This document shows, piece after piece, positions 1 through 64,000 of a stretch of 64,000 nucleotides of DNA. This DNA is from Hymenobacter sp. 15J16-1T3B (lineage in GTDB: Bacteria > Bacteroidota > Bacteroidia > Cytophagales > Hymenobacteraceae). Location: contig NZ_JAJFAV010000010.1 of NCBI RefSeq assembly GCF_020711235.1, forward strand, positions 1 through 64,000. The letters run 5' to 3'. The translations under genes were made by a program, and so were the position numbers. Every line of letters starts with the position of its first letter. Positions within the stretch are counted from its first letter, which is position 1. Below the pieces are notes generated by a model. That model saw nothing but the letters and a program-made list of their open reading frames with translations, searched no databases and was not told the origin of the DNA.

Positions 1-130
1 AGACGAGCCAGACGGAGCGGCGGCCGGGGCGGCGAAAGTAAAGGTAAACCGCAACGGAAAAACGGAAAAAAGAAGCGGGGGGCTTTTCGCAGCAGCAAAA
101 ACCCGCCGGTGTGAATCGGGGCAGAGCGGA
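1..130. other. Window edge downstream of secG
   Basis: No gene. On the minus strand TACTTTCG (33-40) and TACCTTTA (39-46 approx.) are near matches to the -7 box and would point to a gene to the left of the window. A Gly/Cys-rich run around 70-110 gives no clear hairpin. Confidence 0.35.
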
Positions 131-553
131 TTACTGGGCCGGCGTAGCGGCGGGGGCCGCCGGCTGAGCAGCCGGCGCGGCGGCCGGAGCCGTGGCGCCG
201 GACTGAGCCGGGGCAGCAGCACCACCCGGGGCCGCAGCGCCAGGGCCGGGGGCCACCGGTGCGGCGGGCAGGCGGGCTTCCATGGCTTTTTGCTGGTTGA
301 CGCTGCGCACCGGGCCGTTGCCCGAGTTGCTCAACACCACGTGCGAGCCGAGGGCCAGCACCATCAGGGCAATGGCAAAGCCCCAGGTCAGGCGCTCCAG
401 CAGGTCGCCGGTGCGCTTCACGCCCATGAGCTGGGCCGTGCCGCCGGCCGAAAAGCCACCGGCCAGGCCGCCGCCCTTCGAGTTCTGGGCCAGCACCACC
501 AGGGCCAGCAGCACGCAAACGAAGAGGGCAATGACAATAATAGCGGTGTACAT
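131..553 (-). CDS. secG: Preprotein translocase subunit SecG
   Basis: Small inner-membrane subunit of the SecYEG channel that assists protein export. Residues about 4-22 and 54-74 form the two hydrophobic segments of SecG, joined by the Gly-rich loop with NSKGGGLAGGFS that is typical of the family. The protein is 140 aa, longer than the usual 75-110 aa, because residues after about 80 form an Ala/Pro/Gln-rich low-complexity tail. The ATG lies directly next to the TAG stop of the upstream gene (no spacer), so the two are probably co-transcribed and translationally coupled. The family call is firm; the role of the tail is unknown. Confidence 0.93.
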   Translation of the reverse strand: MYTAIIVIALFVCVLLALVVLAQNSKGGGLAGGFSAGGTAQLMGVKRTGDLLERLTWGFAIALMVLALGSHVVLSNSGNGPVRSVNQQKAMEARLPAAPVAPGPGAAAPGGAAAPAQSGATAPAAAPAAQPAAPAATPAQ

Positions 554-2071
554 CTACTCCGGTTGTTGGTTCAGTAAGTCAATTTGAGCGGCAAAATACG
601 CCTTTTTTTCCGGCTGCCGCTGCATGAGCTGCTCGTAAATTTCAATGGCCCGCCCGATTTTGCCTTGGCGCACCATGATTTTGGCCAAGCTTTCGGAAGC
701 CAGGCTGGGGGCCGCGCTGGTGCTGCGCACCGACAAGTCGGCCTGCGGGGCGTCGGTCGGGGCCGGGCGCTGGGCCGTCTTAATGCGGGGCTGGCTGCGC
801 AGAAACTTGTCAATCAGCGCCAAGGACGAGGGCACGACGGGCGCTGCGGGTCGGTGCGCCGCGTAATGCGCCAGCGTAGCTGCATCCGGGTACCAGGCGG
901 GGGCCAGGGGCAGATCCGACGTCAGCTCCGCGTCGCGCCGGGTAAGGGCGGCGCCAAAGCGGCTGCCGCTGCTCAGGGCGTAGGCCAGCAACTCGTCGGC
1001 GCGGTAGGGAGGGATGCTGCCGGCCGCGGGCGCCTCGGGCAACTCGGGGAGCTGGTACGCCGGGCCGGGCTCGGACGCTTCGCCGAGGCCAAACTCAAAG
1101 CGGGAACTGCCGGCTTCGACCGGCGGGCGGATGGGCGGCGCGCTGGCGGGTAGTTCGTCCGCCGCCGGTGCCGAGTCGTCGGCAGGAAGCGCCGCCGCTG
1201 CTACGGCCGCGTGGGCGGCCAAGCCGGCGCCGGCCACGCCGGTTGGCAGCAGGGCAGCCCCGGCTTCCTCGGTAAGCGGCGCCGTTTCGGTTGCCGCCTC
1301 TGCCTGCAGGGCGGGCACGGGCAGCTCGGTTGCTTCGGCCTCGGCGGGCATGGCCGCTGCCTCTTCCGCCAGCAGCGGCGCGTCATCGACCGGCGTTTCG
1401 CTGGCTACGGCGGCCTGGGGGACCAGGGCTTCGCTTGCCGATTGCGCCGATTGCTCTTCCGCCGCCGGTATAAATTCCGGTGCCTCCAACGCAGCCGTTT
1501 CAGGCTCGGGAGCAGTTTCTGCTGGCGTTTCAGGGGGCAGCGCCGCTGAATCCTCCGCTTCGTGCGCTCCGGGTGAGGTGGCTGGCGGCAGGGCGGCCTC
1601 GACCGCTGCTATTTCGGGGTCGTTGTGGCCAAGTTCCTGCGTTTGAGCTGTTTCTTCGGCGGAATTGGTGGCCGCTTCAGCGGTTGCGGCGGGCATAAGC
1701 TCTGCGTCTTTCGACGAAGGGACAGCGGCAGCGGGCTCCGGCGCCACGAATGACTCAGCTGCTGCCGGAGCTTCGGCGGGTGATTCGGCCGGGGTAGCGG
1801 CAGTCGTGGCCGGAGCGAGCGGGCGGGCAGCCGAAACGGGCGGCAGCTCAATGAGGGCGCGCAGCAGCTCCCGGTCGGCGGCGTAGGTGGCGGCGCGGCG
1901 CAGGCGCTGGCCGGCGAGCATGCTGCCGCGGTCGTGGGCGGCTTTGGCCAGCAGCAAATGCGCCGTCTGGCAGTAAGGGAAGGCCGCGGCCAGTTGCTCC
2001 AGCTCCCGCACTTCGGCCTCCGAAATGCCGCTGGCGTGGTCCAGGATGTGCAGCAGGGAAGCGCGGTTCAT
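554..2071 (-). CDS. Ala/Pro/Glu-rich protein with C-terminal TPR-like region
   Basis: Function not known. The 505-aa product has a folded-looking N-terminus (about 1-85, helical, with MNRASLLHILDHASGISE), then roughly 300 residues of Ala/Pro/Glu/Thr low complexity, and a conserved-looking C-terminus (about 400-505) ending in a TPR-like helix pair (LAKIMVRQGKIGRAIEIYEQ). No signal peptide or membrane segment is seen, so it is probably cytoplasmic. It sits between lptE and secG, with a 141-bp gap to lptE and none to secG. The long disordered centre is the odd feature; such regions vary greatly in length between relatives. The reading frame is continuous and starts with ATG. Confidence 0.85.
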   Translation of the reverse strand: MNRASLLHILDHASGISEAEVRELEQLAAAFPYCQTAHLLLAKAAHDRGSMLAGQRLRRAATYAADRELLRALIELPPVSAARPLAPATTAATPAESPAEAPAAAESFVAPEPAAAVPSSKDAELMPAATAEAATNSAEETAQTQELGHNDPEIAAVEAALPPATSPGAHEAEDSAALPPETPAETAPEPETAALEAPEFIPAAEEQSAQSASEALVPQAAVASETPVDDAPLLAEEAAAMPAEAEATELPVPALQAEAATETAPLTEEAGAALLPTGVAGAGLAAHAAVAAAALPADDSAPAADELPASAPPIRPPVEAGSSRFEFGLGEASEPGPAYQLPELPEAPAAGSIPPYRADELLAYALSSGSRFGAALTRRDAELTSDLPLAPAWYPDAATLAHYAAHRPAAPVVPSSLALIDKFLRSQPRIKTAQRPAPTDAPQADLSVRSTSAAPSLASESLAKIMVRQGKIGRAIEIYEQLMQRQPEKKAYFAAQIDLLNQQPE

Positions 2072-2212
2072 TGGGTAAATGATTGACTGTTAAACAGATG
2101 ATGACAGCCAGCGGGCCGGATTCAGCCGTTGCAACAAATTCACGGAAAGGGCGAGTTTGCCAAACGGGGCCGCAACAATACGGGAATTTAACCAGTTGGC
2201 AAGCCCGGCGCC

Positions 2213-2761
2213 CTACCAGTTGGCCACGGATTTATTAAACACGTCGGTGATGATGCGGTCGGTGATGCGGCGGTTGGCCACCGGGTCGTTCAGGATGCTC
2301 GACACGTTCGTCGCGGCCGGAAAGTCGGCGTTGCTCTGGAAGGTCTGCTCGAAGTCCTGCTTGGAGTCCTTGGTGTTGGTGAACTTCACCCGCACCTGAA
2401 TGGTCAGGCGGTTGATGCCGGCTTGGTCCTGCCCGTTGGTGCTCTGAATGGCCGCCGGCGCGAAGTCGTAGGCCACGATCTGCCCTTCGAACTGCAAGTC
2501 CCCGTCGCGCGGCACCAGCTTCAGGGTGGTGTTGCGCAGAAAGTAATCCTTCATGTCCTCGGTGAAGCGCTGGGAGAGGAAGGAAGGGCCGTTGGAGGCG
2601 TTGTTTTGAAACACCGCAATCGAGAAGGTCTTGATCTGGCTGTAGTCGATGCTGGTGCCGGTAAACGAGTACACGCCGCAGCCCGACAGCGGCAGCAGGC
2701 TGAGCAGCAGCGCCGTCAGCACAACGAAGGGGCGGAGCACGAGGCGCTTATTCCAGGTCAT
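2213..2761 (-). CDS. lptE: LPS assembly lipoprotein LptE
   Basis: Outer-membrane lipoprotein predicted to plug the LptD barrel and help insert lipopolysaccharide. The 182-aa protein has a signal peptide with lipobox LLPLSGC (lipidated Cys28) followed by GVYSFTGTSI, the usual opening of Bacteroidota LptE. The remainder (IKTFSIAVFQNNASNGPS, then TTLKLVPRDGDLQFEG) matches the family pattern of an alpha/beta domain binding the LptD interior. Its ATG lies 14 bp inside the upstream sigma-54 activator gene, so the two are an operon. LptD is not in this window. Confidence 0.88.
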   Translation of the reverse strand: MTWNKRLVLRPFVVLTALLLSLLPLSGCGVYSFTGTSIDYSQIKTFSIAVFQNNASNGPSFLSQRFTEDMKDYFLRNTTLKLVPRDGDLQFEGQIVAYDFAPAAIQSTNGQDQAGINRLTIQVRVKFTNTKDSKQDFEQTFQSNADFPAATNVSSILNDPVANRRITDRIITDVFNKSVANW

Positions 2762-4073
2762 ACTGCTTGAGCTTGCGGTAGAGGGTGCGCTCGGAGATGC
2801 CCAGGTCCTGGGCCGCGTACTTGCGCTTGTTGTGGTGCTTTTTGAGCGCCTTGATGATCATTTCCTTTTCCTTGGCTTCCAGCGAGAGGCTTTCTTCCTC
2901 GGTTTCGTGGGTGATGTCTTCCACCGGCGCCGCTTCCTCGTCCTCCTCGTAGTCGGTGGCGGGCTGGGTGTTGATGATGAAGGGCTCCGACGCCTCGGGC
3001 GGGCGGCCGCCGAGGCGGCTGCCACCGTCGTAGGGGGCCACGCTCAGGTTGGGGCCCACATTGGTAAACAGGTGGCTGTTCTGCCGCACCAGCTCCTGGG
3101 CCTGTCCGGCGCCGTCGCCGCCGCGGGCCGCGCCGGCGGCCACTTCCAGCACCAGGCGCTTGAGGTCGGTCATGTCGCGGCGCATGTCGAAGAGCACCTT
3201 ATACAGCAGGTCGCGCTCCGAAAGGCCCTGCGGGGCGGTGCCGTCGGCCGTGGCGCCCAGCAGCATGGGCAGGTTCGACGACTGGTCCTGCGGCAGGTAG
3301 CGGCGCAGCCCGCGGCTTTCGATTTCGCGGTCCGTTTCCAGCACCGACATCTGCTCGGCGATGTTCTTGAGCTGGCGAATGTTGCCGGGGAAGCGGAAGC
3401 GCATCAGCTCCTGCTGGGCATCGGGCGTGAGGGTGATGGGCTTGACGCGGTAGCGCTCGGCAAAATCCGTGGCGAACTTGCGAAACAGCAGGTAAATGTC
3501 TTCGCCCCGCTCGCGCAGGGGCGGCACGGTGATGGGTACCGTGTTGAGGCGGTAGTACAGGTCTTCGCGGAAGCGGCCTTCCTGCACGGCGTTGAGCAGG
3601 TTCACGTTGGTGGCGGCCACCACGCGCACGTCGGTCTTCTGCACCTTCGAGGAGCCCACGCGGATAAATTCGCCGTTTTCGAGCACGCGCAGCAGGCGGG
3701 CCTGGGTGCCCAGCGGCATCTCGCCGATTTCGTCGAGGAAGATGGTGCCGCCGTTGGTCACCTCGAAGTAGCCCTTGCGGGCCTCCGTGGCGCCCGTAAA
3801 CGAGCCCTTTTCGTGCCCGAACAACTCCGAGTCGATGGTGCCCTCCGGGATGGCGCCGCAGTTGACGGCAATGAACTGCCCGTGCTTGCGCGGGGAGAGG
3901 GCGTGGATGATCTTGGAAAACGATTCCTTGCCCGAGCCGCTTTCGCCCGTGATGAGCACGGTCATGTCGGTCGGGGCCACCTGCGCGGCCACCTGGATGG
4001 CAAAGTTCAGCGACGGCGCGTTGCCGATGATGCCGAAGCGCTGCTTGATGGATTGGATTTCAGAAGGTGTCAA
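2748..4073 (-). CDS. Sigma-54-dependent transcriptional activator (no receiver domain)
   Basis: Enhancer-binding AAA+ protein that opens promoters held by RpoN. Visible in order: Walker A GESGSGKE (43-50), the sigma-54 contact loop GSFTGA (90-95), Walker B IFLDEI (111-116), arginine-finger region RFREDLYYRL, an acidic linker of about 100 residues (roughly 290-390), and a C-terminal Fis-type helix-turn-helix (about 408-441). It starts directly at the AAA+ domain with no receiver, GAF or PAS domain, so activity is probably set by expression or partner proteins. The only usable start in the frame is TTG, since an in-frame stop lies 23 codons upstream with no ATG or GTG between. It overlaps lptE by 14 bp, suggesting an envelope-related regulon (inference). 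Confidence 0.9.
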   Translation of the reverse strand: MTPSEIQSIKQRFGIIGNAPSLNFAIQVAAQVAPTDMTVLITGESGSGKESFSKIIHALSPRKHGQFIAVNCGAIPEGTIDSELFGHEKGSFTGATEARKGYFEVTNGGTIFLDEIGEMPLGTQARLLRVLENGEFIRVGSSKVQKTDVRVVAATNVNLLNAVQEGRFREDLYYRLNTVPITVPPLRERGEDIYLLFRKFATDFAERYRVKPITLTPDAQQELMRFRFPGNIRQLKNIAEQMSVLETDREIESRGLRRYLPQDQSSNLPMLLGATADGTAPQGLSERDLLYKVLFDMRRDMTDLKRLVLEVAAGAARGGDGAGQAQELVRQNSHLFTNVGPNLSVAPYDGGSRLGGRPPEASEPFIINTQPATDYEEDEEAAPVEDITHETEEESLSLEAKEKEMIIKALKKHHNKRKYAAQDLGISERTLYRKLKQYDLE

Positions 4074-4144
4074 ATCCGAGTGGTTTTCGGGGAATAGACG
4101 AACAGCGGCGGCGGATATTTTACCGGCAGCGGCAGAAAATCAGA

Positions 4145-4245
4145 ACGTCATGTCGAGCCTGTCGAGGCATCTCGCGTGCTGACGGCAGATAGAAAGTACT
4201 ATCCGAAGAAGCGGTAGAGATGCTTCGGCAAGCTCAGCATGACGT
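4145..4245. repeat. Intergenic palindromic repeat, family A, copy 1
   Basis: Two 29-bp arms that are near-perfect reverse complements (4145-4173 and 4217-4245) flank about 43 bp. The arms begin and end with ACGTCATG/CATGACGT and contain GGCATCTC and GAGATGCTTCGG. The same arms and the inner boxes TCGCGTGCTGA and AGCGGTAGAGATGC recur at 37531-37634. It lies between miaB and the sigma-54 activator gene. It is small, non-coding and carries no transposase, like a REP or MITE-type element that could form a long hairpin in RNA. Confidence 0.85.
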
Positions 4246-4255
4246 TCCGGGAGGC

Positions 4256-5695
<1,440 letters not shown>

Positions 5696-5722
5696 GGCCT
5701 CGAAAATTCAGCGTAAGGAGGG

Positions 5723-5730
5723 CAAAGGTA
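5723..5730 (-). promoter_or_regulatory. -7 promoter box for miaB
   Basis: TACCTTTG on the minus strand, an exact match to the Bacteroidota -7 consensus TAnnTTTG, 28 bp upstream of the miaB ATG. No clear -33 box was identified. The remaining gap up to 5881 contains no gene that I can support. Confidence 0.6.
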
Positions 5731-5881
5731 CGGCTTCCGGCGCAGAAATGACAGTTTGGCAGATGAGGTAGTGCTGGGGGCGTGGTGCTTCGTGCTTGGG
5801 CGGGGCCAGGGTCAGCGCTGTTTGCTTACACTTCGCTGCTCTGCTAACTAGCTACACAAACCACGCACTCAGCACCATGCG

Positions 5882-7144
5882 CTAGGCACTGATTTCAGCT
5901 CCCAGCACTTCCAGCAGCGCTTTGGCTTTCAACAGGCACTCCTCGTACTCGCGTTCCGCTACCGAGTCGTAGGTGATGGCCGAGCCGACCTGAAACGAGA
6001 GGTAGCCGGTGTCCTGGCGGTACTGCAGGCTGCGGATGACCACGTTGAAATCAAAGTCGCCGCCGGGCCAGACGTAGCCGATGCTGCCGCTGTAAAGGCC
6101 GCGGCGGGCGCGCTCGTACTGTTCGATGAGCTGCATCGCGCGGATTTTGGGGGCGCCGGTCATGGAGCCCATCGGGAAGGTGGCGCGCAGCGCTTCGGCC
6201 AAGGTGGTGCCGGGGGCCAGCTGGCTGGTCACCGTCGAAATCATCTGCCAGACGTGGCGGAAGGCATAGAGCCCGAACAGCTCCGGCACCCGCACCGTAC
6301 CGGGCCGGCTCACGCGGGCCAGGTCGTTGCGCACCAGATCCACAATCATCAGGTTTTCGGCGCGCTCCTTCTCGTCGTGCAGCAGGGCGTGGCGCTGCTG
6401 CTCGTCGTCGGCCGCGGTGGCGCCGCGCCGAATGGTGCCCTTGATGGGCTGGGAGAGCAGCTGCTCCCCGTCGCGGCGCAGAAACCGCTCGGGCGAGGCG
6501 CAGAGCAGGTAACGGTCCTGCCACTTGTAAAAGCCGGCGAACGGTGTGGGCGAGGCTTGCAGCAGGCGCAGAAAGGTATCGACCGGGTCGAGTTGCGCGC
6601 CCTCCGCAAAGAACTCCTGGCAAAGGTTCAGCTCGTAGACTTCGCCGTTGAGAATGTCCTCGCGCACGGCCTCCACCGCCCGCAGGTACTCGGCCCGCGG
6701 CAGGCGCGGGCGCAGCGCGGGCACCGGGGCCAACGCGGCAGCTTCCGTTGGGGCGGCTTCGATAGCGCGCCGGTCGTCCGGCGTCAGGCCGTGGGTTTCC
6801 AGGCGGCCGTCGGGGTGCCAGCGCAGCCATTTGGCGGGCACGAAGAAGTGCAGACCCGGCCAGCGCAGGCCGTCGGGGTGCTGGCTGCGGAGCAGCGGCT
6901 CCACTTCGTTTTTGAGGTCGTAGGTCAGCAAGCCGCAGCGCGGGGCGTCGGCGGGCTGAACGGCCAGCCAGGCATCCAGCTCGGCCAGCGACGCCGGGCC
7001 GGCGGCCGGTGCGGTACCCACGGCCAGCAGGTGCTCGAAAGCGCCGCCGGGCGCGGCGGTGCCTGCGGCCGGCACGTAGTAGGCGCAGTACGGAAACTGG
7101 GCGGCCCAGCGCAGGGCGCGGGCCGGGGTTAGCGGGGAAGTCAT
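5882..7144 (-). CDS. pabB: Aminodeoxychorismate synthase component I
   Basis: Makes 4-amino-4-deoxychorismate from chorismate and ammonia for folate synthesis. The 420-aa protein shows the chorismate-binding fold motifs PIKGTIRRG, EKERAENLMIVDLVRNDLARV and GSMTGAPK (326-333). The length and the N-terminal region fit PabB better than TrpE or isochorismate synthase; PIKGT is the PabB-type lysine motif. The start was set at ATG 7144, whose first bases overlap the stop of the upstream TPR gene (ATGA, 4 bp), a sign of translational coupling. No glutaminase (pabA) or lyase (pabC) gene is present nearby, so these must lie elsewhere. Confidence 0.9.
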   Translation of the reverse strand: MTSPLTPARALRWAAQFPYCAYYVPAAGTAAPGGAFEHLLAVGTAPAAGPASLAELDAWLAVQPADAPRCGLLTYDLKNEVEPLLRSQHPDGLRWPGLHFFVPAKWLRWHPDGRLETHGLTPDDRRAIEAAPTEAAALAPVPALRPRLPRAEYLRAVEAVREDILNGEVYELNLCQEFFAEGAQLDPVDTFLRLLQASPTPFAGFYKWQDRYLLCASPERFLRRDGEQLLSQPIKGTIRRGATAADDEQQRHALLHDEKERAENLMIVDLVRNDLARVSRPGTVRVPELFGLYAFRHVWQMISTVTSQLAPGTTLAEALRATFPMGSMTGAPKIRAMQLIEQYERARRGLYSGSIGYVWPGGDFDFNVVIRSLQYRQDTGYLSFQVGSAITYDSVAEREYEECLLKAKALLEVLGAEISA

Positions 7145-8697
7145 TTCAAACTGGCCAGCGCCACCTTGGCCTTGGCGTCTGTGCTGGTTTTGTACTCGTG
7201 CTTGCCGTAGCTCAGCGCCTTCTGAAAATACGCCTTGGCTTGAGCGGTCTGGCCCGCTTCCTGGCAAATGTAGCCCAGCTGCAGGGCCGACTGCGGCGCA
7301 AAGTAGTACGGCGCCGTGCCGCTGGCCGCCACGCAGCGCCCGTAGTACAGCCGGGCCGAATCCAGGCGCTGCAGGCCGTGGTAGGCGCGGGCGCGGCGGT
7401 AGGGCTCCTCCAGCCGGTCGCGCAGCGGGGTGGCGCTGGTGGCCCGGAACTCGTCGAGCGTGGCTAGGGCCGGCCGGTAGTAGCCCCCGTCGATTTGCAG
7501 GCGGGCGCGGGTGAGCAGGCGGTTGAGCGGCAGCCGGTCTTCCACGAAGCGCTGGGCGTAGCGGTCCTCCTCGATGGTGGTGTCGCCGCCCTTGCTGATC
7601 TGCTGGCGGTTGCGCTCGGCCTGGGCCGCGTCGCCGCTGAGCCAGTAAGCCAGGTAGAGCTTGAAGTAGGCGTCCTTGCGGTAGTGCACGCCGCGGTACT
7701 CGCTCAAAAACTGCTGGTTGGCCCGTTCCGACGCCGCGTACTGCCCCTGGTAGAGCAGCAAATCGGCGGCCATGTGGTGCAGGTAGGCCACGGGCACGTA
7801 GGTGGGGCCGGTGGGCCGGCCGCGGTAGTAGGTCAGGGCCTGGTCGGCGTGGTGCAGCTTTTTCTGCACCGACATGCCCAGGTAGCTGAACAGCAGGTTG
7901 TCGGGCTGCTCGCGGCTGAGCCGGGCCACCAGCGCCGCCGCTTCCTCATCGGCGCCGTAGTAGGTCTGCCGGATCAGGGCCACCAAGATCTGCGCCTCGG
8001 GCTGGAAGTCGTGGGTGCGTTGGGCGGCGGTGCGCAGGTGTTGCAGGCCGGCTTCAGTGTTGCCGGGCAGCCCCAGTAAGTTCAGAAACCAGCGGTACGA
8101 CTCCGGCACCGAGCCAATCAGGAATTCGCACAGGCCCAGGGTTTTCACCGTGGGCAGGTAGCCGGGCCAGCGCTTGGCGTTCTGCTGCACTTGCAGGTAG
8201 GCTTGGCGCAAACTCCAGGCGCCCTGCAGCTCGTGGCCGAACATAACCTGGGCCACCGCTTGGTGCAGGCGGATTTCGCCGCGCACGTAGTCGCGCAGGG
8301 CCGAGCGGGGGTGCGCGTCCAGCGCCTCCAGGGCCGCGTCCTGCTGCGCGATGATGGCGGCGTAGCGGCTGGCATCCTGGCTGATGACCAGCTCGGCGAA
8401 GCCCGCGCCCTCGGCCACCAGCAGGGCGCCGGGGCTGCCGGGCTGCTGCTTGAGCTCGGCGCGGGCCAGGGCCTGGGCGGTGCCGGTGCGCAGCTTCAGC
8501 AGCTCGGTGTAGGCGCGGCGGGCGGCGGGGCTGAGCTGGTCGGCAAGGGCGGTTTCGCTGGCGTGCTCGTCCTGGCTCGGGGCGGGCGGGCGCGCGCTCA
8601 GGGCCGCGCAGAGGGACGTGGAGGCCGACGCTAGGAGCATGGCTGTGCTCAGCGTACCTCTGCGTAACCCTCGGCGCACCTCTACGAGAAACGGCAT
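7141..8697 (-). CDS. Secreted TPR-repeat protein, function unknown
   Basis: A 518-aa protein with an N-terminal signal peptide (about 1-32, hydrophobic run ending near SLCAALSA) followed by helical repeats of TPR type through to the C-terminus; the clearest are near 240-330 (RLSREQPDNLLFSYLG, AYLHHMAADLLLYQGQYAAS) and 430-500 (LGYICQEAGQTAQAKAYFQKAL). It is likely periplasmic and may mediate protein contacts. It overlaps the pabB start by 4 bp, but nothing in the sequence links the two functions. A short terminator-like hairpin just upstream separates it from the zinc-ribbon gene. Confidence 0.82.
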   Translation of the reverse strand: MPFLVEVRRGLRRGTLSTAMLLASASTSLCAALSARPPAPSQDEHASETALADQLSPAARRAYTELLKLRTGTAQALARAELKQQPGSPGALLVAEGAGFAELVISQDASRYAAIIAQQDAALEALDAHPRSALRDYVRGEIRLHQAVAQVMFGHELQGAWSLRQAYLQVQQNAKRWPGYLPTVKTLGLCEFLIGSVPESYRWFLNLLGLPGNTEAGLQHLRTAAQRTHDFQPEAQILVALIRQTYYGADEEAAALVARLSREQPDNLLFSYLGMSVQKKLHHADQALTYYRGRPTGPTYVPVAYLHHMAADLLLYQGQYAASERANQQFLSEYRGVHYRKDAYFKLYLAYWLSGDAAQAERNRQQISKGGDTTIEEDRYAQRFVEDRLPLNRLLTRARLQIDGGYYRPALATLDEFRATSATPLRDRLEEPYRRARAYHGLQRLDSARLYYGRCVAASGTAPYYFAPQSALQLGYICQEAGQTAQAKAYFQKALSYGKHEYKTSTDAKAKVALASLK

Positions 8698-8708
8698 CAG
8701 AACAATAA

Positions 8709-8738
8709 AAAAGGAACGACACGAAGGCCGTTCCTTTT
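8709..8738 (-). terminator. Rho-independent terminator
   Basis: Arms AAAAGGAACG (8709-8718) and CGTTCCTTTT (8729-8738) pair perfectly around a 10-nt loop, with a further T run on the minus strand. It follows the zinc-ribbon gene and would end the nif3-like/zinc-ribbon transcript. Confidence 0.8.
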
Positions 8739-8761
8739 CAAAAAACGCATCAACGAGCGAA

Positions 8762-9508
8762 TTACGCGCGGGCTTCTACGTCGGCCAGGATGCGGCCGCA
8801 GTGCTCACACACGATGACCTTCTTGTGGGCGATGATGTCGGCCTGGCGCTGCGGGGGCACCGTGTTGAAGCAGCCGCCGCAGGCGTCGCGCTTCACCAGC
8901 ACCACGGCGAGGCCGTTGCGGGCGTTGCCGCGGATGCGGGTGTAGGCCGACAGCAGGCGGTCTTCCACCGGCTTGGCGGCTTCCTCGCGCTCGGCCATGA
9001 GCTTCTGCTCGTCAGCTTCGCTTTCGCCCACAATCACCTGCAGTTCCGACTGCTTGTTGGTCAGGTCCTTGCGACGCTCGTCCAGGCGCAGCTTGGTGCC
9101 GCTGATTTCCTGGTTTTTCTGGTCGATCTGGTACTGGAACTCGCGAATCTTCTTCTCGGAAATTTGGATTTCGAGCTTCTGCAGCTCCATTTCCTTGCCG
9201 ATGGCTTCGTACTCGCGGTTGTTGCGCACGTTCTGCTGCTGGTCCTCGTAGCGGCGGATCAGGGCTTCGGCGTCCTTGGCGGCTTGTTTGCGGGCTTTGA
9301 TCTGGTCGTTGAGGGCGGCTACTTCCTCGTCGAATTTCGACACGCGGACTTCGTAGCCGGCAATTTCATCTTCCAGGTCGCGCACTTCTTCCGGCAAGTC
9401 GCCGCGCACGCGCCGAATTTCGTCGAGCTGCGAGTCGATGCGTTGCAGGTTGAGCAGGGCTTCCAGCTTGCTGGCTACGGTGATGTCCGAAGCGGAATTA
9501 GAAATCAT
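8762..9508 (-). CDS. Coiled-coil zinc-ribbon protein (CdsZ/C4-type family)
   Basis: A 248-aa protein composed of a long antiparallel coiled coil (about 10-185, rich in Glu, Lys, Gln and Arg) and a C-terminal zinc ribbon with CGGC (Cys210, Cys213) and CEHC (Cys234, Cys237). This layout is that of the bacterial C4-type zinc-ribbon family; members are thought to bind nucleic acid, but the role here is not shown. The start ATG overlaps the 3' end of the nif3-like gene by 11 bp, a conserved pairing in Bacteroidota as far as I recall. A TAnnTTTG box 40 bp upstream, inside the preceding gene, could give extra transcription. Confidence 0.85.
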   Translation of the reverse strand: MISNSASDITVASKLEALLNLQRIDSQLDEIRRVRGDLPEEVRDLEDEIAGYEVRVSKFDEEVAALNDQIKARKQAAKDAEALIRRYEDQQQNVRNNREYEAIGKEMELQKLEIQISEKKIREFQYQIDQKNQEISGTKLRLDERRKDLTNKQSELQVIVGESEADEQKLMAEREEAAKPVEDRLLSAYTRIRGNARNGLAVVLVKRDACGGCFNTVPPQRQADIIAHKKVIVCEHCGRILADVEARA

Positions 9509-10601
9509 AGCGAACAGGGTTCGTGAGGGTCTCGGCTAACAAGACCGCAAAAGTACGCGCAAATTTCTCCATAAGCAATTCGCGGAACAACTCCCCAGTG
9601 TATTGCTCGCTTTCGTAGTGGCCCACGTCGCAGAGCAACAGGCGGCCTTCGGGGGCGAAAAATTCGTGGTACTTAATGTCGCCGGTCACGTAGGCGTCGG
9701 CGCCGGCGGCCACGGCTTTGCGCGTCAGAAACGAGCCCGCCCCACCGCACACGGCCACGCGGCGGATGACGGCGTGAAACTCGGTGTGCTTGACCACGGG
9801 CACGTGCAGCTTGTCGCGCAGCAGGCGCAGAAACTCCTTGGCCGGCAGCGGTTCAGGCAGTTCGCCCAGCATGCCCGAGCCGACCTCCTGGTGCAGGTTT
9901 TCCAGCTTGATGAGCTCGTAGGCCACTTCCTCGTAGGGGTGCGCCTCGCGCAGCGCAGCCAAAACTCGGTGCTGCAGGTGCAGCGGCAGCAGCACTTCCA
10001 CCCGCTGCTCGGCGGCCGTCTGCGGCACGCCTGGCTGCCCGTCAAACGGATGCGTATTCGGGCCGGGCGTGAAGGTGCCGGTGCCGTCGAGGCGGAAGCT
10101 GCAGTCGTGGTAGTCGCCAATCTGGCCCGCGCCGGCGGCGTAGAGGGCCTGCAGCACGGCCTCGGTGTGCTGGGGGGGCACGTAGGTGATGAGCTTGCCG
10201 AGCAGGCCGGGCTTGGGGTCGAGCACGCGCAGCTTGGTCAGGCCCAGTTTGTCGGCCAGGTGGCGGCTTACGCCGTGGCGCACGTTGTCGAGGTTGGTGT
10301 GGGCCGCGTACACGGCCACGTCGAGGCGCAGGGCGCGCATGAGGGTGCGCTCCACCTCGGTGGCCCCGGTGAGGCGCTTGAGCGGCACGAAAATGACCGG
10401 GTGGTGCACCACCACCACGTTGCAGCCCCGGCGCACGGCTTCGTCGATGACGGCGGGCGTGCAATCCAGGGCAATGAGCACGCCTTTGACGAGCTGCTGC
10501 GGGTCGCCGCACTGCAGGCCGGCGTTGTCGTAGCTTTCCTGGTAGGCGGGGGGCGCCCAGGCTTCCAGGGCGCGGACGAGGTCTTGGACGGTTGCGGACA
10601 T
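9498..10601 (-). CDS. Nif3-like dinuclear metal-centre protein
   Basis: Member of the Nif3/YbgI (DUF34) family, a toroidal hexamer with a two-metal site; often annotated as GTP cyclohydrolase I type 2, which is not reliable. The 367-aa form has the family's first half (SYDNAGLQCGD, VVVVHHPVIF, AAHTNLDN), an inserted PII-like middle domain of about 120 residues (ITYVPPQHTEAVLQALYAAGAG to HPYEEVAYELIKLEN), and the second half (AVCGGAGSFL, ADAYVTGDIKYHEF, GHYESEQY). The metal ligands His-His, Asp and Glu are retained. The start was set at the ATG opening MSATVQDL; longer upstream reading lacks family similarity. Confidence 0.9.
   Translation of the reverse strand: MSATVQDLVRALEAWAPPAYQESYDNAGLQCGDPQQLVKGVLIALDCTPAVIDEAVRRGCNVVVVHHPVIFVPLKRLTGATEVERTLMRALRLDVAVYAAHTNLDNVRHGVSRHLADKLGLTKLRVLDPKPGLLGKLITYVPPQHTEAVLQALYAAGAGQIGDYHDCSFRLDGTGTFTPGPNTHPFDGQPGVPQTAAEQRVEVLLPLHLQHRVLAALREAHPYEEVAYELIKLENLHQEVGSGMLGELPEPLPAKEFLRLLRDKLHVPVVKHTEFHAVIRRVAVCGGAGSFLTRKAVAAGADAYVTGDIKYHEFFAPEGRLLLCDVGHYESEQYTGELFRELLMEKFARTFAVLLAETLTNPVRYDF
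9548..9555 (-). promoter_or_regulatory. Possible internal promoter for the zinc-ribbon gene
   Basis: TACTTTTG on the minus strand matches TAnnTTTG and lies 40 bp before the zinc-ribbon ATG, within the nif3-like coding sequence. It could be a chance match. Confidence 0.35.
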
Positions 10602-10774
10602 AACGGGGCGAAGGTAGGCGGTAGCGGTTTGGCAGTTGCGGCGGCAAGAAGCAGTGGCCCAGGGGCTTGGTGCGTAGGCTGCGCTTACCGCGCGGTGCAC
10701 TGGTTTGCCAGGTGTAAATACTTGGTTTTCTGGATAAAGTACGCCGATTGGTTGGATAAAGCCCCGGCGGAAAA

Positions 10775-10782
10775 TAGTTTTG
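10775..10782 (+). promoter_or_regulatory. Promoter of the tail-fibre-like gene
   Basis: TAGTTTTG matches the -7 consensus TAnnTTTG. A TTGG at 10752-10755 sits 19 bp before it, the spacing expected for the -33 element. The start codon follows 55 bp downstream. Confidence 0.6.
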
Positions 10783-10836
10783 CCGCAGCCCGGCCCCTGC
10801 GTGGCGTGCCCGGCTTGCACTCCTTCACTGTCCGCT

Positions 10837-11571
10837 ATGAATCACATTATTACCATTCTTTTGCTGTGGCTTGCCGCGCCGGCGGCCTGGGCCCAGTCCG
10901 TCGGCGTGGGCACTGCCAGCCCCGATCCTTCTGCTGCCCTGGAAGTAAAGTCCACCAGCCAAGGCCTGCTGACGCCGCGCCTCACGGCGGCCCAGCGCGT
11001 GGCCATTAGCAGCCCGGCCCAGGGCCTGCTGGTGTACCAGACCGACGGCACGCCCGGCTACTACTATTTCAAGGGCACGAGCTGGTTTAACCTGACGCAA
11101 ACCCTGAGCGTGAGCGGGCAGACGATGAGCATCAGCGGGGGCAACACCGTGACCTTGCCCGCCGGGGCCGACAACCTGGGCAACCACACGGCCACCGCCA
11201 CCGTGCGGCTCAACAACCAATGGCTGAGCAACGACGGCGGCAACGAGGGCGTGCGCGTCGACAACAACGGCAACGTGGGCGTGGGCACGGCGAGTCCCCA
11301 GCGTAAGCTCGACGTGAACGGCAGCATCCGCCAGACAGTCTACTCGCAACCCCTAAACCTGGGCGCCGGCATACAGGGCCACTTCCCCTGGACGCACAAC
11401 CTGGGCTACCGACCCACCCTCATGTTGAGCGTGGACGACACCGGAGCCGGGGGGGCGGGCATGTACATTACCCTCAGCTACGAACACGTCGACAACAACC
11501 GGACGAACATTTGGGTCCGCAACACCGGCCCTGCTGCCAGCTTCCGCGTCCGCTGGATTTTGGTGGATTGA
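10837..11571 (+). CDS. Secreted tail-fibre-like protein
   Basis: A 244-aa protein with a signal peptide ending at AWAQ, followed by the module [18 protein letters not shown] and [15 protein letters not shown] second copy of the module ([19 protein letters not shown]) lies in the C-terminal half. Such modules occur in phage tail fibres and in many secreted Bacteroidota surface proteins. The C-terminus ([19 protein letters not shown] to VRWILVD) is beta-rich. There is no phage gene around it, so it is probably a stand-alone surface or matrix protein. The start at ATG 10837 gives the best signal peptide. Confidence 0.8.
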
Positions 11572-11708
11572 TGAAAGAGGCACCGAATGCCCGCTAGCAC
11601 AAAGAAGCTTGTTGACTTGGCCGTAGCCGGTCCAGCGCAAGTCTGTCAATCGGAAATGCGTACGAGTTCCTGCCCCGGCAGGCACTGCGTCAAAGGGAGG
11701 ACTTACGC

Positions 11709-12392
11709 TTAAAGCAATTCTCCAAGCATAGCGGCATAACGGGCCGCAAAATCGGGCGCTTCCCGCCGCTTGTACTGCATGATGAAGCGCGGGTGGTCGA
11801 AGACGAGAATCCGCTCGAACAGGCCCAGCTCCTGGTTGAGCTTGGTGAAAAACTCCCCGTTGCGCCGGCCCAGGCTCACGGCCACGTCGCGGCGCAGGCC
11901 GGCGGCCACTTGCTGCTGCAACGCCTGCTGCATGGCGGGCCAGAGCGCCCGCGTCACGGCCCGGGAGTCGTAGTAGTTGTAGTTGCGGCCCGCGCGCACG
12001 AGCACCAGCGGATACAAGGAACCGAGGTAGAAATGCTGGTAGAAGGCCCGCGGCCCGCCCAGCGCGTCGACGAGCTGGTACACAAACTGGCTCGACAGCT
12101 CCGGCCGCCGCGGCAGTGCGTTGGCTATGCCGCAGCGCAGCTGCAGCGCCGCCGGGTCGGTGAAGGCCACGCCGGTGCTGCCGGCACCGAAGCGGCCGGG
12201 GTTGATGCCCAGCAGGGCCACGCGCGGCTCGTTGTCAGCGTAATAGCGCTGGGCAAACTGCGCGAGCAAGCCGCGGGCGGGCTCGGCTTGGTAGGGGCTC
12301 AGGGCCTCGACGGCGTCGGGCAGGGGCGGAGCGGCCGGGAAGCCGCTGAGCAGGGCCAGCAGGCGGTCGGCGAAGGTGGAAGGCGCGGTCAT
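11709..12392 (-). CDS. Uracil-DNA-glycosylase family protein (SMUG2-like)
   Basis: Predicted base-excision repair enzyme, 227 aa. The active-site loop GINPGRFGAG (62-71) and the C-terminal HPR motif (His200 in VFDHPRF) are those of the SMUG-related branch of the uracil-DNA-glycosylase superfamily. Between them lies FVYQLVDALGG and the aromatic FYLGSLYPLVLV strand. The start was set at the ATG opening MTAPSTFADR. It is divergent from lpxK, with about 100 bp between the two starts. Substrate range cannot be read from sequence. Confidence 0.82.
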   Translation of the reverse strand: MTAPSTFADRLLALLSGFPAAPPLPDAVEALSPYQAEPARGLLAQFAQRYYADNEPRVALLGINPGRFGAGSTGVAFTDPAALQLRCGIANALPRRPELSSQFVYQLVDALGGPRAFYQHFYLGSLYPLVLVRAGRNYNYYDSRAVTRALWPAMQQALQQQVAAGLRRDVAVSLGRRNGEFFTKLNQELGLFERILVFDHPRFIMQYKRREAPDFAARYAAMLGELL

Positions 12393-12447
12393 CGGGGAAA
12401 TCCATACGTAAGGGCGCCCGAAGCGGCCGGGCCGGCGGCATTTCGCG

Positions 12448-12455
12448 TATTTTTG
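12448..12455 (+). promoter_or_regulatory. -7 promoter box for lpxK
   Basis: TATTTTTG, an exact TAnnTTTG match, 39 bp before the lpxK ATG in the divergent region shared with the glycosylase gene. No -33 box is evident in the GC-rich sequence upstream. Confidence 0.5.
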
Positions 12456-12494
12456 CCGCCCGTCGTGGCCATGCGCCCGCCGGCTGCTAGTGCC

Positions 12495-13559
12495 ATGACC
12501 CGTTTGCTGACCCTGTTGCTGTTGCCCCCAAGCTGGCTCTACGCCGGGGTGGTGGCGGTGCGCAATTGGTTGTACGATACCGGAATATGGACGAGCACGG
12601 CCGCCGGCGTGCCGCTGCTGAACGTGGGCAACCTGCGCGTGGGCGGCACCGGCAAAACCCCGCACGTGGCCTGGCTCGCCCAGCAGCTGCTCGACTCGGG
12701 CCAGCAGCCGGCCATCCTCAGCCGCGGCTACGGTCGCCAAACCACGGGCTTCCGCCGCGCTACCGCCGCCGACACGGCCGCCACCATCGGCGACGAGCCC
12801 TGGCAGCATTTCCGCGGTTTCGGCGGCCGGGTGCCGGTGGTGGTCGACGAAGACCGGCGCCACGGCTTGGCCGAACTGGCCGCGCAGGCGCCCGCGGTAA
12901 CCGCCGTGGTGCTCGACGACGCCTACCAGCACCGGCGCGTGCGCCCCGACCTGAACATCCTGCTCACCGAACTGGCCCGCCCGTTCTGGCTCGATTACGT
13001 GCTGCCCGCCGGCCGCCTGCGCGAAAGCCGCCGCGGCGCCCGCCGCGCCGACGTCGTCATCGTCACGAAATGCCCGGCCGACCTGCCGGCGCGGGGGCAG
13101 GAGCGGGCCACGGCGCGGGCGCGCCGCTACACCCGGCCCGGCGTGCCGGTGCTGTTTTCGGGCTACGAGTACGGCGCCCCGGAGCCGGTTTTTACCGCCG
13201 CCGGCCCGCCGCCCGCGCCGCATCAGCCGGTGGTGCTGCTCACCGGCATTGCCCAGCCCGAACCGCTGCTGGCCGAGCTACGCCGCCGGGGCCACGCCGT
13301 GGTGGCCCACCACCGCTTTGCCGACCACCACGCTTTCACGGCCGCCGAGCTGGCGCAGGTGCGGGCGGCGGTGCCGGCCGGCGCCGTTATTATTACCACC
13401 GAAAAAGACGCCGCCCGCCTGCGCGAGCCGGCCTTGCACACCAGCGCGGCGAGTTTGCCGTTGTTTTACGTTCCCATCCGGGTCGCTTTCCTGGCCGACG
13501 GCGCTGCGCGCCTGCAGGCCCTGCTCACGCCCTTGCTTACGCCCCGTGCCGTTGCCTGA
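12495..13559 (+). CDS. lpxK: Tetraacyldisaccharide 4'-kinase
   Basis: Inner-membrane-associated kinase that phosphorylates the lipid A disaccharide at the 4' position using ATP. The 354-aa protein has an N-terminal hydrophobic anchor (about 4-24), P-loop VGNLRVGGTGKTP (44-56), SRGYGR (76-81), GDE (99-101) and the LDDAYQHR motif (140-147), all hallmarks of LpxK. The start at ATG 12495 fits the family; an upstream in-frame ATG at 12471 is possible. The 3' end overlaps the predicted start of the porin gene, so the two probably form one transcript. Confidence 0.95.
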   Translation: MTRLLTLLLLPPSWLYAGVVAVRNWLYDTGIWTSTAAGVPLLNVGNLRVGGTGKTPHVAWLAQQLLDSGQQPAILSRGYGRQTTGFRRATAADTAATIGDEPWQHFRGFGGRVPVVVDEDRRHGLAELAAQAPAVTAVVLDDAYQHRRVRPDLNILLTELARPFWLDYVLPAGRLRESRRGARRADVVIVTKCPADLPARGQERATARARRYTRPGVPVLFSGYEYGAPEPVFTAAGPPPAPHQPVVLLTGIAQPEPLLAELRRRGHAVVAHHRFADHHAFTAAELAQVRAAVPAGAVIITTEKDAARLREPALHTSAASLPLFYVPIRVAFLADGAARLQALLTPLLTPRAVA

Positions 13560-15498
13560 CGTTTTTATCTGCCGTTTGATTCCTTCGCCGCGTCGTTGGT
13601 GGCTGCCCCTGCTCGGGCTGCCGCTGGGGTTGCTGCCCACGCTGAGCCGCGCCCAGGTGGTCGACGATTCCACCAAAGTCCTCTACGGCCCCAAGACTAC
13701 CCTCGTCGTGCGGGAGGTGGATGTGCTGCGCAACCAACCGGACGGCCACCCGCTGGACACCACGCTGACGGGCATGCACAACAGCCGCAACTGGTACTAC
13801 GACAGCACCTTCCAGCAAAGCCTGGGCAACGTGGCCCTGGCCTCGCGCCGCCTGCTCTGGGAGACCAACACCCGCCTCGGCGCCCGCGTCGGCCGCAACG
13901 CCTTCGACCGGTACTTCCGCGACCCGGCCACCATTCCGTACTACGACACCCGCTCGCCCTACACGTTTTTCCGCTTCGTGCAGGGCGGCGTGGGCGAGCA
14001 GGTGTTTGAGGCTGCTTACACGCGCAGCATCAAAAAGGCCGTCAACGTGGGCGTGGCCTACGAGCGGTTTGGGGCCAACAAGCAGCTGGGCACCACCAAC
14101 AACCGCGACCCGCAGGTGACGCACGCCGGCGTGCTGGTTTTCGCCCGCTACCAAACCAAAAACGAGCGGTACCACGTGCTGCTCAACTACTACGAGGCCC
14201 GGCACCGCGCCATCGAGCAGGGCGGCATCAAGCCCCGCGCCGCCGACGGCGACACGCTCACCAACCTCTTCGACTACCGCAGCGAGGACGTGTGGCTGCG
14301 CCAGGCCCAGAACAAGGACCACCGCGACCAGTTTCACCTCACGCATACCTACAACCTGGTGGGCAAAGGCCTGACGGCCTACCATTTGCTCGATTGGCGC
14401 CGGCAGTACAACCGCTACACCGACGACTTCGCCGCCGGCGCCACCGACCGCGACTACTACGCCTTCATCCTGCGCGACTCCACGCAAACCGATGACCGCT
14501 CCACGTACCGGCAGCTGGAAAACACGCTGGGCCTGCTCGGGCGCACCGATTTCCTGGAGTACCGCGTGTACGGCCGCTACCGCAGCGCCAACTGGCGCAC
14601 CCAGTCGCGCTTCGGCAACCCGGAGCGCGAACAGGAGGTATTCGACGAAGCCTACAAACAGCTGTTTGTGGGCGGGACGGCTGCTTTCCGCTGGCGCAAG
14701 CTCTTCGACGTGGAAGCGGCCGGCGAGTACAAGTTTTTCAACGAGGTGTGGCTGCGCGGGCGGCTGCGCTTCGGCCCGCTGACCGGCGAGGTGCTGCACT
14801 CCACCTACGCGCCCACGCTCACCCAGCAGCAGTTCAGCGGCAACCACCACGCCTGGGACAGCCGCGGCCTGGGCAATACCACCGTCGACCAGCTCACCGT
14901 GGGCCTGGCCCAGCGCCTGGGCGCCGCCGACGCCCGCGTGCAGCAACGCGTGCAAGCCTCGGCTTCGTTCGTGACCATCTACAACCTGGTGTACTACAGC
15001 CAGCGCGAAAACTACCGCCGCGACCTGCTGCCCCGCCAAATCGACGGCAGCAAGCCGCTGTTCGTGGGCTTTGTGCGCCACCAGCTCAGCTACGGCATCC
15101 TGCGCCTCGACAACCAAGTGACTTACACCCAGGGCGGCGAGGGCGAGGGGCTGCGTATTCCCAAGCTGGTCGGCAACTCGCGCATCTACGCCGAGGGCTA
15201 CCTCTTCAAGAAGGCCTTGTTTAGCCAGATCGGCGTTGAAACCTACCTGCAGTCGAGCTGGACGCCCTACGACTACGCCCCGAGCGTGCAGCAATTCTAC
15301 GTGCAGGACCACTTCACTTCCCGCGGCGTTGCCGTGGCCGACGTTTTCCTCACAGCCGACATCAAAACCGTGTCGGTGTTCCTGAAAATGGCGTACGTGA
15401 ACCAAGGCCTGCCCGAAGCGGGTTACTTCCCGACGCCCTTCTACACCGGCAACCCGCGCAGCTTCCAGATAGGGCTGAAGTGGAATTTCTTCGACTAA
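13546..15498 (+). CDS. Putative outer-membrane porin (Porin_10-like)
   Basis: About 650 aa. A signal peptide (LPLLGLPLGLLPTLSRAQ) is followed by VVDDSTKVLYGPKTTLVV and then alternating aromatic and polar strands through to a C-terminal FQIGLKWNFFD, the usual end of an outer-membrane barrel. This resembles the Bacteroidota family called putative porin. No ATG exists upstream of the mature region: candidates are GTG 13546, TTG 13552 and TTG 13576, all overlapping or abutting the lpxK stop (13557-13559). GTG 13546 is chosen here, with low certainty. It is likely co-expressed with lpxK. The substrate is unknown. Confidence 0.82.
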   Translation: MPLPDVFICRLIPSPRRWWLPLLGLPLGLLPTLSRAQVVDDSTKVLYGPKTTLVVREVDVLRNQPDGHPLDTTLTGMHNSRNWYYDSTFQQSLGNVALASRRLLWETNTRLGARVGRNAFDRYFRDPATIPYYDTRSPYTFFRFVQGGVGEQVFEAAYTRSIKKAVNVGVAYERFGANKQLGTTNNRDPQVTHAGVLVFARYQTKNERYHVLLNYYEARHRAIEQGGIKPRAADGDTLTNLFDYRSEDVWLRQAQNKDHRDQFHLTHTYNLVGKGLTAYHLLDWRRQYNRYTDDFAAGATDRDYYAFILRDSTQTDDRSTYRQLENTLGLLGRTDFLEYRVYGRYRSANWRTQSRFGNPEREQEVFDEAYKQLFVGGTAAFRWRKLFDVEAAGEYKFFNEVWLRGRLRFGPLTGEVLHSTYAPTLTQQQFSGNHHAWDSRGLGNTTVDQLTVGLAQRLGAADARVQQRVQASASFVTIYNLVYYSQRENYRRDLLPRQIDGSKPLFVGFVRHQLSYGILRLDNQVTYTQGGEGEGLRIPKLVGNSRIYAEGYLFKKALFSQIGVETYLQSSWTPYDYAPSVQQFYVQDHFTSRGVAVADVFLTADIKTVSVFLKMAYVNQGLPEAGYFPTPFYTGNPRSFQIGLKWNFFD

Positions 15499-15614
15499 TA
15501 GGTTGAATCATTAAATAGCTGCATGGTTGGTGGTTCAGGTGTATAATCTAAACTGAGCGTTTAGGTAAACCCTGAGCAGCCATTCGGCTATTCAAGCATT
15601 CAGCAGCAAACCAG

Positions 15615-16256
15615 ATGACCGATCAGAACGCGGCGCTGCCCACGGCCGAAGTGGCCGAGCAGCGCGAGAAAACCATCCTCAAGCTCAAGCTCAACACCGA
15701 CCCGCGCTGGGTCGATATTGCCAGCAAAAACATCGGCGACATCCTCGTCGACCACGCCTACTGCGAGCAGAAAGCGGCCAGCACCGGCATTTCGCTTATC
15801 GTGAGCTACCCCGAGAAAACCCGCCTCGTCGACGAGCTGACGGAACTGGTGGCCGAGGAGTGGAGTCACTTCGAGCGGGTGCTGCAGGAGCTGCGCAAGC
15901 GCGGCCTGCCGCTGGGCCGCCCGCGCCGCGACGAGTACGTGGTGGAACTGCTCAAGCACGTGCGCCGCGGCGGGGCCCGCGAGCGGCAGCTCATGGACCA
16001 GCTGCTGGTGTCGGCCCTGATCGAGGCGCGCTCCTGCGAGCGGTTCAAGCTGCTCTGGAAGCACATTCCCGACCAGGAGCTCAGCAAGTTCTACTACGAG
16101 CTGATGGTGTCCGAAGCCGGGCACTTCGTGGCCTACGTGGACTTGGCCAAGGAGTACTGCGACCCGCAGGAAGTGGACGCGCGCCTGCAGGAGCTGCTCA
16201 AAATCGAGGGCGACATCGTGACCAGCCTACCGGTACGGGATGACCGGATGCACTAA
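15615..16256 (+). CDS. miaE: tRNA-(ms2io6A)-hydroxylase MiaE
   Basis: Non-haem di-iron monooxygenase that hydroxylates the isopentenyl chain of ms2i6A37 in tRNA. The 213-aa protein has ferritin-like helices with the expected carboxylate and histidine ligands: Glu51 (YCEQKA), Glu82/His85 (EEWSHFE), Glu137 (ALIEARSCERF) and Glu167/His170 (SEAGHF). The length matches Bacteroidota members. It works after MiaA and MiaB; miaB is about 10 kb away on the other strand. The 3' end overlaps the next gene by 17 bp. Confidence 0.93.
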   Translation: MTDQNAALPTAEVAEQREKTILKLKLNTDPRWVDIASKNIGDILVDHAYCEQKAASTGISLIVSYPEKTRLVDELTELVAEEWSHFERVLQELRKRGLPLGRPRRDEYVVELLKHVRRGGARERQLMDQLLVSALIEARSCERFKLLWKHIPDQELSKFYYELMVSEAGHFVAYVDLAKEYCDPQEVDARLQELLKIEGDIVTSLPVRDDRMH

Positions 16257-17307
16257 GGCCCGCCGGTACTGGCTGGCGGCGCTGCTGCTCGGCCTGCTGC
16301 AGCTGGCCCGCCCCGCCGCGGCCCAGGACGCCGACAGCGCGGCCGCGCCCCGCGGCGAGGTGGTCGGCAGCCAGCTCACGGCCCGGCACCGGCGCCTGCC
16401 CGGCTCCACGCTCTACGTGCGCCCGGCCCCTGGTTACGTCACCGAAGAGTCGCTCAACGGCCTGAGCCGGCCCGACGGCTCACTGATCGAAGTGCTGCGC
16501 GTGCCGGAGGCCAACTTCCTGAAAGTGCGCGGCTTGGTGGTGGAGCAGTACCTGGCCGAGCGCGGCACCCACGTGCAGCAGCGCGAGCTGACGTTCAACG
16601 GCTACCCGGCCGTGTTCGGCGAGGGCAGCAGCCTGGAGGCGGGCAAAAACCTGATGGTGCTCGGCTTTGGCGACTCTAGCAGCTTCGTACTGGTGTTTGG
16701 CCTGTACCCGGCCGCCGACACGGCCGCCCGCGGCGAGCAGCAGCGCATGTTGCTGACCAGCTACTACGACGCCCGGGGCACGGTGCCGCCGCTGGAGCTG
16801 GCGCCCTTCGTCATCAGCCTCGCCGGCACGCCTTTTCAGCTGCTGGAAGCCCGCCCCGCCGACAAAACCTACGTTTTCGGGCCCGCCGGCAGCGCCGGGG
16901 CCGTGCCCGACACCTTCGCCACGCGCTTCACCGTGCAAGTGCTGCCCGTCATGCCCGCCCCGGAAGCCCGGCAGCGCCTGCTGCGCCTGGCCCAGAGCCT
17001 GACCACGCCCGGGGCCCTGCTGCAAAGCCAGGAGCGGCAGCTGCCGCCGGGCGGCAGCTACGGCTACGAAGTCAGCGGCCAGAGCAGCCTGCGCGGGCGC
17101 CGCAACAGCTTCTACCAGCTTATTCGCACCGACGAGGACGCCACGCTGCTGTTTCACGGCGTGGTGTATGGCGTAGCTGCCTCAGCGGCCAAAGCCTCGC
17201 CGAAGCCGCCGCCGAAGAGCAAAACTCCTGCCGCTAAACCCGCCGCACCCGCCGACCCCGTGGCCGATTTTCGCAAGGTGGCGGCTACGCTGCGCATGAA
17301 ACGATAA
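16240..17307 (+). CDS. Secreted protein of unknown function
   Basis: A 355-aa protein with a signal peptide (LAALLLGLLQLARPAAAQ) and a periplasmic region with no motif that I recognise. The middle alternates short beta segments (REVE-like strands such as LTFNGYPAVFGEGSS, LMVLGFGDSSSFVLVFGLYP), and residues about 310-340 form a Lys/Pro/Ala-rich linker. The ATG lies 17 bp inside miaE, so the pair is probably co-transcribed, although the link to tRNA modification is not obvious. A strong terminator overlaps the stop codon. Confidence 0.8.
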   Translation: MTGCTKARRYWLAALLLGLLQLARPAAAQDADSAAAPRGEVVGSQLTARHRRLPGSTLYVRPAPGYVTEESLNGLSRPDGSLIEVLRVPEANFLKVRGLVVEQYLAERGTHVQQRELTFNGYPAVFGEGSSLEAGKNLMVLGFGDSSSFVLVFGLYPAADTAARGEQQRMLLTSYYDARGTVPPLELAPFVISLAGTPFQLLEARPADKTYVFGPAGSAGAVPDTFATRFTVQVLPVMPAPEARQRLLRLAQSLTTPGALLQSQERQLPPGGSYGYEVSGQSSLRGRRNSFYQLIRTDEDATLLFHGVVYGVAASAAKASPKPPPKSKTPAAKPAAPADPVADFRKVAATLRMKR

Positions 17308-17340
17308 AAAGCCCCGCTGCCTCTTGCAGCGGGGCTTTTT
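17306..17340. terminator. Bidirectional terminator between convergent genes
   Basis: Perfect 15-bp arms (17306-17320 and 17326-17340) with a 5-nt loop; A run on the left and T run on the right, so it can act for the secreted-protein gene and for the GH2 gene from the other side. Confidence 0.92.
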
Positions 17341-17352
17341 GGTAGCTAGTTC

Positions 17353-19236
17353 TTACACGGTCGGCTTGGGCGGGTCGGGTGAGGGTTCGGGCTTTGTGCG
17401 CGAGTTCAGCAGCCCGGGCGGCACCGATAACTCGCCCGTCTGCGGGTCGATCAGGCCGTTGCGCTCATCCTCGATGTTGGTGGCCTGGGTGTACACGTCG
17501 CCGGCAATGGGGCGCTGGCGCAGCTCGTGCTTGAACTGCCGGATGCTCTCGGTGCGGGCGTCCGCGTCCTGCGGGCCGCCGTAGTCGGAAAAGCCAAAGC
17601 CGCCCCACTCGCTGACGATGAGCGGCACCTGGTGGCGGTAGAAAAACGGGTCGCCCACGACCAACGGGAAAGCCGCCACGCCCTCCATTTGGCCCGCAGT
17701 GAGCTGATCGAGCACCTCGCGCCAGCGGTCCAGGGCAGGCGTGTACAAGTGGGCGGTGAGCAGGTCCGATTTCAGGCGGCCTTCCCAGGAAATGTGCTGC
17801 CAGCCGTCGTTATCGACCACCAGGAACTGCGGGTGCTCCAGGTGCATGTAGTGGTAGATGTCGATGATGTAGCGGCGGGTGGCGGCGTTGGTGGCAATGT
17901 CCTGGGCGCCCCAGTCCTCGTTGTAGAGGCTCCAGATGACGATGGACGGATGCGTTTCCATCAGGGCCAGCATGCGCTGCAACTCGGCGCGGTGGTTTTG
18001 GCGGCTGCGCGGGGTGGAAGAGTGCGGGCTGGGCACTTCCACCCACAGCAGCAGGCCCAGTTCGTCGGCCAGCTGGTAGATGCGCGGGTCGACGCCGGCA
18101 ATGTGCACGCGCACTAGGTTGCAGCCCAGCGCCTTCATGGCGTGAAAGTGCCGCTGCATTTCCTCGTAGGTGGCCGTGCCGGGTTGGTACAGAATGCCGT
18201 CGAGGTACACGGATTCGTTGTTGAGGTACACGTAGCGGCCCCGCGCCTCGATTTTGCGCAGCCCAAAGCGCGCCTCGATTTGGGCCGCGTAGCCGTGCTC
18301 GTCGATGAGCTGGGCCACCAAGCGGTAGAGTTGCGGGTGTTCGGGCGACCAAAGCTCGGCCCCGGGCACTTCCAGCACCACGCGCTGCTGCTTCTGGCCC
18401 GCTTCCAGCCGCAGGGGAAAGTCGGAGGATGCCAGCGGTTCGGCGGCGTGGCCGTTGCCGTGCCCGTTGGTGCGCGCAAACACCTGTAGGCGTAGCGTGT
18501 ACAGGCCCGGGTCGTGGATGCGGGTGGCCACGTTGAAGCGCACCAGCCGGTCTTCCACCAGGCTCACCACGCTCACGCGGGAGCGGAGGCGGTTGCGCTC
18601 CACCACTTCCAGCCACACCGAGCGCACGGCCCCGGTGTAGGTCTGGTACCAGATGCCGCCGCGCTTGTACACGTGCGACTCCTGCTTGCCGCGGGGCGTT
18701 TCGGCGTCCATCGTGTCGGCGATGCGCACGGTGAGGCGGTTGACGGGCTGCAGCAGGTTGTCGTCCAGCTCGAAGGAAAACGAGGTGTACTCGCCGTAGT
18801 GCACGTCTTCGCCCTCGATGGTGCGCAGGGGGCGGCCGTTGAGCCACACCCGCGTTTCGTAGCCGCAGGCCCCGAAGGTAAGCTGGTACATGCAGCGGCC
18901 GCCGGGCTCGGCGCAGGCGGGCACCGTGAATTCCCGCTCGTACCAGGCCACCACTTGGTCGTGCCAGCGGGCCGGGTCGCTCAGGCCGCGGGCTTCGGCC
19001 AGGTGCATTTCCACCGAGCCGGGCCAGGTGGCGCGGTGCTCGTAGTCGCGCCCGAGAAACCAACTCTCGCGCAGGCCCACGTCGTCGGCGTCGAGGGCGA
19101 AGCGCCACTCGCCGTCGAGCAGCATCGCGTTGTTGAGGCGCAGCACCGCCCGCGGCAGCGGGTTGGGCGTTTCTTCAATGGGCTGTTTTTCCTCTTCGCT
19201 GATCGAGAGGCCGTAGTTCACGTGGTCGGTATCCAT
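17353..19236 (-). CDS. Glycoside hydrolase family 2 protein
   Basis: Predicted beta-galactosidase, beta-glucuronidase or beta-mannosidase-type retaining enzyme, 627 aa. Order: sugar-binding jelly-roll domain (about 30-210, LDGEWRFALD, WYEREFTVP), immunoglobulin-like domain (about 215-320), TIM barrel (about 330-590). The acid/base lies in WSLYNEDWG (Glu440) and the nucleophile in IVSEWGGFG (Glu543). No signal peptide follows the chosen ATG, so it is probably cytoplasmic; an alternative TTG 15 codons upstream gives no signal either. It stands alone with no sugar transporter or SusCD pair nearby, so the substrate is uncertain. Confidence 0.9.
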   Translation of the reverse strand: MDTDHVNYGLSISEEEKQPIEETPNPLPRAVLRLNNAMLLDGEWRFALDADDVGLRESWFLGRDYEHRATWPGSVEMHLAEARGLSDPARWHDQVVAWYEREFTVPACAEPGGRCMYQLTFGACGYETRVWLNGRPLRTIEGEDVHYGEYTSFSFELDDNLLQPVNRLTVRIADTMDAETPRGKQESHVYKRGGIWYQTYTGAVRSVWLEVVERNRLRSRVSVVSLVEDRLVRFNVATRIHDPGLYTLRLQVFARTNGHGNGHAAEPLASSDFPLRLEAGQKQQRVVLEVPGAELWSPEHPQLYRLVAQLIDEHGYAAQIEARFGLRKIEARGRYVYLNNESVYLDGILYQPGTATYEEMQRHFHAMKALGCNLVRVHIAGVDPRIYQLADELGLLLWVEVPSPHSSTPRSRQNHRAELQRMLALMETHPSIVIWSLYNEDWGAQDIATNAATRRYIIDIYHYMHLEHPQFLVVDNDGWQHISWEGRLKSDLLTAHLYTPALDRWREVLDQLTAGQMEGVAAFPLVVGDPFFYRHQVPLIVSEWGGFGFSDYGGPQDADARTESIRQFKHELRQRPIAGDVYTQATNIEDERNGLIDPQTGELSVPPGLLNSRTKPEPSPDPPKPTV

Positions 19237-19374
19237 GCGGGCTGGGGTGGGTCCAGCCCATTCAAACGGACAGCAGCCCAAACCGGATGCCCCGCCGGGG
19301 TTTTTGAGCCCGACAACCCCGGCCCGCCACGCGTAGCGCCGCCACTGCCCGCGGCGGACCGGGCAATCAGTTAG

Positions 19375-20142
19375 TTAGAACCGCAGGGAAAAGGTACCGT
19401 TGGTGATGCTCACACTGCCGCTGCCGGTTTCGGCGGGTAGCGTCAGGCTGAAGGTGCCCGTCATCGTGCCCGCTTCGGCGTCGTAGGTCAGTACCCGAAG
19501 CGTGCCGGTGCTGGCCGTGCCGCTGCGGTAAGTGACGGTCGACTGGCTAGAGACGCCGCGGCCGTACACCGCCGACGAGCCGGCCGCCCCGCCGATGGCG
19601 TAGTCGCCGACGCCGGTGAAGACGCCATCCAGGTTGATCTGCAGCCGGTCAGCCGTTACGACTGGTGCGTTAAGATCGAGGCTCAGGGCCGAAAAGGCGA
19701 ACCTGTGGCCGGTAGCATCCGCGTAGCCCAGCAAATCGGTGACGGCACGGGCCGCGCCGTCCGCGTTCCAGTTGACGGAGCCGCTGCGGAAGCTGCCGTC
19801 CCTCACCGCGTCCACCGTGCCCGCGTCGGTCGTCTGGCCCGACTTCACCGTGTAGGCTTGGGCGGTGGGTTCCCGGTACCCCGCGGCGGGCCGGAAGCCC
19901 AGCACGTAGGAGCCGGGCGGCAGGTCAGGCAGGGTAAAAGCGCCGGTGACGGGGTCAGGGGTTGCGGAGGTGTTGACGTTGTTGGAAGTGGTCTGCACCG
20001 CCCGCACAGCCCCCGCGGGCCGAATTACGCCGCGCATGCTACCCGGAGCCGGGGCGGGGTTAGAATCGTTGCAGCCAGTTAGGCCAGCGAAAAGCAGCAG
20101 AACCATCAGTAGCAGCTGGTAGGGTCTTTTGAGTCGGATCAT
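19375..20142 (-). CDS. Lipoprotein with carboxypeptidase-regulatory-like domain
   Basis: A 255-aa lipoprotein with signal peptide and lipobox AGLTGC (Cys24). Residues about 34-105 resemble a carboxypeptidase-D regulatory-like beta sandwich (GAFTLPDLPPGSYVLGFRPAAGY), a fold common on Bacteroidota surface proteins. The C-terminal half is beta-rich and ends GSVSITNGTFSLRF, like small secreted domains often found alone in this phylum. Function unknown. A strong hairpin separates its start from the next gene upstream. Confidence 0.8.
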   Translation of the reverse strand: MIRLKRPYQLLLMVLLLFAGLTGCNDSNPAPAPGSMRGVIRPAGAVRAVQTTSNNVNTSATPDPVTGAFTLPDLPPGSYVLGFRPAAGYREPTAQAYTVKSGQTTDAGTVDAVRDGSFRSGSVNWNADGAARAVTDLLGYADATGHRFAFSALSLDLNAPVVTADRLQINLDGVFTGVGDYAIGGAAGSSAVYGRGVSSQSTVTYRSGTASTGTLRVLTYDAEAGTMTGTFSLTLPAETGSGSVSITNGTFSLRF

Positions 20143-20180
20143 AGCAGGTTACAATAGCGGCGTAAAAATACAATCGGCGT

Positions 20181-20240
20181 CGGCCACCAACCAAAAGCCC
20201 CGGCCAGCGCGGGCAGGTCGGGGCTTTTGGTTGGTGGCCG
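20181..20240 (-). terminator. Terminator with perfect 22-bp stem
   Basis: Arms 20181-20202 and 20219-20240 are exact reverse complements around a 16-nt loop, with the core CCAAAAGCCCCG/CGGGGCTTTTGG. It lies 40 bp after the gene ending at 20280 and before the lipoprotein gene start, so it would end the former. Confidence 0.85.
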
Positions 20241-20279
20241 GCTGGCTGGGCCCAGCGCATGGCACGGGCCGAAGCACCA

Positions 20280-21560
20280 TCAGGTCTTCTGCTTTTTCTT
20301 CTTGGCCGCCGGAAACAGAATGTTGTTCAGAATCAGGCGGTAACCCGGGGAGTTGGGGTGCAAGGAAAGGTCGGTGGGCTCTTCCTCCACCAAGTGCTGG
20401 TAGTCTTCCGGGTCGTGGCCGCCGAAGAAGGTCCAGGTGCCCTTGCCCAGCTCACCGTGCATGTAGCGCACCTCGCCCGAAACCTTGTTTTCGCCGAGCA
20501 CGAGTACGTCCGACTTGATCAGCGACTTGCGGAAAGCCGTGGTTTGGCCCATGAAGCCCTTCACGGTCTTCTCGTGGTCCTGGGTGAGCATGGTGGGCAC
20601 CGGGTCGTTTTTGGCCGAGAAGGTGAAGAGTTGGAAGTAGTCGTTGTCTTCGCCCACGCCCCGCTCGTAGGGCTGCATGTCGATGTTGCTGTATTCGTAC
20701 TGGTACGGGTCGCGCACGATCTGGAAGTCCTTGAAGGCCAGGGTGCGGTTGTAGTTGAGCTTCTGCTGAGCCTGCGGGTCGGCCGGGTCGCCGTCGTACA
20801 TGCTTTCCACCATGTCCACGCCCAGGCCCGCCAGGGCAATGTCGTAGGTGTCGGTAGCCGAGCACATGGCGAACAAAAAGCCCCCGCCGGCCACGAATTC
20901 CTGCATCTTGGTCACCACCGAGCCCTTCATCTGTGACACTTTGGCAAAGCCGTGGCGCTTGGCGGCGGCTTCGGCGTCCCGCTGCTGCTGTTGGTACCAG
21001 GGCCGGTTGCGGTAGGTGGCGAAAAACTTGCCGTACTGCCCGGTGAAGTCCTCGTGGTGCAGGTGCAGCCAGTCGTACTTGGTGAGCTTGCCGTCGAGCA
21101 CCTCGTCGTCGTAAATCTCGGTGTAGGGAATCTGGGCGTAGGTCAGCACCAAGGTCACCGCGTCGTCCCAGGGCTGCTTGCCCTTGGGCGTGTACACGGC
21201 AATTTTGGGTGCCTTTTCCAGCTTCATCACGTCCATGTTGGCGTTGGGGTCGGCTATCTGCGCGAGGATGCCCCCGTACTGGGCGTCGCTCACGACCTGG
21301 TAGCTCACCCCGCGGATGGCCAGCTCCTGCTCCATGCCCTGCATGGCCGGGCAGGCGAAGGCGCCGCCGCGGTAGTTCAGCAGCCAGTCCACCTCCACGT
21401 CCTTGGTCAGGAGCCAATACGCCGCGCCGTAGGCCTTCAGGTGCTCCTTCTGGGCCTCGTCCATGGGAATCAGAATCTCGCTGGCGCGTACTGCCGCGGG
21501 CAGCAGCGCGGCGAGCAGCAAGAGCCCGCTGGTCAGCAAACGATTAAAAACACTACGCAT
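20280..21560 (-). CDS. Secreted protein of the family often named asparagine synthetase B
   Basis: A 426-aa protein with a signal peptide (LLTSGLLLLAALLPAAVRA) and mature start SEILIPMDEAQKEHLKAYG. As I recall, close Bacteroidota homologues carry the label asparagine synthetase B, but I see neither an N-terminal catalytic cysteine nor the SGGxDS pyrophosphatase loop of that enzyme, and it is exported. Segments such as APKIAVYTPKG, LHHEDFTGQYG, GGFLFAMC and TWTFFGGHDPEDY suggest a Rossmann-like amidotransferase-type fold. Function unknown. ATG 21560 was chosen over the GTG immediately before it. Confidence 0.85.
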   Translation of the reverse strand: MRSVFNRLLTSGLLLLAALLPAAVRASEILIPMDEAQKEHLKAYGAAYWLLTKDVEVDWLLNYRGGAFACPAMQGMEQELAIRGVSYQVVSDAQYGGILAQIADPNANMDVMKLEKAPKIAVYTPKGKQPWDDAVTLVLTYAQIPYTEIYDDEVLDGKLTKYDWLHLHHEDFTGQYGKFFATYRNRPWYQQQQRDAEAAAKRHGFAKVSQMKGSVVTKMQEFVAGGGFLFAMCSATDTYDIALAGLGVDMVESMYDGDPADPQAQQKLNYNRTLAFKDFQIVRDPYQYEYSNIDMQPYERGVGEDNDYFQLFTFSAKNDPVPTMLTQDHEKTVKGFMGQTTAFRKSLIKSDVLVLGENKVSGEVRYMHGELGKGTWTFFGGHDPEDYQHLVEEEPTDLSLHPNSPGYRLILNNILFPAAKKKKQKT

Positions 21561-21713
21561 CACAAAGCAAAGGAAGAGGGGAGCGGCCGATTCGTTGCAT
21601 CTCTGAACGGCGGCGGGCCGCGGGGCGTTCCGCCGGGGCGCCAGCCGCGGCGGTTTCTGACCGAAGAAAGCGGGTCAACCAAGCCGGCCGCACCGGTCCG
21701 GAAGCCCGCCAAA

Positions 21714-21721
21714 CAAATGTA
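21714..21721 (-). promoter_or_regulatory. -7 box in the divergent region
   Basis: TACATTTG on the minus strand, an exact TAnnTTTG match, 154 bp upstream of the secreted-protein ATG. On the plus strand TACCTTTC at 21753-21760 is a near match 73 bp before the ABC permease ATG. The rest of the 273-bp gap shows nothing further. Confidence 0.45.
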
Positions 21722-21833
21722 GCGAAAGGCCTACAGGTTTAGCCCAAAGCCCCTACCTTTCGGCGGGCTGAGTGGGCACTGGGTGCCCGCCGCCGTTGGT
21801 TGGTTTTGTTGGCTTTATTGACCCCTGGTAGGC

Positions 21834-23084
21834 ATGCATTTGCTGGAAAACATTCGCGAAGCGTTCCGTTCCATTCAAAGTAATCTGCTGCGTACCGTCC
21901 TGACGGCGCTCATCGTGAGCATCGGCATCATGTCCCTGGTGGGCATTCTCACCGCCATCGACGCGATGAAGGCCTCGCTGAATTCGACCTTTGCCAGCCT
22001 CGGGGCCAATTCCTTCGATATTGCCGCCAAGGGCTACAGCAACCAGTTTCGCCGCGGTGGCGTGCGGGGCAAAGTGTACCCGGCCATCGACTACCTGCAG
22101 GCCACTCAATACAAGCAGCAGCTCGGTGACGAGGGCCGTGTGGGCATTTCGGCCTTTATCCGCGGGGCGGTGAAGGTGAAAGCCGGCCGCGAGGAAACCA
22201 ACCCGAACACCAACGTGGTGGCCGGCGACGAAAACTACCTGCTCAACCAAAGCTACAACCTGGCCTCGGGCCGCACGTTCTCCCAACAGGAGCTGGAAAG
22301 CGGCGGCAGTGTAGCCATCATCGGGGCCGAAATCCGCGAAAAGCTTTTCGGCAGCGGTTCCCAAACCCGCGCCCTGGGCAAATACGTGTACCTGCTCGGC
22401 CGCCGCTTCCTGGTGGTGGGCACGCTGGAGCGCAGCGGCTCGGGCATGGGCGGGGGCGGCGGCGCCGACCGCATGGTGCTCATTCCGCTGACCACCGGCA
22501 ACCAGATGCCCCGGCAGCAGGCCCTCACGTACGACATCAAGACGGCCGTGGCCCGGCCCGAAAATCTGCCCTTCGCCATGGACCAGGCCCGCGGCCTGAT
22601 GCGCGCCGTGCGCCACGACCGGCTCGGGCAGGAGGACAGCTTCGAGATGGAAAGCAGCGACTCGCTGGCCGGTAAGCTCGACAGCATGTCGGGCAGCTTG
22701 CGCATCGGCGGCTTCGTGGTGGGCTTCATTACCCTGCTCGGCGCCAGCATTGCCCTGATGAACATCATGATGGTGTCGGTGACGGAGCGTACCCGCGAAA
22801 TCGGGGTGCGCAAGGCCCTCGGTGCCACGTCCCTGCAGATCCGCCAGCAGTTTCTCATCGAGGCCATTGTTATCTGCGTGATGGGCGGGGCCTTCGGCAT
22901 CGTGCTCGGCGTGTCGGCCGGCAACGCGGTGTCGCTGCTGGTGGGCGAGGGCGGCTTTCTGGTGCCCTGGCTGTGGATGACCATTGGCCTGATTATCTGC
23001 ATCACCGTGGGCTTGGCCTCGGGCTATTACCCGGCCAGCAAGGCCGCCGACCTCGACCCCATCGATGCCCTGCGCTACGAGTAG
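21834..23084 (+). CDS. ABC transporter permease, MacB/FtsX type
   Basis: A 416-aa inner-membrane protein with the MacB layout: N-terminal helix (about 18-42), a large periplasmic domain (about 45-280, MacB_PCD type), then three C-terminal helices in the FtsX domain (about 295-320, 345-365, 380-402) with the conserved [15 protein letters not shown] motif. It ends [17 protein letters not shown], typical of the family. The ATP-binding partner is not adjacent; downstream is only a decayed gene. It could serve efflux of a lipoprotein, peptide or drug; no specific substrate can be named. Confidence 0.92.
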
Positions 23085-23102
23085 CCCGGCGGTTGTTCGG
23101 TT

Positions 23103-23860
23103 ATGAAATCGTTGCCGTGCGCCAGGCTGACGGCTGCGGGGCGGGAGTAGGGGCGTGGGCGCAGATAATCGGTAGCAAAGCTCAGGTTTTCACCCAATCC
23201 GTTCGCAGCGAAGCCAGCCGCTTCCGGGTGCCCCAGGTAAAGCTGCCCACCACCGTGGCTTGGCGCGTCAACCGGCAGCTACTGGCCTAGGTGACCGAAC
23301 AATTCAATGCCGTTGACCCGAAGGCCCGCCGCAGCGGTAGCAGGGGGCGCGGAAGTGCTGCTACGACGATGACCTGCGCCTGTGGGCCGGCTCAGGCTTC
23401 GGCGGCACCGAATGCCAGGCGCTACTCAACCAAGGGCTCGTGCTTTCGAGGGCGTTTGCCGACGAGAACGGCGGCCCGTTGCAGCCCGGCGCCCGCCACC
23501 TGACTTTCGACCTGCGCACCGGCCGACGGCTGGCCCTGGCTGACCTCGTTGCCGATTCGCCCGCGCAACTGCAGCGCCGGCTCGAGGCCGCCGTCAGCCA
23601 CCGCCTGCGCGACCAGCTAGAAAGTAGCCGCCAACTACGGCTACATCGACCACGTGGCGCAGCTGTACAGGATCGGCGCGCCCTGGCGCATGACGCCGGC
23701 CCGCGCCCAGGCTGAAGGCGCGGGCTCCGAAGAAATTACCTTGCAAGAATTTGCGTTGACGCCCGGAGCCTTACTGCTCTTGTACACCGTGGGCATGTTG
23801 CAGCTGAATTGTGAGCTCCTGCCTTATGAGGTGTACACGTTTCCTTTTAGTCGGCTGTAG
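23103..23860 (+). pseudogene. Decayed gene with C-terminal DUF3298-like segment
   Basis: Coding-like sequence is spread over two frames. Frame 1 reads GSKAQVFTQSVRSEASRFRV and LPTTVAWRVNRQLLA, then meets TAG at 23288-23290 and continues VTEQFNAVDPKA. It shifts near 23350 to a frame reading CYDDDLRLWAGSGFGGTE and FDLRTGRRLALADLVADS. It shifts back near 23620 and ends NYGYIDHVAQLYRIG ... ITLQEFALTPGALLLLYTVG ... YEVYTFPFSRL and a stop. The end resembles a DUF3298-type domain. One nonsense change and two frameshifts make it non-functional as a single protein. No intact copy lies in the window. Confidence 0.75.
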
Positions 23861-23962
23861 CCCCGGCTGGTATTGTGGCCACTACTCAGTAAAGGGCAAC
23901 GAGGGGTAGGTAATGCTGTGACAAATGTTTTTTATACATTTGATAAAATTTCAATTGTATAA

Positions 23963-24583
23963 ATGGCAGTTCAGCAAACAGTAGGCCAGCGTTTCAGCCA
24001 GTTGATTCAGGCACTAGGCATGTCCAAGAATGCCTTCGCTCTTTCCCTCGACAAAACGGCTACGGTTATTCAACATATCGTCGAAGAGCGAAACAAACCC
24101 GGTTTTGACCTTTTGTGTAAGGTATTTGAGGTGTATCCAAATGTGTCAAAAGATTGGTTGATGCAAGGTGCCGGGAGTATGTTCCCCTTTGCTGAGGCCA
24201 CAACTGACATCCCGGCCCCGGCCACCATAGCCGAGGTATCGGCTCCGACAACGCCAGCCCCAGCGCTAATGCCTCAGCCCGAAACGGCAGCCGCGGCGCC
24301 TGCGGAAACACCAGCAACACCAGCCGCCGCAGGGCCTTCGCCGGGCGTAAATGTTGTGGCGTCGGCTGATCCTGTACCAGCGCCAGTCGTGCCGCCGGTG
24401 CCACCCGCCGCGCCGGCGCTACCCGCGCCTAGTTGGGAAGCCATGCTTTATGCCCAGCAACTGCAGCACCAACTGGCCTTGGCCGAGCAGCGCAACCAAC
24501 ATCTGGTGGAGCAACAGAAGATGCTACTGGAGCAGCAGCGAATGATGCAACAAATGGTGGAGATGTTGCGACCGGTACGCTAG
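23963..24583 (+). CDS. XRE-like DNA-binding protein with Pro/Ala linker and coiled coil
   Basis: A 206-aa protein. Residues about 5-65 form a lambda-repressor-like helix-turn-helix (GQRFSQLIQALGMSKNAFAL, then a second part TVIQHIVEERNKPGFDLLCK), followed by about 85 residues of Pro/Ala/Thr low complexity and a C-terminal Gln/Leu-rich coiled coil (about 155-200) that probably drives oligomerisation. The N-terminal domain and upstream region are more AT-rich than their neighbours. Its regulatory target is unknown; the divergent neighbour is the decayed gene. A 30-bp stem terminator follows directly. Confidence 0.8.
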   Translation: MAVQQTVGQRFSQLIQALGMSKNAFALSLDKTATVIQHIVEERNKPGFDLLCKVFEVYPNVSKDWLMQGAGSMFPFAEATTDIPAPATIAEVSAPTTPAPALMPQPETAAAAPAETPATPAAAGPSPGVNVVASADPVPAPVVPPVPPAAPALPAPSWEAMLYAQQLQHQLALAEQRNQHLVEQQKMLLEQQRMMQQMVEMLRPVR

Positions 24584-24585
24584 TG

Positions 24586-24649
24586 CTATCCATATCCAAA
24601 AGAGAAAGCCGCGGGTATTCCCGCGGCTTTCTCTTTTGGATATGGATAG
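24586..24649. terminator. Bidirectional terminator with perfect 30-bp stem
   Basis: Arms 24586-24615 and 24620-24649 are exact reverse complements with a 4-nt loop TATT. Core AAAGCCGCGGG/CCCGCGGCTTT. It lies between the convergent XRE-like gene and mtaB, and its length is unusual. Confidence 0.9.
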
Positions 24650-24661
24650 GATGTAGGGCGT

Positions 24662-26011
24662 CTAGTGCGCCAGCACTTCAAAGCCCATTTCTTCGGCCTC
24701 CATCAATCCGTTGGGGTTAACTTCCGTGAGGCGCACGTGCTTTACCTCGCCTACCAACAACGGGTCGTAGTTGGCCACCACCCGGATGTAGTTCGGGGTG
24801 AAGCCTTCCATGCGGCCGTCGGGACCCAAGTCGTCCTCGAAGAGCACGGTGGTTTCGAGGCCCAGGTGCTGCTCGTAGAAAAAGCGCTTCTTCTTTTCCG
24901 ACAGGCTCCGCAGCTGCGTGGTGCGCTCGTGCCGCACGCGGTCCTGCACCCGCCCGGGCAGCGTCGGGGCCAGGGTGTTGTCCCGCTCGGAGTAGGGGAA
25001 CACGTGCAGGTAGGAAATTGGCAGCTCGTTCAGGAACTGGTAAGTCTCCCGAAAATCGGCTTCCGTTTCGCCCGGAAAGCCCACGATAACGTCGACGCCG
25101 ATGCAGGCGTGGGGCATGACCTCTTTGATGAGCGCCACCCGCTCGGCGTACAACTCGCGGCGGTAGCGGCGACGCATCAGGCCCAGGATTTTGTTCGAAC
25201 CTGACTGCAGCGGGATGTGGAAGTGGGGCATGAAGCGCTCCGAAGCAGCCACCGTGCGGATGATTTCGTCGGTGAGCAGGTTCGGCTCGCAGCTGCTGAT
25301 GCGAAAACGCTGAATGCCTGCCACGTTGTTGAGGTGTTTTACCAAATCGGTAAACGTCTCGAGACGCTGCCGGTTTTCGCCCTGCAGGCCAAAATCCCCC
25401 AGGTTGACGCCCGTTAGCACGATTTCCTTCACGCCGGTGTCGGCCAGCTTCTGCACGCGCTCCACCACGCTTTGCACCGAGCCGGAGCGGCTGCCGCCCC
25501 GCGCCAGCGGAATGGTGCAGAACGAGCAGCTGTAGTCGCAGCCGTCCTGCACCTTCAGGAAGGTGCGCGTCCGGTCGCCGAACGAGTGGGCGGCGTGAAA
25601 CTCGGTAGCTTCCGAAATGGGCGAGGCAAACACCTGCCCGGGCTGCCCGGCGGCGGGCTTGTGGAAGGCGGTTTCGGCCAGGATTTCGGCCAGGCGGAAT
25701 TTCTCGGCGGCGCCCAGTACGGCGTGCACGCCGGGAATTTCGGCTATTTCCCGGGGCTTGAGTTGGGCGTAGCAGCCCACGATGGTCACGTAGGCCTCGG
25801 GGTTGTGCTTGAGCGCCTGCTGCACCACCTTGCGGCACTTGCGGTCGGCGTGGTCGGTGACGGAGCAGGTGTTGATGACGTAAACGTCGGCGCCCTGCTC
25901 GAAGGCTACTTTCTCGAAGCCGCGCTCCTCGAACTGCCGGCCCAGGGCCGAAGTTTCGGAGAAGTTGAGCTTGCAGCCCAGCGTGTAAAAGGCAACGGTG
26001 CGCGTGTTCAT
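24662..26011 (-). CDS. mtaB: tRNA t6A37 methylthiotransferase MtaB
   Basis: Radical-SAM methylthiotransferase that converts t6A37 to ms2t6A37 in tRNAs reading ANN codons. In the 449-aa protein the UPF0004 cysteines are Cys13 (LGCKLNFSE), Cys49 (NTCSVTDHAD) and Cys80 (VGCYAQ); the radical-SAM motif is GCDYSCSFC (Cys158, 162, 165). LGCKLN and TDHAD distinguish MtaB from MiaB. A TRAM-like region closes the protein. The start was set at ATG 26011, 9 bp after a TAnnTTTG box. Confidence 0.95.
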   Translation of the reverse strand: MNTRTVAFYTLGCKLNFSETSALGRQFEERGFEKVAFEQGADVYVINTCSVTDHADRKCRKVVQQALKHNPEAYVTIVGCYAQLKPREIAEIPGVHAVLGAAEKFRLAEILAETAFHKPAAGQPGQVFASPISEATEFHAAHSFGDRTRTFLKVQDGCDYSCSFCTIPLARGGSRSGSVQSVVERVQKLADTGVKEIVLTGVNLGDFGLQGENRQRLETFTDLVKHLNNVAGIQRFRISSCEPNLLTDEIIRTVAASERFMPHFHIPLQSGSNKILGLMRRRYRRELYAERVALIKEVMPHACIGVDVIVGFPGETEADFRETYQFLNELPISYLHVFPYSERDNTLAPTLPGRVQDRVRHERTTQLRSLSEKKKRFFYEQHLGLETTVLFEDDLGPDGRMEGFTPNYIRVVANYDPLLVGEVKHVRLTEVNPNGLMEAEEMGFEVLAH

Positions 26012-26019
26012 AGGATCGG

Positions 26020-26027
26020 CAAAGATA
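26020..26027 (-). promoter_or_regulatory. -7 promoter box for mtaB
   Basis: TATCTTTG on the minus strand, exact TAnnTTTG, only 8 bp before the mtaB ATG, which implies a very short or leaderless mRNA, in the 102-bp gap to the divergent pirin gene. Confidence 0.5.
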
Positions 26028-26113
26028 CAACGCCGGCCGGGGTCCTGGTTCCGCCGGTTACTGCGGAGTGACCCCGGCGGGTTTGCCTGGCTCCGTTTCC
26101 GTTCATTTGCACC

Positions 26114-26986
26114 ATGACCTTGCGCACGCCCCAATTGCCCCAGCCCGCCCGCGCCGCCGACCTCGACGGCGTGCTCATCCACCACGCCCTGCCGGTAGGT
26201 ACGCTAGAGCAAATCGACCCGTTTCTGCTGCTCGACCATATCGGCCCCGTCGGGCTGGAACCTTACAACGCCGGCCTGCCCTTCGGGCCGCACCCGCACC
26301 GGGGCTTTGCCACCGTCACCGTGGTGCTGGCCGGGGCGGTGCTGCACCACGACAGCCGCGGCAACCGCCAAGTGGTGGGCGCGGGCGGGGTGCAGTGGAT
26401 GACGGCGGGCCGCGGCATTATTCACGCCGAAAACCTGCCCCGGGAGCTGCGCGAAACCGGCGGGAAGCTGGAATTGCTGCAGCTGTGGATCAACCTGCCG
26501 GCGGCGCTGAAAATGGAGCAGCCCGCCTACCAGGGCTTGCCCGCCGACGCATTGCCGGTGGTAACCTCCGACGAGGGCCGGGCCATCCTGACGGCCGTAG
26601 CCGGTGCTTGGCCCGGCGCCCAGGGCCCGGCCCGGCCGCTGCGCCCGGTGCAGATGGCCCTGCTGCAGCTGCAAGCCGGTGGACGCTACGAGTGGTCCGT
26701 TGGAGCCGAATTGAACGCCATGGTGTACGCGGTACGCGGCGCCGTGCGCGTAAACGGGGCCGCGCTGGCGAGCCGGCAGCTGCTGGCACTGGCGAACGAC
26801 GGCGACACCGTGGTCATCGAAGCCGGCATCGAGGCGCTGCTGCTGCTCGGGGCCGCCCAGCCCCTCAACGAGCCGCTGGCCCGGCAGGGGCCCTTCGTAA
26901 TGAACACCACCACGCAGCTCATGGAAGCCGTGCGCGACTACCAGATGGGGCGCATGGGCATGCTGATGGAAAGCGAAACGCGCTGA
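26114..26986 (+). CDS. Pirin family protein
   Basis: Bicupin protein of 290 aa. The N-terminal cupin keeps the pirin metal ligands: His60 and His62 (PHPHRGF), His104 and Glu106 (GIIHAENLP). The C-terminal cupin (about 170-265) lacks ligands, as usual. Some pirins oxidise quercetin and others act as redox-sensitive cofactors; which applies here cannot be told. It ends 9 bp from a convergent small gene. Confidence 0.9.
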   Translation: MTLRTPQLPQPARAADLDGVLIHHALPVGTLEQIDPFLLLDHIGPVGLEPYNAGLPFGPHPHRGFATVTVVLAGAVLHHDSRGNRQVVGAGGVQWMTAGRGIIHAENLPRELRETGGKLELLQLWINLPAALKMEQPAYQGLPADALPVVTSDEGRAILTAVAGAWPGAQGPARPLRPVQMALLQLQAGGRYEWSVGAELNAMVYAVRGAVRVNGAALASRQLLALANDGDTVVIEAGIEALLLLGAAQPLNEPLARQGPFVMNTTTQLMEAVRDYQMGRMGMLMESETR

Positions 26987-26995
26987 GGCCGCGCG

Positions 26996-27361
26996 CTACG
27001 CCTCCAACTGCAGCCGCTGTTGAAGCAGCTCGATCAGGCCGGGCAAATTCAGCGGCTGCATTTCCGCCGCCGTCACCAGCGGCGCGACCCGCCCGGCTTC
27101 GTCCTCCAAGAAGATGGCCGATAGCGGCTGGCCCACCAGCGCCGGGTACGCCTCGGGCAGTTGGTCGCGGTAGAGGAAGCGAGCGGGCAGCGGCAGTGTC
27201 TGCAAAAACGCCTTCCACTCGGGGCGCATGCTGGTCAGGCCGTAGGTGAGCCCGCACAGCGTGCACGGGTAGGTGCCGGGCGACACCACCTTGTGCAGGG
27301 AATCGAGCAGGGCGTGGCCCGGGCCGGCGGAAGCGTTGTAGACGAAGAGCAGCTGACGCAT
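26996..27361 (-). CDS. Conserved hypothetical protein with CxxC motif
   Basis: A 121-aa protein starting MRQLLFVYNASAGPGHALLD, with a CTLC motif near residue 33 followed by GLTYG. This pattern (FVYNA, then CxLC) recurs in a small cytoplasmic family in Bacteroidota and other phyla that I recall without assigned function. The two cysteines could bind metal or be redox active. It sits 17 bp downstream of the sulfatase gene on the same strand and is probably co-transcribed with it. Confidence 0.75.
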   Translation of the reverse strand: MRQLLFVYNASAGPGHALLDSLHKVVSPGTYPCTLCGLTYGLTSMRPEWKAFLQTLPLPARFLYRDQLPEAYPALVGQPLSAIFLEDEAGRVAPLVTAAEMQPLNLPGLIELLQQRLQLEA

Positions 27362-27378
27362 CGGGAGGGCAACGCGCG

Positions 27379-29247
27379 CTAGCGGCGCATAAAATCAGCA
27401 AACGACTCCTGCTGGTAGGCCTGGCCTTGCCGGAGCTGCCGGTCTTTCACCGCGGGCGCCCGGTAAATCAGCTGGTGCGCCACGTTGTCCATGGTCAGTT
27501 CCCCGTCGGGCGTCAGCATGCCGAAGCCGTCGGAGAAGCAGTAGAAGGCAAAGCCGCCGGGCGCCGCGGCCGGACCGGGGGCCAGCAGGTTGCGGCTCCA
27601 GGCGTAGTCGCGGGCGGGCAGGCCGAGCTGGGTGAGCAGGGTCGCGGCCACGTCGGTCTGGCTGCCGAAGGCCGCCACCTGCCGGCCCGCCAGCTCCGGC
27701 CGCAGGGCCCCGCCGGTGAGCAGCAGCGGAATCTTAAACTTCTCCGGCGCCTGAATGGCCGACCAGCCCGGCGACACGTGCCCGTGGTCGGCCACCAGCA
27801 CCACCAGCGTATTCGCCCACCACGCCTCCTGCTGGGCAGCCCGTAGAAACTGACCCAGGGCGTGGTCGGTGTAAGCTACCGAGTTGCGGAACAGCGCGTC
27901 TTGGTCGGCACCGGGAAAGCGCGGGCGCATGGGCACCTCAAACGGCTCGTGGCTGCTCAGGGTGAAAGCCGTGACAAAAAACGGCGCCGGCCGGGGCTGG
28001 CGCAAGTCGCGCAGCAAACGACCGAGCAATACGTGGTCGTGGGCGCCCCACTTCGAGTTCTGGTCGCGCTGGCTGAAGTCCTGGCGTTCCACCAGGCGCT
28101 GGTAGCCGCCGGCGAGCAGGTAGGACTTCATGTTGGCAAAGGCCAGCTCACCGCCGTAGTAAAACGCCGATTGGTAGCCCTGACGGCCCAGGCTGCGGGC
28201 CAGGCTGGGCAGCCCCTCGGTCTTACGCGGGTACTTGATGATGCTGGTCGTGGGCTGGTTGGGGTAGCCGCTGAGCAGGGCCACGATGCCCTTTTGGCTT
28301 CGGTCGCCGCTGGCGTAGAAGTTGGAAAAGGACACGCCCGTGCGCGCGAGGCTGTCGAGGGTAGGGGTGACGTCCTTTTCGCCGCCCAGGTGGCCCACCA
28401 GCTTGGCCGTAAAGCTTTCCAAGATGATGAACAGCACGTTGGGCCGCGCAGTGCGCAGCAGCTGCACCGGCGCCGGGTCGGGCGCGGGGCGGTACAGCTC
28501 GCTCACCAAGCGGCGGGCTGTGCTGTCGGGCAAGTATACGGTGGTGCTTTGCTTGACCTCGCCCAGCTGCAGGGACTGCACCACGTTCCAGGGCACGTTG
28601 ATGGCCGCGTGGTTGGCGAAGGGAAACTGCGCCGAGAAGTACACGTCGCTCTGGTTGACCGGAATCTGCTGCACGCCCCCGCGCAGCGGCACGATGACCA
28701 GGGCTATATATAGGAGTCCGACGAGCACCGCGCGCCAGCGCGGAAACCAGGCCGGGGCCAGCGGCAGCGGCGCAAGCAGGCGCCGGTACAGCCCGTAACC
28801 GGCCGCCAGCAGACCCGCCAAAATCAGGGTCAGCTTCAGCCAGGGCGCCGAGCCGGCCGACGCCGCCATTTCGCCGGGCGTGTCGAGGTACTGCAGCGGG
28901 GTGCTGTCGAGGCGGAAGCCCCAAGCCTTGTACAGCTCCAAATCGACGGTGGTCATGAGCCCGACCACCACGCCCGCCAGCGCCGTGTAAGCCCCGAGGG
29001 CTTTGGCCCCGCGCCAGCGCGGAAACAGCCCGCCCAGCGTCAGCAGCAAAAAGGCCGGCAGGCTCAGGTACGCGGCGGCCGAGCCATCGAGGCGCAAGCC
29101 GTAGAGAAAGGTGCGCGCGGCCGTGCCCGCGTCGAGGGCGGCGGTGTGCTGCGACCAGTGGTAAAGCAAAAAGACGGCGCGCCCGAGGGCGAACAGCAGC
29201 AGCCAGTATAGAAAATAGCGCGGCTGATAATGAAAGCGGTTTCTCAC
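27379..29247 (-). CDS. LTA-synthase-like membrane sulfatase/phosphoglycerol transferase
   Basis: Inner-membrane enzyme of about 622 aa with five N-terminal transmembrane segments (about 12-160) and a periplasmic sulfatase-fold domain (about 250-600). The nucleophile region is NVLFIILESFTAKLVGHLGG (metal-binding Glu, threonine nucleophile) and the other metal-site region is VADHGH. The family transfers phosphoglycerol or phosphoethanolamine to lipids or glycans; in Gram-negatives the target is often membrane-derived glucan or lipid A. The start was set at GTG 29247 because the longer TTG start overlaps the -7 box. Confidence 0.86.
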   Translation of the reverse strand: MRNRFHYQPRYFLYWLLLFALGRAVFLLYHWSQHTAALDAGTAARTFLYGLRLDGSAAAYLSLPAFLLLTLGGLFPRWRGAKALGAYTALAGVVVGLMTTVDLELYKAWGFRLDSTPLQYLDTPGEMAASAGSAPWLKLTLILAGLLAAGYGLYRRLLAPLPLAPAWFPRWRAVLVGLLYIALVIVPLRGGVQQIPVNQSDVYFSAQFPFANHAAINVPWNVVQSLQLGEVKQSTTVYLPDSTARRLVSELYRPAPDPAPVQLLRTARPNVLFIILESFTAKLVGHLGGEKDVTPTLDSLARTGVSFSNFYASGDRSQKGIVALLSGYPNQPTTSIIKYPRKTEGLPSLARSLGRQGYQSAFYYGGELAFANMKSYLLAGGYQRLVERQDFSQRDQNSKWGAHDHVLLGRLLRDLRQPRPAPFFVTAFTLSSHEPFEVPMRPRFPGADQDALFRNSVAYTDHALGQFLRAAQQEAWWANTLVVLVADHGHVSPGWSAIQAPEKFKIPLLLTGGALRPELAGRQVAAFGSQTDVAATLLTQLGLPARDYAWSRNLLAPGPAAAPGGFAFYCFSDGFGMLTPDGELTMDNVAHQLIYRAPAVKDRQLRQGQAYQQESFADFMRR

Positions 29248-29265
29248 GAGCGGAGTGCGAAGCCG

Positions 29266-29273
29266 CAAAGGTA
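29266..29273 (-). promoter_or_regulatory. -7 promoter box for the sulfatase gene
   Basis: TACCTTTG on the minus strand, 18 bp before the proposed GTG start. It overlaps the TTG at 29266-29268, arguing against that codon as start. Confidence 0.6.
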
Positions 29274-29467
29274 ACGGGCGCGTGCATGCCGCCGCTACGC
29301 AATCCGGCCCGGCACCCTGCCGCCAGGAAACTAATCCGCAGGCTTCCGGTACTGCGGGCGGAGAGATACGGGTAGAAATTGAGGGGGTGTGGTCGGCGAA
29401 AACGTTTGCTTGGTCGAAAAAGGCCTTAAAAAAAGAGGGGGTAGTTGTGAAAAATAACTTTCGCTTC

Positions 29468-29475
29468 TACCTTTG
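29468..29475 (+). promoter_or_regulatory. Promoter of the glutamine synthetase gene
   Basis: TACCTTTG, exact TAnnTTTG, 46 bp before the proposed GTG start; TTGTG at 29445-29449 is a candidate -33 element 18 bp upstream. The region between the two divergent promoters is AT-rich and could hold regulator sites. Confidence 0.6.
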
Positions 29476-29521
29476 GCCCCATCAAAAGCATTTCCCCGCT
29501 TTTTTAACCTTTCCCCGTTTC

Positions 29522-31708
29522 GTGGCAACCCTCCGTTTTCGTGCTTTGAATTTGGTCGACCAGCGCAAGCCGGTGCCGGTCACTTCGTCCGAACGTCGTT
29601 CGGAATCTTTTGGTCGCAACGTGTTCAACCTGGAGGCCATGCGCGCCACCATGTCGGGCGACTATTTCAAAAAGCTGCAGGCCGCCATCAAGAATGGCCA
29701 GCCCGTGGAGCGCGGCGTGGCCGACGCCGTGGCCGGGGCCATGAAAACCTGGGCCATGAGCAAGGGGGCCACGCACTACACGCACTGGTTCCAGCCGCTG
29801 ACCGGCGCCACCGCCGAAAAGCACGACTCCTTTTTTGACCTCAACTCCGACGGCCGCCCCATCGAGAACTTCAAAGGTTCGGCGCTGGTGCAGCAGGAGC
29901 CCGATGCTTCGTCGTTCCCCAACGGCGGCATCCGCAACACCTTCGAGGCCCGCGGCTACACCGCTTGGGACCCCACGTCGCCCGCCTTCATCATCGAAAC
30001 GGCCGGCTCGAAGACCCTGTGCATCCCGACCATCTTCGTCGCCTACACCGGTGAGGCCCTCGACTACAAAGCCCCGCTGCTGAAGTCGCTGGCCGCCCTG
30101 GAGCGCGCCGCCCTGCCCATCTGCCAGTACTTCGACAAGGACGTGCAGCGCGTGAACACCACGCTGGGCATCGAACAGGAGTACTTCCTCGTCGACAAGG
30201 CCCTGTATTCGGCCCGCCCCGACCTGGTGATGACCGGCCGCACGCTCTTCGGCCACGCCCCGGCCAAGGGCCAGCAGCTCGAAGACCACTACTTCGGCTC
30301 GATTCCGCCCCGCGTGCACTCCTTTATGGTGGAGTTCGAAGAGGAAGCTACCAAGCTGGGCATTCCGCTGCGCACCCGCCACAACGAAGTGGCCCCGCAC
30401 CAATTTGAGTGCGCCCCGACCTTCGAGGACGCCAACCTGGCCATCGACCACAACCAGCTCCTGATGGACATCATGGACAAGGTGGCCGACAAGCACGACT
30501 TCAAGGTGCTGCTGCACGAGAAGCCCTTCGCGGGCGTCAACGGTTCGGGCAAGCACAACAACTGGGCAATGAGCACGGACACCGGCGTGAACCTGTTCTC
30601 GCCCGGCCGCAAGCCCAAGGAAAACCTGCAGTTCCTGACCTTCTTCATCAACACGGTGAAGGCCGTGCACCAGCACGCCGATTTGCTGCGCGCCAGCATT
30701 GCCTCGGCTTCGAACGACCACCGCCTGGGCGCCAACGAAGCCCCGCCGGCCATCATGTCGGTGTTCGTGGGCAAGCAGCTGACGGAGGTGCTCGACGAGC
30801 TGGAGCGCAACGCCAAGCTGCCCCTCGACAAGGGCGACAACCTGTACTTGAAGCTGGGCATCGACAAGATTCCGCCCATTCTGCTCGACAACACCGACCG
30901 CAACCGCACCTCGCCCTTCGCCTTCACCGGCAACAAGTTCGAGTTCCGCGCCGTGGGTTCGTCGGCCAACTGCTCCTCGGCCATGACCGTGCTCAACGCC
31001 ATCGTGGCCGACCAGCTGGACATCTTCCGCAAGGAGGTCGACGCGCTGATCGAGACGGGCCGCAAAAAGGAAATGGCCATCATCGACGTGCTGCGCCAGT
31101 ACGTGATTGACTCGAAAGCCATCCGCTTCGAGGGCAACGGCTACTCCGACGAGTGGAAGGAAGAGGCCGCCTCGCGCGGTTTGTCGAACGTGCCGACCAC
31201 GCCGCCGGCCCTTGACGCCTTCGTGACCGAGCCGGCTTCGCAATTATTCGAGCGTTTGGGCATATATTCGCACGTTGAACTGCACGCCCGCCACGAAATC
31301 CTCCTGGAGGACTACATCAAGCGGGTGCAGATCGAAAGCCGCGTGATGGGGGATTTGGCCGTAAACCACATTATTCCGACCGCGGTAGCGTACCAGAACA
31401 AGCTTGTGCAAAACGTGCGCGGCTTGCGCGAACTGGGCCTCGATGACGAATACTCGCAGGTAACTGTGGATTCCATCAAGGAAATTTCGCGGCGCATCGC
31501 GACCATCAAAACCACGGTGGGCGAGATGGTTGACGAACGGAAAAAAGCCAACAAGCTGGAGGACACGCGCGAGCGGGCCCTGGCCTACGGCGCAACTATT
31601 CGTCCGCTGTTCGACGTTATTCGTCGGCAAGTTGACAAATTGGAACTTCTAGTGGCCGACGAAGATTGGCCCCTAGTCAAATACCGCGAGCTGCTCTTCT
31701 TGCATTAG
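29522..31708 (+). CDS. glnN: Type III glutamine synthetase
   Basis: Makes glutamine from glutamate and ammonia with ATP; the main ammonia-assimilating enzyme in this phylum. At 728 aa it has the length of GSIII (about 725-730), well above GSI. Visible: N-terminal YFKKLQAAIKNGQPVERGVA, substrate region THYTHWFQPLTGATAEKHD, the catalytic GIEQEYFLVD, EVAPHQFECAP, and FAGVNGSGKHNNWAMST with its flexible flap. The start is GTG (MATLRFRALNL); relatives start with the same residues. Expected to be controlled by nitrogen supply, though no specific operator is visible. Confidence 0.96.
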   Translation: MATLRFRALNLVDQRKPVPVTSSERRSESFGRNVFNLEAMRATMSGDYFKKLQAAIKNGQPVERGVADAVAGAMKTWAMSKGATHYTHWFQPLTGATAEKHDSFFDLNSDGRPIENFKGSALVQQEPDASSFPNGGIRNTFEARGYTAWDPTSPAFIIETAGSKTLCIPTIFVAYTGEALDYKAPLLKSLAALERAALPICQYFDKDVQRVNTTLGIEQEYFLVDKALYSARPDLVMTGRTLFGHAPAKGQQLEDHYFGSIPPRVHSFMVEFEEEATKLGIPLRTRHNEVAPHQFECAPTFEDANLAIDHNQLLMDIMDKVADKHDFKVLLHEKPFAGVNGSGKHNNWAMSTDTGVNLFSPGRKPKENLQFLTFFINTVKAVHQHADLLRASIASASNDHRLGANEAPPAIMSVFVGKQLTEVLDELERNAKLPLDKGDNLYLKLGIDKIPPILLDNTDRNRTSPFAFTGNKFEFRAVGSSANCSSAMTVLNAIVADQLDIFRKEVDALIETGRKKEMAIIDVLRQYVIDSKAIRFEGNGYSDEWKEEAASRGLSNVPTTPPALDAFVTEPASQLFERLGIYSHVELHARHEILLEDYIKRVQIESRVMGDLAVNHIIPTAVAYQNKLVQNVRGLRELGLDDEYSQVTVDSIKEISRRIATIKTTVGEMVDERKKANKLEDTRERALAYGATIRPLFDVIRRQVDKLELLVADEDWPLVKYRELLFLH

Positions 31709-31770
31709 CAGCCGCCGGTGCAACCGGTTCGAATTCGGGTGGGAATGCAGTTCGACCGGTTCGCCACTAA

Positions 31771-31854
31771 GCCCGTTGGCCCCGCAGCAAGTGCGGGAGC
31801 CGGCGGGTTTTTTCATTTTCGGGCCATGCGTCAGCGGCTACCCGCTGACGCATG
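31771..31854 (+). terminator. Two tandem terminator hairpins after glnN
   Basis: The first (about 31771-31813) has nested arms GCCCG/CGGGT and CCCGCA/TGCGGG followed by six T. The second (31825-31854) has perfect 13-bp arms around CTAC, followed by ACTTTTTT. The second can also end transcription of the minus-strand gene that stops at 31874. Confidence 0.8.
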
Positions 31855-31873
31855 ACTTTTTTATTGACCCAGA

Positions 31874-32380
31874 CTAATTGGCCGGCGAAGAGGCGGCGGG
31901 CAGCTCGGGCAAGTCGTGTTCCAGTACCTCCGCTTTCGAGCCGAAATCTGGCGCTACGGCCCGGCGCAGGCGGTTTTTTAGCTCGTCGAGGGTGTGGCGC
32001 ACGTTCGTGACGGTGGGGTGCTGCTGCAGCTTGGCGGCCATGTCGGTCTTGAGCACGGCGCGCACAATTTTCTCCACCACGAAGGGCAGAATCCAGCCGA
32101 CCACGTTGGAGGCCAGCGCCCCGCGCAAGCCCAGCCGGGCCAGCAGCCGGATGGTCATGCGCTCCAGCAGCAGCGCCTTCACGGCCGGGGCCGCCTTGTC
32201 GGTGAGGAAGTCGGCCACCAGCTTGGCGTTGCCGCGCTGCACTTCGGCGCGCAGCACCTCCTGCACCGACTCGGCCGCCGAGCGGAAGGCCTTGCGAAAC
32301 AGCGGGCCGGTTTGCCAGGCGCGCAGCCCCAGGGCGCGGGTAGCGTCGAAGAGGGTGGGGAAGATGGAGGGCGCTTTCAT
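31874..32380 (-). CDS. Conserved hypothetical helical protein
   Basis: A 168-aa protein that I do not recognise. It is largely helical, with amphipathic stretches (RAWQTGPLFRKAFRSAAESV, MTIRLLARLGLRGALASNVV) and a moderately hydrophobic segment about 88-108 (ASNVVGWILPFVVEKIV) that might associate with the membrane. The first half is rich in Ala, Leu and Arg, the end is acidic and Pro-rich. No signal peptide. It is divergent from the quinone oxidoreductase gene with about 200 bp between starts. Confidence 0.7.
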   Translation of the reverse strand: MKAPSIFPTLFDATRALGLRAWQTGPLFRKAFRSAAESVQEVLRAEVQRGNAKLVADFLTDKAAPAVKALLLERMTIRLLARLGLRGALASNVVGWILPFVVEKIVRAVLKTDMAAKLQQHPTVTNVRHTLDELKNRLRRAVAPDFGSKAEVLEHDLPELPAASSPAN

Positions 32381-32579
32381 ACCGCAGCAAGAAACGCAAA
32401 AGCCGTCGAAAGGTGCGAATAACGCCCGCCCGGCAATTAATTGCGGCCCTTGGGAAAGGCGCCGCTACATAAAGGACGCATAGTTTGTTTATTGCAGCCC
32501 AGCCAAGTTGCGGCACCGCGGCCCCCGTGCTGCGCCGTCCGCCCTCGGCTGTTCCGCCCCCTCTCCCTACCAACCTAGC

Positions 32580-33554
32580 ATGCATGCCATTGTCATCAGC
32601 CGCCCCGGCGGCCCAGAAGTCTTACAGCTCGCCCACCGCGACACCCCGCCACCCGGCCCCGGTCAAGTGCAGGTACAAGTGCTGGCCGCGGGCGTCAACC
32701 GCCCCGACGTGCTGCTGCGCCAGGGCAAGTACGGCGGCGCGGGCGACGTGACGGGCACCGTCCCGGGCCTGGAAATAGCCGGCGTGGTGAGCCAGGTCGG
32801 GGAGGGCGTGACGCGCTGGCAGGTGGGCGACGAGGTATGCGCCCTGCTGGCGGCCGGCGGCTACGCCGAATACGCGGTGGTAGACGCGCGCCACTGCCTG
32901 CCGGTACCCGCCGGCTGGCGCATGACGGAGGCCGCCTCCCTGCCCGAAACCGTGTTTACCGTGTGGCACAACGTGTTTCAGCGCGGCGCCTTGCAGCCCG
33001 GCGAAACCCTGCTGGTGCACGGCGGCAGCAGCGGCATCGGCGTGACGGCCATTCAGCTGGCCCGCTTGCGCGGGGCCACGGTGTACGCCACGGCCGGCTC
33101 GGAGGAAAAATGCCGCGCCTGCGAGGCGCTGGGCGCCGCCCGCTGCTTCAACTACCACACCGAGGACTTCGAGGCCGGGCTGCGGGAGCAGGGCGTCGAC
33201 GTGGTGCTGGACATGATCGGGGGCGACTACACGGCCAAAAACCTGCGCCTGCTCAAAGACGACGGCCGGCTGGTGTTTATCAACGCCATGAAGGGCGGGA
33301 CGGCCGAGTTCAGCGCCCTGGAAGTCATGCGGCGGCGGCTGACCATCACCGGCAGCACCCTGCGCCCGCGCTCGGCCGACTTCAAGGCCGCGCTGGCAGC
33401 CGAGGTGGAGCACCACGTGTGGCCGCTGCTGGTGAACAAACAGTTCAAGCCGGTGCTGTTTCGCAAATTCGCCCTGCCCGAAGCCGAACTGGCCCACCGC
33501 CTGCTGGAAAGCAGCGCCCACATCGGCAAAATCGTGCTGCGGGTCAACCGTTGA
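32580..33554 (+). CDS. Zinc-independent NAD(P)H:quinone oxidoreductase (MDR family)
   Basis: A 324-aa medium-chain dehydrogenase of the quinone-oxidoreductase branch. The N-terminal GroES-like domain has GVNRPDVLLRQG, where zinc enzymes would have their ligands, and the cofactor site is LVHGGSSGIGVTAIQLA (about 145-161). It most resembles the human TP53I3/PIG3-type enzymes (NADPH quinone reductase). The start was placed at ATG 32580 (MHAIVISRPGGPEVL). A detoxification or redox role is inferred. Confidence 0.92.
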   Translation: MHAIVISRPGGPEVLQLAHRDTPPPGPGQVQVQVLAAGVNRPDVLLRQGKYGGAGDVTGTVPGLEIAGVVSQVGEGVTRWQVGDEVCALLAAGGYAEYAVVDARHCLPVPAGWRMTEAASLPETVFTVWHNVFQRGALQPGETLLVHGGSSGIGVTAIQLARLRGATVYATAGSEEKCRACEALGAARCFNYHTEDFEAGLREQGVDVVLDMIGGDYTAKNLRLLKDDGRLVFINAMKGGTAEFSALEVMRRRLTITGSTLRPRSADFKAALAAEVEHHVWPLLVNKQFKPVLFRKFALPEAELAHRLLESSAHIGKIVLRVNR

Positions 33555-33589
33555 GGTGCCTTCCGCCTTCAGTAAATCATTAACGGCGG

Positions 33590-33603
33590 GCAATAATTAT
33601 TGC
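33590..33603. promoter_or_regulatory. Perfect 14-bp AT-rich palindrome, candidate operator
   Basis: GCAATAATTATTGC lies in the 184-bp gap before the MarR-type gene, within otherwise GC-rich DNA. A short perfect palindrome upstream of a MarR regulator suits autoregulation, but binding is inference. Confidence 0.4.
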
Positions 33604-33738
33604 AAAAGTGTAAACGTGGCCGCCGCGTGCCCGTACGCTTCAGCTTAGAGGGAACCTGACCGGCTTCCTGTTGCCCGCGCTACTCTTTTCTTCCGCGCCG
33701 CCCTCGTTCCGGGCGGTGCGTTGCACACCTCCACTGCC

Positions 33739-34416
33739 ATGGATTACTCGTTGCTGAAGCAGTTGATCGAGCAGGCTGAGGCCTTCGAGCAGCACCAGCA
33801 AGCCAGCCACAGCGCGCCCGCCGACCTCGCCCGGTTTGCCGCTTGGCTGCACACCCGGACGGTCCTGGCCCCGACCGCCACCGACCCGCACCCCGACGAA
33901 ATGCACCGCTCGCACGAAACGGCGGAGGTGCAGATCAGCAAGCTGGTGATTTTTATGAACCGCTACGCCCGGGTGTACAGCCGCCTGGCCCTGGCCGATA
34001 CCCCGCTGCTCACCATCGATGACTTTGCCTACCTGGCCAGCCTCTACCGCGTGCAGCCCCTGAGCAAAACCGAGCTGATTACCCGCAACGTGCACGAAAA
34101 GGCCTCGGGCACCGAGGTCATCAAGCGCCTGCTGGCCAACGGCCTCGTCGCCGAGCAACCCCACGCCACCGACCGGCGCCGCAAGCAGCTCACCGTGACG
34201 GACGCCGGCCTCGCGGTGCTGCGGCAGGTGGTGGGCCGCATGACGCAGGCGGCGCAGCTCGTCGCGGGCGACTTGAACGCGCAGGAGCGGCAGCAGCTGC
34301 TCTACCTGCTGCAGCGGCTCGACAAGTTTCACCTGCCGATTTTCCTGGCCCCGCGCCCGGCCAGCTTCGAGGAGCTGATGCAGCTGTGGCAGCCGCTAAG
34401 CGCGGCGGAGGAGTAA
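33739..34416 (+). CDS. MarR-family transcriptional regulator
   Basis: A 225-aa winged-helix protein. The core (about 75-190) has TIDDFAYLASLYRVQPLSKT, the recognition helix NVHEKASGTEVIKRLLANGL, and the wing AEQPHATDRRRKQLTVTDAG, typical of MarR with DRR at the wing. An N-terminal helical extension of about 70 residues is longer than in most members. Ligand and targets unknown; the NAD-binding gene 60 bp downstream is a candidate partner. The palindrome at 33590-33603 could be its operator. Confidence 0.87.
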   Translation: MDYSLLKQLIEQAEAFEQHQQASHSAPADLARFAAWLHTRTVLAPTATDPHPDEMHRSHETAEVQISKLVIFMNRYARVYSRLALADTPLLTIDDFAYLASLYRVQPLSKTELITRNVHEKASGTEVIKRLLANGLVAEQPHATDRRRKQLTVTDAGLAVLRQVVGRMTQAAQLVAGDLNAQERQQLLYLLQRLDKFHLPIFLAPRPASFEELMQLWQPLSAAEE

Positions 34417-34476
34417 CCCCGGGCCGCGGCCGGGAGTACAGCTAGGCTGGGCGCTTGTTGCCCCGCCCGTACTGCT

Positions 34477-35136
34477 ATGAAGAAAACTGCCCTTGTTATC
34501 GGCGCCACCGGCTTGGTGGGGCACTATTTGGTTGGTCAGCTGCTGACCGATGCGCGCTTCGAGCGCGTGAAAGTGTTTACGCGCCGGCCCACCGGCTACC
34601 ACAACCCCGACAAGCTCGAGGAGTACCTCGTTGACTTCGACAAGCCCGCGGAGTGGCAGGAGCTGCTGCAGGGCGAGGTGCTGTTTTCGGCCCTGGGCAC
34701 CACCCTCAAGCAAGCCGGTAGCAAGGAGGCTCAGTACCGCGTCGACCACACTTACCAGCTGCAAACGGCTGAGCACGCCGCCCGCAACGGCACCGACACC
34801 TACGTGCTGGTGTCGGCCGCCGGGGCGGACAAAGACTCAGCCCTCTTCTACAGCCGCATGAAGGGCGAGCTGGAGCGCGACGTGCAGGCGCTGGCGTTTG
34901 CGCGCACCCGAATCCTGCAGCCGGGCGTGTTGGCCGGCCCGCGGCCGCAGGCCCGGCCGCTGGAGCGGGTGAGCATCGGCGCGGCGGCCCTGCTGGGCAC
35001 CCTGCCGGTCCTGCGCAAGTACCGTCCCATCCACGCCCGCACGGTGGCCCGGGCCATGATCAACGCCAGCTTCGACGAGGCGGTGGGCCTGCAGGTGGAT
35101 ACCCTGGAAGACGTGTTCAAGCGGGCCGGGGAGTAG
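34477..35136 (+). CDS. NAD(P)-binding oxidoreductase, TIP30/HTATIP2-like
   Basis: A 219-aa atypical short-chain dehydrogenase. The N-terminal Rossmann motif is VIGATGLVGHYLVGQLL, and VSAAGADKDSALFYSRMKGELE holds the Tyr/Lys active-site pair (YSRMK). The C-terminus (LQPGVLAGPRPQARPLE) matches the HTATIP2-like group. It follows the MarR-type regulator on the same strand by 60 bp. The substrate is unknown. Confidence 0.87.
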   Translation: MKKTALVIGATGLVGHYLVGQLLTDARFERVKVFTRRPTGYHNPDKLEEYLVDFDKPAEWQELLQGEVLFSALGTTLKQAGSKEAQYRVDHTYQLQTAEHAARNGTDTYVLVSAAGADKDSALFYSRMKGELERDVQALAFARTRILQPGVLAGPRPQARPLERVSIGAAALLGTLPVLRKYRPIHARTVARAMINASFDEAVGLQVDTLEDVFKRAGE

Positions 35137-35311
35137 GCGCGGGGCCGCCGTAGCCCACCCGCGCTTCGGCCCAGTCAAACGGCCGCTGCTCCATTGCCCA
35201 GCTGCGTGGTCAGCCAGTGCGGGTAGCGCACGGCTTGCTGCCGCTTGGCCTCCTCGTGCCAGTGGGCCCACGCCGGCCTGGGTGTCGGATTTCCTTCCGC
35301 GCGCAACCGCG

Positions 35312-35319
35312 TACCTTTG
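35312..35319 (+). promoter_or_regulatory. -7 promoter box for ispG
   Basis: TACCTTTG, exact TAnnTTTG match, 59 bp before the ispG ATG. Confidence 0.6.
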
Positions 35320-35378
35320 CCTGCCGGCAACTTTGCGGCCTTCAACGCGGTTTTGCCCCTGATTACGTACCTGCGCGC

Positions 35379-37451
35379 ATGAGCACTCCTTCGGAATCCA
35401 AGATTTACTGCCCCAGCCTGACCCAGTACAAGCGCCGCGAAGCCCGCGTCGTCAACATCGGCGACCTGCCCCTCGGTGGGCATTACCCCATCCGGGTGCA
35501 GAGCATGACCACCGTCGACACCATGGACACCCTGGGCTCGGTGGAGGAAACGCTGCGCATGGTGGAAGCCGGCTGCGAGTACGTGCGCATCACGGCCCCG
35601 AGCATGAAGGAGGCCCAGAACCTGCAGGAAATCAAGAAGGAACTGCGCCGCCGCGGCTGCAACGTCCCGCTCATTGCCGACATCCACTTCACGCCCAACG
35701 CGGCCGAGCTGGCCGCCCGCATCGTGGAGAAAGTGCGCGTGAACCCCGGCAACTACGTCGACAAGAAGAAATTCCAGACCATCGAGTACACCGACGCGGA
35801 GTACCAGGGCGAGATTGAGCGCATCCGGGAGCGGTTTCGGCCCCTGGTGCAGATCTGCAAGCAGTACGGCACGGCCATGCGCATCGGCACCAACCACGGC
35901 TCGTTGTCGGACCGCATCCTTTCGCGCTACGGCGACACCCCGCTGGGCATGGTGGAATCGGCGCTGGAATTCCTGCGCATCTGCGAGGATGAGGGCTACT
36001 ACGACGTGGTGCTGTCGATGAAGGCCTCCAACACCCAAGTGATGGTGCAGGCCTACCGCCTGCTGGTGCAGAAGCTCGAAGCCGAGGGCCTGCAGCCCTA
36101 CCCGCTGCACCTGGGCGTGACCGAAGCCGGCGAAGCCGAGGACGGGCGCATCAAGTCGGCCGTGGGCATCGGCACCTTGCTGGAAGACGGCCTGGGCGAC
36201 ACCGTGCGCGTGAGCCTCACCGAGCCGCCTGAAGCCGAAGCGCCGGTGGCGCGCATGCTCATCGACCGGTACACGAACCGCGCCGCCGAGGCCAAGCCCA
36301 TTGCGCCGTTGAGCGCAGATGCTGAGCCCGCGTTTGTTGCCGCCGCTTCGCAAGACCAAGGCTCAACCCCGGCAACCGAATCGGGGCAGGTGCCCATCGA
36401 CCCCTTCCAGTACCACCGCCGCGCCACCCACGAAGTGCTCAACTTCGGCGGGACGAACGTGCCGCGGGTGCTGGCCGACATTTCGCGCCTGCCGCAGGTG
36501 GAATACAACGACCTGCGCTGCGTGGGGCACCTGTATTCGGCCTTCCTCGACAAGTTCCAGATGAACGACCTCGGCGCCGACTACCTCTACACCGGCCAGC
36601 GCCCCATCCCGTTCATGCTGCCCAACGGCCTGAAAGAGTTGGTCGACTATTCGGCCTGGCTGGACGCGGGCCAGCGCGCTGACCATTTCCCGGTGCTGAC
36701 CCACAGCGAGTACGCCGTGGCCGCCGCCCGGCACCCCGAGGCCAACTTCGTCTTTCACAACCTGGATTCGCTCACGCCGGCGGCCATCGACCAGCTGCGG
36801 GCCGACAAGACGGCCGTCGTCATCCTTTATACCGACAACGTCCACGCCATGCCCGAACTCCGACGGGCGTTCTTCCGGCTGATGAACCTGGGCGTGACGA
36901 GTCCCGTCATCATCAACCGCCAGTACCCCGAGCAGGCGCCCGAGCAAACCCAACTCTACGCCGCCACCGACGTGGGCGGCCTGCTGCTCGACGGCCTCGG
37001 CGACGGGGTGGTGCTCAGCACCGAAAAGCTGCCCGACGCCGACCAGAACACCTGGCTGGCGCGGCTGGATGGCCTCAACCAGCTCGGCTTCGGCATCCTG
37101 CAGGCGGCCCGCACGCGCATGAGCAAGACGGAATACATCAGCTGCCCCAGCTGCGGCCGGACCCTGTTTGATCTGCCCGAAACCACGGCCATGATCCGCC
37201 GCCGCACCGACCACCTGAAAGGCGTCAAAATCGGCATCATGGGCTGCATCGTGAACGGCCCCGGCGAAATGGCCGACGCCGACTACGGCTACGTGGGCGT
37301 GGGCCGGGGCAAAATTGCCCTCTACCGCGGCCAGGAAGTCATCAAGAAATCGGTGCCCGAAGAAGCCGCCGTGGACGAGCTTATCAACCTCATCCGCGAA
37401 GACGGCCGCTGGGTCGAGCCGGTGGCAGTGGAGGAGCCAGTCGGGGCGTAA
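35379..37451 (+). CDS. ispG: 4-hydroxy-3-methylbut-2-enyl diphosphate synthase, long form
   Basis: Penultimate enzyme of the MEP isoprenoid pathway, an iron-sulfur protein that opens cyclic MEcPP to HMBPP. The 690-aa chain is the three-domain form found in plants and Bacteroidota: TIM barrel (about 25-290), an inserted second barrel-like domain (about 340-560), and the C-terminal cluster domain. Cluster ligands are Cys589 and Cys592 (CPSCGRT), Cys623 (MGCIVNGPGE) and Glu630. A variable Ala/Ser/Thr linker (about 305-335) precedes the insert. Clearly intact, with ATG start. Confidence 0.96.
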   Translation: MSTPSESKIYCPSLTQYKRREARVVNIGDLPLGGHYPIRVQSMTTVDTMDTLGSVEETLRMVEAGCEYVRITAPSMKEAQNLQEIKKELRRRGCNVPLIADIHFTPNAAELAARIVEKVRVNPGNYVDKKKFQTIEYTDAEYQGEIERIRERFRPLVQICKQYGTAMRIGTNHGSLSDRILSRYGDTPLGMVESALEFLRICEDEGYYDVVLSMKASNTQVMVQAYRLLVQKLEAEGLQPYPLHLGVTEAGEAEDGRIKSAVGIGTLLEDGLGDTVRVSLTEPPEAEAPVARMLIDRYTNRAAEAKPIAPLSADAEPAFVAAASQDQGSTPATESGQVPIDPFQYHRRATHEVLNFGGTNVPRVLADISRLPQVEYNDLRCVGHLYSAFLDKFQMNDLGADYLYTGQRPIPFMLPNGLKELVDYSAWLDAGQRADHFPVLTHSEYAVAAARHPEANFVFHNLDSLTPAAIDQLRADKTAVVILYTDNVHAMPELRRAFFRLMNLGVTSPVIINRQYPEQAPEQTQLYAATDVGGLLLDGLGDGVVLSTEKLPDADQNTWLARLDGLNQLGFGILQAARTRMSKTEYISCPSCGRTLFDLPETTAMIRRRTDHLKGVKIGIMGCIVNGPGEMADADYGYVGVGRGKIALYRGQEVIKKSVPEEAAVDELINLIREDGRWVEPVAVEEPVGA

Positions 37452-37474
37452 GGCGGGAATAGGTCCAAATCAGC

Positions 37475-37634
37475 ACGTCATGCTGAGGCGCAGCCGAAGC
37501 ATCTCTACCGCTTCGCCTGCGCCTAATAGGACGTCATGCCGAGCTTGCCGAGGCATCTCGCGTGCTGATGCTAGGTAATGATTTTACTACCTAACGCCAG
37601 CGGTAGAGATGCTTCGACAAGCTCAGCATGACGT
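37475..37634. repeat. Intergenic palindromic repeat, family A, copy 2 with extra half unit
   Basis: The full element is 37531-37634, with 29-bp arms 37531-37559 and 37606-37634 that match copy 1 at 4145-4245 almost base for base, including TCGCGTGCTGATG and AGCGGTAGAGATGC. A half unit (37475-37517: ACGTCATGCTGAGG ... CGAAGCATCTCTACCGC) lies directly before it. The core between arms differs from copy 1. It sits between ispG and a small gene, and its right end supplies an ATGACG that could be read as a start codon. Confidence 0.85.
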
Positions 37635-37651
37635 TCTTCTTCATTCTCTAC

Positions 37652-37945
37652 ATGCTGGACCTATACCTAATTCCTGATAGCCAGTCTAAGTCGAGCCGCA
37701 ATCTGAGTTTGCAGCGCGCGGGCGGTATTGAGGACGACTTATTTTACCGGCTGCAGACCGAAGGCATCATAGGACTCTGGTTTGATTACTACAGCGACTT
37801 TCGTTGGGGCAGTGAAATCGTGGTCCGGATGCTACTCAAGTTGCAGCAGAAGCCAGTGCGGCTGAAATCAGATGAGGCTGCTTTCCAGGCCATTCTTCAG
37901 CAAGCTGTCGATGCGCAGTGCGGCTTGTTAGGGTTAGGAGACTAA
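37652..37945 (+). CDS. Small hypothetical protein
   Basis: A 97-aa protein from ATG 37652 (MLDLYLIPDSQSK), containing GGIEDDLFYRLQTEGIIGLW and FDYYSDFRWGSEIVVRMLL. The residue pattern looks like a real soluble protein, but I do not know a family. An in-frame ATG 24 bp earlier lies within the repeat arm (ATGACGTTC) and is probably not the original start. Its base composition is more AT-rich than ispG and the HAD gene around it, suggesting separate origin. Confidence 0.65.
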   Translation: MLDLYLIPDSQSKSSRNLSLQRAGGIEDDLFYRLQTEGIIGLWFDYYSDFRWGSEIVVRMLLKLQQKPVRLKSDEAAFQAILQQAVDAQCGLLGLGD

Positions 37946-38052
37946 ATGCCGCTCTCTAGCCCCTTGCTGCCGCAAACCAAAAGTTTCTCATCGAATTGCT
38001 TTAGCGGCCCCGGCTCCACCTCAACCGGCGCCCGCCACCTGACCCCAACCAC

Positions 38053-38703
38053 ATGAAAGCCTTCCTTTTCGACCTGAACGGGACCATGATTCACGACATG
38101 GACTACCACACCCGCGCCTGGCAGCGGCTCTTCAACGAGGAGCTGGGCGGCCAGTTTTCCTACGACGAGGTGAAGCCGCAGATGTACGGCAAAAACCAGG
38201 AGGTGCTGGTGCGCATGTTCGGGCCGGAGCGGTTTACGGAGGACGAAATGGTGCGGCTTTCGCGGCAGAAGGAGGAGCGCTACCAGGCCGAGTATCGGCC
38301 CCACCTGCAGCTGCTGCCCGGGCTGCTGGAGTTTCTGCAGGCAGCCAAAGAGCGTGGCATTCCGGTAGCCATCGGCTCGGCGGCCATTCCCTTCAACATC
38401 GACTTCGTGCTCGACGGGCTCGACATCCGCCAGTACGTGCAGGCCGTGGTCAGCGCCGACGACGTGACCGAGAGCAAGCCCCACCCCGAAACCTTCCTGA
38501 AAGCCGCCGCCGCGCTAGGCGTGGAGCCGAAAGACTGCGTGGTGTTCGAGGACGTGCCCAAGGGCGCCGAAGCCGCCCGCAACGCCGGCATGAGCTGCGT
38601 GATTCTCACCACTACCCACGAAGAGGCCGAGTTCGACTACCTCGACAACGTGCTGCACTTCGCCCCGGACTTCCGCGACCCGTTTTTCCGGCAGCTGCTG
38701 TAG
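38053..38703 (+). CDS. HAD-family phosphatase/mutase-like protein with DLNGT motif
   Basis: A 216-aa haloacid dehalogenase superfamily member of the beta-phosphoglucomutase group, with a helical cap (about 15-85). Motif I reads FLFDLNGT: Asp7 is present, but the second aspartate is Asn9. Motif II is AIGSAA, motif III/IV are KPHPE (Lys at about 142) and VFEDVPKGAEAA. The Asp to Asn change would remove the usual acid/base, so it may be inactive, slow, or act on another chemistry. Reading frame is intact from ATG. Confidence 0.9.
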   Translation: MKAFLFDLNGTMIHDMDYHTRAWQRLFNEELGGQFSYDEVKPQMYGKNQEVLVRMFGPERFTEDEMVRLSRQKEERYQAEYRPHLQLLPGLLEFLQAAKERGIPVAIGSAAIPFNIDFVLDGLDIRQYVQAVVSADDVTESKPHPETFLKAAAALGVEPKDCVVFEDVPKGAEAARNAGMSCVILTTTHEEAEFDYLDNVLHFAPDFRDPFFRQLL

Positions 38704-38724
38704 CGCCCGTGGCCCACGCCCCGT

Positions 38725-39075
38725 GTGGACGACCACCTGCACGACGCGGCAGTGGAGCAGTTCGTTTTTGACGCCGCCCGCGGCCGGCTGACGCTGTGGC
38801 AAAAGGTCGAGCCCTTCCGGCAAGGCCAAGTGGTACGCAAGCAACTGGTGCTGTCCGGCATCCGCAACGGGGCGGCCGTAGCCGCCGTGCAGCAACTGCT
38901 TGACGTTGAGCGGTGCCAGCGGCGGTGGACGGAGCTGGGCTACTGCGTGGACTGGTGCGGCCTCGACCCAGCGCAGCCCAGTCGGCCGCCCGATTTGCAC
39001 CTGCGCCTGGAAATCGACCACCTGTCGCCTTTGCTCGTGCACTGCGCCAAATACCGGCTGCAGGTGCTGAACTAG
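38725..39075 (+). CDS. Small hypothetical protein, GTG start
   Basis: A 116-aa product with no ATG in frame before the conserved-looking start; GTG 38725 is used because an in-frame stop lies 24 bp upstream. Text such as FVFDAARGRLTLWQKVEPFR and LVLSGIRNGAAVAAVQQLL is coding-like, with short beta strands and helices. No family recognised. It sits 22 bp after the HAD gene and before the promoter of the next HAD gene, so probably co-transcribed with the former. Confidence 0.6.
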   Translation: MDDHLHDAAVEQFVFDAARGRLTLWQKVEPFRQGQVVRKQLVLSGIRNGAAVAAVQQLLDVERCQRRWTELGYCVDWCGLDPAQPSRPPDLHLRLEIDHLSPLLVHCAKYRLQVLN

Positions 39076-39107
39076 CCCCGCTGGCCGCTTCGATGGCCGG
39101 CGGCTTC

Positions 39108-39115
39108 TACCTTTG
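39108..39115 (+). promoter_or_regulatory. -7 promoter box for the second HAD gene
   Basis: TACCTTTG, exact TAnnTTTG, 28 bp before the ATG at 39144. Confidence 0.6.
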
Positions 39116-39143
39116 CCGCGCCTTCCACCACTGCCACCAGCGC

Positions 39144-39809
39144 ATGATTCGCACCGTCATCTTCGACATGGACGGCGTGCTCGTTGATACCGAGCCGCTG
39201 CACCACGACGCCTTTTTTCGCCACTTCGCCGAGCTGAACCTGCCGATTTCCGACACCGAGTACGCCACCTTCCTCGGCGGCTCGACGCGCAACATCTACC
39301 AGCGCCTCAAGCAGGAATACAGCCTGGCGGCCGACGTCGAAACCTTGATGCAGCGCAAGCGCGAGCTGTTCAACGCGGCCTTCGACGAGGACACGGCGCT
39401 GGACCTGCTGCCCGGCGCGCGGGCCCTCATTGAGGACCTGCACCGCGCCGGCGTGCCCCTGCAGCTGGCTTCGTCGGCTTCCAAGGACACGATTAACCGC
39501 GTGTTCCGGCGCTTCGGGCTGTACCCGTACTTCGACAACCTGGTGAGCGGGGAGGACTTTCCGCAATCCAAGCCCAACCCGGCCATTTTCCTTCACGCGG
39601 CCCAGCTGGCGGGCGTGCCGGCCCACGAGTGCGTGGTCATCGAGGATTCGGCCAACGGCGTGACGGCGGCCAAGGCGGCGGGCATGTACTGCATCGGCTA
39701 CCGCAGCGCGCACTCCGGCGGCCAAGACCTGCACCACGCCGACGAGGTGGTGGCGGAGCTCGGGCAGCTGAGTGCCGCCCGCATCCGGGCGCTGCCGGTC
39801 CCGCGCTAA
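39144..39809 (+). CDS. HAD-family hydrolase, beta-phosphoglucomutase-like
   Basis: A 221-aa protein with intact motifs: FDMDGVLVDTEP (Asp8, Asp10), helical cap with GGSTRNIYQRL, motif II LASSAS, Lys in SKPNPAIFL, and IEDSANGVTAAKAAG. It is a good candidate for a sugar-phosphate phosphatase or phosphoglucomutase. In contrast to the neighbouring HAD gene its catalytic pair is complete. It has its own promoter box. Confidence 0.92.
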   Translation: MIRTVIFDMDGVLVDTEPLHHDAFFRHFAELNLPISDTEYATFLGGSTRNIYQRLKQEYSLAADVETLMQRKRELFNAAFDEDTALDLLPGARALIEDLHRAGVPLQLASSASKDTINRVFRRFGLYPYFDNLVSGEDFPQSKPNPAIFLHAAQLAGVPAHECVVIEDSANGVTAAKAAGMYCIGYRSAHSGGQDLHHADEVVAELGQLSAARIRALPVPR

Positions 39810-39848
39810 TCCGGGGTGGCGGGTGCGCCGCTTTGGCGCCACTTGCGT

Positions 39849-40193
39849 ATGCCGATGCAAATGACCTTTGGTATGTCCCAGCGCCTGTTAAACCTGCCCG
39901 AGCTCGGCCTAGTCATGTATTTGCTGCGCGACAAAGCCGGCGCGGAGCGCTTGCTGGCTCACCTGCCCGCGGCCCGGGTGGCCGACATTACCCCCCACGG
40001 CGTGGGCAGCCTGCGCTTCGTGGGCGAAGTGGCCGAGCGGCGCCTCGGCGACATCATCGGCCGCACGCAGTTCCTGGACGAAGACGGCGTGCCGGTGTTC
40101 GTGGCCCTGTACCTGGACACCGCCGACGAGCTGTACGAGCTGGACTGCTGGAAAACCGACGACTCGCCGGTGCGGCGCATCCCGGCCTTCTGA
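39849..40193 (+). CDS. DUF6984-like small protein
   Basis: About 114 aa. The pattern VMYLLRDKAGAERLL ... GVGSLRFVG ... RRLGDIIGRTQFLDEDGVPVFVALYLD and YELDCWKTDDSPVRR resembles the small DUF6984 family as I recall it; that call is tentative. Four in-frame ATGs crowd the start (39849, 39855, 39861, 39873), so the true start is uncertain. Overlap with no other gene. Function unknown. Confidence 0.65.
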   Translation: MPMQMTFGMSQRLLNLPELGLVMYLLRDKAGAERLLAHLPAARVADITPHGVGSLRFVGEVAERRLGDIIGRTQFLDEDGVPVFVALYLDTADELYELDCWKTDDSPVRRIPAF

Positions 40194-40252
40194 CGCGCAG
40201 TCGACCCGCGCCGGCCGCGCCGATGAACCTGGCAAAGACCGCCCCGGCGTTG

Positions 40253-40606
40253 CTAGCGCACGGCGTACACGCGCTGAATGCGGCGGTGCTGACCCAGCGT
40301 TTGGGCCAGCTGGGTGGTGAGCTGGTCGGTGCGCTGCGGTTCGCGCAGCACCAGCTGCAAGGAGTTGTTGAGCAGGCGGGCGGTGCGGCGGCACAGCGGC
40401 GTGCCGCTGCTCAAATCCAGGCAAAGGTTGTCGAGGCGCTCCTCGCGCAGCAGTTGGTGCTCGTCGTTGTAGAAGCGCACGATGGTGTAGGAGCGGGTGT
40501 TCAGGTCGGTTTCCAGGTTCCAGTAGCCGCCTTGCGGCACTTGCTGCGCGTGAACCAGTACGGGAAACAGCAGGCTGAAGCAGGCGGTGAGCAGGGGCGT
40601 TTTCAT
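40253..40606 (-). CDS. Small secreted protein
   Basis: A 117-aa protein with a clear signal peptide (TACFSLLFPVLVHAQ). The mature part (GGYWNLETDLNTRSYTIVRF, then LCLDLSSGTPLCRRTARLL) contains two cysteines that could form a disulphide in the periplasm. No family recognised. It is divergent from the LytS operon with 256 bp between; that gap contains a perfect 8-bp hairpin (CGCTGGGC and GCCCAGCG) at about 40690-40710. Confidence 0.7.
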   Translation of the reverse strand: MKTPLLTACFSLLFPVLVHAQQVPQGGYWNLETDLNTRSYTIVRFYNDEHQLLREERLDNLCLDLSSGTPLCRRTARLLNNSLQLVLREPQRTDQLTTQLAQTLGQHRRIQRVYAVR

Positions 40607-40862
40607 GGCGTTGGGGTAGGCTAGGGGTGAGACATGCGTTAGGGGCCAGCCGCTAACGGGTACTAAGATGGCCTGCCCAATCAGCCCGCGCTGGGCTATT
40701 CGCCCAGCGACGTATGCGCACGGAAATACAGTAGCGACCTGTCGCTCAACCGCCGCTTCGGTCGTTGGTCGATGAAGGATTGTTGTTGGTCTATAAATCA
40801 GATAACAAGCAGCTTACCCGCGGCTAAATCGGTATATTCACTTGGGCTCAACGCAACGAACG

Positions 40863-42038
40863 ATGGGTATGGCTCAGGCAATAAACCGGGTGCTGCGGCA
40901 GATAGACGAGCGGCGCGTGCTGCGCCACGCACTGTTTTGGCTGGTGGTCGGGCTGCTGGAGGCCGCGCTGCTGCGCTACAAGTGCGTGTTTGTGTACCAC
41001 GCCGGGCTGGCCCTGCTGTTTTCGCTGGTGCTGGTGCTCTGCGCGTTCGGGCCGGCCACCTACGCGCTGCTCTACGGGGTGCTGCCCGAGCTGTGGGCCG
41101 AGCAGCCCCGCTACGGGCGCCTGCTGCTGCGGGCGCTGGGCTGGCTGAGCGCGGCGTCGGTGCTGTCGTACGCCGTGTGGGCCTGGGGGCTGCTGCCGCT
41201 GCGGGCCGCCGTGGCGGCCGGGCCCCTGGAGCAGCACCTGGCCTTGTCGCCGGCCATGCACCTGCCCCTGCTGCTCACGGCCGGGGCCGCCGCCGGGCTG
41301 TGGGGCTACCGGCGCTGGCGCCGCAAGGAGCTGCTCAACGAGCAGCTGCAGCAGGAAAACTACCGGGCTGAGCTGCAGCTGCTGCAAGCCCAGATTCACC
41401 CGCACTTTCTCTTCAACACGCTCAACAACCTCTACGCCCTCACGCTTCGGCAATCAGACGAGGCGCCGCGGGTGGTGGAGCGGCTGCGGGCGCTGCTGCA
41501 CTTTGTGGTGGAGCAGGGCCACGCGCCGCTGGTGAGCCTGCGCGACGAAGTAGCCCTGCTGCGCAACTACGTGGCCTTGGAGCAGCTGCGCTACGGCCCG
41601 CGCCTGACAGTGGTCTTCGAGGCCCCCGCCATGCCCGCCCGGGCGGGCATGGCGCCGCTGCTGCTGCTGCCGCTGGTCGAAAACGCCTTCAAGCACGGCT
41701 CCGCCGAGCAGGTGGGGGCCGCCCGCATCGTCATTCGGCTGGGCCTGGACGCCGACGACCTGATCTGCTCCATCCACAACTCGAAAAACGCCGATGCACC
41801 CGCCGGAGCCGGCGGCATCGGCCTGAGCAACGTGCGGCAGCGCTTGCAGCTGCTCTACCCCGGGCAGCACCAGATCGGGGTGGAGGTGCGGCCTGATACG
41901 TTCACCGTGCAGCTGCGCCTACGCCTGCGGGAACTGGAGGCCGCCGCGCCGCCCCGCCGCCGGGCTTGGCAAGGCGCGGGCCGGCGTCGGCAGTCGGTGC
42001 GGATGCGGGCGACCCTGGCCCATCGGATACCCGCATGA
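40863..42038 (+). CDS. LytS-type sensor histidine kinase
   Basis: A 391-aa membrane kinase: four probable transmembrane segments (about 20-150), then the His_kinase (PF06580-type) domain with QIHPHFLFNTLNNLYAL (phospho-acceptor His181), N-box LLPLVENAFKHGSAEQ, and G-box GGIGLSNVRQRL. The last 40 residues are basic and Ala/Arg-rich. The stop overlaps the next gene's start (ATGA). With the LytTR regulator downstream it forms a two-component system. The signal is unknown; its periplasmic loops are short, so sensing may occur in the membrane. Confidence 0.93.
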   Translation: MGMAQAINRVLRQIDERRVLRHALFWLVVGLLEAALLRYKCVFVYHAGLALLFSLVLVLCAFGPATYALLYGVLPELWAEQPRYGRLLLRALGWLSAASVLSYAVWAWGLLPLRAAVAAGPLEQHLALSPAMHLPLLLTAGAAAGLWGYRRWRRKELLNEQLQQENYRAELQLLQAQIHPHFLFNTLNNLYALTLRQSDEAPRVVERLRALLHFVVEQGHAPLVSLRDEVALLRNYVALEQLRYGPRLTVVFEAPAMPARAGMAPLLLLPLVENAFKHGSAEQVGAARIVIRLGLDADDLICSIHNSKNADAPAGAGGIGLSNVRQRLQLLYPGQHQIGVEVRPDTFTVQLRLRLRELEAAAPPRRRAWQGAGRRRQSVRMRATLAHRIPA

Positions 42039-43153
42039 GCGCCGTGCTCCGACACCGGGTCGTCCGGCACGGGCTGTTCTGGGCCGCCATACTGGCCTTT
42101 TCCCTGATCATTCAGCTGCCCGCGTACTGGGGCAACGGCACCCGGCTATACGTGATTGGGTTGTTTTTCAATCAGTTGCCGGCCTCGATGCTGGCCACCT
42201 ACCCGCTGCTGTACTGGCTGCTGCCCCGGCTGATGCGGCAGCGCCAGCCCCTGGCGTTTGGGCTGCTGCTGACCGCGTGGGTGGCCGCCTGCGCCCTGCT
42301 GACGATGCTCACCGTCATCTGTTTTGATTTGGTGATAATGCCCCGGTTGTTTCACGCCCCGATTGACCCGGCGTTTCACCAAGTGGGCTACTGGCACCTG
42401 AATTACACCTTTTTCATCACCGTGCTTACGGCCGGCATTGCCGTGACGGTGAAAATCACCCGCGAGTGGGAAACGCAGCGCCGCCAGCGCCAGCAGCTGC
42501 GGCAGCAGCGCCTGCGCACCGAACTGCAACTGCTAAAGGCCCAGCTGCAACCGGCTTTCCTGTTCGGCACGCTTCGGTCGCTGCACCGCCTCACGGCCGC
42601 CAAGGCGCCCGAGTCGCCGGGGGCGGTGCTGCACCTGGCCGAACTGCTGCGCTACATGCTCTACGAAAGCCCCCACGATACCGTGCCGCTGGCCGACGAA
42701 GTGGCCATGATGCGGCGCTACGTGGCGCTGGAGCAGCTGCGTCTGGGGCGCCGGGTGGAGGTGTCGCTCAACTTCAGCGGCGCGTTTGCCGACTACGTCA
42801 TCGAGCCGCTGCTGCTGCTGCCGTTTCTGGAAAACGCGCTCCGCCACGGCACCGGCGCCGCCCTGGAGTGCGCCTGGATCAGCATCGACCTGGTGGTGCG
42901 CCACGACCGGCTCGTGCTCAAAGTCATCAACAGCCAGTTGCCCAGTGCGGTGGCCTGGGCGGAAGGCGCGGGCCTGCGCCGCGTGCGCCAGCGCTTGGAA
43001 CATCACTACGCCGGCCGCTACCGCCTGCAGGTGGTGCCGGAGCCCGACACCTTCCTGATCATCCTGCAGCTGCCGCTCACGGCGCGGGCCCAACCGGAGC
43101 CGCGCCGGCTGCCCCTCGCGGCGGCCGCCTCTTTTCAGCCGCAACTGCCATGA
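42035..43153 (+). CDS. LytS-like pseudokinase lacking the acceptor histidine
   Basis: A 372-aa paralogue of the preceding kinase with four predicted transmembrane segments (about 15-145). The H-box is QLQPAFLFGTLRSLHRL: Ala174 replaces the acceptor histidine and Gly178 replaces the Asn. The N-box remains (LLPFLENALRHGTGAA), and the G-box is altered (GAGLRRVRQRL). It could therefore not autophosphorylate in the normal way, but may still bind ATP and pair with the intact kinase. Both ends overlap neighbours by 4 bp (ATGA), giving tight coupling. Confidence 0.9.
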   Translation: MSAVLRHRVVRHGLFWAAILAFSLIIQLPAYWGNGTRLYVIGLFFNQLPASMLATYPLLYWLLPRLMRQRQPLAFGLLLTAWVAACALLTMLTVICFDLVIMPRLFHAPIDPAFHQVGYWHLNYTFFITVLTAGIAVTVKITREWETQRRQRQQLRQQRLRTELQLLKAQLQPAFLFGTLRSLHRLTAAKAPESPGAVLHLAELLRYMLYESPHDTVPLADEVAMMRRYVALEQLRLGRRVEVSLNFSGAFADYVIEPLLLLPFLENALRHGTGAALECAWISIDLVVRHDRLVLKVINSQLPSAVAWAEGAGLRRVRQRLEHHYAGRYRLQVVPEPDTFLIILQLPLTARAQPEPRRLPLAAAASFQPQLP

Positions 43154-43854
43154 AACTAAAGTGCTTGCTGGTCGACGACGAGCCCCCGGCCCTGGAAGTG
43201 CTCGAATCTTACGTGCGCGAGGTGGCCCACCTGCAGCTGGTGGGCACCTGCCAAAACGCCCTGCAGGCCTTCGACGCGCTGCAGCACCAGCCCGTCGACC
43301 TGCTGTTTCTCGACATCAAGATGCCCAAGATGCTCGGCACGGACTTTTTGCGCAGCCTGCGCCACCCGCCCCAGGTCATCTTCACCACCGCCTACCGCGA
43401 GTACGCCTACGAAGGCTTCGAGCTCGACGCGGTGGATTACCTGCTCAAGCCCGTGTCGCTGGAGCGTTTTCTGAAGGCCGTGGCCAAAGCCGGCAAACCC
43501 GACCTGGCGCCGCCGGCCGAGCCCGCCCCGCCCGCCGCCAACCCCGACGCCTTCCTGTATTTCCGCGTCGACAGGAAGATGGTGAAGGTGCTGCTGCGCG
43601 ACGTGCTCTACGTGGAGGGCCTGAAGGATTACGTGAAGATTCACTGCGTGGCGGGGCCGCCGCTCGTCGTGAAGCAAACCATCAACGGCATGGAGCAGAA
43701 GCTCTCCGAAAGCAACTTTCTGCGCGTGCACCGCTCGTTTATCGTGGCCCTGGACAAGGTGCGTACCTTCAGCCCCCGCCACCTGGAAATAGCGCAGCAA
43801 GAGGTGCCCATCGGCCGCCTGTACCGCCCGCAGGTCAGCGAGGCGCTCAAGTAA
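43150..43854 (+). CDS. LytTR-type response regulator
   Basis: A 234-aa cytoplasmic regulator: receiver domain (about 1-120) with acidic pocket Asp9/Asp10, phospho-acceptor Asp55 (LLFLDIKMP), and LLKPVS lysine, then a Pro/Ala linker and a LytTR DNA-binding domain (about 140-232) with FLRVHRSFIVALDKVR. LytTR domains bind paired 9-bp repeats spaced by about 12 bp; I see no certain site in the upstream region. It is the last gene of the three-gene operon. Confidence 0.95.
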   Translation: MKLKCLLVDDEPPALEVLESYVREVAHLQLVGTCQNALQAFDALQHQPVDLLFLDIKMPKMLGTDFLRSLRHPPQVIFTTAYREYAYEGFELDAVDYLLKPVSLERFLKAVAKAGKPDLAPPAEPAPPAANPDAFLYFRVDRKMVKVLLRDVLYVEGLKDYVKIHCVAGPPLVVKQTINGMEQKLSESNFLRVHRSFIVALDKVRTFSPRHLEIAQQEVPIGRLYRPQVSEALK

Positions 43855-43866
43855 GGCGCCTCCGCG

Positions 43867-44331
43867 CTACTTGCACGGCTCCTTGCGGCGCGTGTCGATG
43901 ACGTAGGCAATGCGCCAGCCCTGGGGCAGCTTCACCAGCTGAAACGAGTTGTAGCCGCAGTGGCTGAACTTGTTGTCGAGGTAGAACTGGTAGGGCGTCC
44001 AGACGCTGGCCAGCTGGGCGTCGATGAGCACCCGCTCGAAGCTGATGCGCTCATCCCAGACCTCTTTGTGCGGCGTACCTACGGCCTGCAGAAATTCCCG
44101 CGGGCTTTCGGTCATGACCTGCGGGCTGCCGCCGCGGGTGCTGATGGTGTGCAGCACCACCGTCGGGGCCAGGGTGCTGCGCACCACGGCGCTGTCGCCC
44201 TTGCGCAGGCCCTCGAAAAAGCGGGTGACGGTGGCCTTGACGGCTTCGGTTTCGGCCGGGGCCGGCGCGGTGGTTTGGGCCCGGGCGGCCGGGGCGGCCA
44301 GCAGTAGGCAGGGGAGGAGCAGAAGGCGCAT
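43867..44331 (-). CDS. Secreted SnoaL/NTF2-like protein
   Basis: A 154-aa protein with signal peptide (LLLLPCLLLAAPAARAQ) and an NTF2-like cone domain: EAVKATVTRFFEGLRKGDSAVV helix, then VLHTISTRGGSPQVM, ERVLIDAQLASVWTPYQFYLD, and the C-terminal strand GWRIAYVIDTRRK. NTF2-like proteins serve diverse binding or lyase roles, so no activity can be assigned. It is convergent with the LytTR gene, 12 bp apart. The start was placed at the ATG opening MRLLLLPC. Confidence 0.82.
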   Translation of the reverse strand: MRLLLLPCLLLAAPAARAQTTAPAPAETEAVKATVTRFFEGLRKGDSAVVRSTLAPTVVLHTISTRGGSPQVMTESPREFLQAVGTPHKEVWDERISFERVLIDAQLASVWTPYQFYLDNKFSHCGYNSFQLVKLPQGWRIAYVIDTRRKEPCK

Positions 44332-44634
44332 GGGGGAATAAGGAAGATGTGACGGGCAAAGAAACCGCCGCGCGGGCCAGCGTTGCACGCCCGGCCGCCC
44401 CCCCGCGCCGGCCGCGGCGGCTGCGCTACCCGCGTTGCGCTGGCCATTCCCGACCGACGCCCGCCCCCGCCGCGGCGGCTGCGGCGGCCAATTTTTAACC
44501 CGTCAGAAGTCAATTCGGTGGGAATAAGTGCAGGGCGTAGTACCTTTACCTCAGTAAGTTCCGCTACCTGCGCCCGGCCCGCTGCCGCGTTGGTGCCGGC
44601 GCCTTTCACTCATTTTCCCTTTTCTATCGACTGC
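44332..44634. other. Divergent intergenic region, GC-rich
   Basis: No gene seen in these 303 bp. A 15-bp direct repeat GCCGCGGCGGCTGCG occurs at 44411-44425 and 44469-44483 in a very GC-rich segment. TACCTTTA at 44541-44548 is a near match to the -7 box, 87 bp before the next plus-strand gene. Confidence 0.5.
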
Positions 44635-46251
44635 ATGAATACCCGCTTTATGCGCCGGGGCCACTGGGGCCGCGGCTTGGTGCTGGCGCTGCTGGCCGCG
44701 GCCGGTCCCGCCGCCGCCCAGGACGTCACCATTCCCGACGTGGAGGCCTGGTCCTTTACCGGCTTTAAGTCGGCCGACGGGCAGCTGTACTACACCATGC
44801 GCCAGGAGCGCAACGTGTACGACCTGTTTCACCTGGAGCTCTACGGCCGCGACCTGAAAAAGCTCTCGACCACCGACGTGCGCCTGGGCCGCAACGGCAA
44901 ACTGCTCACCGCCCGCGCCGTGGGCGCCAACACCGTGTTCTGCTTCTACAACGGCAAGGACGGCACGCTGCTGCAGTTCAACGCCGCCGGGCAGAAAACC
45001 CAGGACATCCACGTGCCCCTGGCCGACGTGTTCGGCAGCATCACCGCCCTGGAGCCGGCCGGCACCGCGGGCGACTTTTACCTGGTGTACCCCATCGACG
45101 CCGACAAGAAAGGCTACTCCGTGGCCCGCTACGGCGCTGATTTCAAGCCCAAGTGGCAGAAGGACTTCGCCCCGGAAAAGGGCAAGTACCAGCTGCGGCG
45201 CTTTGCCGCCGACGACGCCCACGTCTACGCCCTCGACGAGTACTCCAAGGCCGGCTGGGAAGTGGCCTGCCTCGACGGGGCCACCGGCGCCGAAAAAGCC
45301 CGCCCGGCCCTGCCCGCGGCGCCCAACGAGGTGCTGCCCACCCTGGCCCGCGTCGACAAGGCCGGCCGCTTGCTGCTGGCCGGGCCCTACGCGGACAAGT
45401 CGCCGCGCCCGGCCGTGTACACCGAGAAGCCCGACGCGCCGCCCCGCGGCGGCTTTTTCACCATGGGCCTCTCGCCCGAGGGCAAGCAGGAGTTTCTCAA
45501 CACCATGCCCTACACCGAGGAGCTGGCCCAGCAGCTGAACTCCCGTTCCAGCGTGGCCGTCTTCACGGTGCGCAACTACCCCGGCATCAAGCTGCACGAG
45601 CTGCTGGAAAAGCCCGGCGGCGGCTACCAGCTGGTGGGCGAAACCTACAAGAACTTCGGCTACAACGACGCGGACTACGAGCGGGCCGGCGGCGTGAAGT
45701 CGGCGCCGGCGCCCGCGGCCAATGGCAACAGCAACTTCGGCTCCATGGGCGGCTTCGGCATCGGCAACACCCGCAGCTACGTGCTGGATTTCGTGGTGCT
45801 CGACCTCGACGCCCAGGGCAAAATGCAGGCTGTCCGCCGCATTCCCAAGCCCTACAAGCTCTACCAGAACCACAGCGTCACCAGCCCCGACGACTGGTCG
45901 CAGCGCAGCATGTACAGCTACCGCTTCCTGGCCCCCGCGGCCGGCGCCCCGCCCCGGCTGGTGTACCTGAACTGGCACCAGAACCTGCAGTACGTCAACT
46001 CCGTGGCCCTGACCGACAAGCGCGACGACCTGTTTTCGCGCCTCTACCTCGACCAGCCGGTGGTGCCCGCCGACAAGGACCGCGGCGAGCTGACTGTGCG
46101 CGAGTTTGAGCACGAAGTAGCCGCCCCCAACCTCGACCTGGCCTACGACGACGTGCTGCCCCACGCCCCGGGCAAGCTGCTCTACTCGCACTACGACAAA
46201 GCCACCAAGACCCTGCGCCTGCAGGTGCTCGACGTGCCCGGCCTGAAGTAA
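44635..46251 (+). CDS. Large secreted protein, function unknown (1)
   Basis: A 538-aa protein with signal peptide (LVLALLAAAGPAAAQ). The mature chain is beta-rich with repeating strand-turn patterns (LYYTMRQERNVYDLFHLEL, VARYGADFKPKWQKDF, LLLAGPYADKSPRPAVYTEK) that suggest a propeller or long beta sheet. An Ala/Pro/Asn/Gly-rich segment lies about 355-380. It has no lipobox. It is followed after 27 bp by a second gene of the same kind and probably shares its transcript. I do not recognise the family. Confidence 0.82.
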   Translation: MNTRFMRRGHWGRGLVLALLAAAGPAAAQDVTIPDVEAWSFTGFKSADGQLYYTMRQERNVYDLFHLELYGRDLKKLSTTDVRLGRNGKLLTARAVGANTVFCFYNGKDGTLLQFNAAGQKTQDIHVPLADVFGSITALEPAGTAGDFYLVYPIDADKKGYSVARYGADFKPKWQKDFAPEKGKYQLRRFAADDAHVYALDEYSKAGWEVACLDGATGAEKARPALPAAPNEVLPTLARVDKAGRLLLAGPYADKSPRPAVYTEKPDAPPRGGFFTMGLSPEGKQEFLNTMPYTEELAQQLNSRSSVAVFTVRNYPGIKLHELLEKPGGGYQLVGETYKNFGYNDADYERAGGVKSAPAPAANGNSNFGSMGGFGIGNTRSYVLDFVVLDLDAQGKMQAVRRIPKPYKLYQNHSVTSPDDWSQRSMYSYRFLAPAAGAPPRLVYLNWHQNLQYVNSVALTDKRDDLFSRLYLDQPVVPADKDRGELTVREFEHEVAAPNLDLAYDDVLPHAPGKLLYSHYDKATKTLRLQVLDVPGLK

Positions 46252-46278
46252 TTCCGCGTGTTTTATCCCCTGCTTTCG

Positions 46279-47862
46279 ATGACGACTTTCTATAAGCGGC
46301 CCCTCGGCGGGCTGCTCCTCCTGGCCCTGACGGCGGGCCTGCTGCTGCCCGGCCGCGCCCAGGCCCAGCAACAACTTTCCATCAAGGGCGTGCCCGGCCT
46401 GCCGCAGCTGCTGCCCCTGGAAGGCAAGGGCTACCTGGCCCTGTACCGCAGCGAGGCGGGCGAAGACGGCCACGACCTCTACGCCGTGCGCGTGCTCGAC
46501 CCCGAGTTGAAAGTAAAGTACCAGTACGCCCTGCCGGTGCCGGTGGGCGCCCAGCCGCTGGCCACCCTGCCCGGCAAAGCCACCTATACGCTGGCCTTCC
46601 ACGGCCGCGGCGGCGCGGGCCTGGCCCTGTACTCGTTTAACCCGCAGACCGGCGCCCAGCTCAGCCGCGAGCTGGAGGCCCTGCCCGACACGCGCCGCAG
46701 CCCCGTGGGGGCGCCTCTGGTGGCCGGCACGCCCACCGACGGCGTGTGCCTGGTGCAGCAGTACCGCAACGACACCACCGGCTACGCCATCACCGTGCTC
46801 GACGCCGCCCTCAAGCCGGAATGGTCGCAGATGTACTTTCCCAAGGACCTGCGCCACCACACCCCGCTGAAAGTGGCCGTGAGCAAGGACGTCATCACCC
46901 TGGTGCTGTCGGATTCCTACGTGGTGAAGCCCAACACCCGCGAGCAGCGCGCCGTCACGGAGTTTGCCGTGCTCGGCATCGACCGCGCCAGCGGCCGCGT
47001 GCTTTACCGCACGCCCACCCGCCGCGACGGCCTCACCATGCTGCCCGAGCAGCTGATGCCCCTCGCCGACGGCCGCGTGGCCACCACCGGCCTGTACTTC
47101 AACAGCCGCACCACCCGCGTCGACAGCGCCCAGGGCGTGTTCTTGACCACCTATAAGCCCGACGGCACGGCCGCCGCGCCGGTACTGACCTCCTGGGCCG
47201 ACCTGGGCAAAAGCCTGAACGACCCCTCGCTGGGCCCGCGCATCCAGTCGCGCCGCGGCTACTTGCCCCTGCACGAGCTCATCACCACCACCGGCACCGA
47301 CCTCAAGCTCATCGGCGAGTACAACACCTCGGTGCAGCCCGGCGGCGCCCTGCAGCCCGGCCCCTTCGTGGTGCTCAGCTTCGACGCCGCGGGCAAGCCC
47401 AGCGGGGCCTACCCGGTGGCGCGCACCTTCAAGGCCGGCTCCTCGGCCGACGAGCTGCGCTACAGCCACTACCGCAACGTGGTGGGCAAGCAGGCCGAGC
47501 CCTACCTGCTCTACACCGGTGTGGAAGGCCAGCAGGAGTACGCCTACGCCACGGTGCTGGCCAACGTGCCCACGCGCACGGCCGCCCGCGCCGCTTCCTC
47601 GCTGGAGAAGCTGCCCGACCCGCCCGCGCCGCCCCAGCCCACCAACGAGCTGCAGCAGGGCATCGACCTGTTTCGCAAAAACCTGAACACCACCGCTGAG
47701 GCCGTCAACAAGTTCGTGTACGGCGAGGCGCCGCCCCAGGCCCAGTACTTCCGCCCCGACCCCATGACCGGTTTTGTGGCCGCCACGCCCGGCAAAGTGC
47801 TGCTTTACCGCTACGAGCCCGGCCGCAAGCTGCTGCGCCTGCAAACGGTGGCGCTGCAATAA
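46279..47862 (+). CDS. Large secreted protein, function unknown (2)
   Basis: A 527-aa protein with signal peptide (LLLLALTAGLLLPGRAQAQ) and a beta-rich chain resembling the preceding gene product in length, architecture and end (CDS ends with KLLRLQTVALQ; the neighbour ends with TLRLQVLDVPGLK). Segments such as ITVLDAALKPEWSQMYFPKD parallel the first protein's FKPKWQKDFAPEK. The two are likely distant paralogues. Ala/Pro-rich stretch near 440-460. ATG 46279 gives a better signal peptide than GTG 46258. Confidence 0.82.
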   Translation: MTTFYKRPLGGLLLLALTAGLLLPGRAQAQQQLSIKGVPGLPQLLPLEGKGYLALYRSEAGEDGHDLYAVRVLDPELKVKYQYALPVPVGAQPLATLPGKATYTLAFHGRGGAGLALYSFNPQTGAQLSRELEALPDTRRSPVGAPLVAGTPTDGVCLVQQYRNDTTGYAITVLDAALKPEWSQMYFPKDLRHHTPLKVAVSKDVITLVLSDSYVVKPNTREQRAVTEFAVLGIDRASGRVLYRTPTRRDGLTMLPEQLMPLADGRVATTGLYFNSRTTRVDSAQGVFLTTYKPDGTAAAPVLTSWADLGKSLNDPSLGPRIQSRRGYLPLHELITTTGTDLKLIGEYNTSVQPGGALQPGPFVVLSFDAAGKPSGAYPVARTFKAGSSADELRYSHYRNVVGKQAEPYLLYTGVEGQQEYAYATVLANVPTRTAARAASSLEKLPDPPAPPQPTNELQQGIDLFRKNLNTTAEAVNKFVYGEAPPQAQYFRPDPMTGFVAATPGKVLLYRYEPGRKLLRLQTVALQ

Positions 47863-47887
47863 GCCCGGTCCCCGACGACCACCCGGC

Positions 47888-47926
47888 AGGCCCCGGCGCC
47901 GACACCCGTTGTCGGCGCCGGGGCCT
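47888..47926. terminator. Terminator with perfect 17-bp stem
   Basis: Arms 47888-47904 and 47910-47926 are exact reverse complements (GGCCCCGGCGCCGAC core) with a 5-nt loop and a short T run. It follows the second secreted-protein gene, and could also act for the convergent haloperoxidase gene. Confidence 0.85.
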
Positions 47927-48067
47927 TTGTCGTGGCCGAAACTGTACTTTTCACTCGGCCAAGCCCGGCCGCCCCATGCACGATCTGCTGATCCGCCTCG
48001 AAACTGCCGCCCACCACGCCGCCGGCCTCGTAACCAGGTCAGCCCCCGGATCTGTTGCGGCAAGCCC

Positions 48068-49414
48068 TTACTTCCAAGTCAACCGGGTATTGATGTTTTG
48101 GGCCACTTGCTTGCCCTGCGCCTGGCCCACTTCGCAGGAGCGGCGGTAGTGAATGCCGCCGTAGAGGCGCGAGAGGCCCGCCTCGGTAGCCGCCTGCTCA
48201 AAGGAGGTATACGAGCGGGTGCCCAGCCCAAACTGCGCGTAGTTCTGATCGGTAAAAGCGTAGTTGGGCCCGAATACGTCGGTCAGCATTTGGGCCGCGG
48301 CAGCCGATAGCGCCGCGTGGTTGGAACTGTATTCGGGGAAGGCGGGCGTCGTGATAAGCGGCAGCCAGTCGGGCTGGCCCATCGAAGCCCGGATGTAGGT
48401 CACGGGCCGCAGCACGTTGTAGAGGTACTTGGTTTTCATCGTGCTGATGAGGGCGTCGGTCATGGCGATGCTCATCTTGGCGTTGGCCACCAAGGCTTTG
48501 TCGAGGGCTGCGTTGTCGCGCACCAGCACCTGGGCCAGAATGGATGCCCAGTGGCCCAGCGGCGTGAAGTTGCGGCCGTTGGCCGCGTCGTTCCAAAACA
48601 GGGCAATGGCCGTTTGCTCGGGCGTACGGTTCTGGGCGATGGTTTTTACTTCCTCGACCATGGCGTAGAACGGGGAACCGGGCGTGGTGCTGTAGGGCGT
48701 GGGCTGGCCGGGGTCTGCGCCGTCGCCGCTGCCCGCCACCAGTGGGCGGTTGAAGCGCCAGTTAGCCAGCGCCGCGGGCGCAAACGCCGGCGGCGTGGAC
48801 ACCCAGAGCCCCGGCCCGGTCGGCGGGGTATAGGACGTGGTGTTATCGAAGCCATCGGTGGCGGCCCAGGCCAATACGGCTGCCGCCACTTGCTTGCCAA
48901 AGTCGGTGGAGCGCTGGCTTACTTCGGCCCCGAGAGAACCCCGCAGCGCCGTTTCGGTGGCCGCTTCCAGCGAGTCGATGGCGGCCAGGGCGGCGGGCGC
49001 AGCATTAGCAAACAGGCGGCGGTTGACGGCCGCCAGCGCGGCATTACTGCTCAGGGCCCAGTTGTACACCAGGTTGGGGTCGGGCGTGGGGAGGGCGCCA
49101 AGGCCGTTGAGCTGCCCGCCCAAGGAGCGGTAGCCGGCCATGCCTGGCACGGCGGCCTCGTAGGCGGCTACGCTGGCGTAGGCAAAGGGCCGCCCGAGCA
49201 TGTTGGCTGGTATCTGCGGCGTGGTTCGGGCCAGCCGGGTTTCCATGTTCAGCCAGCTCACGGCCACGTCGGCGCGGTAAGAACTGGTGGCCGGAGAGGG
49301 GGAAGGCTGCGGGTTGTTGTTGTCGTCGGAGCAGGAGGTGCTCAGCAGCGTGAGCAGCAGCTTCGCCACGACGACCAGACTGCCAAAACGCCAGCGGGTA
49401 GGAAGAATTTTCAT
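48068..49414 (-). CDS. Vanadium-dependent haloperoxidase-like lipoprotein (PAP2 superfamily)
   Basis: A 448-aa lipoprotein (lipobox LLSTSC, Cys28) with the vanadate/phosphate pocket of the PAP2/haloperoxidase superfamily: MKTKYLYNVLRPVTYIR (Lys329 and Arg336), the Ser-Ser-Asn-His-Ala loop (YSSNHAAL, His366, where the family often has SGH), and GIHYRRSCEVG (His422). The SNH loop is common in the Bacteroidota branch that is labelled haloperoxidase; whether halide is oxidised, or phosphate ester cleaved, is not decided by sequence. Located at the cell surface by its lipid anchor. Confidence 0.9.
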   Translation of the reverse strand: MKILPTRWRFGSLVVVAKLLLTLLSTSCSDDNNNPQPSPSPATSSYRADVAVSWLNMETRLARTTPQIPANMLGRPFAYASVAAYEAAVPGMAGYRSLGGQLNGLGALPTPDPNLVYNWALSSNAALAAVNRRLFANAAPAALAAIDSLEAATETALRGSLGAEVSQRSTDFGKQVAAAVLAWAATDGFDNTTSYTPPTGPGLWVSTPPAFAPAALANWRFNRPLVAGSGDGADPGQPTPYSTTPGSPFYAMVEEVKTIAQNRTPEQTAIALFWNDAANGRNFTPLGHWASILAQVLVRDNAALDKALVANAKMSIAMTDALISTMKTKYLYNVLRPVTYIRASMGQPDWLPLITTPAFPEYSSNHAALSAAAAQMLTDVFGPNYAFTDQNYAQFGLGTRSYTSFEQAATEAGLSRLYGGIHYRRSCEVGQAQGKQVAQNINTRLTWK

Positions 49415-49682
49415 GGGACGAGGGGCTAGGTGAACGAATAAGTTCCGGGCGACGGCCGGAGGCCCGCACCCACCGAAAAATATTCTGTGTCACTGCCGGC
49501 CGCCGGCTTATTCTACTAACTACCGGCGCTCATCGACAGACAACCGCCCGCCGGGCACCAACAACGCTCCCGGTCCGGCGGCAACTATCCGCCCCGCCGC
49601 GCTGTTACCAAGGACCCGCGACCCGGGCCAGCGCCGGGCGTTTTGTTACCTTCGTTTCCCACGGCTCATTTGCTTTCGTCTC

Positions 49683-49862
49683 ATGCGTACCAAAGGCTTA
49701 TTTGACTTCGGCCCGGTGTTCGGCTACTTCTTCCGCAAGAACGACCCGAACCGCCACACCAATTTCAACCTGCGCACCATGCACACGATCAATAAGATAT
49801 CGATGCTGATGTTCCTGGCCGGGTTGATTTACATGCTCTTCAAGTTCGTCATCCTGCGTTAA
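49683..49862 (+). CDS. Small membrane protein (DUF6728-like)
   Basis: A 59-aa protein: MRTKGLFDFGPVFGYFFRKN, then DPNRHTNFNLRTMHTINKIS and a single transmembrane helix (about 39-57, MLMFLAGLIYMLFKFVIL). The pattern VFGYFFRKNDPNR with NFNLR.MH fits the small DUF6728 family of Bacteroidota as I recall it. TACCTTCG at 49647-49654, one base off the -7 consensus, lies 28 bp upstream. Too short for many gene finders. Confidence 0.8.
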   Translation: MRTKGLFDFGPVFGYFFRKNDPNRHTNFNLRTMHTINKISMLMFLAGLIYMLFKFVILR

Positions 49863-49966
49863 GTTGCCCGCTCGCTGTGCCGAGGCGGCTGCGCACCCGG
49901 GCCCAGCGCCCGGATGCTTAGCCGCGTTCGGCACGGCCGCCGGCGCATCTAACCGCGCCCGCCGCT

Positions 49967-50329
49967 ATGAACATCGAAGAATTCCGCGACTACTGCCTCG
50001 CCAAGCCCGGCACCGCCGAGGAAACGCCCTTCGGCCCCGACACGCTAGTGTTTAAAGTCGGCGGCAAAATCTATGCCCTCACCAGCATCGAGAACTTCGG
50101 CAGCGTAAACCTGAAGTGCGACCCGGAGCGCGCCACCCAGCTGCGCGAGGAGCACGACTTCGTCGTGCCCGGCTACCACATGAACAAAAAGCACTGGAAC
50201 ACGGTGCTCATCGGCACCGGCGTCAGCGGGCGGCAGCTGCGCGAGTTCATCGACCATTCCTACGACCTGGTGCGCGCCTCCTTGCCCCGGGCCGTGCGCG
50301 AGGAGCTGGCCGCGGCCGAGCAGGCGTAA
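49967..50329 (+). CDS. MmcQ/YjbR family DNA-binding-like protein
   Basis: A 120-aa protein with the MmcQ/YjbR layout: N-terminal EFRDYCLAKPGTAEETPFGPD, VFKVGGKIYALTSI, NLKCDPERATQLREEHD, VVPGYHMNKKHWNTVLI and C-terminal SYDLVRASLPRAVREEL. This small alpha/beta fold (CyaY-like) has no agreed function, though some members bind DNA. It begins with ATG and is followed after 19 bp by the Rrf2 gene. Confidence 0.9.
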   Translation: MNIEEFRDYCLAKPGTAEETPFGPDTLVFKVGGKIYALTSIENFGSVNLKCDPERATQLREEHDFVVPGYHMNKKHWNTVLIGTGVSGRQLREFIDHSYDLVRASLPRAVREELAAAEQA

Positions 50330-50348
50330 CCCTTTTTCTCAGCATCCC

Positions 50349-50798
50349 ATGCAGATCAGCAGCCGCTTCTCCGTTGCCGTCCACGTGCTGGCGCTGCTGG
50401 CGTTGCACCGGCCCGCGCAGGACGGTCTGCTGACCTCGGAGCGCATGGCCGGCAGCGTCAATACCAACCCGGTGGTCATCCGGCGCATCCTGGGGCAGCT
50501 CAAAAAAGCCGGCCTCGTGGAAGTGCGGCCGGCTTCGGGCGGCACCTTTCTTACCCGAGAGCCGGCCGCCATCAGCCTGCTCGACGTGTACCACGCCACC
50601 GAAGTGGTGGAAGCCGGCCGGCTGTTCAGCGTGCACGAGCAGCCCAACCCGGCCTGCCCGGTGGGCCGCAACATTCAAGCGGCCTTGAACGACACGCTGC
50701 GCCAGGCCCAGGCCGCGCTGGAGCGGCAGCTGGCCGCCGTCAGCCTGCAGCAGGTGGCGCTGGACATTGCCGCCAAGGAGGCTGTGGGAGTGGACTGA
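50349..50798 (+). CDS. Rrf2-family transcriptional regulator
   Basis: A 149-aa winged-helix regulator: HTH FSVAVHVLALLALHR and SERMAGSVNTNPVVIRRILGQL, wing LVEVRPASGGTFLTREP, then a dimer helix. Only one cysteine is visible (NPACPVG), in place of the three that bind an Fe-S cluster in IscR or NsrR, so it probably senses differently, like the YwnA/CymR group. A strong inverted repeat stands just downstream, before the NAD(P)-binding gene. Confidence 0.92.
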   Translation: MQISSRFSVAVHVLALLALHRPAQDGLLTSERMAGSVNTNPVVIRRILGQLKKAGLVEVRPASGGTFLTREPAAISLLDVYHATEVVEAGRLFSVHEQPNPACPVGRNIQAALNDTLRQAQAALERQLAAVSLQQVALDIAAKEAVGVD

Positions 50799-50813
50799 AA
50801 TTTTTTTATCACC

Positions 50814-50837
50814 TATTGTAACAATAGTGGTTACAAT
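50814..50837. promoter_or_regulatory. Inverted-repeat operator candidate for the Rrf2 regulator
   Basis: ATTGTAAC (50815-50822) and GTTACAAT (50830-50837) form perfect 8-bp arms separated by 7 bp; a nested palindrome TATTGT-A-ACAATA (50814-50826) overlaps the left arm. The sequence is AT-rich in GC-rich surroundings and lies between the regulator and its likely target gene, with TTCCTTTG at 50844-50851 as possible -7 box. Binding is inferred. Confidence 0.65.
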
Positions 50838-50876
50838 GGGTTGTTCCTTTGCAACACCAACTCAACTTATGAACCC

Positions 50877-51527
50877 ATGAACATTGCCCTTATCGGAGCC
50901 ACCGGCTTTGTCGGCTCGCGCCTGCTGCGCGAAGCCCTGCAGCGCGGCCACCAGGTAACCGCCATCGTGCGCGACCCGAGCAAATTGGCCGAGCGCCCCA
51001 CCAACCTGACCGTGGTGCAAGGCGACGTGAGTCAACCGGAGCAGCTAGCCGAGCAGCTGCGCGGCCACGACTTGGTGCTCAACGCCTTCAACGCCGGCTG
51101 GACCAACCCCAACCTCTACGAGGATTCGCTGGCCGGCAACCGCGCCATCGAAAAGGCCACCGAGCAGGCCGGCGTGGCTCGCCTCGTGGTTATTGGCGGG
51201 GCCGGCAGCCTCTACATCGGCGAGCAGCAGCTCGTGGACGGCCCGCAGTTTCCGGCCGAGTACAAGCCCGGCGCCACTGCTGCCCGCGACTACCTCACCG
51301 AGCTGCGCAAGAATGACAAGCTCGATTGGACCTTCGTGAGCCCCGCCATCGAAATGCACCAGGGCATCACCACCGGCCGCACCGGGCAGTACCGCCTCGG
51401 CACCGAAAACCCGGTGTTCAACGCCGAAGGCCGCAGCATCCACTCCGGCGAAGACCTGGCCGTGGCCGTGCTCGACGAAGTGGAAAAGCACCAGTTCAGC
51501 CGGCAGCGCTTTACGGCGGCCTACTAA
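50877..51527 (+). CDS. NAD(P)-binding oxidoreductase (NmrA/YwnB-like)
   Basis: A 216-aa atypical SDR: glycine motif [36 protein letters not shown] and [20 protein letters not shown]. This is the group paired with Rrf2 or HxlR regulators in many bacteria and thought to respond to quinones or electrophiles. The start was set at the ATG 4 codons upstream of the glycine motif. The operator-like repeat 40 bp upstream supports regulation by the Rrf2 protein. Confidence 0.92.
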
Positions 51528-51540
51528 GCAGCGGCGCGCC

Positions 51541-51598
51541 CAACGCCCGCGCCTTGGAGCCTGGACAGCAGCGTCCGGACCTCAGGGCGCGGGCGTTG
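51541..51598. terminator. Terminator after the NAD(P)-binding gene
   Basis: Perfect 13-bp arms (51541-51553 and 51586-51598; CAACGCCCGCGCC/GGCGCGGGCGTTG) with a long loop. It lies between convergent genes and can serve both. Confidence 0.7.
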
Positions 51599-51615
51599 TA
51601 ATTAGGTTGCGGCTC

Positions 51616-52536
51616 TTAGTCCAGCACGTAGTTGCGGGGCACGGGCGGGGCCGGCAGCGCGGGCTGGCCGAGCATTTCGCGCAGGCTGTTCTCGATGGTT
51701 CGGCTCAGGGCGTTGAGTGCCAGGTCGTTGTCAGCAGTACCGAAAGGCTCCTCAATCTCGTTGACAATGGCATCCAGCGCCATAAACGTGTAGCCGATAA
51801 ACACCACCACCAACGGCGTGGCCCAGCCAATGCTGTCGACCAGCCCAAAAGGCAGCAGGAAGCAATAGATATAGACGGTGCGGTGCAGCAGTACGCTGTA
51901 GGTGTAGGGGATGGGCGTGCCGGCAATCCGCTCGCAGCCGCCCAGAATATCGGAAAGCTGGTTGAGGTTGCGGTCGAAAGCCAGCAGTACAGTGGTATCG
52001 AGCCGGCCTTCGGCGCGGGCCTGCTGCAGCCAGCGGCCTAGCTCGCGCAGCAGCAGCACGGGCTTGAACTGCGCCCGGCCAACCTCGGCGGCTAGCTCCG
52101 CCGGGAGCAGGCGCTGCAGGTCGGGGGCCGCATCGGAATGGCGGAGCTGGTGGCGCAGGGCGTGGGCAAAGGCGATGAGCAAGGACACGAAATGCGCAAC
52201 GGCCGGGGAGTCGGCTGGATGCCCACTCATGGTCAGGGCCTGCCGGGTGAGGGAGCGGGTGTCGTTGAGCAGGGCGCCCCAGAGGCGGCGGCCTTCCCAG
52301 TACCGCTCGTAACTGACGTTGTTGTAAAAACCCAGGAATACGGCCAGCGCCACGCCAAACAGCGAGAACGGGGCTGAGGTAAGCGGAATCTTGTGCTGCA
52401 ATACCGTGCCCCGCAGATACACCACTGCCACCGACGCCAGCAGCAGAATCAGCAGGCGCGTGAGGACCTGCGGCAGCACCGAGCCGTGCCAGACAAAAAG
52501 GGTGCGCAGCCAGTTGTTTTTGGGGCGAATGATCAT
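51616..52536 (-). CDS. Bestrophin-family chloride channel-like membrane protein
   Basis: A 306-aa protein of the bestrophin/UPF0187 (RFP-TM) family: transmembrane segments about 22-45, 55-75, 200-225 and 235-255, and the conserved loop FLGFYNNVSYERYWEGRRLWG plus GWATPLVVVFIGYTFMALDAI and EIEEPFG. Bacterial members form pentameric ion channels, often for cations. The start was placed at ATG 52536 (MIIRPKNNW). The ion conducted is unknown. Confidence 0.92.
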   Translation of the reverse strand: MIIRPKNNWLRTLFVWHGSVLPQVLTRLLILLLASVAVVYLRGTVLQHKIPLTSAPFSLFGVALAVFLGFYNNVSYERYWEGRRLWGALLNDTRSLTRQALTMSGHPADSPAVAHFVSLLIAFAHALRHQLRHSDAAPDLQRLLPAELAAEVGRAQFKPVLLLRELGRWLQQARAEGRLDTTVLLAFDRNLNQLSDILGGCERIAGTPIPYTYSVLLHRTVYIYCFLLPFGLVDSIGWATPLVVVFIGYTFMALDAIVNEIEEPFGTADNDLALNALSRTIENSLREMLGQPALPAPPVPRNYVLD

Positions 52537-52931
52537 AGGGCGCCTTACGCAAAGAATCCGGCCTGGGTGGGCGCCGGCTCGTTGGTGGGCCAAGTTAGGA
52601 CCCAAGAACGGTAGCCAAAACGTCGTTGGTGGGTAGGAACTCGTTGGGCGCTGTGCGCAGCGACTCCCGGGGGAGCCAAGCGAAAACAATAGTACCCTTG
52701 CCGTCAGCACGCGAAAGGCCTCGATTCGCGCTTGGGGCGCGACGTGCCCGCAATGCCCCGGGCAGAATGCAACGAAGCGGTAGAATTAGACCCGCATGAC
52801 GCCATTTTGGCCGCCTGGACAGCCTGAACCGGCGGCGGGATACCGCCCGCCGACTGTCAGGAAAAATAAAAGCGGCGCCGACCGTAGTCGGCGCCGCTTC
52901 TAAGCAAGGGGCGGCGGTTAGCGGCGGGAAG
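52537..52931. other. Intergenic region with leuS terminator
   Basis: The only clear element is a terminator for leuS (minus strand): perfect 13-bp arms 52870-52882 and 52887-52899 around a 4-nt loop, followed by a T-rich tail. A short coding-like plus-strand reading (52700-52830, ending ELDPHDAILAAWTA) may be a gene remnant, but it has no clear start. Confidence 0.6.
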
Positions 52932-55715
52932 TTACACCACCACGTTCACCATGCGGCCGGGCACCACAATGACTTTCTTGGCTGGCTTGCCCTCGGCGAA
53001 GCGGGCCAGGATGTCGGTAGCGCGCACGGCTTCCTCGATTTCGGCGGCGGTGGCGCTGGCGGCAAACTGCATCTGCTCGCGCACCTTGCCGTTGATGGCG
53101 ACGGGGTAGTTCACGGTGTCTTCCACCAGGAATTTTTCGTCGAACTCGGGGAAGGGCGCGGTGCTGAGCGAGCCGGCCGGGTGGCCCAGGGCTTCCCACA
53201 GCTCTTCCGCCAGGTGCGGGGCGTAGGGCGAGATGAGCACGACGAGCGGCTCCAGGATGGCGCGCTTGCGCGTGTTCAGCGCCGACAGCTCGTTCACGCA
53301 GATCATAAAGGTGCTCACGGAAGTGTTGAACGAGAACCGCTCGATGTCTTCCTGCGCTTTTTTGATGGCCTTGTGCAGAGCTTTCAGCTCGGCCGGGGCC
53401 GGGGCTTCGTCGGTTACGGCCCAGTCGCGGTCCTCGGGGTAGAACAGGCGCCAGAGTTTCTTGAGGAAGCCCGACACGCCGGTCATGCCCTGGGTGTTCC
53501 ACGGCTTGAACTGCTCCAGCGGGCCCAGGAACATCTCGTGCAGGCGCAGCGCGTCGGCCCCAAACCGCTCGGTCAGCGTGTCGGGGCTCACCACGTTGTA
53601 CTTCGACTTCGACATTTTCTCGATTTCGACCCCGCAGACGTAGGTGCCGTTGTCTTCGAAGATGAATTCGGCGCCAGCGAAGTCGTCGCGCCACTTTTTA
53701 AACGCTTCCACGTCGAGCACGTCGTCTTCCACGATGTTCACGTCCACGTGCAGGGCCGTGGTGTCGTAGTCCTTGCGTTTGGAAGCCGTGACGAACGTGT
53801 TGGTGCCGTTGATGCGGTACACGAAGTTCGAACGGCCCAGAATCATGCCCTGGTTGATGAGCTTCTTGAAGGGCTCCGCAGTCGTCACCAGGCCCAGATC
53901 CTTCAGAAACAGGTGCCAGAAGCGGGAGTAGAGCAGGTGGCCGGTGGCGTGCTCGGCCCCGCCCATGTAGAGGTCCACGTTTTGCCAGTACTGCTCGGCT
54001 TCCTCGCCCACGAAGCGGTCCTCGTTTGTGGGGTCCATGTAGCGCAGGTAATACCACGAGGAGCCGGCCCAGCCGGGCATGGTGCTCAGCTCGAAGTCGA
54101 ACTGCCCGCGGTACTTCCAGTCCTGGGCGCGGCCCAGCGGCGGCTCCCCGGTTTCGGTGGGCTTGTACTCGTTGATTTCGGGCAGCACCAACGGCAAGTC
54201 TTGCTCGGCCACGCCGAAGGCCATACCGTCGCGGTAGTACACCGGAATCGGCTCGCCCCAGTAGCGCTGGCGGCCGAAGATGGCGTCGCGCAGGCGGAAG
54301 TTGATCTTGCCCTTGCCGATGCCCTTCTCTTCCAAGCGCTTGATGGCTTCCTGGATGGCGGGCTTCACGTCGAGGCCGTTGAGAAAGTCGGAGTTGACGA
54401 TGCGGCCTTCCTTGGCCACGTAGGCTTCGCCGGCGGCCTCGTCGTAGCCTTCCACCACCGGTACAATCGGCAGGGAGAAGTGCTGGGCGAAGGCAAAGTC
54501 GCGGGTGTCGTGGGCGGGCACGGCCATGACCACGCCGGTGCCGTAGCCGGCCAGCACGTAGTCGGCCACCCAAATGGGCAGCTTCTCGCCGCTGAATGGG
54601 TGCAGGGCGTAGGCGCCGGTAAATTCGCCGGTGATGGTTTTCACGTCGGCCATCCGGTCGCGCTCCGAGCGGTTTTTGGCGTACTCCACGTACTTCTGCA
54701 CCGCCGCGCGCTGCTCCTCCGTCGTGAGCACGTCAATCAGCTCCGACTCCGGCGCCACCGCGAGGTACGACACACCAAACAGCGTATCGGGGCGGGTGGT
54801 AAACACCGTCAGCGGCAGCTCGGGGTGGTCTTGCACGTCGAAACGCACCTCGGCGCCCACCGAGCGGCCGATCCAGTTGCGCTGCATTTCCTTCACCGCT
54901 TCGGGCCAGTCGATGTGGTCGAGGCCGTCGAGCAGGCGCTGGGCGTAGGCGGTGATGCGCAGGTTCCACTGCGGCATCAGGCGACGCTCTACCGGGAAGC
55001 CCCCGCGCTCCGACACGCCGTCCTTTACCTCGTCATTGGAGAGAACCGTGCCCAGGCCCGGGCACCAGTTCACGTAGGTTTCCGACTGGTAGGCGAGGCG
55101 GTAGGGGTGCACGGCGGCAATTTTCTGCGCCTCCGTCATCATCTGCCACTGGCCGGCGGAGAAATCGTGGACTTCTTCCTCGTCGCACACGGCGCGCACG
55201 CCCTTAGAGCCTTCCGCGGCGAAACGCTCCTGCAGGATGCGAATCGACTCGGCCTTGTTCGTGTCAAGGTTGTACCAGCTATTGAACAGCTTGAGGAAAA
55301 TCCACTGCGTCCACTTGTAGTAGTCGGGGTTGGACGTGCGGATTTCGCGCGACCAGTCGTAGCTGAAGCCCAGGGCCGAGAGCTGCTCGATGTAGCGGGC
55401 AATGTTCTCGCGGGTGGTTTTCTCGGGGTGCTGGCCGGTTTGGATGGCGTACTGCTCGGCCGGCAGGCCAAACGAGTCGAAGCCCATGGGGTGCAGCACG
55501 TTGAAACCGCGGTGGCGCTTGTAGCGCGACACGATGTCGGAGGCAATGTAGCCCAGCGGGTGGCCCACGTGCAGCCCGGCCCCGGAGGGGTAGGGGAACA
55601 TGTCGAGCACGTAGTACTTGGGCTTGTCGGAGTGGTTCTGGGCGCGAAAGGTCTGGTTGTCGTGCCAGAACTGCTGCCACTTCTTCTCTATCTCCTGCGG
55701 TCGGTAGCCGGGCAT
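52932..55715 (-). CDS. leuS: Leucine--tRNA ligase
   Basis: Charges tRNA-Leu. The 927-aa protein has the class I signatures HVGH (residues 49-52, in [12 protein letters not shown]) and KMSKS (700-704), the CP1 editing domain (about 240-420) with its TRRPDTLFG-type region, and a C-terminal anticodon-binding part ending GRMVNVVV. The start was set at ATG 55715 ([13 protein letters not shown]); the longer in-frame upstream sequence lacks similarity. A near-consensus -7 box TATTTTCG lies 32 bp before it. Confidence 0.97.
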
Positions 55716-55746
55716 ATGGTCGTCGGAATCAAAGGCGTTGAGCCGG

Positions 55747-55754
55747 CGAAAATA
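55747..55754 (-). promoter_or_regulatory. Probable -7 box of leuS
   Basis: TATTTTCG on the minus strand, one base from TAnnTTTG, 31 bp before the leuS ATG. Confidence 0.45.
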
Positions 55755-55803
55755 CGCGGAAATGGCGGCAAGGCCGAAAACCGGCGCAAAAATGCCGCCC
55801 GGG

Positions 55804-56110
55804 TTAAGCTGGGTTGTGCAAGGCCGTAGCAAAGGCGTCGAGGCAGCGCTGGTACCCGGCCCGGGCAAACGTGAACGGCGGAATCCGCGGCCGCTGCTTT
55901 ACCTCGCAGCCCATATCGTGCAAGTTGAGGCTACCGGAAGATGTCGTAGCCCAACCACACCCGGCGCATCAACTCGCGCTGAATTACCAATGCCGCCGCG
56001 TACAGCCCAAGTCCACTTTGGCGGAGCGCATGAGCACTGGTAGCTAGGCGCGGGCAAGGAATTGCTGAGCTGCGAGTTGGAGCACCGCCTCGCGGTGCAA
56101 GGCCGGGCCC
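55804..56110 (-). pseudogene. Decayed gene remnant
   Basis: On the minus strand three coding-like blocks lie in changing frames. Block 1: HREAVLQLAAQQFLARA then TAG (about 56100 to 56045). Block 2 in another frame: SAHALRQSGLGLYAAALVIQ and RELMRRVWLGYDIFR then TAG (about 56040 to 55935). Block 3: [20 protein letters not shown] and [20 protein letters not shown], ending at TAA 55804-55806. No family recognised. The remnant looks like a C-terminal half broken by several small changes. The rest of the leuS upstream gap is empty. Confidence 0.5.
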
Positions 56111-56124
56111 GATGGCGCTGTGGC

Positions 56125-56364
56125 TCAGCTCCAGTGCCGCAGCAGCGCCACCACGTCACGCACGGAGCCGCGATAGAGCACCTCCGGATTCAGCAAGTTG
56201 CCGGTCGACAGCTCCACTTCCTGGGAACGGTCGGTGGGTACGAAGACGCGTAGGGCACCGGTTGGCGTGAGCCGAACGTATAATTGGCCGTCGGAGTACT
56301 GAGGAGTAGCGGTAACTGCTCGGGCTGAGAGGAAACCAGCATTGAGTAATTCTTCTGGGGTCAT
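56125..56364 (-). CDS. Small hypothetical protein
   Basis: A 79-aa product from ATG 56364: MTPEELLNAGFLSARAV, then VRLTPTGALRVFVPTDRSQEV and a C-terminal helix. It looks coding but matches no family that I know. It lies beside the decayed remnant and an AT-richer stretch, so the area may be a site of gene turnover. No promoter box was found in the AT-rich sequence upstream. Confidence 0.5.
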   Translation of the reverse strand: MTPEELLNAGFLSARAVTATPQYSDGQLYVRLTPTGALRVFVPTDRSQEVELSTGNLLNPEVLYRGSVRDVVALLRHWS

Positions 56365-56705
56365 GATAGGATATTCAAATGCAATGTACTTGACAGAGTG
56401 CTATATAAAGTAAATTTACTACTATGGATGGCATCGACAGCGCGACAAGTACTGTAAATCCGCGCGGCTACTACGTAAAAGCTCGGGCTGTCGGATACAA
56501 ACTGGACAAAATAAATTATCCCAGCAGAATTAAGCTCCACCGGATTCCGTACAAATAACCGGCTAAAACCCGTAGAAATGCGGTTTGGCGCGGCAAATTG
56601 AGGGATGACCTTTGTCATGAGCAGGCCGCCCGTCAAATGCGGCAACTGGTGCAGCTTCAGGTGTGGGGCTGTACCGTGACGGGTGGTCTGCTCTTTTTTT
56701 TGCCC
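56365..56705. other. AT-richer intergenic stretch
   Basis: About 340 bp with lower GC than the surroundings. No gene is supported: an open minus-strand frame across 56361-56645 has no recognisable content, although its stop overlaps the next ATG. No repeat or hairpin stands out. Confidence 0.4.
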
Positions 56706-57410
56706 CTACCTGAGCGGCAGCGGGTTACGCCCGTCCCAGAGCCCGTCGGTGCGCTGCACCGCAAAGCGGGCAAACAACTCTTCCGAATACCACCCTTCCT
56801 GCCGGGTGCGGCGCACGACCTCGCGGTGCCGCCCGTCGTGCTGCGCGCCGTAGGCATACTGCTGCATTAGCTGCCCCGATTCCCACAGGCTGAACGTGGC
56901 CTGCCGCAGCACCGGCAACTCGCCTAGGCCGATGGCGGCCAGCAAGCCCGGGGCGTCGGCCACGGCCCGGCTCACCGGCGGCACCGCCCGCCAGAAGCTC
57001 CAGGCCCGCAGCGGCCGGATGCTGGCTCGGGTGAGCACGGCCACCGGGGCACTGGGCGCGGGCGGTGCCGCGCTGCCCGCGTCGAACCGATGTTGCCCGT
57101 CCCACAGCCCGTGGGCCTGCAGCGGTTGCAAATAGGCCGTCCACAGCTCCTGGCTGCGCTGCTCATAAGCCTGCCAAACGTGGTGGCCGGCGAAAAACGC
57201 TTGCGCGGCGGCCTCGTCGGCCCAGCTGGCCATGAAGCCGTAGCGCTGAAAATTGGGCCGCAGGCCGAAATCGAAGCCCGAGCCGAGCAACTTGCTGAAC
57301 AGCAGGCCCGGCACCCGGCGCAGCTGCGGCGGCACGGTGCCCATGCGGGCCAGGGCCCAGCGCCGGGCGTCGGGCCGAACGGTGATGATGGAAAGCGTGG
57401 TGAGGGACAA
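56706..57410 (-). CDS. CrtA-like protein (spheroidene monooxygenase family)
   Basis: About 234 aa. The family pattern is visible: LTTLSIITVRPDARRWALARMG, GLLFSKLLGSGFDFGLRPNFQRYGFMASWAD, VLTRASIRPLRAWSFWRAVPPV, and ATFSLWESGQLMQQYAYG. The name-giving enzyme oxidises the carotenoid spheroidene at C-2; here no other carotenoid gene is near, so a general haem-binding or stress role is equally possible. No ATG opens the family region; TTG 57410 is proposed because the terminator of the preceding gene lies just upstream. Confidence 0.78.
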   Translation of the reverse strand: MSLTTLSIITVRPDARRWALARMGTVPPQLRRVPGLLFSKLLGSGFDFGLRPNFQRYGFMASWADEAAAQAFFAGHHVWQAYEQRSQELWTAYLQPLQAHGLWDGQHRFDAGSAAPPAPSAPVAVLTRASIRPLRAWSFWRAVPPVSRAVADAPGLLAAIGLGELPVLRQATFSLWESGQLMQQYAYGAQHDGRHREVVRRTRQEGWYSEELFARFAVQRTDGLWDGRNPLPLR

Positions 57411-57447
57411 GCGCGAACGGACTGGGCGGGTACGGAACAACAAAAAA

Positions 57448-57471
57448 CGGGACGGAATGGCTTCCGTCCCG
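57448..57471 (-). terminator. Terminator after the stress-protein gene
   Basis: Arms CGGGACGGAA (57448-57457) and TTCCGTCCCG (57462-57471) with 4-nt loop and T run on the minus strand. Confidence 0.85.
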
Positions 57472-57503
57472 CTCAAAACAAGCCGGGGGCAGTAAAAAAA
57501 CCG

Positions 57504-58016
57504 TTAGCGGGCCTTTACCTGTGCGTGCTGGTTCACGTCGTCGTCCTTGCTTTTCTCGCCGGTGGCCACGGCGCGGGCGTAGGCATAGGCGCGGGAGAGG
57601 ATGGAGCTGGGCGAATCCCAGTACTCGGCCTTGTAGATGGTGATTTTCAGGATGCGGATGCTCGGGTCGTCCTTGCCTTTCGGGAACCAGGCGCGCATGT
57701 CTTCCGACCACAGCTCGGCAATTTTGGCCTTGTCCTGGTTGACCTCGGCCGTGCCGGTTACGCTGGCGTACACGTTGTCCTTGGGATTGGAATAGCTCAG
57801 GTTCACGCTGTCGTCGCGGCGCACCTCAAACACCTTGGCCGAATCGGCGTCGGTGAAGAAGAGCAGCGAGCCGTCGTGCTCGGGCTTGAGGGTATACATC
57901 GGCCGCGAGTGGAGCTGGTGCTGCTCGTCGGTGGTGGTGAGCATGGCAATGCGCACGTCCTTGATCTTCTCGAACAGTTTGGAGAGGTCGTGCGTCACGG
58001 GCGTTTGGTCGGACAT
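57504..58016 (-). CDS. Pyridoxamine 5'-phosphate oxidase-like general stress protein
   Basis: A 170-aa protein of the split-barrel flavin-binding fold, close to general stress protein 26: KIKDVRIAMLTTTDEQHQLH, SRPMYTLKPEHDGSLLFFTD, VNLSYSNPKDNVYASVTGTAEV, AWFPKGKDDPSIRILKITI and YWDSPSS. Such proteins bind FMN or F420 and are induced by stress; the reaction is unknown. The start was set at ATG 58016 (MSDQTPVTHD); the sequence upstream is not conserved-looking. Confidence 0.9.
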   Translation of the reverse strand: MSDQTPVTHDLSKLFEKIKDVRIAMLTTTDEQHQLHSRPMYTLKPEHDGSLLFFTDADSAKVFEVRRDDSVNLSYSNPKDNVYASVTGTAEVNQDKAKIAELWSEDMRAWFPKGKDDPSIRILKITIYKAEYWDSPSSILSRAYAYARAVATGEKSKDDDVNQHAQVKAR

Positions 58017-58168
58017 GGGGCGGGTGTTTTGGTGTGGAATCAAGGAGAATAAACTACCCCGGCTTACGGGCCCGACCGCCGCGGGGTTCAGACCCGATAA
58101 CTATTGGGATGAAAACATTGTAGTTAGCGGCTGGGCCACTGGCCTGCCTCCACCACCCGCTACCCGTC

Positions 58169-58780
58169 GTGAACTTTCTCGCCCACCTCGTTCTTTCCGG
58201 CCCCCACGACGAAGACCTGCTGCTCGGCAACTTCGCGGCCGAAGCCGTGCGCGGCCGCGCGGCCGTGGAAGCGTATTCGCCCGCCGTGCAGCGCGGCATC
58301 CGCCTGCACCGCCTCATCGACTCCTTTACCGACGCGCACCCGGTGGTGCGCCGCAGCACCGCCCGCCTGCGCGCCGCCGGCCTGGGCAAGTGGGCCGGCG
58401 TCGCGGTCGACGTGGGCTACGACCACCTGCTGGCCCGCGACTTCGCCCGCTACCACTACGACCCCGCCGAGCCGCTGCCGGCTTTTGCCCAGCGCATGTA
58501 CGCCCTGCTGCACCGCCGCCGCCACGAGCTGCCCGAGCGCCTGCAGCACATGCTACACCACATGCGCGCGGGCGACTGGCTCACGGGCTACGCGCACCCG
58601 GATGGGCTCACGCGCGCCTTGCTGGGCCTGAGCCGGCGGGTGCCGACTGCCGCAGTGCTGGCTTCCGGCGGGGCCGCTTTTCTGGCCGAGCTACCGGATT
58701 ATCAAGCCGACTTCGAGGCGTTTTGGCCGGAGCTGCAGGCGGCCGTTGACCGCGGGCTAGCCGAAACGGCGGCCTCGTGA
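58169..58780 (+). CDS. ACP phosphodiesterase-like protein (AcpH)
   Basis: A 203-aa HD-like helical protein: MNFLAHLVLSGPHDEDLLLGNF, AVQRGIRLHRLIDSFTDAHP, VDVGYDHLLARDFARYH and RAGDWLTGYAHPDGL match the acyl-carrier-protein phosphodiesterase family, which removes phosphopantetheine from ACP. Histidines in the FLAH, LHRLID and DAHP motifs probably bind the metal. The start is GTG 58169. Bacteroidota members are numerous, so the specific substrate is not certain. Confidence 0.87.
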   Translation: MNFLAHLVLSGPHDEDLLLGNFAAEAVRGRAAVEAYSPAVQRGIRLHRLIDSFTDAHPVVRRSTARLRAAGLGKWAGVAVDVGYDHLLARDFARYHYDPAEPLPAFAQRMYALLHRRRHELPERLQHMLHHMRAGDWLTGYAHPDGLTRALLGLSRRVPTAAVLASGGAAFLAELPDYQADFEAFWPELQAAVDRGLAETAAS

Positions 58781-58826
58781 GCGGCAACCAGGCCTGGCGG
58801 GTAGGAAGCACCGCCGGAGTCGGCCC

Positions 58827-59522
58827 TTAGTCGGCCGGCACGTAGGTAATTTCCGGGGCGTTGCCCTCGGCGTGCTTGAGCACCAGCCGGTCGGCGGTCA
58901 GGTCCACCACGCTGATTTTGCGCTCGGTGCCTTCGTCGTTGACCACGGTCAGGGTGCGGGTTTCTTCGTCGAGCTGCCAGTGCATTTTGTTGCTGGCCAG
59001 CAGCAGCTTGGCTTTGACCACGCCGTCGGGCCGAAAGTCGTAACGGGCCATTTCCATCACGCGGCGCACGGCATCGGGGTTCTGCGCCAGGGTTTCGGCC
59101 TTTTTCGGGTCGCGGGCCTGCATGCGGGCGGTGATGAGCTGGGCGGCGGCATCGATGGAGGCGGGCGCAATGCGCCACTGGCGCAGCAGCAGCTTCTGCA
59201 GCTGCACGTAGCTGATTTGTACTTCACCTATGACGTAGCGCTGCTCGGCCAGGGCCACGTCGGGGCCGAGCTGGGCGGCCGGGGAGCTCAGGGCTTGGTA
59301 GCCCACGTGCGAAAACGCCAGCGTGGCTGCGTCAGTGGGGACGGTGAGTGAGAAACGGCCGGCTTTGTCGGTCACGACGGTGGTCGGCTGGCCTTCCACC
59401 CGCACGGTGACTTGCGGCAGCGGCTCGTTCGAGCCTTGGGCCACGACGCGGCCGCTCACCACACGCTGGGCAAAGGTGGCCGTCGGGAGAAACAGGAGCA
59501 GCAGACAGAAACTTTTCAGCAT
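58827..59522 (-). CDS. Secreted protein with carboxypeptidase-like regulatory domain
   Basis: A 231-aa protein with signal peptide (SFCLLLLFLPTATFAQ), then a CarboxypepD_reg-like domain (about 20-95: VSGRVVAQGSNEPLPQVTVR, GRFSLTVPTDAATLAFSHVG) that resembles the N-terminal plug extension of TonB receptors but without a barrel. The second half (MARYDFRPDGVVKAKLLLAS, MHWQLDEETRTLTVVND) is a small beta domain like those of lipocalin-type secreted proteins. Function unknown. Confidence 0.82.
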   Translation of the reverse strand: MLKSFCLLLLFLPTATFAQRVVSGRVVAQGSNEPLPQVTVRVEGQPTTVVTDKAGRFSLTVPTDAATLAFSHVGYQALSSPAAQLGPDVALAEQRYVIGEVQISYVQLQKLLLRQWRIAPASIDAAAQLITARMQARDPKKAETLAQNPDAVRRVMEMARYDFRPDGVVKAKLLLASNKMHWQLDEETRTLTVVNDEGTERKISVVDLTADRLVLKHAEGNAPEITYVPAD

Positions 59523-59638
59523 GGGCGTAACGGTGGAAACGAGAGCAACTTCCCGGCAAACGTACGGCGGAGCGGTGGCAATATAGGCTCACACAATGAT
59601 GTGAGCAGTACCGGTTTCGCCTTAACCCCGCTATACCA

Positions 59639-59664
59639 AAAACGGGGCCGTGAGGCCCCGTTTT
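59639..59664 (-). terminator. Terminator of the slyD-like gene
   Basis: Perfect 11-bp arms AAAACGGGGCC (59639-59649) and GGCCCCGTTTT (59654-59664), loop GTGA, with T run on the minus strand. Confidence 0.85.
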
Positions 59665-59687
59665 GCAATTGCTAAAGCTGGTGCGGC

Positions 59688-60200
59688 TTAGTGGTGATGC
59701 CCACCTTCGCCGTGCACGTGGCCGTGGTCGAGCTCCTCGCGGGTGGCGTCGCGCACGTCGACCACTTTGCCGTCGAAGTGCATGGTCATGCCGGCCAGCG
59801 GGTGGTTGAAGTCCATTTTGACGGTGTCGTTGCCTACGTACACCACTTTGCCCTGCAGGTGGTTGCCGTGGTTGTCGGACATGGGCAGGTAGTTGCCGAT
59901 CTGCAGCATTTCCGGATCGGATTGGCCGTCGACTTCAAATACCTGCTTGGGCAGGTCCACCAGTGCGTCCTGATCGTATTCGCCGTAGCCCTGCTCGGGC
60001 GAGAGGGTGAAGCTAAACGAGTCGCCGGGCTGCTTGCCCTGCAGCTGCTGCTCGAACTCCTCGGGCAGGCCGCTCATGCCGAACAGAAACACCATCGGCG
60101 AGTCGGCTTCGGCCTTTTCCACGAGCTGTTTCTCCTGCTCGTCGTTGGTAACGCTCAGGTCGTAGGTCAGCGTCACGACCTTTTGATCTGCAATCTGCAT
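59688..60200 (-). CDS. SlyD-type FKBP peptidyl-prolyl isomerase
   Basis: A 170-aa cytoplasmic cis-trans isomerase and chaperone. The FKBP core (VVTLTYDLSVTNDEQEKQLV, MVFLFGMSGLPEEFEQQLQGKQ) has the IF-domain inserted about 75-135 (YGEYDQDALVDLPKQVF, KVVYVGNDTVKMDFNHPLAG) and a His-rich tail HGHVHGEGGHHH, as in SlyD, which binds nickel. The start was set at the ATG opening MQIADQKV. In enterics SlyD assists hydrogenase maturation; here the metal tail suggests nickel or zinc buffering. Confidence 0.93.
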   Translation of the reverse strand: MQIADQKVVTLTYDLSVTNDEQEKQLVEKAEADSPMVFLFGMSGLPEEFEQQLQGKQPGDSFSFTLSPEQGYGEYDQDALVDLPKQVFEVDGQSDPEMLQIGNYLPMSDNHGNHLQGKVVYVGNDTVKMDFNHPLAGMTMHFDGKVVDVRDATREELDHGHVHGEGGHHH

Positions 60201-60333
60201 GGGTTCGGGGGGAGGAATAAGGAAAACAATGGCAAGTAAAGGAAAATAACGCGCCGGGTGGGGCTGGGGTTCGGGCAACCCGTGTCGGCGCAAGGCCGTT
60301 AGCTGGCATTAATCCAATTTACTGCCGCACTTC

Positions 60334-61488
60334 ATGCTACCCCTTACACCAAAACCCCTCTGCCTCGGCGCTCTGGCCGCCGCGCTGCTGACCGGCTGCA
60401 ATCAGCAAAAAGACCACGCCGCCGCTACCGGTGCCGCTGCTGATTCGACTTCGGTAACCTCGCCGGCCGGTCCGGCCCCCACCGACACCGTTGCGAAGGT
60501 GGGCAACCCGCAGTTGCTTTTCACCCTCGACGACGCGCACAACACCCCCGACGGCCTCGCGCTGGCGCCCAACGGCCACCTGATCCTCTCGGTGCCGAAC
60601 CTGGCCGACAACACCCAGCCGGCCGTGCTCATGGAAATCGTGGGCGACTCGCTGCGGCCCTACCTGACCAACCTCCCGGTGGAGCCTACTACGAAGAAAG
60701 CAGCGCCCATGGACCTCGCGTTCGGGCCCGACGGCAACCTGTACTACGCCGAAAACCAGTACGAAAACAGCAAAGACTACAAGTCGCGGCTGATGCGCGT
60801 GACGGTGACCAACGGCAAACCCGGCAAGGTGGAAACCGTGGTCGACGGCTTTGGCCTGGCCAATGCGGTGGTGTGGAAGGGCAATACCATCTATGTCACC
60901 GACAGCCAGTGGGACCTGCCCGCCAACGACAAGGGCTCGGCCATTATGCGCTTCAAGCTGGCCGAATTGCAGCGGGGACCTGTGCACCTCAAGCCCAAAA
61001 CCATGGACCCGCACGTGCTGACCACGTTCACCACGACGGTAAACGAAACCGGCGTCGACAACGGCGCCGACGGCCTGGATTACGACTCGCAAGGCCGCTT
61101 CTACACCGGTTCCTTCGGCGACGGCACGCTCTACCGCCTCACGCTGAAGCCCGACGGCGCTTTGGACAAAAAAGAAGTGCTGACGACCGGCGGCAAGCGC
61201 ATACCCTGCGTCGACGGGCTCATCGTGGACCGCAACACGGACAAGCTCTACCTCTGCAACTCGCGCGAAAATGCCATTGAAATTGTTGACCTGAAGAACA
61301 ATAACCAGGTCACCACGCTGGCCAAAAACGGGGACACCGACGGCACCGGCGGCCTGCTCGATCAACCGGCCGAAGTGCTGCTGAAAGGCAACCGCCTTTA
61401 CATTTCGGACTTCGACAAGCCGGAGAAGAACTTCGTGAACAAGAAGTCCGACGCGCCGCATACCATGTCGTACATCGATTTGCCGTAG
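60334..61488 (+). CDS. SMP-30/gluconolactonase-like lipoprotein
   Basis: A 384-aa lipoprotein (lipobox AALLTGC, Cys22) followed by a Ser/Thr/Ala-rich linker (about 30-55) and a six-bladed propeller with LAFGPDGNLYYAENQYENS, DGLDYDSQGRFYTGSFGDGT and VDGLIVDRNTDKLYLCNSREN, features of SMP-30/strictosidine-synthase-like proteins. Calcium-dependent lactonase activity is common in the fold but cannot be confirmed. The start is ATG 60334. It is probably a surface or periplasmic sugar-acid hydrolase or a binding protein. Confidence 0.85.
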   Translation: MLPLTPKPLCLGALAAALLTGCNQQKDHAAATGAAADSTSVTSPAGPAPTDTVAKVGNPQLLFTLDDAHNTPDGLALAPNGHLILSVPNLADNTQPAVLMEIVGDSLRPYLTNLPVEPTTKKAAPMDLAFGPDGNLYYAENQYENSKDYKSRLMRVTVTNGKPGKVETVVDGFGLANAVVWKGNTIYVTDSQWDLPANDKGSAIMRFKLAELQRGPVHLKPKTMDPHVLTTFTTTVNETGVDNGADGLDYDSQGRFYTGSFGDGTLYRLTLKPDGALDKKEVLTTGGKRIPCVDGLIVDRNTDKLYLCNSRENAIEIVDLKNNNQVTTLAKNGDTDGTGGLLDQPAEVLLKGNRLYISDFDKPEKNFVNKKSDAPHTMSYIDLP

Positions 61489-61522
61489 CGGCGGGGGATG
61501 ATCAAGCAGCGGCTCACCGCCC

Positions 61523-61746
61523 GTCATTGCGAGGAGGCACGACGAAGCAATCCTTCCTCTAGCAGCACCGCCGTGACAATGCCCGCGGCCTGAAAACGGC
61601 ACCGCCCGAACCTGTTGTTGCACAGGTTCGGGCGGTGCCGTTTTCGGATAGCAAGTATTGCGTCGGCGGTGCTACTGGAGGAAGGATTGCTTCGCGTTGC
61701 TCGCAATGACTACTGGTGCCACCGTCGTGCCGCCTCGCAATGAGGG
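61523..61746. repeat. Intergenic palindromic repeat, family B, with nested terminator
   Basis: Outer arms GTCATTGCGAGGAGGC ... AAGCAATCCTTCCTC (61523-61559) and their inverted partner ending TTGCTCGCAATGAC (about 61676-61710) flank a separate hairpin of perfect 24-bp arms (61592-61615 and 61622-61645; core GGCACCGCCCGAACC) with 6-nt loop, a bidirectional terminator between convergent genes. A further half unit (61724-61745, GTCGTGCCGCCTCGCAATGA) follows. It is unlike family A in sequence. Confidence 0.85.
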
Positions 61747-61790
61747 CTGATGCCACTGTCTTTCTCAGCGCCCTGGCTGCCGGTGAACCG

Positions 61791-63827
61791 TTACAAATCT
61801 TGAAACTCCCAGGCCGTGCGGTAGGCGCCGATGTCCTCCACGTAGTTCACAAACTCGCGGTAGAAGGCGTTGGAGCTGAGCGTGGCCGAGTCGCCGGTCA
61901 TCAGCAGCTTGCGGCGGGCGCGGGTCATGCCCACGTTCATGCGGCGGATGTCGGCCAGAAAGCCGATGTCCGAGGCCGCGTTCGAGCGGGTGAGCGTAAT
62001 GGCAATGATGTCGCGCTCCTGGCCCTGGAAGGAATCGACGGTGCCGATGCTGAGCTGGCGCTTGTTCTGCAATTCCAGCAGCTCGGGTATCTCGTCGACG
62101 CGGTCCTTGAGGTAGTTGATCTGAGCGCGGTAGGGGGCGATGATGCCGATGCTGAGCGGTTGCGGCTCGTGGTCCTCGGGGTGGTAGTCCTGCAGCAGCT
62201 CCACGAGGCGGCGCAGCAGCAAGTCGGCTTCCTCGGGGTTGGCTACCGAGGGCGAGTCGAGGATACCCAGCTCGGAAAAGCCGCAGCCGGCCGTGTCGAT
62301 AAACTCCACCGCGCCGGGCTCGGGCGGGAAGCGCAAATCAAAGGCGTGCAGATCGGCACGGCGCACGCGCTCATCGGCCACCAGGCGCCCGCCGTAGAAC
62401 TGGTCGGAGGAGAAGCGCATGATGTCCTCGTGCATGCGGTACTGCACTTCCAGCATCTTGGCGGTGGCGGGCTGGCGGGTGATGCACTTCTCGAACAGCG
62501 TCTCGCGCAAACCCTGGGCCGCCGCTTTTTCGCTCTTGACGGTGGGCGGCAGCTGGCAATGGTCGCCGGCCAGCACCACGCGCTCGGCTTTCGTTATCGG
62601 AATCCAGCAGCCCGGCTCCAGGGCCTGGGCGGCCTCGTCGATGAACACCGTCTCGTAGGTGAGGTGGCGGATGGCGCGGTTTGCGGCGCCCACCAGCGTG
62701 CAGGTAATCACCTGCACTTTGTCGAGCAAATCCTCGGTGATGTACTTTTCGAGCTGATCCGACTCCTGCAGCATCTGGTGGGCCTGCTCCTTGAGGTGCT
62801 GGCGCTGCTGCCGCTCTTCCCAGCCGAAGTTGCGCTTGAACTTGCCCGCCTCTTCGCGGTACTGCTCGGCCGTCTGGCGCAAGCTGCGCAGCTCCGGGTA
62901 GTGCTTGTGGGCCATTACCTGTGCGTCGAGCGTGTGCTCCAGCAGCAGATCCGACACCCGCGAAGGGTTACCCATACGAATGACGTTGACGCCGCGCTCG
63001 GCCAGCTTTTCGGTGAGCAAGTCCACGGCCGTGTTCGAGGGCGCACACACCAGCACCCGCCGCTCCCGCCGGATGGTTTCCAGGATGGCCTGCACCAGCG
63101 TGGTGGTTTTGCCGGTGCCGGGCGGGCCGTGGATGATGGCCACGTCCTTGGCGGCCATGACCTGCTGCACGGCCGCCAGCTGCGAGGCGTTGAGTGGGTT
63201 GGGATAATAAAGCTTCTCGGTCTGGGCTTCCGTTTTGAACTCGGCCGGGCGGTGGCCCAGCAGGGTGTCGCGCAGCTCCTGCAGGCGGCCAAAAGCGCCC
63301 TGCACCTTCTGCAGAGCGTATTCCATCTCGCGGTAGCTGACCTCGTCGAAGGTCAGGTCGATGCCGAGCTTGCCCTCGTCAATCCAGTCGGGCAGGTCCT
63401 CCTTGTTGGTGGCCAACGTGATTTTATTGCGGCGCACCGAGGTGACCACGCCCGAGAGCATGGGCTTGTCGGAGCCGGCGCGGCCGGGGATGTTGCCGAA
63501 GATGGCCGCGTTCTTGCCGACCTGAAACAGGTGCAGCTGCTGGCTCTGCCCGGCCGGGCGCTCCAGCTCCAGCACCAGCTTGCCGCCGAAGCCGATGTCT
63601 TCCTTGGTGATTTTGATCGGGTACCAGGTCAGGCCGCGGTGCACGCGTTCCGAGATGGTGCTCTTAGCGTTGCGCAGGCGGTATTGCTCCAAATCCTCCT
63701 GTTGCTCCAGCTTCAGCAAAGCCTGGACGCGGCGGAGTTCTTCGTAAACGGAGTCGGTAGGGGTATGGGGGGCGGTTTCGGCCAACTTCTTCGGGCTGCT
63801 AAGGCTAGGTGTAAACCAGTTCAACAC
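61791..63827 (-). CDS. UPF1/IGHMBP2-like superfamily 1 helicase
   Basis: A 678-aa DNA/RNA helicase. Motifs: I GPPGTGKT (234-241), Ia CAPSNTAVD, II DEAAQALEP, III AGDHCQLPPTV, IV QYRMHEDIMRF, V TVDSFQGQERDIIAITLTRS, VI NVGMTRARRKL. An OB-like domain about 70-170 (TKEDIGFGGKLVLELERPAG) and a helical insertion about 330-390 match the SMUBP-2 group. No ATG opens the frame: GTG 63827 (MLNWFTPSLS) is preferred over the TTG at 63905. The role is probably in RNA or DNA metabolism, not established. Confidence 0.92.
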   Translation of the reverse strand: MLNWFTPSLSSPKKLAETAPHTPTDSVYEELRRVQALLKLEQQEDLEQYRLRNAKSTISERVHRGLTWYPIKITKEDIGFGGKLVLELERPAGQSQQLHLFQVGKNAAIFGNIPGRAGSDKPMLSGVVTSVRRNKITLATNKEDLPDWIDEGKLGIDLTFDEVSYREMEYALQKVQGAFGRLQELRDTLLGHRPAEFKTEAQTEKLYYPNPLNASQLAAVQQVMAAKDVAIIHGPPGTGKTTTLVQAILETIRRERRVLVCAPSNTAVDLLTEKLAERGVNVIRMGNPSRVSDLLLEHTLDAQVMAHKHYPELRSLRQTAEQYREEAGKFKRNFGWEERQQRQHLKEQAHQMLQESDQLEKYITEDLLDKVQVITCTLVGAANRAIRHLTYETVFIDEAAQALEPGCWIPITKAERVVLAGDHCQLPPTVKSEKAAAQGLRETLFEKCITRQPATAKMLEVQYRMHEDIMRFSSDQFYGGRLVADERVRRADLHAFDLRFPPEPGAVEFIDTAGCGFSELGILDSPSVANPEEADLLLRRLVELLQDYHPEDHEPQPLSIGIIAPYRAQINYLKDRVDEIPELLELQNKRQLSIGTVDSFQGQERDIIAITLTRSNAASDIGFLADIRRMNVGMTRARRKLLMTGDSATLSSNAFYREFVNYVEDIGAYRTAWEFQDL

Positions 63828-63891
63828 GCGTTGAACGGCAAACGTGCGGCCGAAGGTCGGGGAGAAATGCGGAATGACGTCGAATGGCTGC

Positions 63892-64000
63892 TCAGCGGGC
63901 GGCAACGTTGCGGACGTACCGCCTTAACTGCTCCAAATCTTGATACGCTGGACAAACTATAGCTGCAAATTGACGCAGCGCTTCAGGACTATCAACGTGC
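63892..64000 (-). CDS. C-terminal end of a gene running off the window
   Basis: An open minus-strand frame from the window edge to TGA 63892-63894 encodes about 35 residues ending HVDSPEALRQFAAIVCPAYQ, DLEQLRRYVRNVAA. It looks coding, helical, and has no in-frame stop to the edge. Its stop falls just inside the TTG-started version of the helicase gene and supports the shorter helicase start. Identity cannot be given. Confidence 0.4.
   Translation of the reverse strand, partial: HVDSPEALRQFAAIVCPAYQDLEQLRRYVRNVAAR

Follow-up and report, generated by a model that had tools for sequence, protein, structure and literature searches.

A LytS-type kinase homologue lacking its acceptor histidine is kept beside an intact kinase and one LytTR regulator in Hymenobacter and its relatives

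In Hymenobacter sp. 15J16-1T3B, a LytS-type kinase homologue without the canonical phospho-acceptor (K2) is co-encoded with an intact kinase of the same type (K1) and a single LytTR response regulator, and the arrangement is old and under purifying selection. The three genes occupy positions 40863-43854 of the 64,000-nucleotide stretch that we analysed (positions 1 to 64,000 of contig NZ_JAJFAV010000010.1, hereafter the window), with ATGA overlaps at both junctions (Table 1). Because related species keep the K1-K2 pairing, the dead copy probably regulates the live kinase rather than being a gene in decay. More specifically, sequence and analogy together make it reasonably probable, in our judgement, that K2 is a maintained pseudo-histidine kinase—an accessory subunit that pairs with and tunes K1 in a three-component LytS/LytS'/LytTR system.

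Table 1. The three-gene module of the window, with candidate binding sites and candidate targets nearby
Feature	Position	Strand	Description
K1	40863..42038	+	LytS-type (PF06580) histidine kinase, 391 aa, catalytic residues intact
K2	42035..43153	+	LytS-type pseudo-histidine kinase, 372 aa
Response regulator	43150..43854	+	receiver (Response_reg) and LytTR DNA-binding domains (Pfam), 234 aa
Acceptor His181 codon of K1 (CAC)	41403..41405	+	
Ala174 codon of K2 (GCT)	42554..42556	+	acceptor site
LytTR-type direct repeat GTCGTTGGTC-N11-GTTGTTGGTC	40761..40791	+	candidate regulator binding site, ~105 bp upstream of K1
Small secreted protein, 117 aa	40253..40606	-	divergent from K1; candidate target or ligand
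PAP2-family secreted (lipoprotein-like) protein, 448 aa	48068..49414	-	candidate target
Direct repeat as above, in three imperfect copies, period 21	49514..49565	-	weaker candidate site, 100 bp upstream of the PAP2 gene

Both kinases pass the Pfam cut-off for PF06580 (25.2 bits), K1 with 82.3 bits and K2 with 65.0 bits; the top NCBIfam match of the regulator was BtsR, below cut-off. K1 carries the acceptor motif QIHPHFLFNTLNN with His181 present, whereas the K2 motif, QLQPAFLFGTLRS, has Ala174 and Gly178 and lacks the histidine of the PHFLFN motif. These coordinates, motifs and overlaps, which we read directly, are as an earlier note on this DNA had given them. Its statement that K2 retains the N-box holds for the window protein (LENALRHG), but the glycine box is also changed (GAGLRRVRQRL, against GIGLSNVRQRL in K1). 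Among the 20 PF06580 matches in the 6.33-Mb genome, K2 scored lowest, and the other 19 all have the acceptor histidine. An AlphaFold model of K2 (pLDDT 73, pTM 0.43) confirms the kinase fold only; its top structural match was GanS (6swk), the protein to which sequence comparison likewise leads. A search for a sigma-70 promoter found none. Convergent with the regulator gene, on the minus strand at 43867-44388 of the window, lies a gene for a putatively secreted 173-aa protein.

The tandem arrangement was found at no fewer than 27 loci in 25 genomes, representing two families of one order, and its gene order is constant (G and L numbers below are our handles for genomes and loci). K2 relatives at E<=1e-60 occur in at least 23 of the 204 genomes of the window's family, 20 of them with the tandem; in G008, G013 and G014 a K2 relative is present, but there is one kinase only, with its histidine kept. 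Those 20 genomes are also the ones, of the 204, with a regulator at least 78% identical to that of the window; identity then drops to 61%. Further searches of 390 genomes of the order, 222 of another family and 36 of one genus added six tandem loci, five in family f11 (L086, L087, L122, L140 and L141) and one, with a divergent K2 sequence, in the window's family (L143). The regulator of L141 lies beyond the contig end, and a second copy of the module in G111 is split across two contigs. Since the searches were limited by E-value and scored only five (order search) or nine (both family searches) candidates per genome, divergent tandem loci were probably missed.

Among named species, Hymenobacter sp. 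CRA2, H. edaphi, H. duratus, H. fodinae and H. jeollabukensis have K2 relatives of 81-84% identity, and in all five a histidine-less K2 follows a histidine-bearing K1 (in H. duratus the end of the contig truncates K1). With the same alanine in these species and in five close orthologues at 83-85% (the two sets overlap), a sequencing error at 42554, which the earlier note had raised, is practically excluded. Single-kinase loci combine one kinase with one regulator in 43 of 44 cases, according to a profile search that covered 1.5 kb of most flanks and whose profile included the tested sequences; the one remaining locus (L075) has an additional short match upstream of its kinase gene, a match that we took to belong to that gene.

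We read ten catalytic positions from a single alignment of the 27 tandem and 44 single-kinase loci. All ten are intact in K1 at 27 of 27 tandem loci, and the single kinases keep the acceptor histidine in 44 of 44, with nine positions intact in all 44 and the first glycine in 42. The acceptor histidine of K2, by contrast, is gone from 26 of the 27 loci, where the site, with the exception included, reads A 13, P 3, T 3, D 3, Q 2, L 1, S 1 and H 1; the letters of the acceptor region vary as freely (GTLRS, DTLGT, NTLHT and so on). Of the conservation that the earlier note had looked for, gene order held throughout, whereas the replacement residue varies, and alanine itself is conserved in the nearest group only. 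The note's main proposal, an active kinase and a maintained pseudokinase sharing one LytTR regulator, agrees with what the sequences suggest, no close K2 orthologue with the histidine having been found; the recent random loss that it had named as the alternative is rejected, as the close K2 orthologues found are all histidine-less and the loss is old. The exception, L140:3337-4506, belongs to the second tandem locus of G447; it keeps the histidine (QINPHLLFGTL) while its N-box is replaced by IEKIIQQV, and, judged by these residues, it is dead by another route and more FasC-like. In a separate case, the K2 of G123 (L091:2714-3870) is split into two overlapping frames beside an open K1 and an open regulator, which is either a natural knock-out or an assembly error.

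The ATP-site residues of K2 bear on whether it could itself be the catalytic partner, its CA domain phosphorylating His181 of K1 in trans within a K1-K2 heterodimer. The N-box asparagine is kept by the window K2 and 23 others (24 of 27), so that ATP binding may remain in many K2 proteins, and the second G-box glycine survives in 16 of the 26 rows with letters, both of which speak for such a role. The same glycine is lost in the other 10, however, the N-box asparagine in three of 27, and the G-box asparagine is kept in only three of 26; with these residues eroded in part of the loci, catalysis by K2 is not general, and the complete catalytic site of K1 in 27 of 27 loci means that K1 needs no donor. 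We therefore hold trans-phosphorylation by K2 to be quite unlikely and retain the reading of K2 as an accessory, tuning subunit.

To place the pair in time, we used a tree of 53 rows under the LG+C20 mixture model, with the columns of the H-, N- and G-boxes removed and the K2 of L143 included. All 14 K1 sequences formed one clade (100/100) and all 14 K2 sequences another (98/93), with the single kinases outside both, from which it follows that the pair is older than the main group of tandem loci; a first FastTree had given the K2 clade a support of 0.67 and the K1 clade 0.0. An AU test rejected Hymenobacter K1 and K2 as one clade at p-AU 0.0135, a value weakened by the clade having been named after a tree was seen. 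On the separate clades and the AU test together we reject a recent duplication inside Hymenobacter; inheritance and transfer between the two families appear indistinguishable here. The K2 of L143 groups with K2s of f11 (97/75) and its K1 with Hymenobacter K1s (85/61), and we make no claim of horizontal transfer for this locus, given that both branches are long and flagged as such. Because L140 keeps its histidine inside the K2 clade, loss of the acceptor needs at least two changes on the tree; a regain in L140 would look the same as repeated loss elsewhere.

Selection on the three genes was estimated from 10 pairs of five close loci, giving a median dN/dS of 0.32 for K2, 0.42 for K1 and 0.14 for the regulator. 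Within K2, the DHp region had a pN/pS of 0.18, against 0.40 for the membrane part, 0.38 for the CA part and 0.68 for the tail; the DHp region of K1 gave 0.17 (borders approximate for both proteins). These ratios indicate that K2 is under purifying selection like K1, most tightly in the DHp/dimerisation region. They also bear on the suggestion that K2 is simply decaying after a duplication, or lost its histidine recently and by chance, for which the frameshifted copy of G123 and the eroding ATP-site residues could be cited. As 26 of the 27 copies are open in two families, evolve under purifying selection and fall in one old clade, selection and age exclude decay, and we regard it as extremely improbable.

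Pairwise distances across 18 loci were correlated most strongly between K1 and K2 (r 0.84), followed by K1 and the regulator (0.68) and K2 and the regulator (0.57), with 0 of 2000 permutations reaching each value; both kinases diverge faster than the regulator (means of 0.42 for K1, 0.47 for K2 and 0.18 for the regulator). Co-inheritance alone yields correlated distances, so the excess for K1-K2 is only suggestive. In a different role, K2 would form homodimers and, independently of K1, serve as a decoy that binds the regulator or as a phosphatase that removes its phosphate. Its most constrained part, the DHp region, also contacts regulators, and the stop-start overlaps allow separate complexes; yet the distances co-vary more for K1-K2 than for K2 and the regulator, and the acceptor region of K2 varies freely, although neither point is decisive. 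We consider this role unlikely, while giving it some weight. A K1-K2 heterodimer, in which the earlier note had K2 possibly sensing or restraining K1, is what we infer instead, from the co-operonic coding, the constraint on DHp, the co-divergence of K1 and K2 and the published analogues.

The direct repeat upstream of K1 offers a candidate site for the regulator. In 20 of 20 main-group loci examined (21 less that of G039), the repeat pair matches 14-18 of 18 positions at 97-117 bp upstream of K1, a match reached by 0/200 shuffles each; the motif was read from the same loci, so the shuffles overstate the repeat, but its constant position is independent of that. Outside the main group, L087 has a match of 14 (0/200 shuffles) and L086 one of 13 (1/200), and in the other four of the six tandem loci (L122, L140, L141 and L143) the repeat does not stand out (27 to 158 of 200 shuffles). 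At single-kinase loci, matches of at least 13, located 90-111 bp upstream and reached by at most 3/100 shuffles, were found in 15 of 18. The spacing in the window (N11) fits published LytTR repeats, which the consulted part of the source describes as usually separated by 12 bp, with 11 or 13 also occurring (PMC6193735). Within the genome, the window repeat is the sole exact match; places with at most two mismatches number 12, this one included, against 19 for a control, and most near matches are accordingly due to chance.

At the limits used, neither Pfam nor NCBIfam gave a match for the 117-aa protein encoded divergently from K1. Of the 20 main-group tandem genomes, 17 carry a homologue within ~1.3 kb upstream of K1, on the opposite strand, and in five of the 17 another open frame intervenes. 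In G039 it sits at the far end of the module contig (L036, G039:C7:1-3617; L161, G039:C7:70500-75281), which is 75,281 bases long with identical 281-base ends; the contig is thus probably circular, a plasmid-like replicon, and the gene probably again upstream of K1. A search for K2 in a plasmid collection gave no match. In G081 and G123 the homologue is not adjacent to the module. Homologues also flank single kinases (G008, G014, G141, G153 and G191), and six other stretches of 8-15 kb (L155-L160) have up to three each in the absence of K1, K2 and regulator relatives, so the gene is not exclusive to the module. Two further observations concern this side of the operon. In L125, L126 and L135 a gene for a second secreted protein, of ~162 aa, separates K1 from the small divergent gene. 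Loci outside the main group have a different small secreted protein in the divergent position (L086:4519-4923, L087:1228-1632, L143:1653-2066 and, in L140, upstream of K1), which may be distantly related to the 117-aa protein; that of L087 has weak, below-cut-off similarity to Por_Secre_tail and DUF3244.

A near match to the repeat at 49535-49565 overlaps a third copy, upstream of the PAP2-family gene. PAP2 homologues occur in the examined flanks of nine of 27 tandem loci, against 0 of 10 single-kinase or small-protein-only stretches; identity is at least 59% among the window, L091, L124, L128, L133 and L134 and 32-48% for L140, L141 and L123. In L091, L124, L128, L133 and L134 the homologue adjoins the regulator gene on the opposite strand. 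The repeat upstream of PAP2 scores 16-17 of 18 in the window, L124 and L134, 14 in L091 and L123 and at most 13 in the rest, and elsewhere among 98 relatives the top PAP2 match was 44% identical. Counting against a target role, the same-genus tandem genomes G002, G003 and G006 gave no PAP2 match at E<=1e-60. The PAP2 gene is a plausible optional target of the regulator.

Taken as a mechanism, the accessory-subunit reading would have K2 sit in the membrane beside K1, pair with it through the DHp region and shift it between kinase and phosphatase states on input at K1, K2 or both, K1 being the catalytic sensor and the source of the regulator's phosphate. The regulator would bind the repeat at 40761-40791 and control its own operon and probably also the divergent small secreted protein; where a PAP2 gene is present, this too may come under its control. 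For this reading we counted the conserved repeat with its divergent gene, together with the FasB-FasC and RocA-CovS interactions measured by others; against it, the histidine kept by the K2 of L140, the N-box asparagine of 24 of 27 K2 proteins and the repeat missing from four of the six outside loci. A bolder version, which we find doubtful, would make the module an old LytS-LytS'-LytTR class in which the divergently encoded small secreted protein is sensed by an obligate heteromeric receptor made of K1 and its demoted paralogue, a self-contained circuit driving a PAP2-family enzyme where one is present and carried at least once on a plasmid-like replicon.

Regulatory pseudo-histidine kinases are known from few well-studied bacterial cases (DivL, RocA and FasC), and among the matches listed from the open-access literature we found no published description of an operon that retains a histidine-less LytS-type kinase alongside an active one. 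An active/dead pair kept in 25 genomes, set against single-kinase relatives that keep the histidine, provides a natural comparison for the benefit of acceptor loss, and the module, being small and having a predicted binding site, lends itself to tests of heterodimer signalling.

Known systems resemble parts of this arrangement. DivL of Caulobacter, a histidine-kinase homologue reportedly repurposed as a regulator with CckA, is a cell-cycle protein of another kinase type that is not known to share one operon with its kinase. LytTR regulatory systems (LRS) consist of a LytTR regulator and a membrane inhibitor, with no known kinase; the module is not of this kind, its regulator having a receiver domain and its partners being kinase homologues. 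All three proteins share the domain make-up of an ordinary LytS/BtsS-type kinase with its LytTR regulator, and a candidate direct-repeat site is shared too, but where the 44 single loci have one active kinase per regulator, here a second, histidine-less kinase is added. The kinases of FasBCA are of a different family from K1 and K2, and RocA is not known to be encoded with covRS.

Nearest in layout is FasBCA of group A Streptococcus, which has one response regulator and two membrane sensor kinases that are co-transcribed (PMC12675982, in the part consulted); the gene order and ATGA overlaps of the window show, from the genes alone, the same plan of two tandem kinases and one regulator. In that portion of the report, FasB and FasC give a heterodimer two-hybrid signal and no homodimer signal, and FasC, the proposed pseudokinase, keeps and needs H246 while its kinase domain is dispensable, whereas here the pseudokinase lacks the histidine and its partner is complete (PMC12675982). 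A pseudokinase supplying the acceptor histidine thus does not describe K2 in 26 of 27 loci, L140 being the exception, and a catalytic K2 acting on His181 of K1 would reverse the FasB-FasC division of labour as described there. RocA of the same species, in the available text, is a pseudo-histidine kinase that interacts with active CovS and acts through it, still with an H246 that is dispensable; in K2 the histidine is gone and the gene lies inside the kinase operon (PMC7028121). Lastly, in evolved C. glutamicum, the dead kinase ChrS raises output via a paralogous kinase and needs its DHp domain to do so, though, as the excerpted account has it, the heterodimer signal of the native kinases was significant and that of the frameshifted protein was not, which counts against pairing (PMC9491836). 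The ChrS pseudokinase is a laboratory-evolved frameshift, whereas K1 and K2 are an old natural pair.
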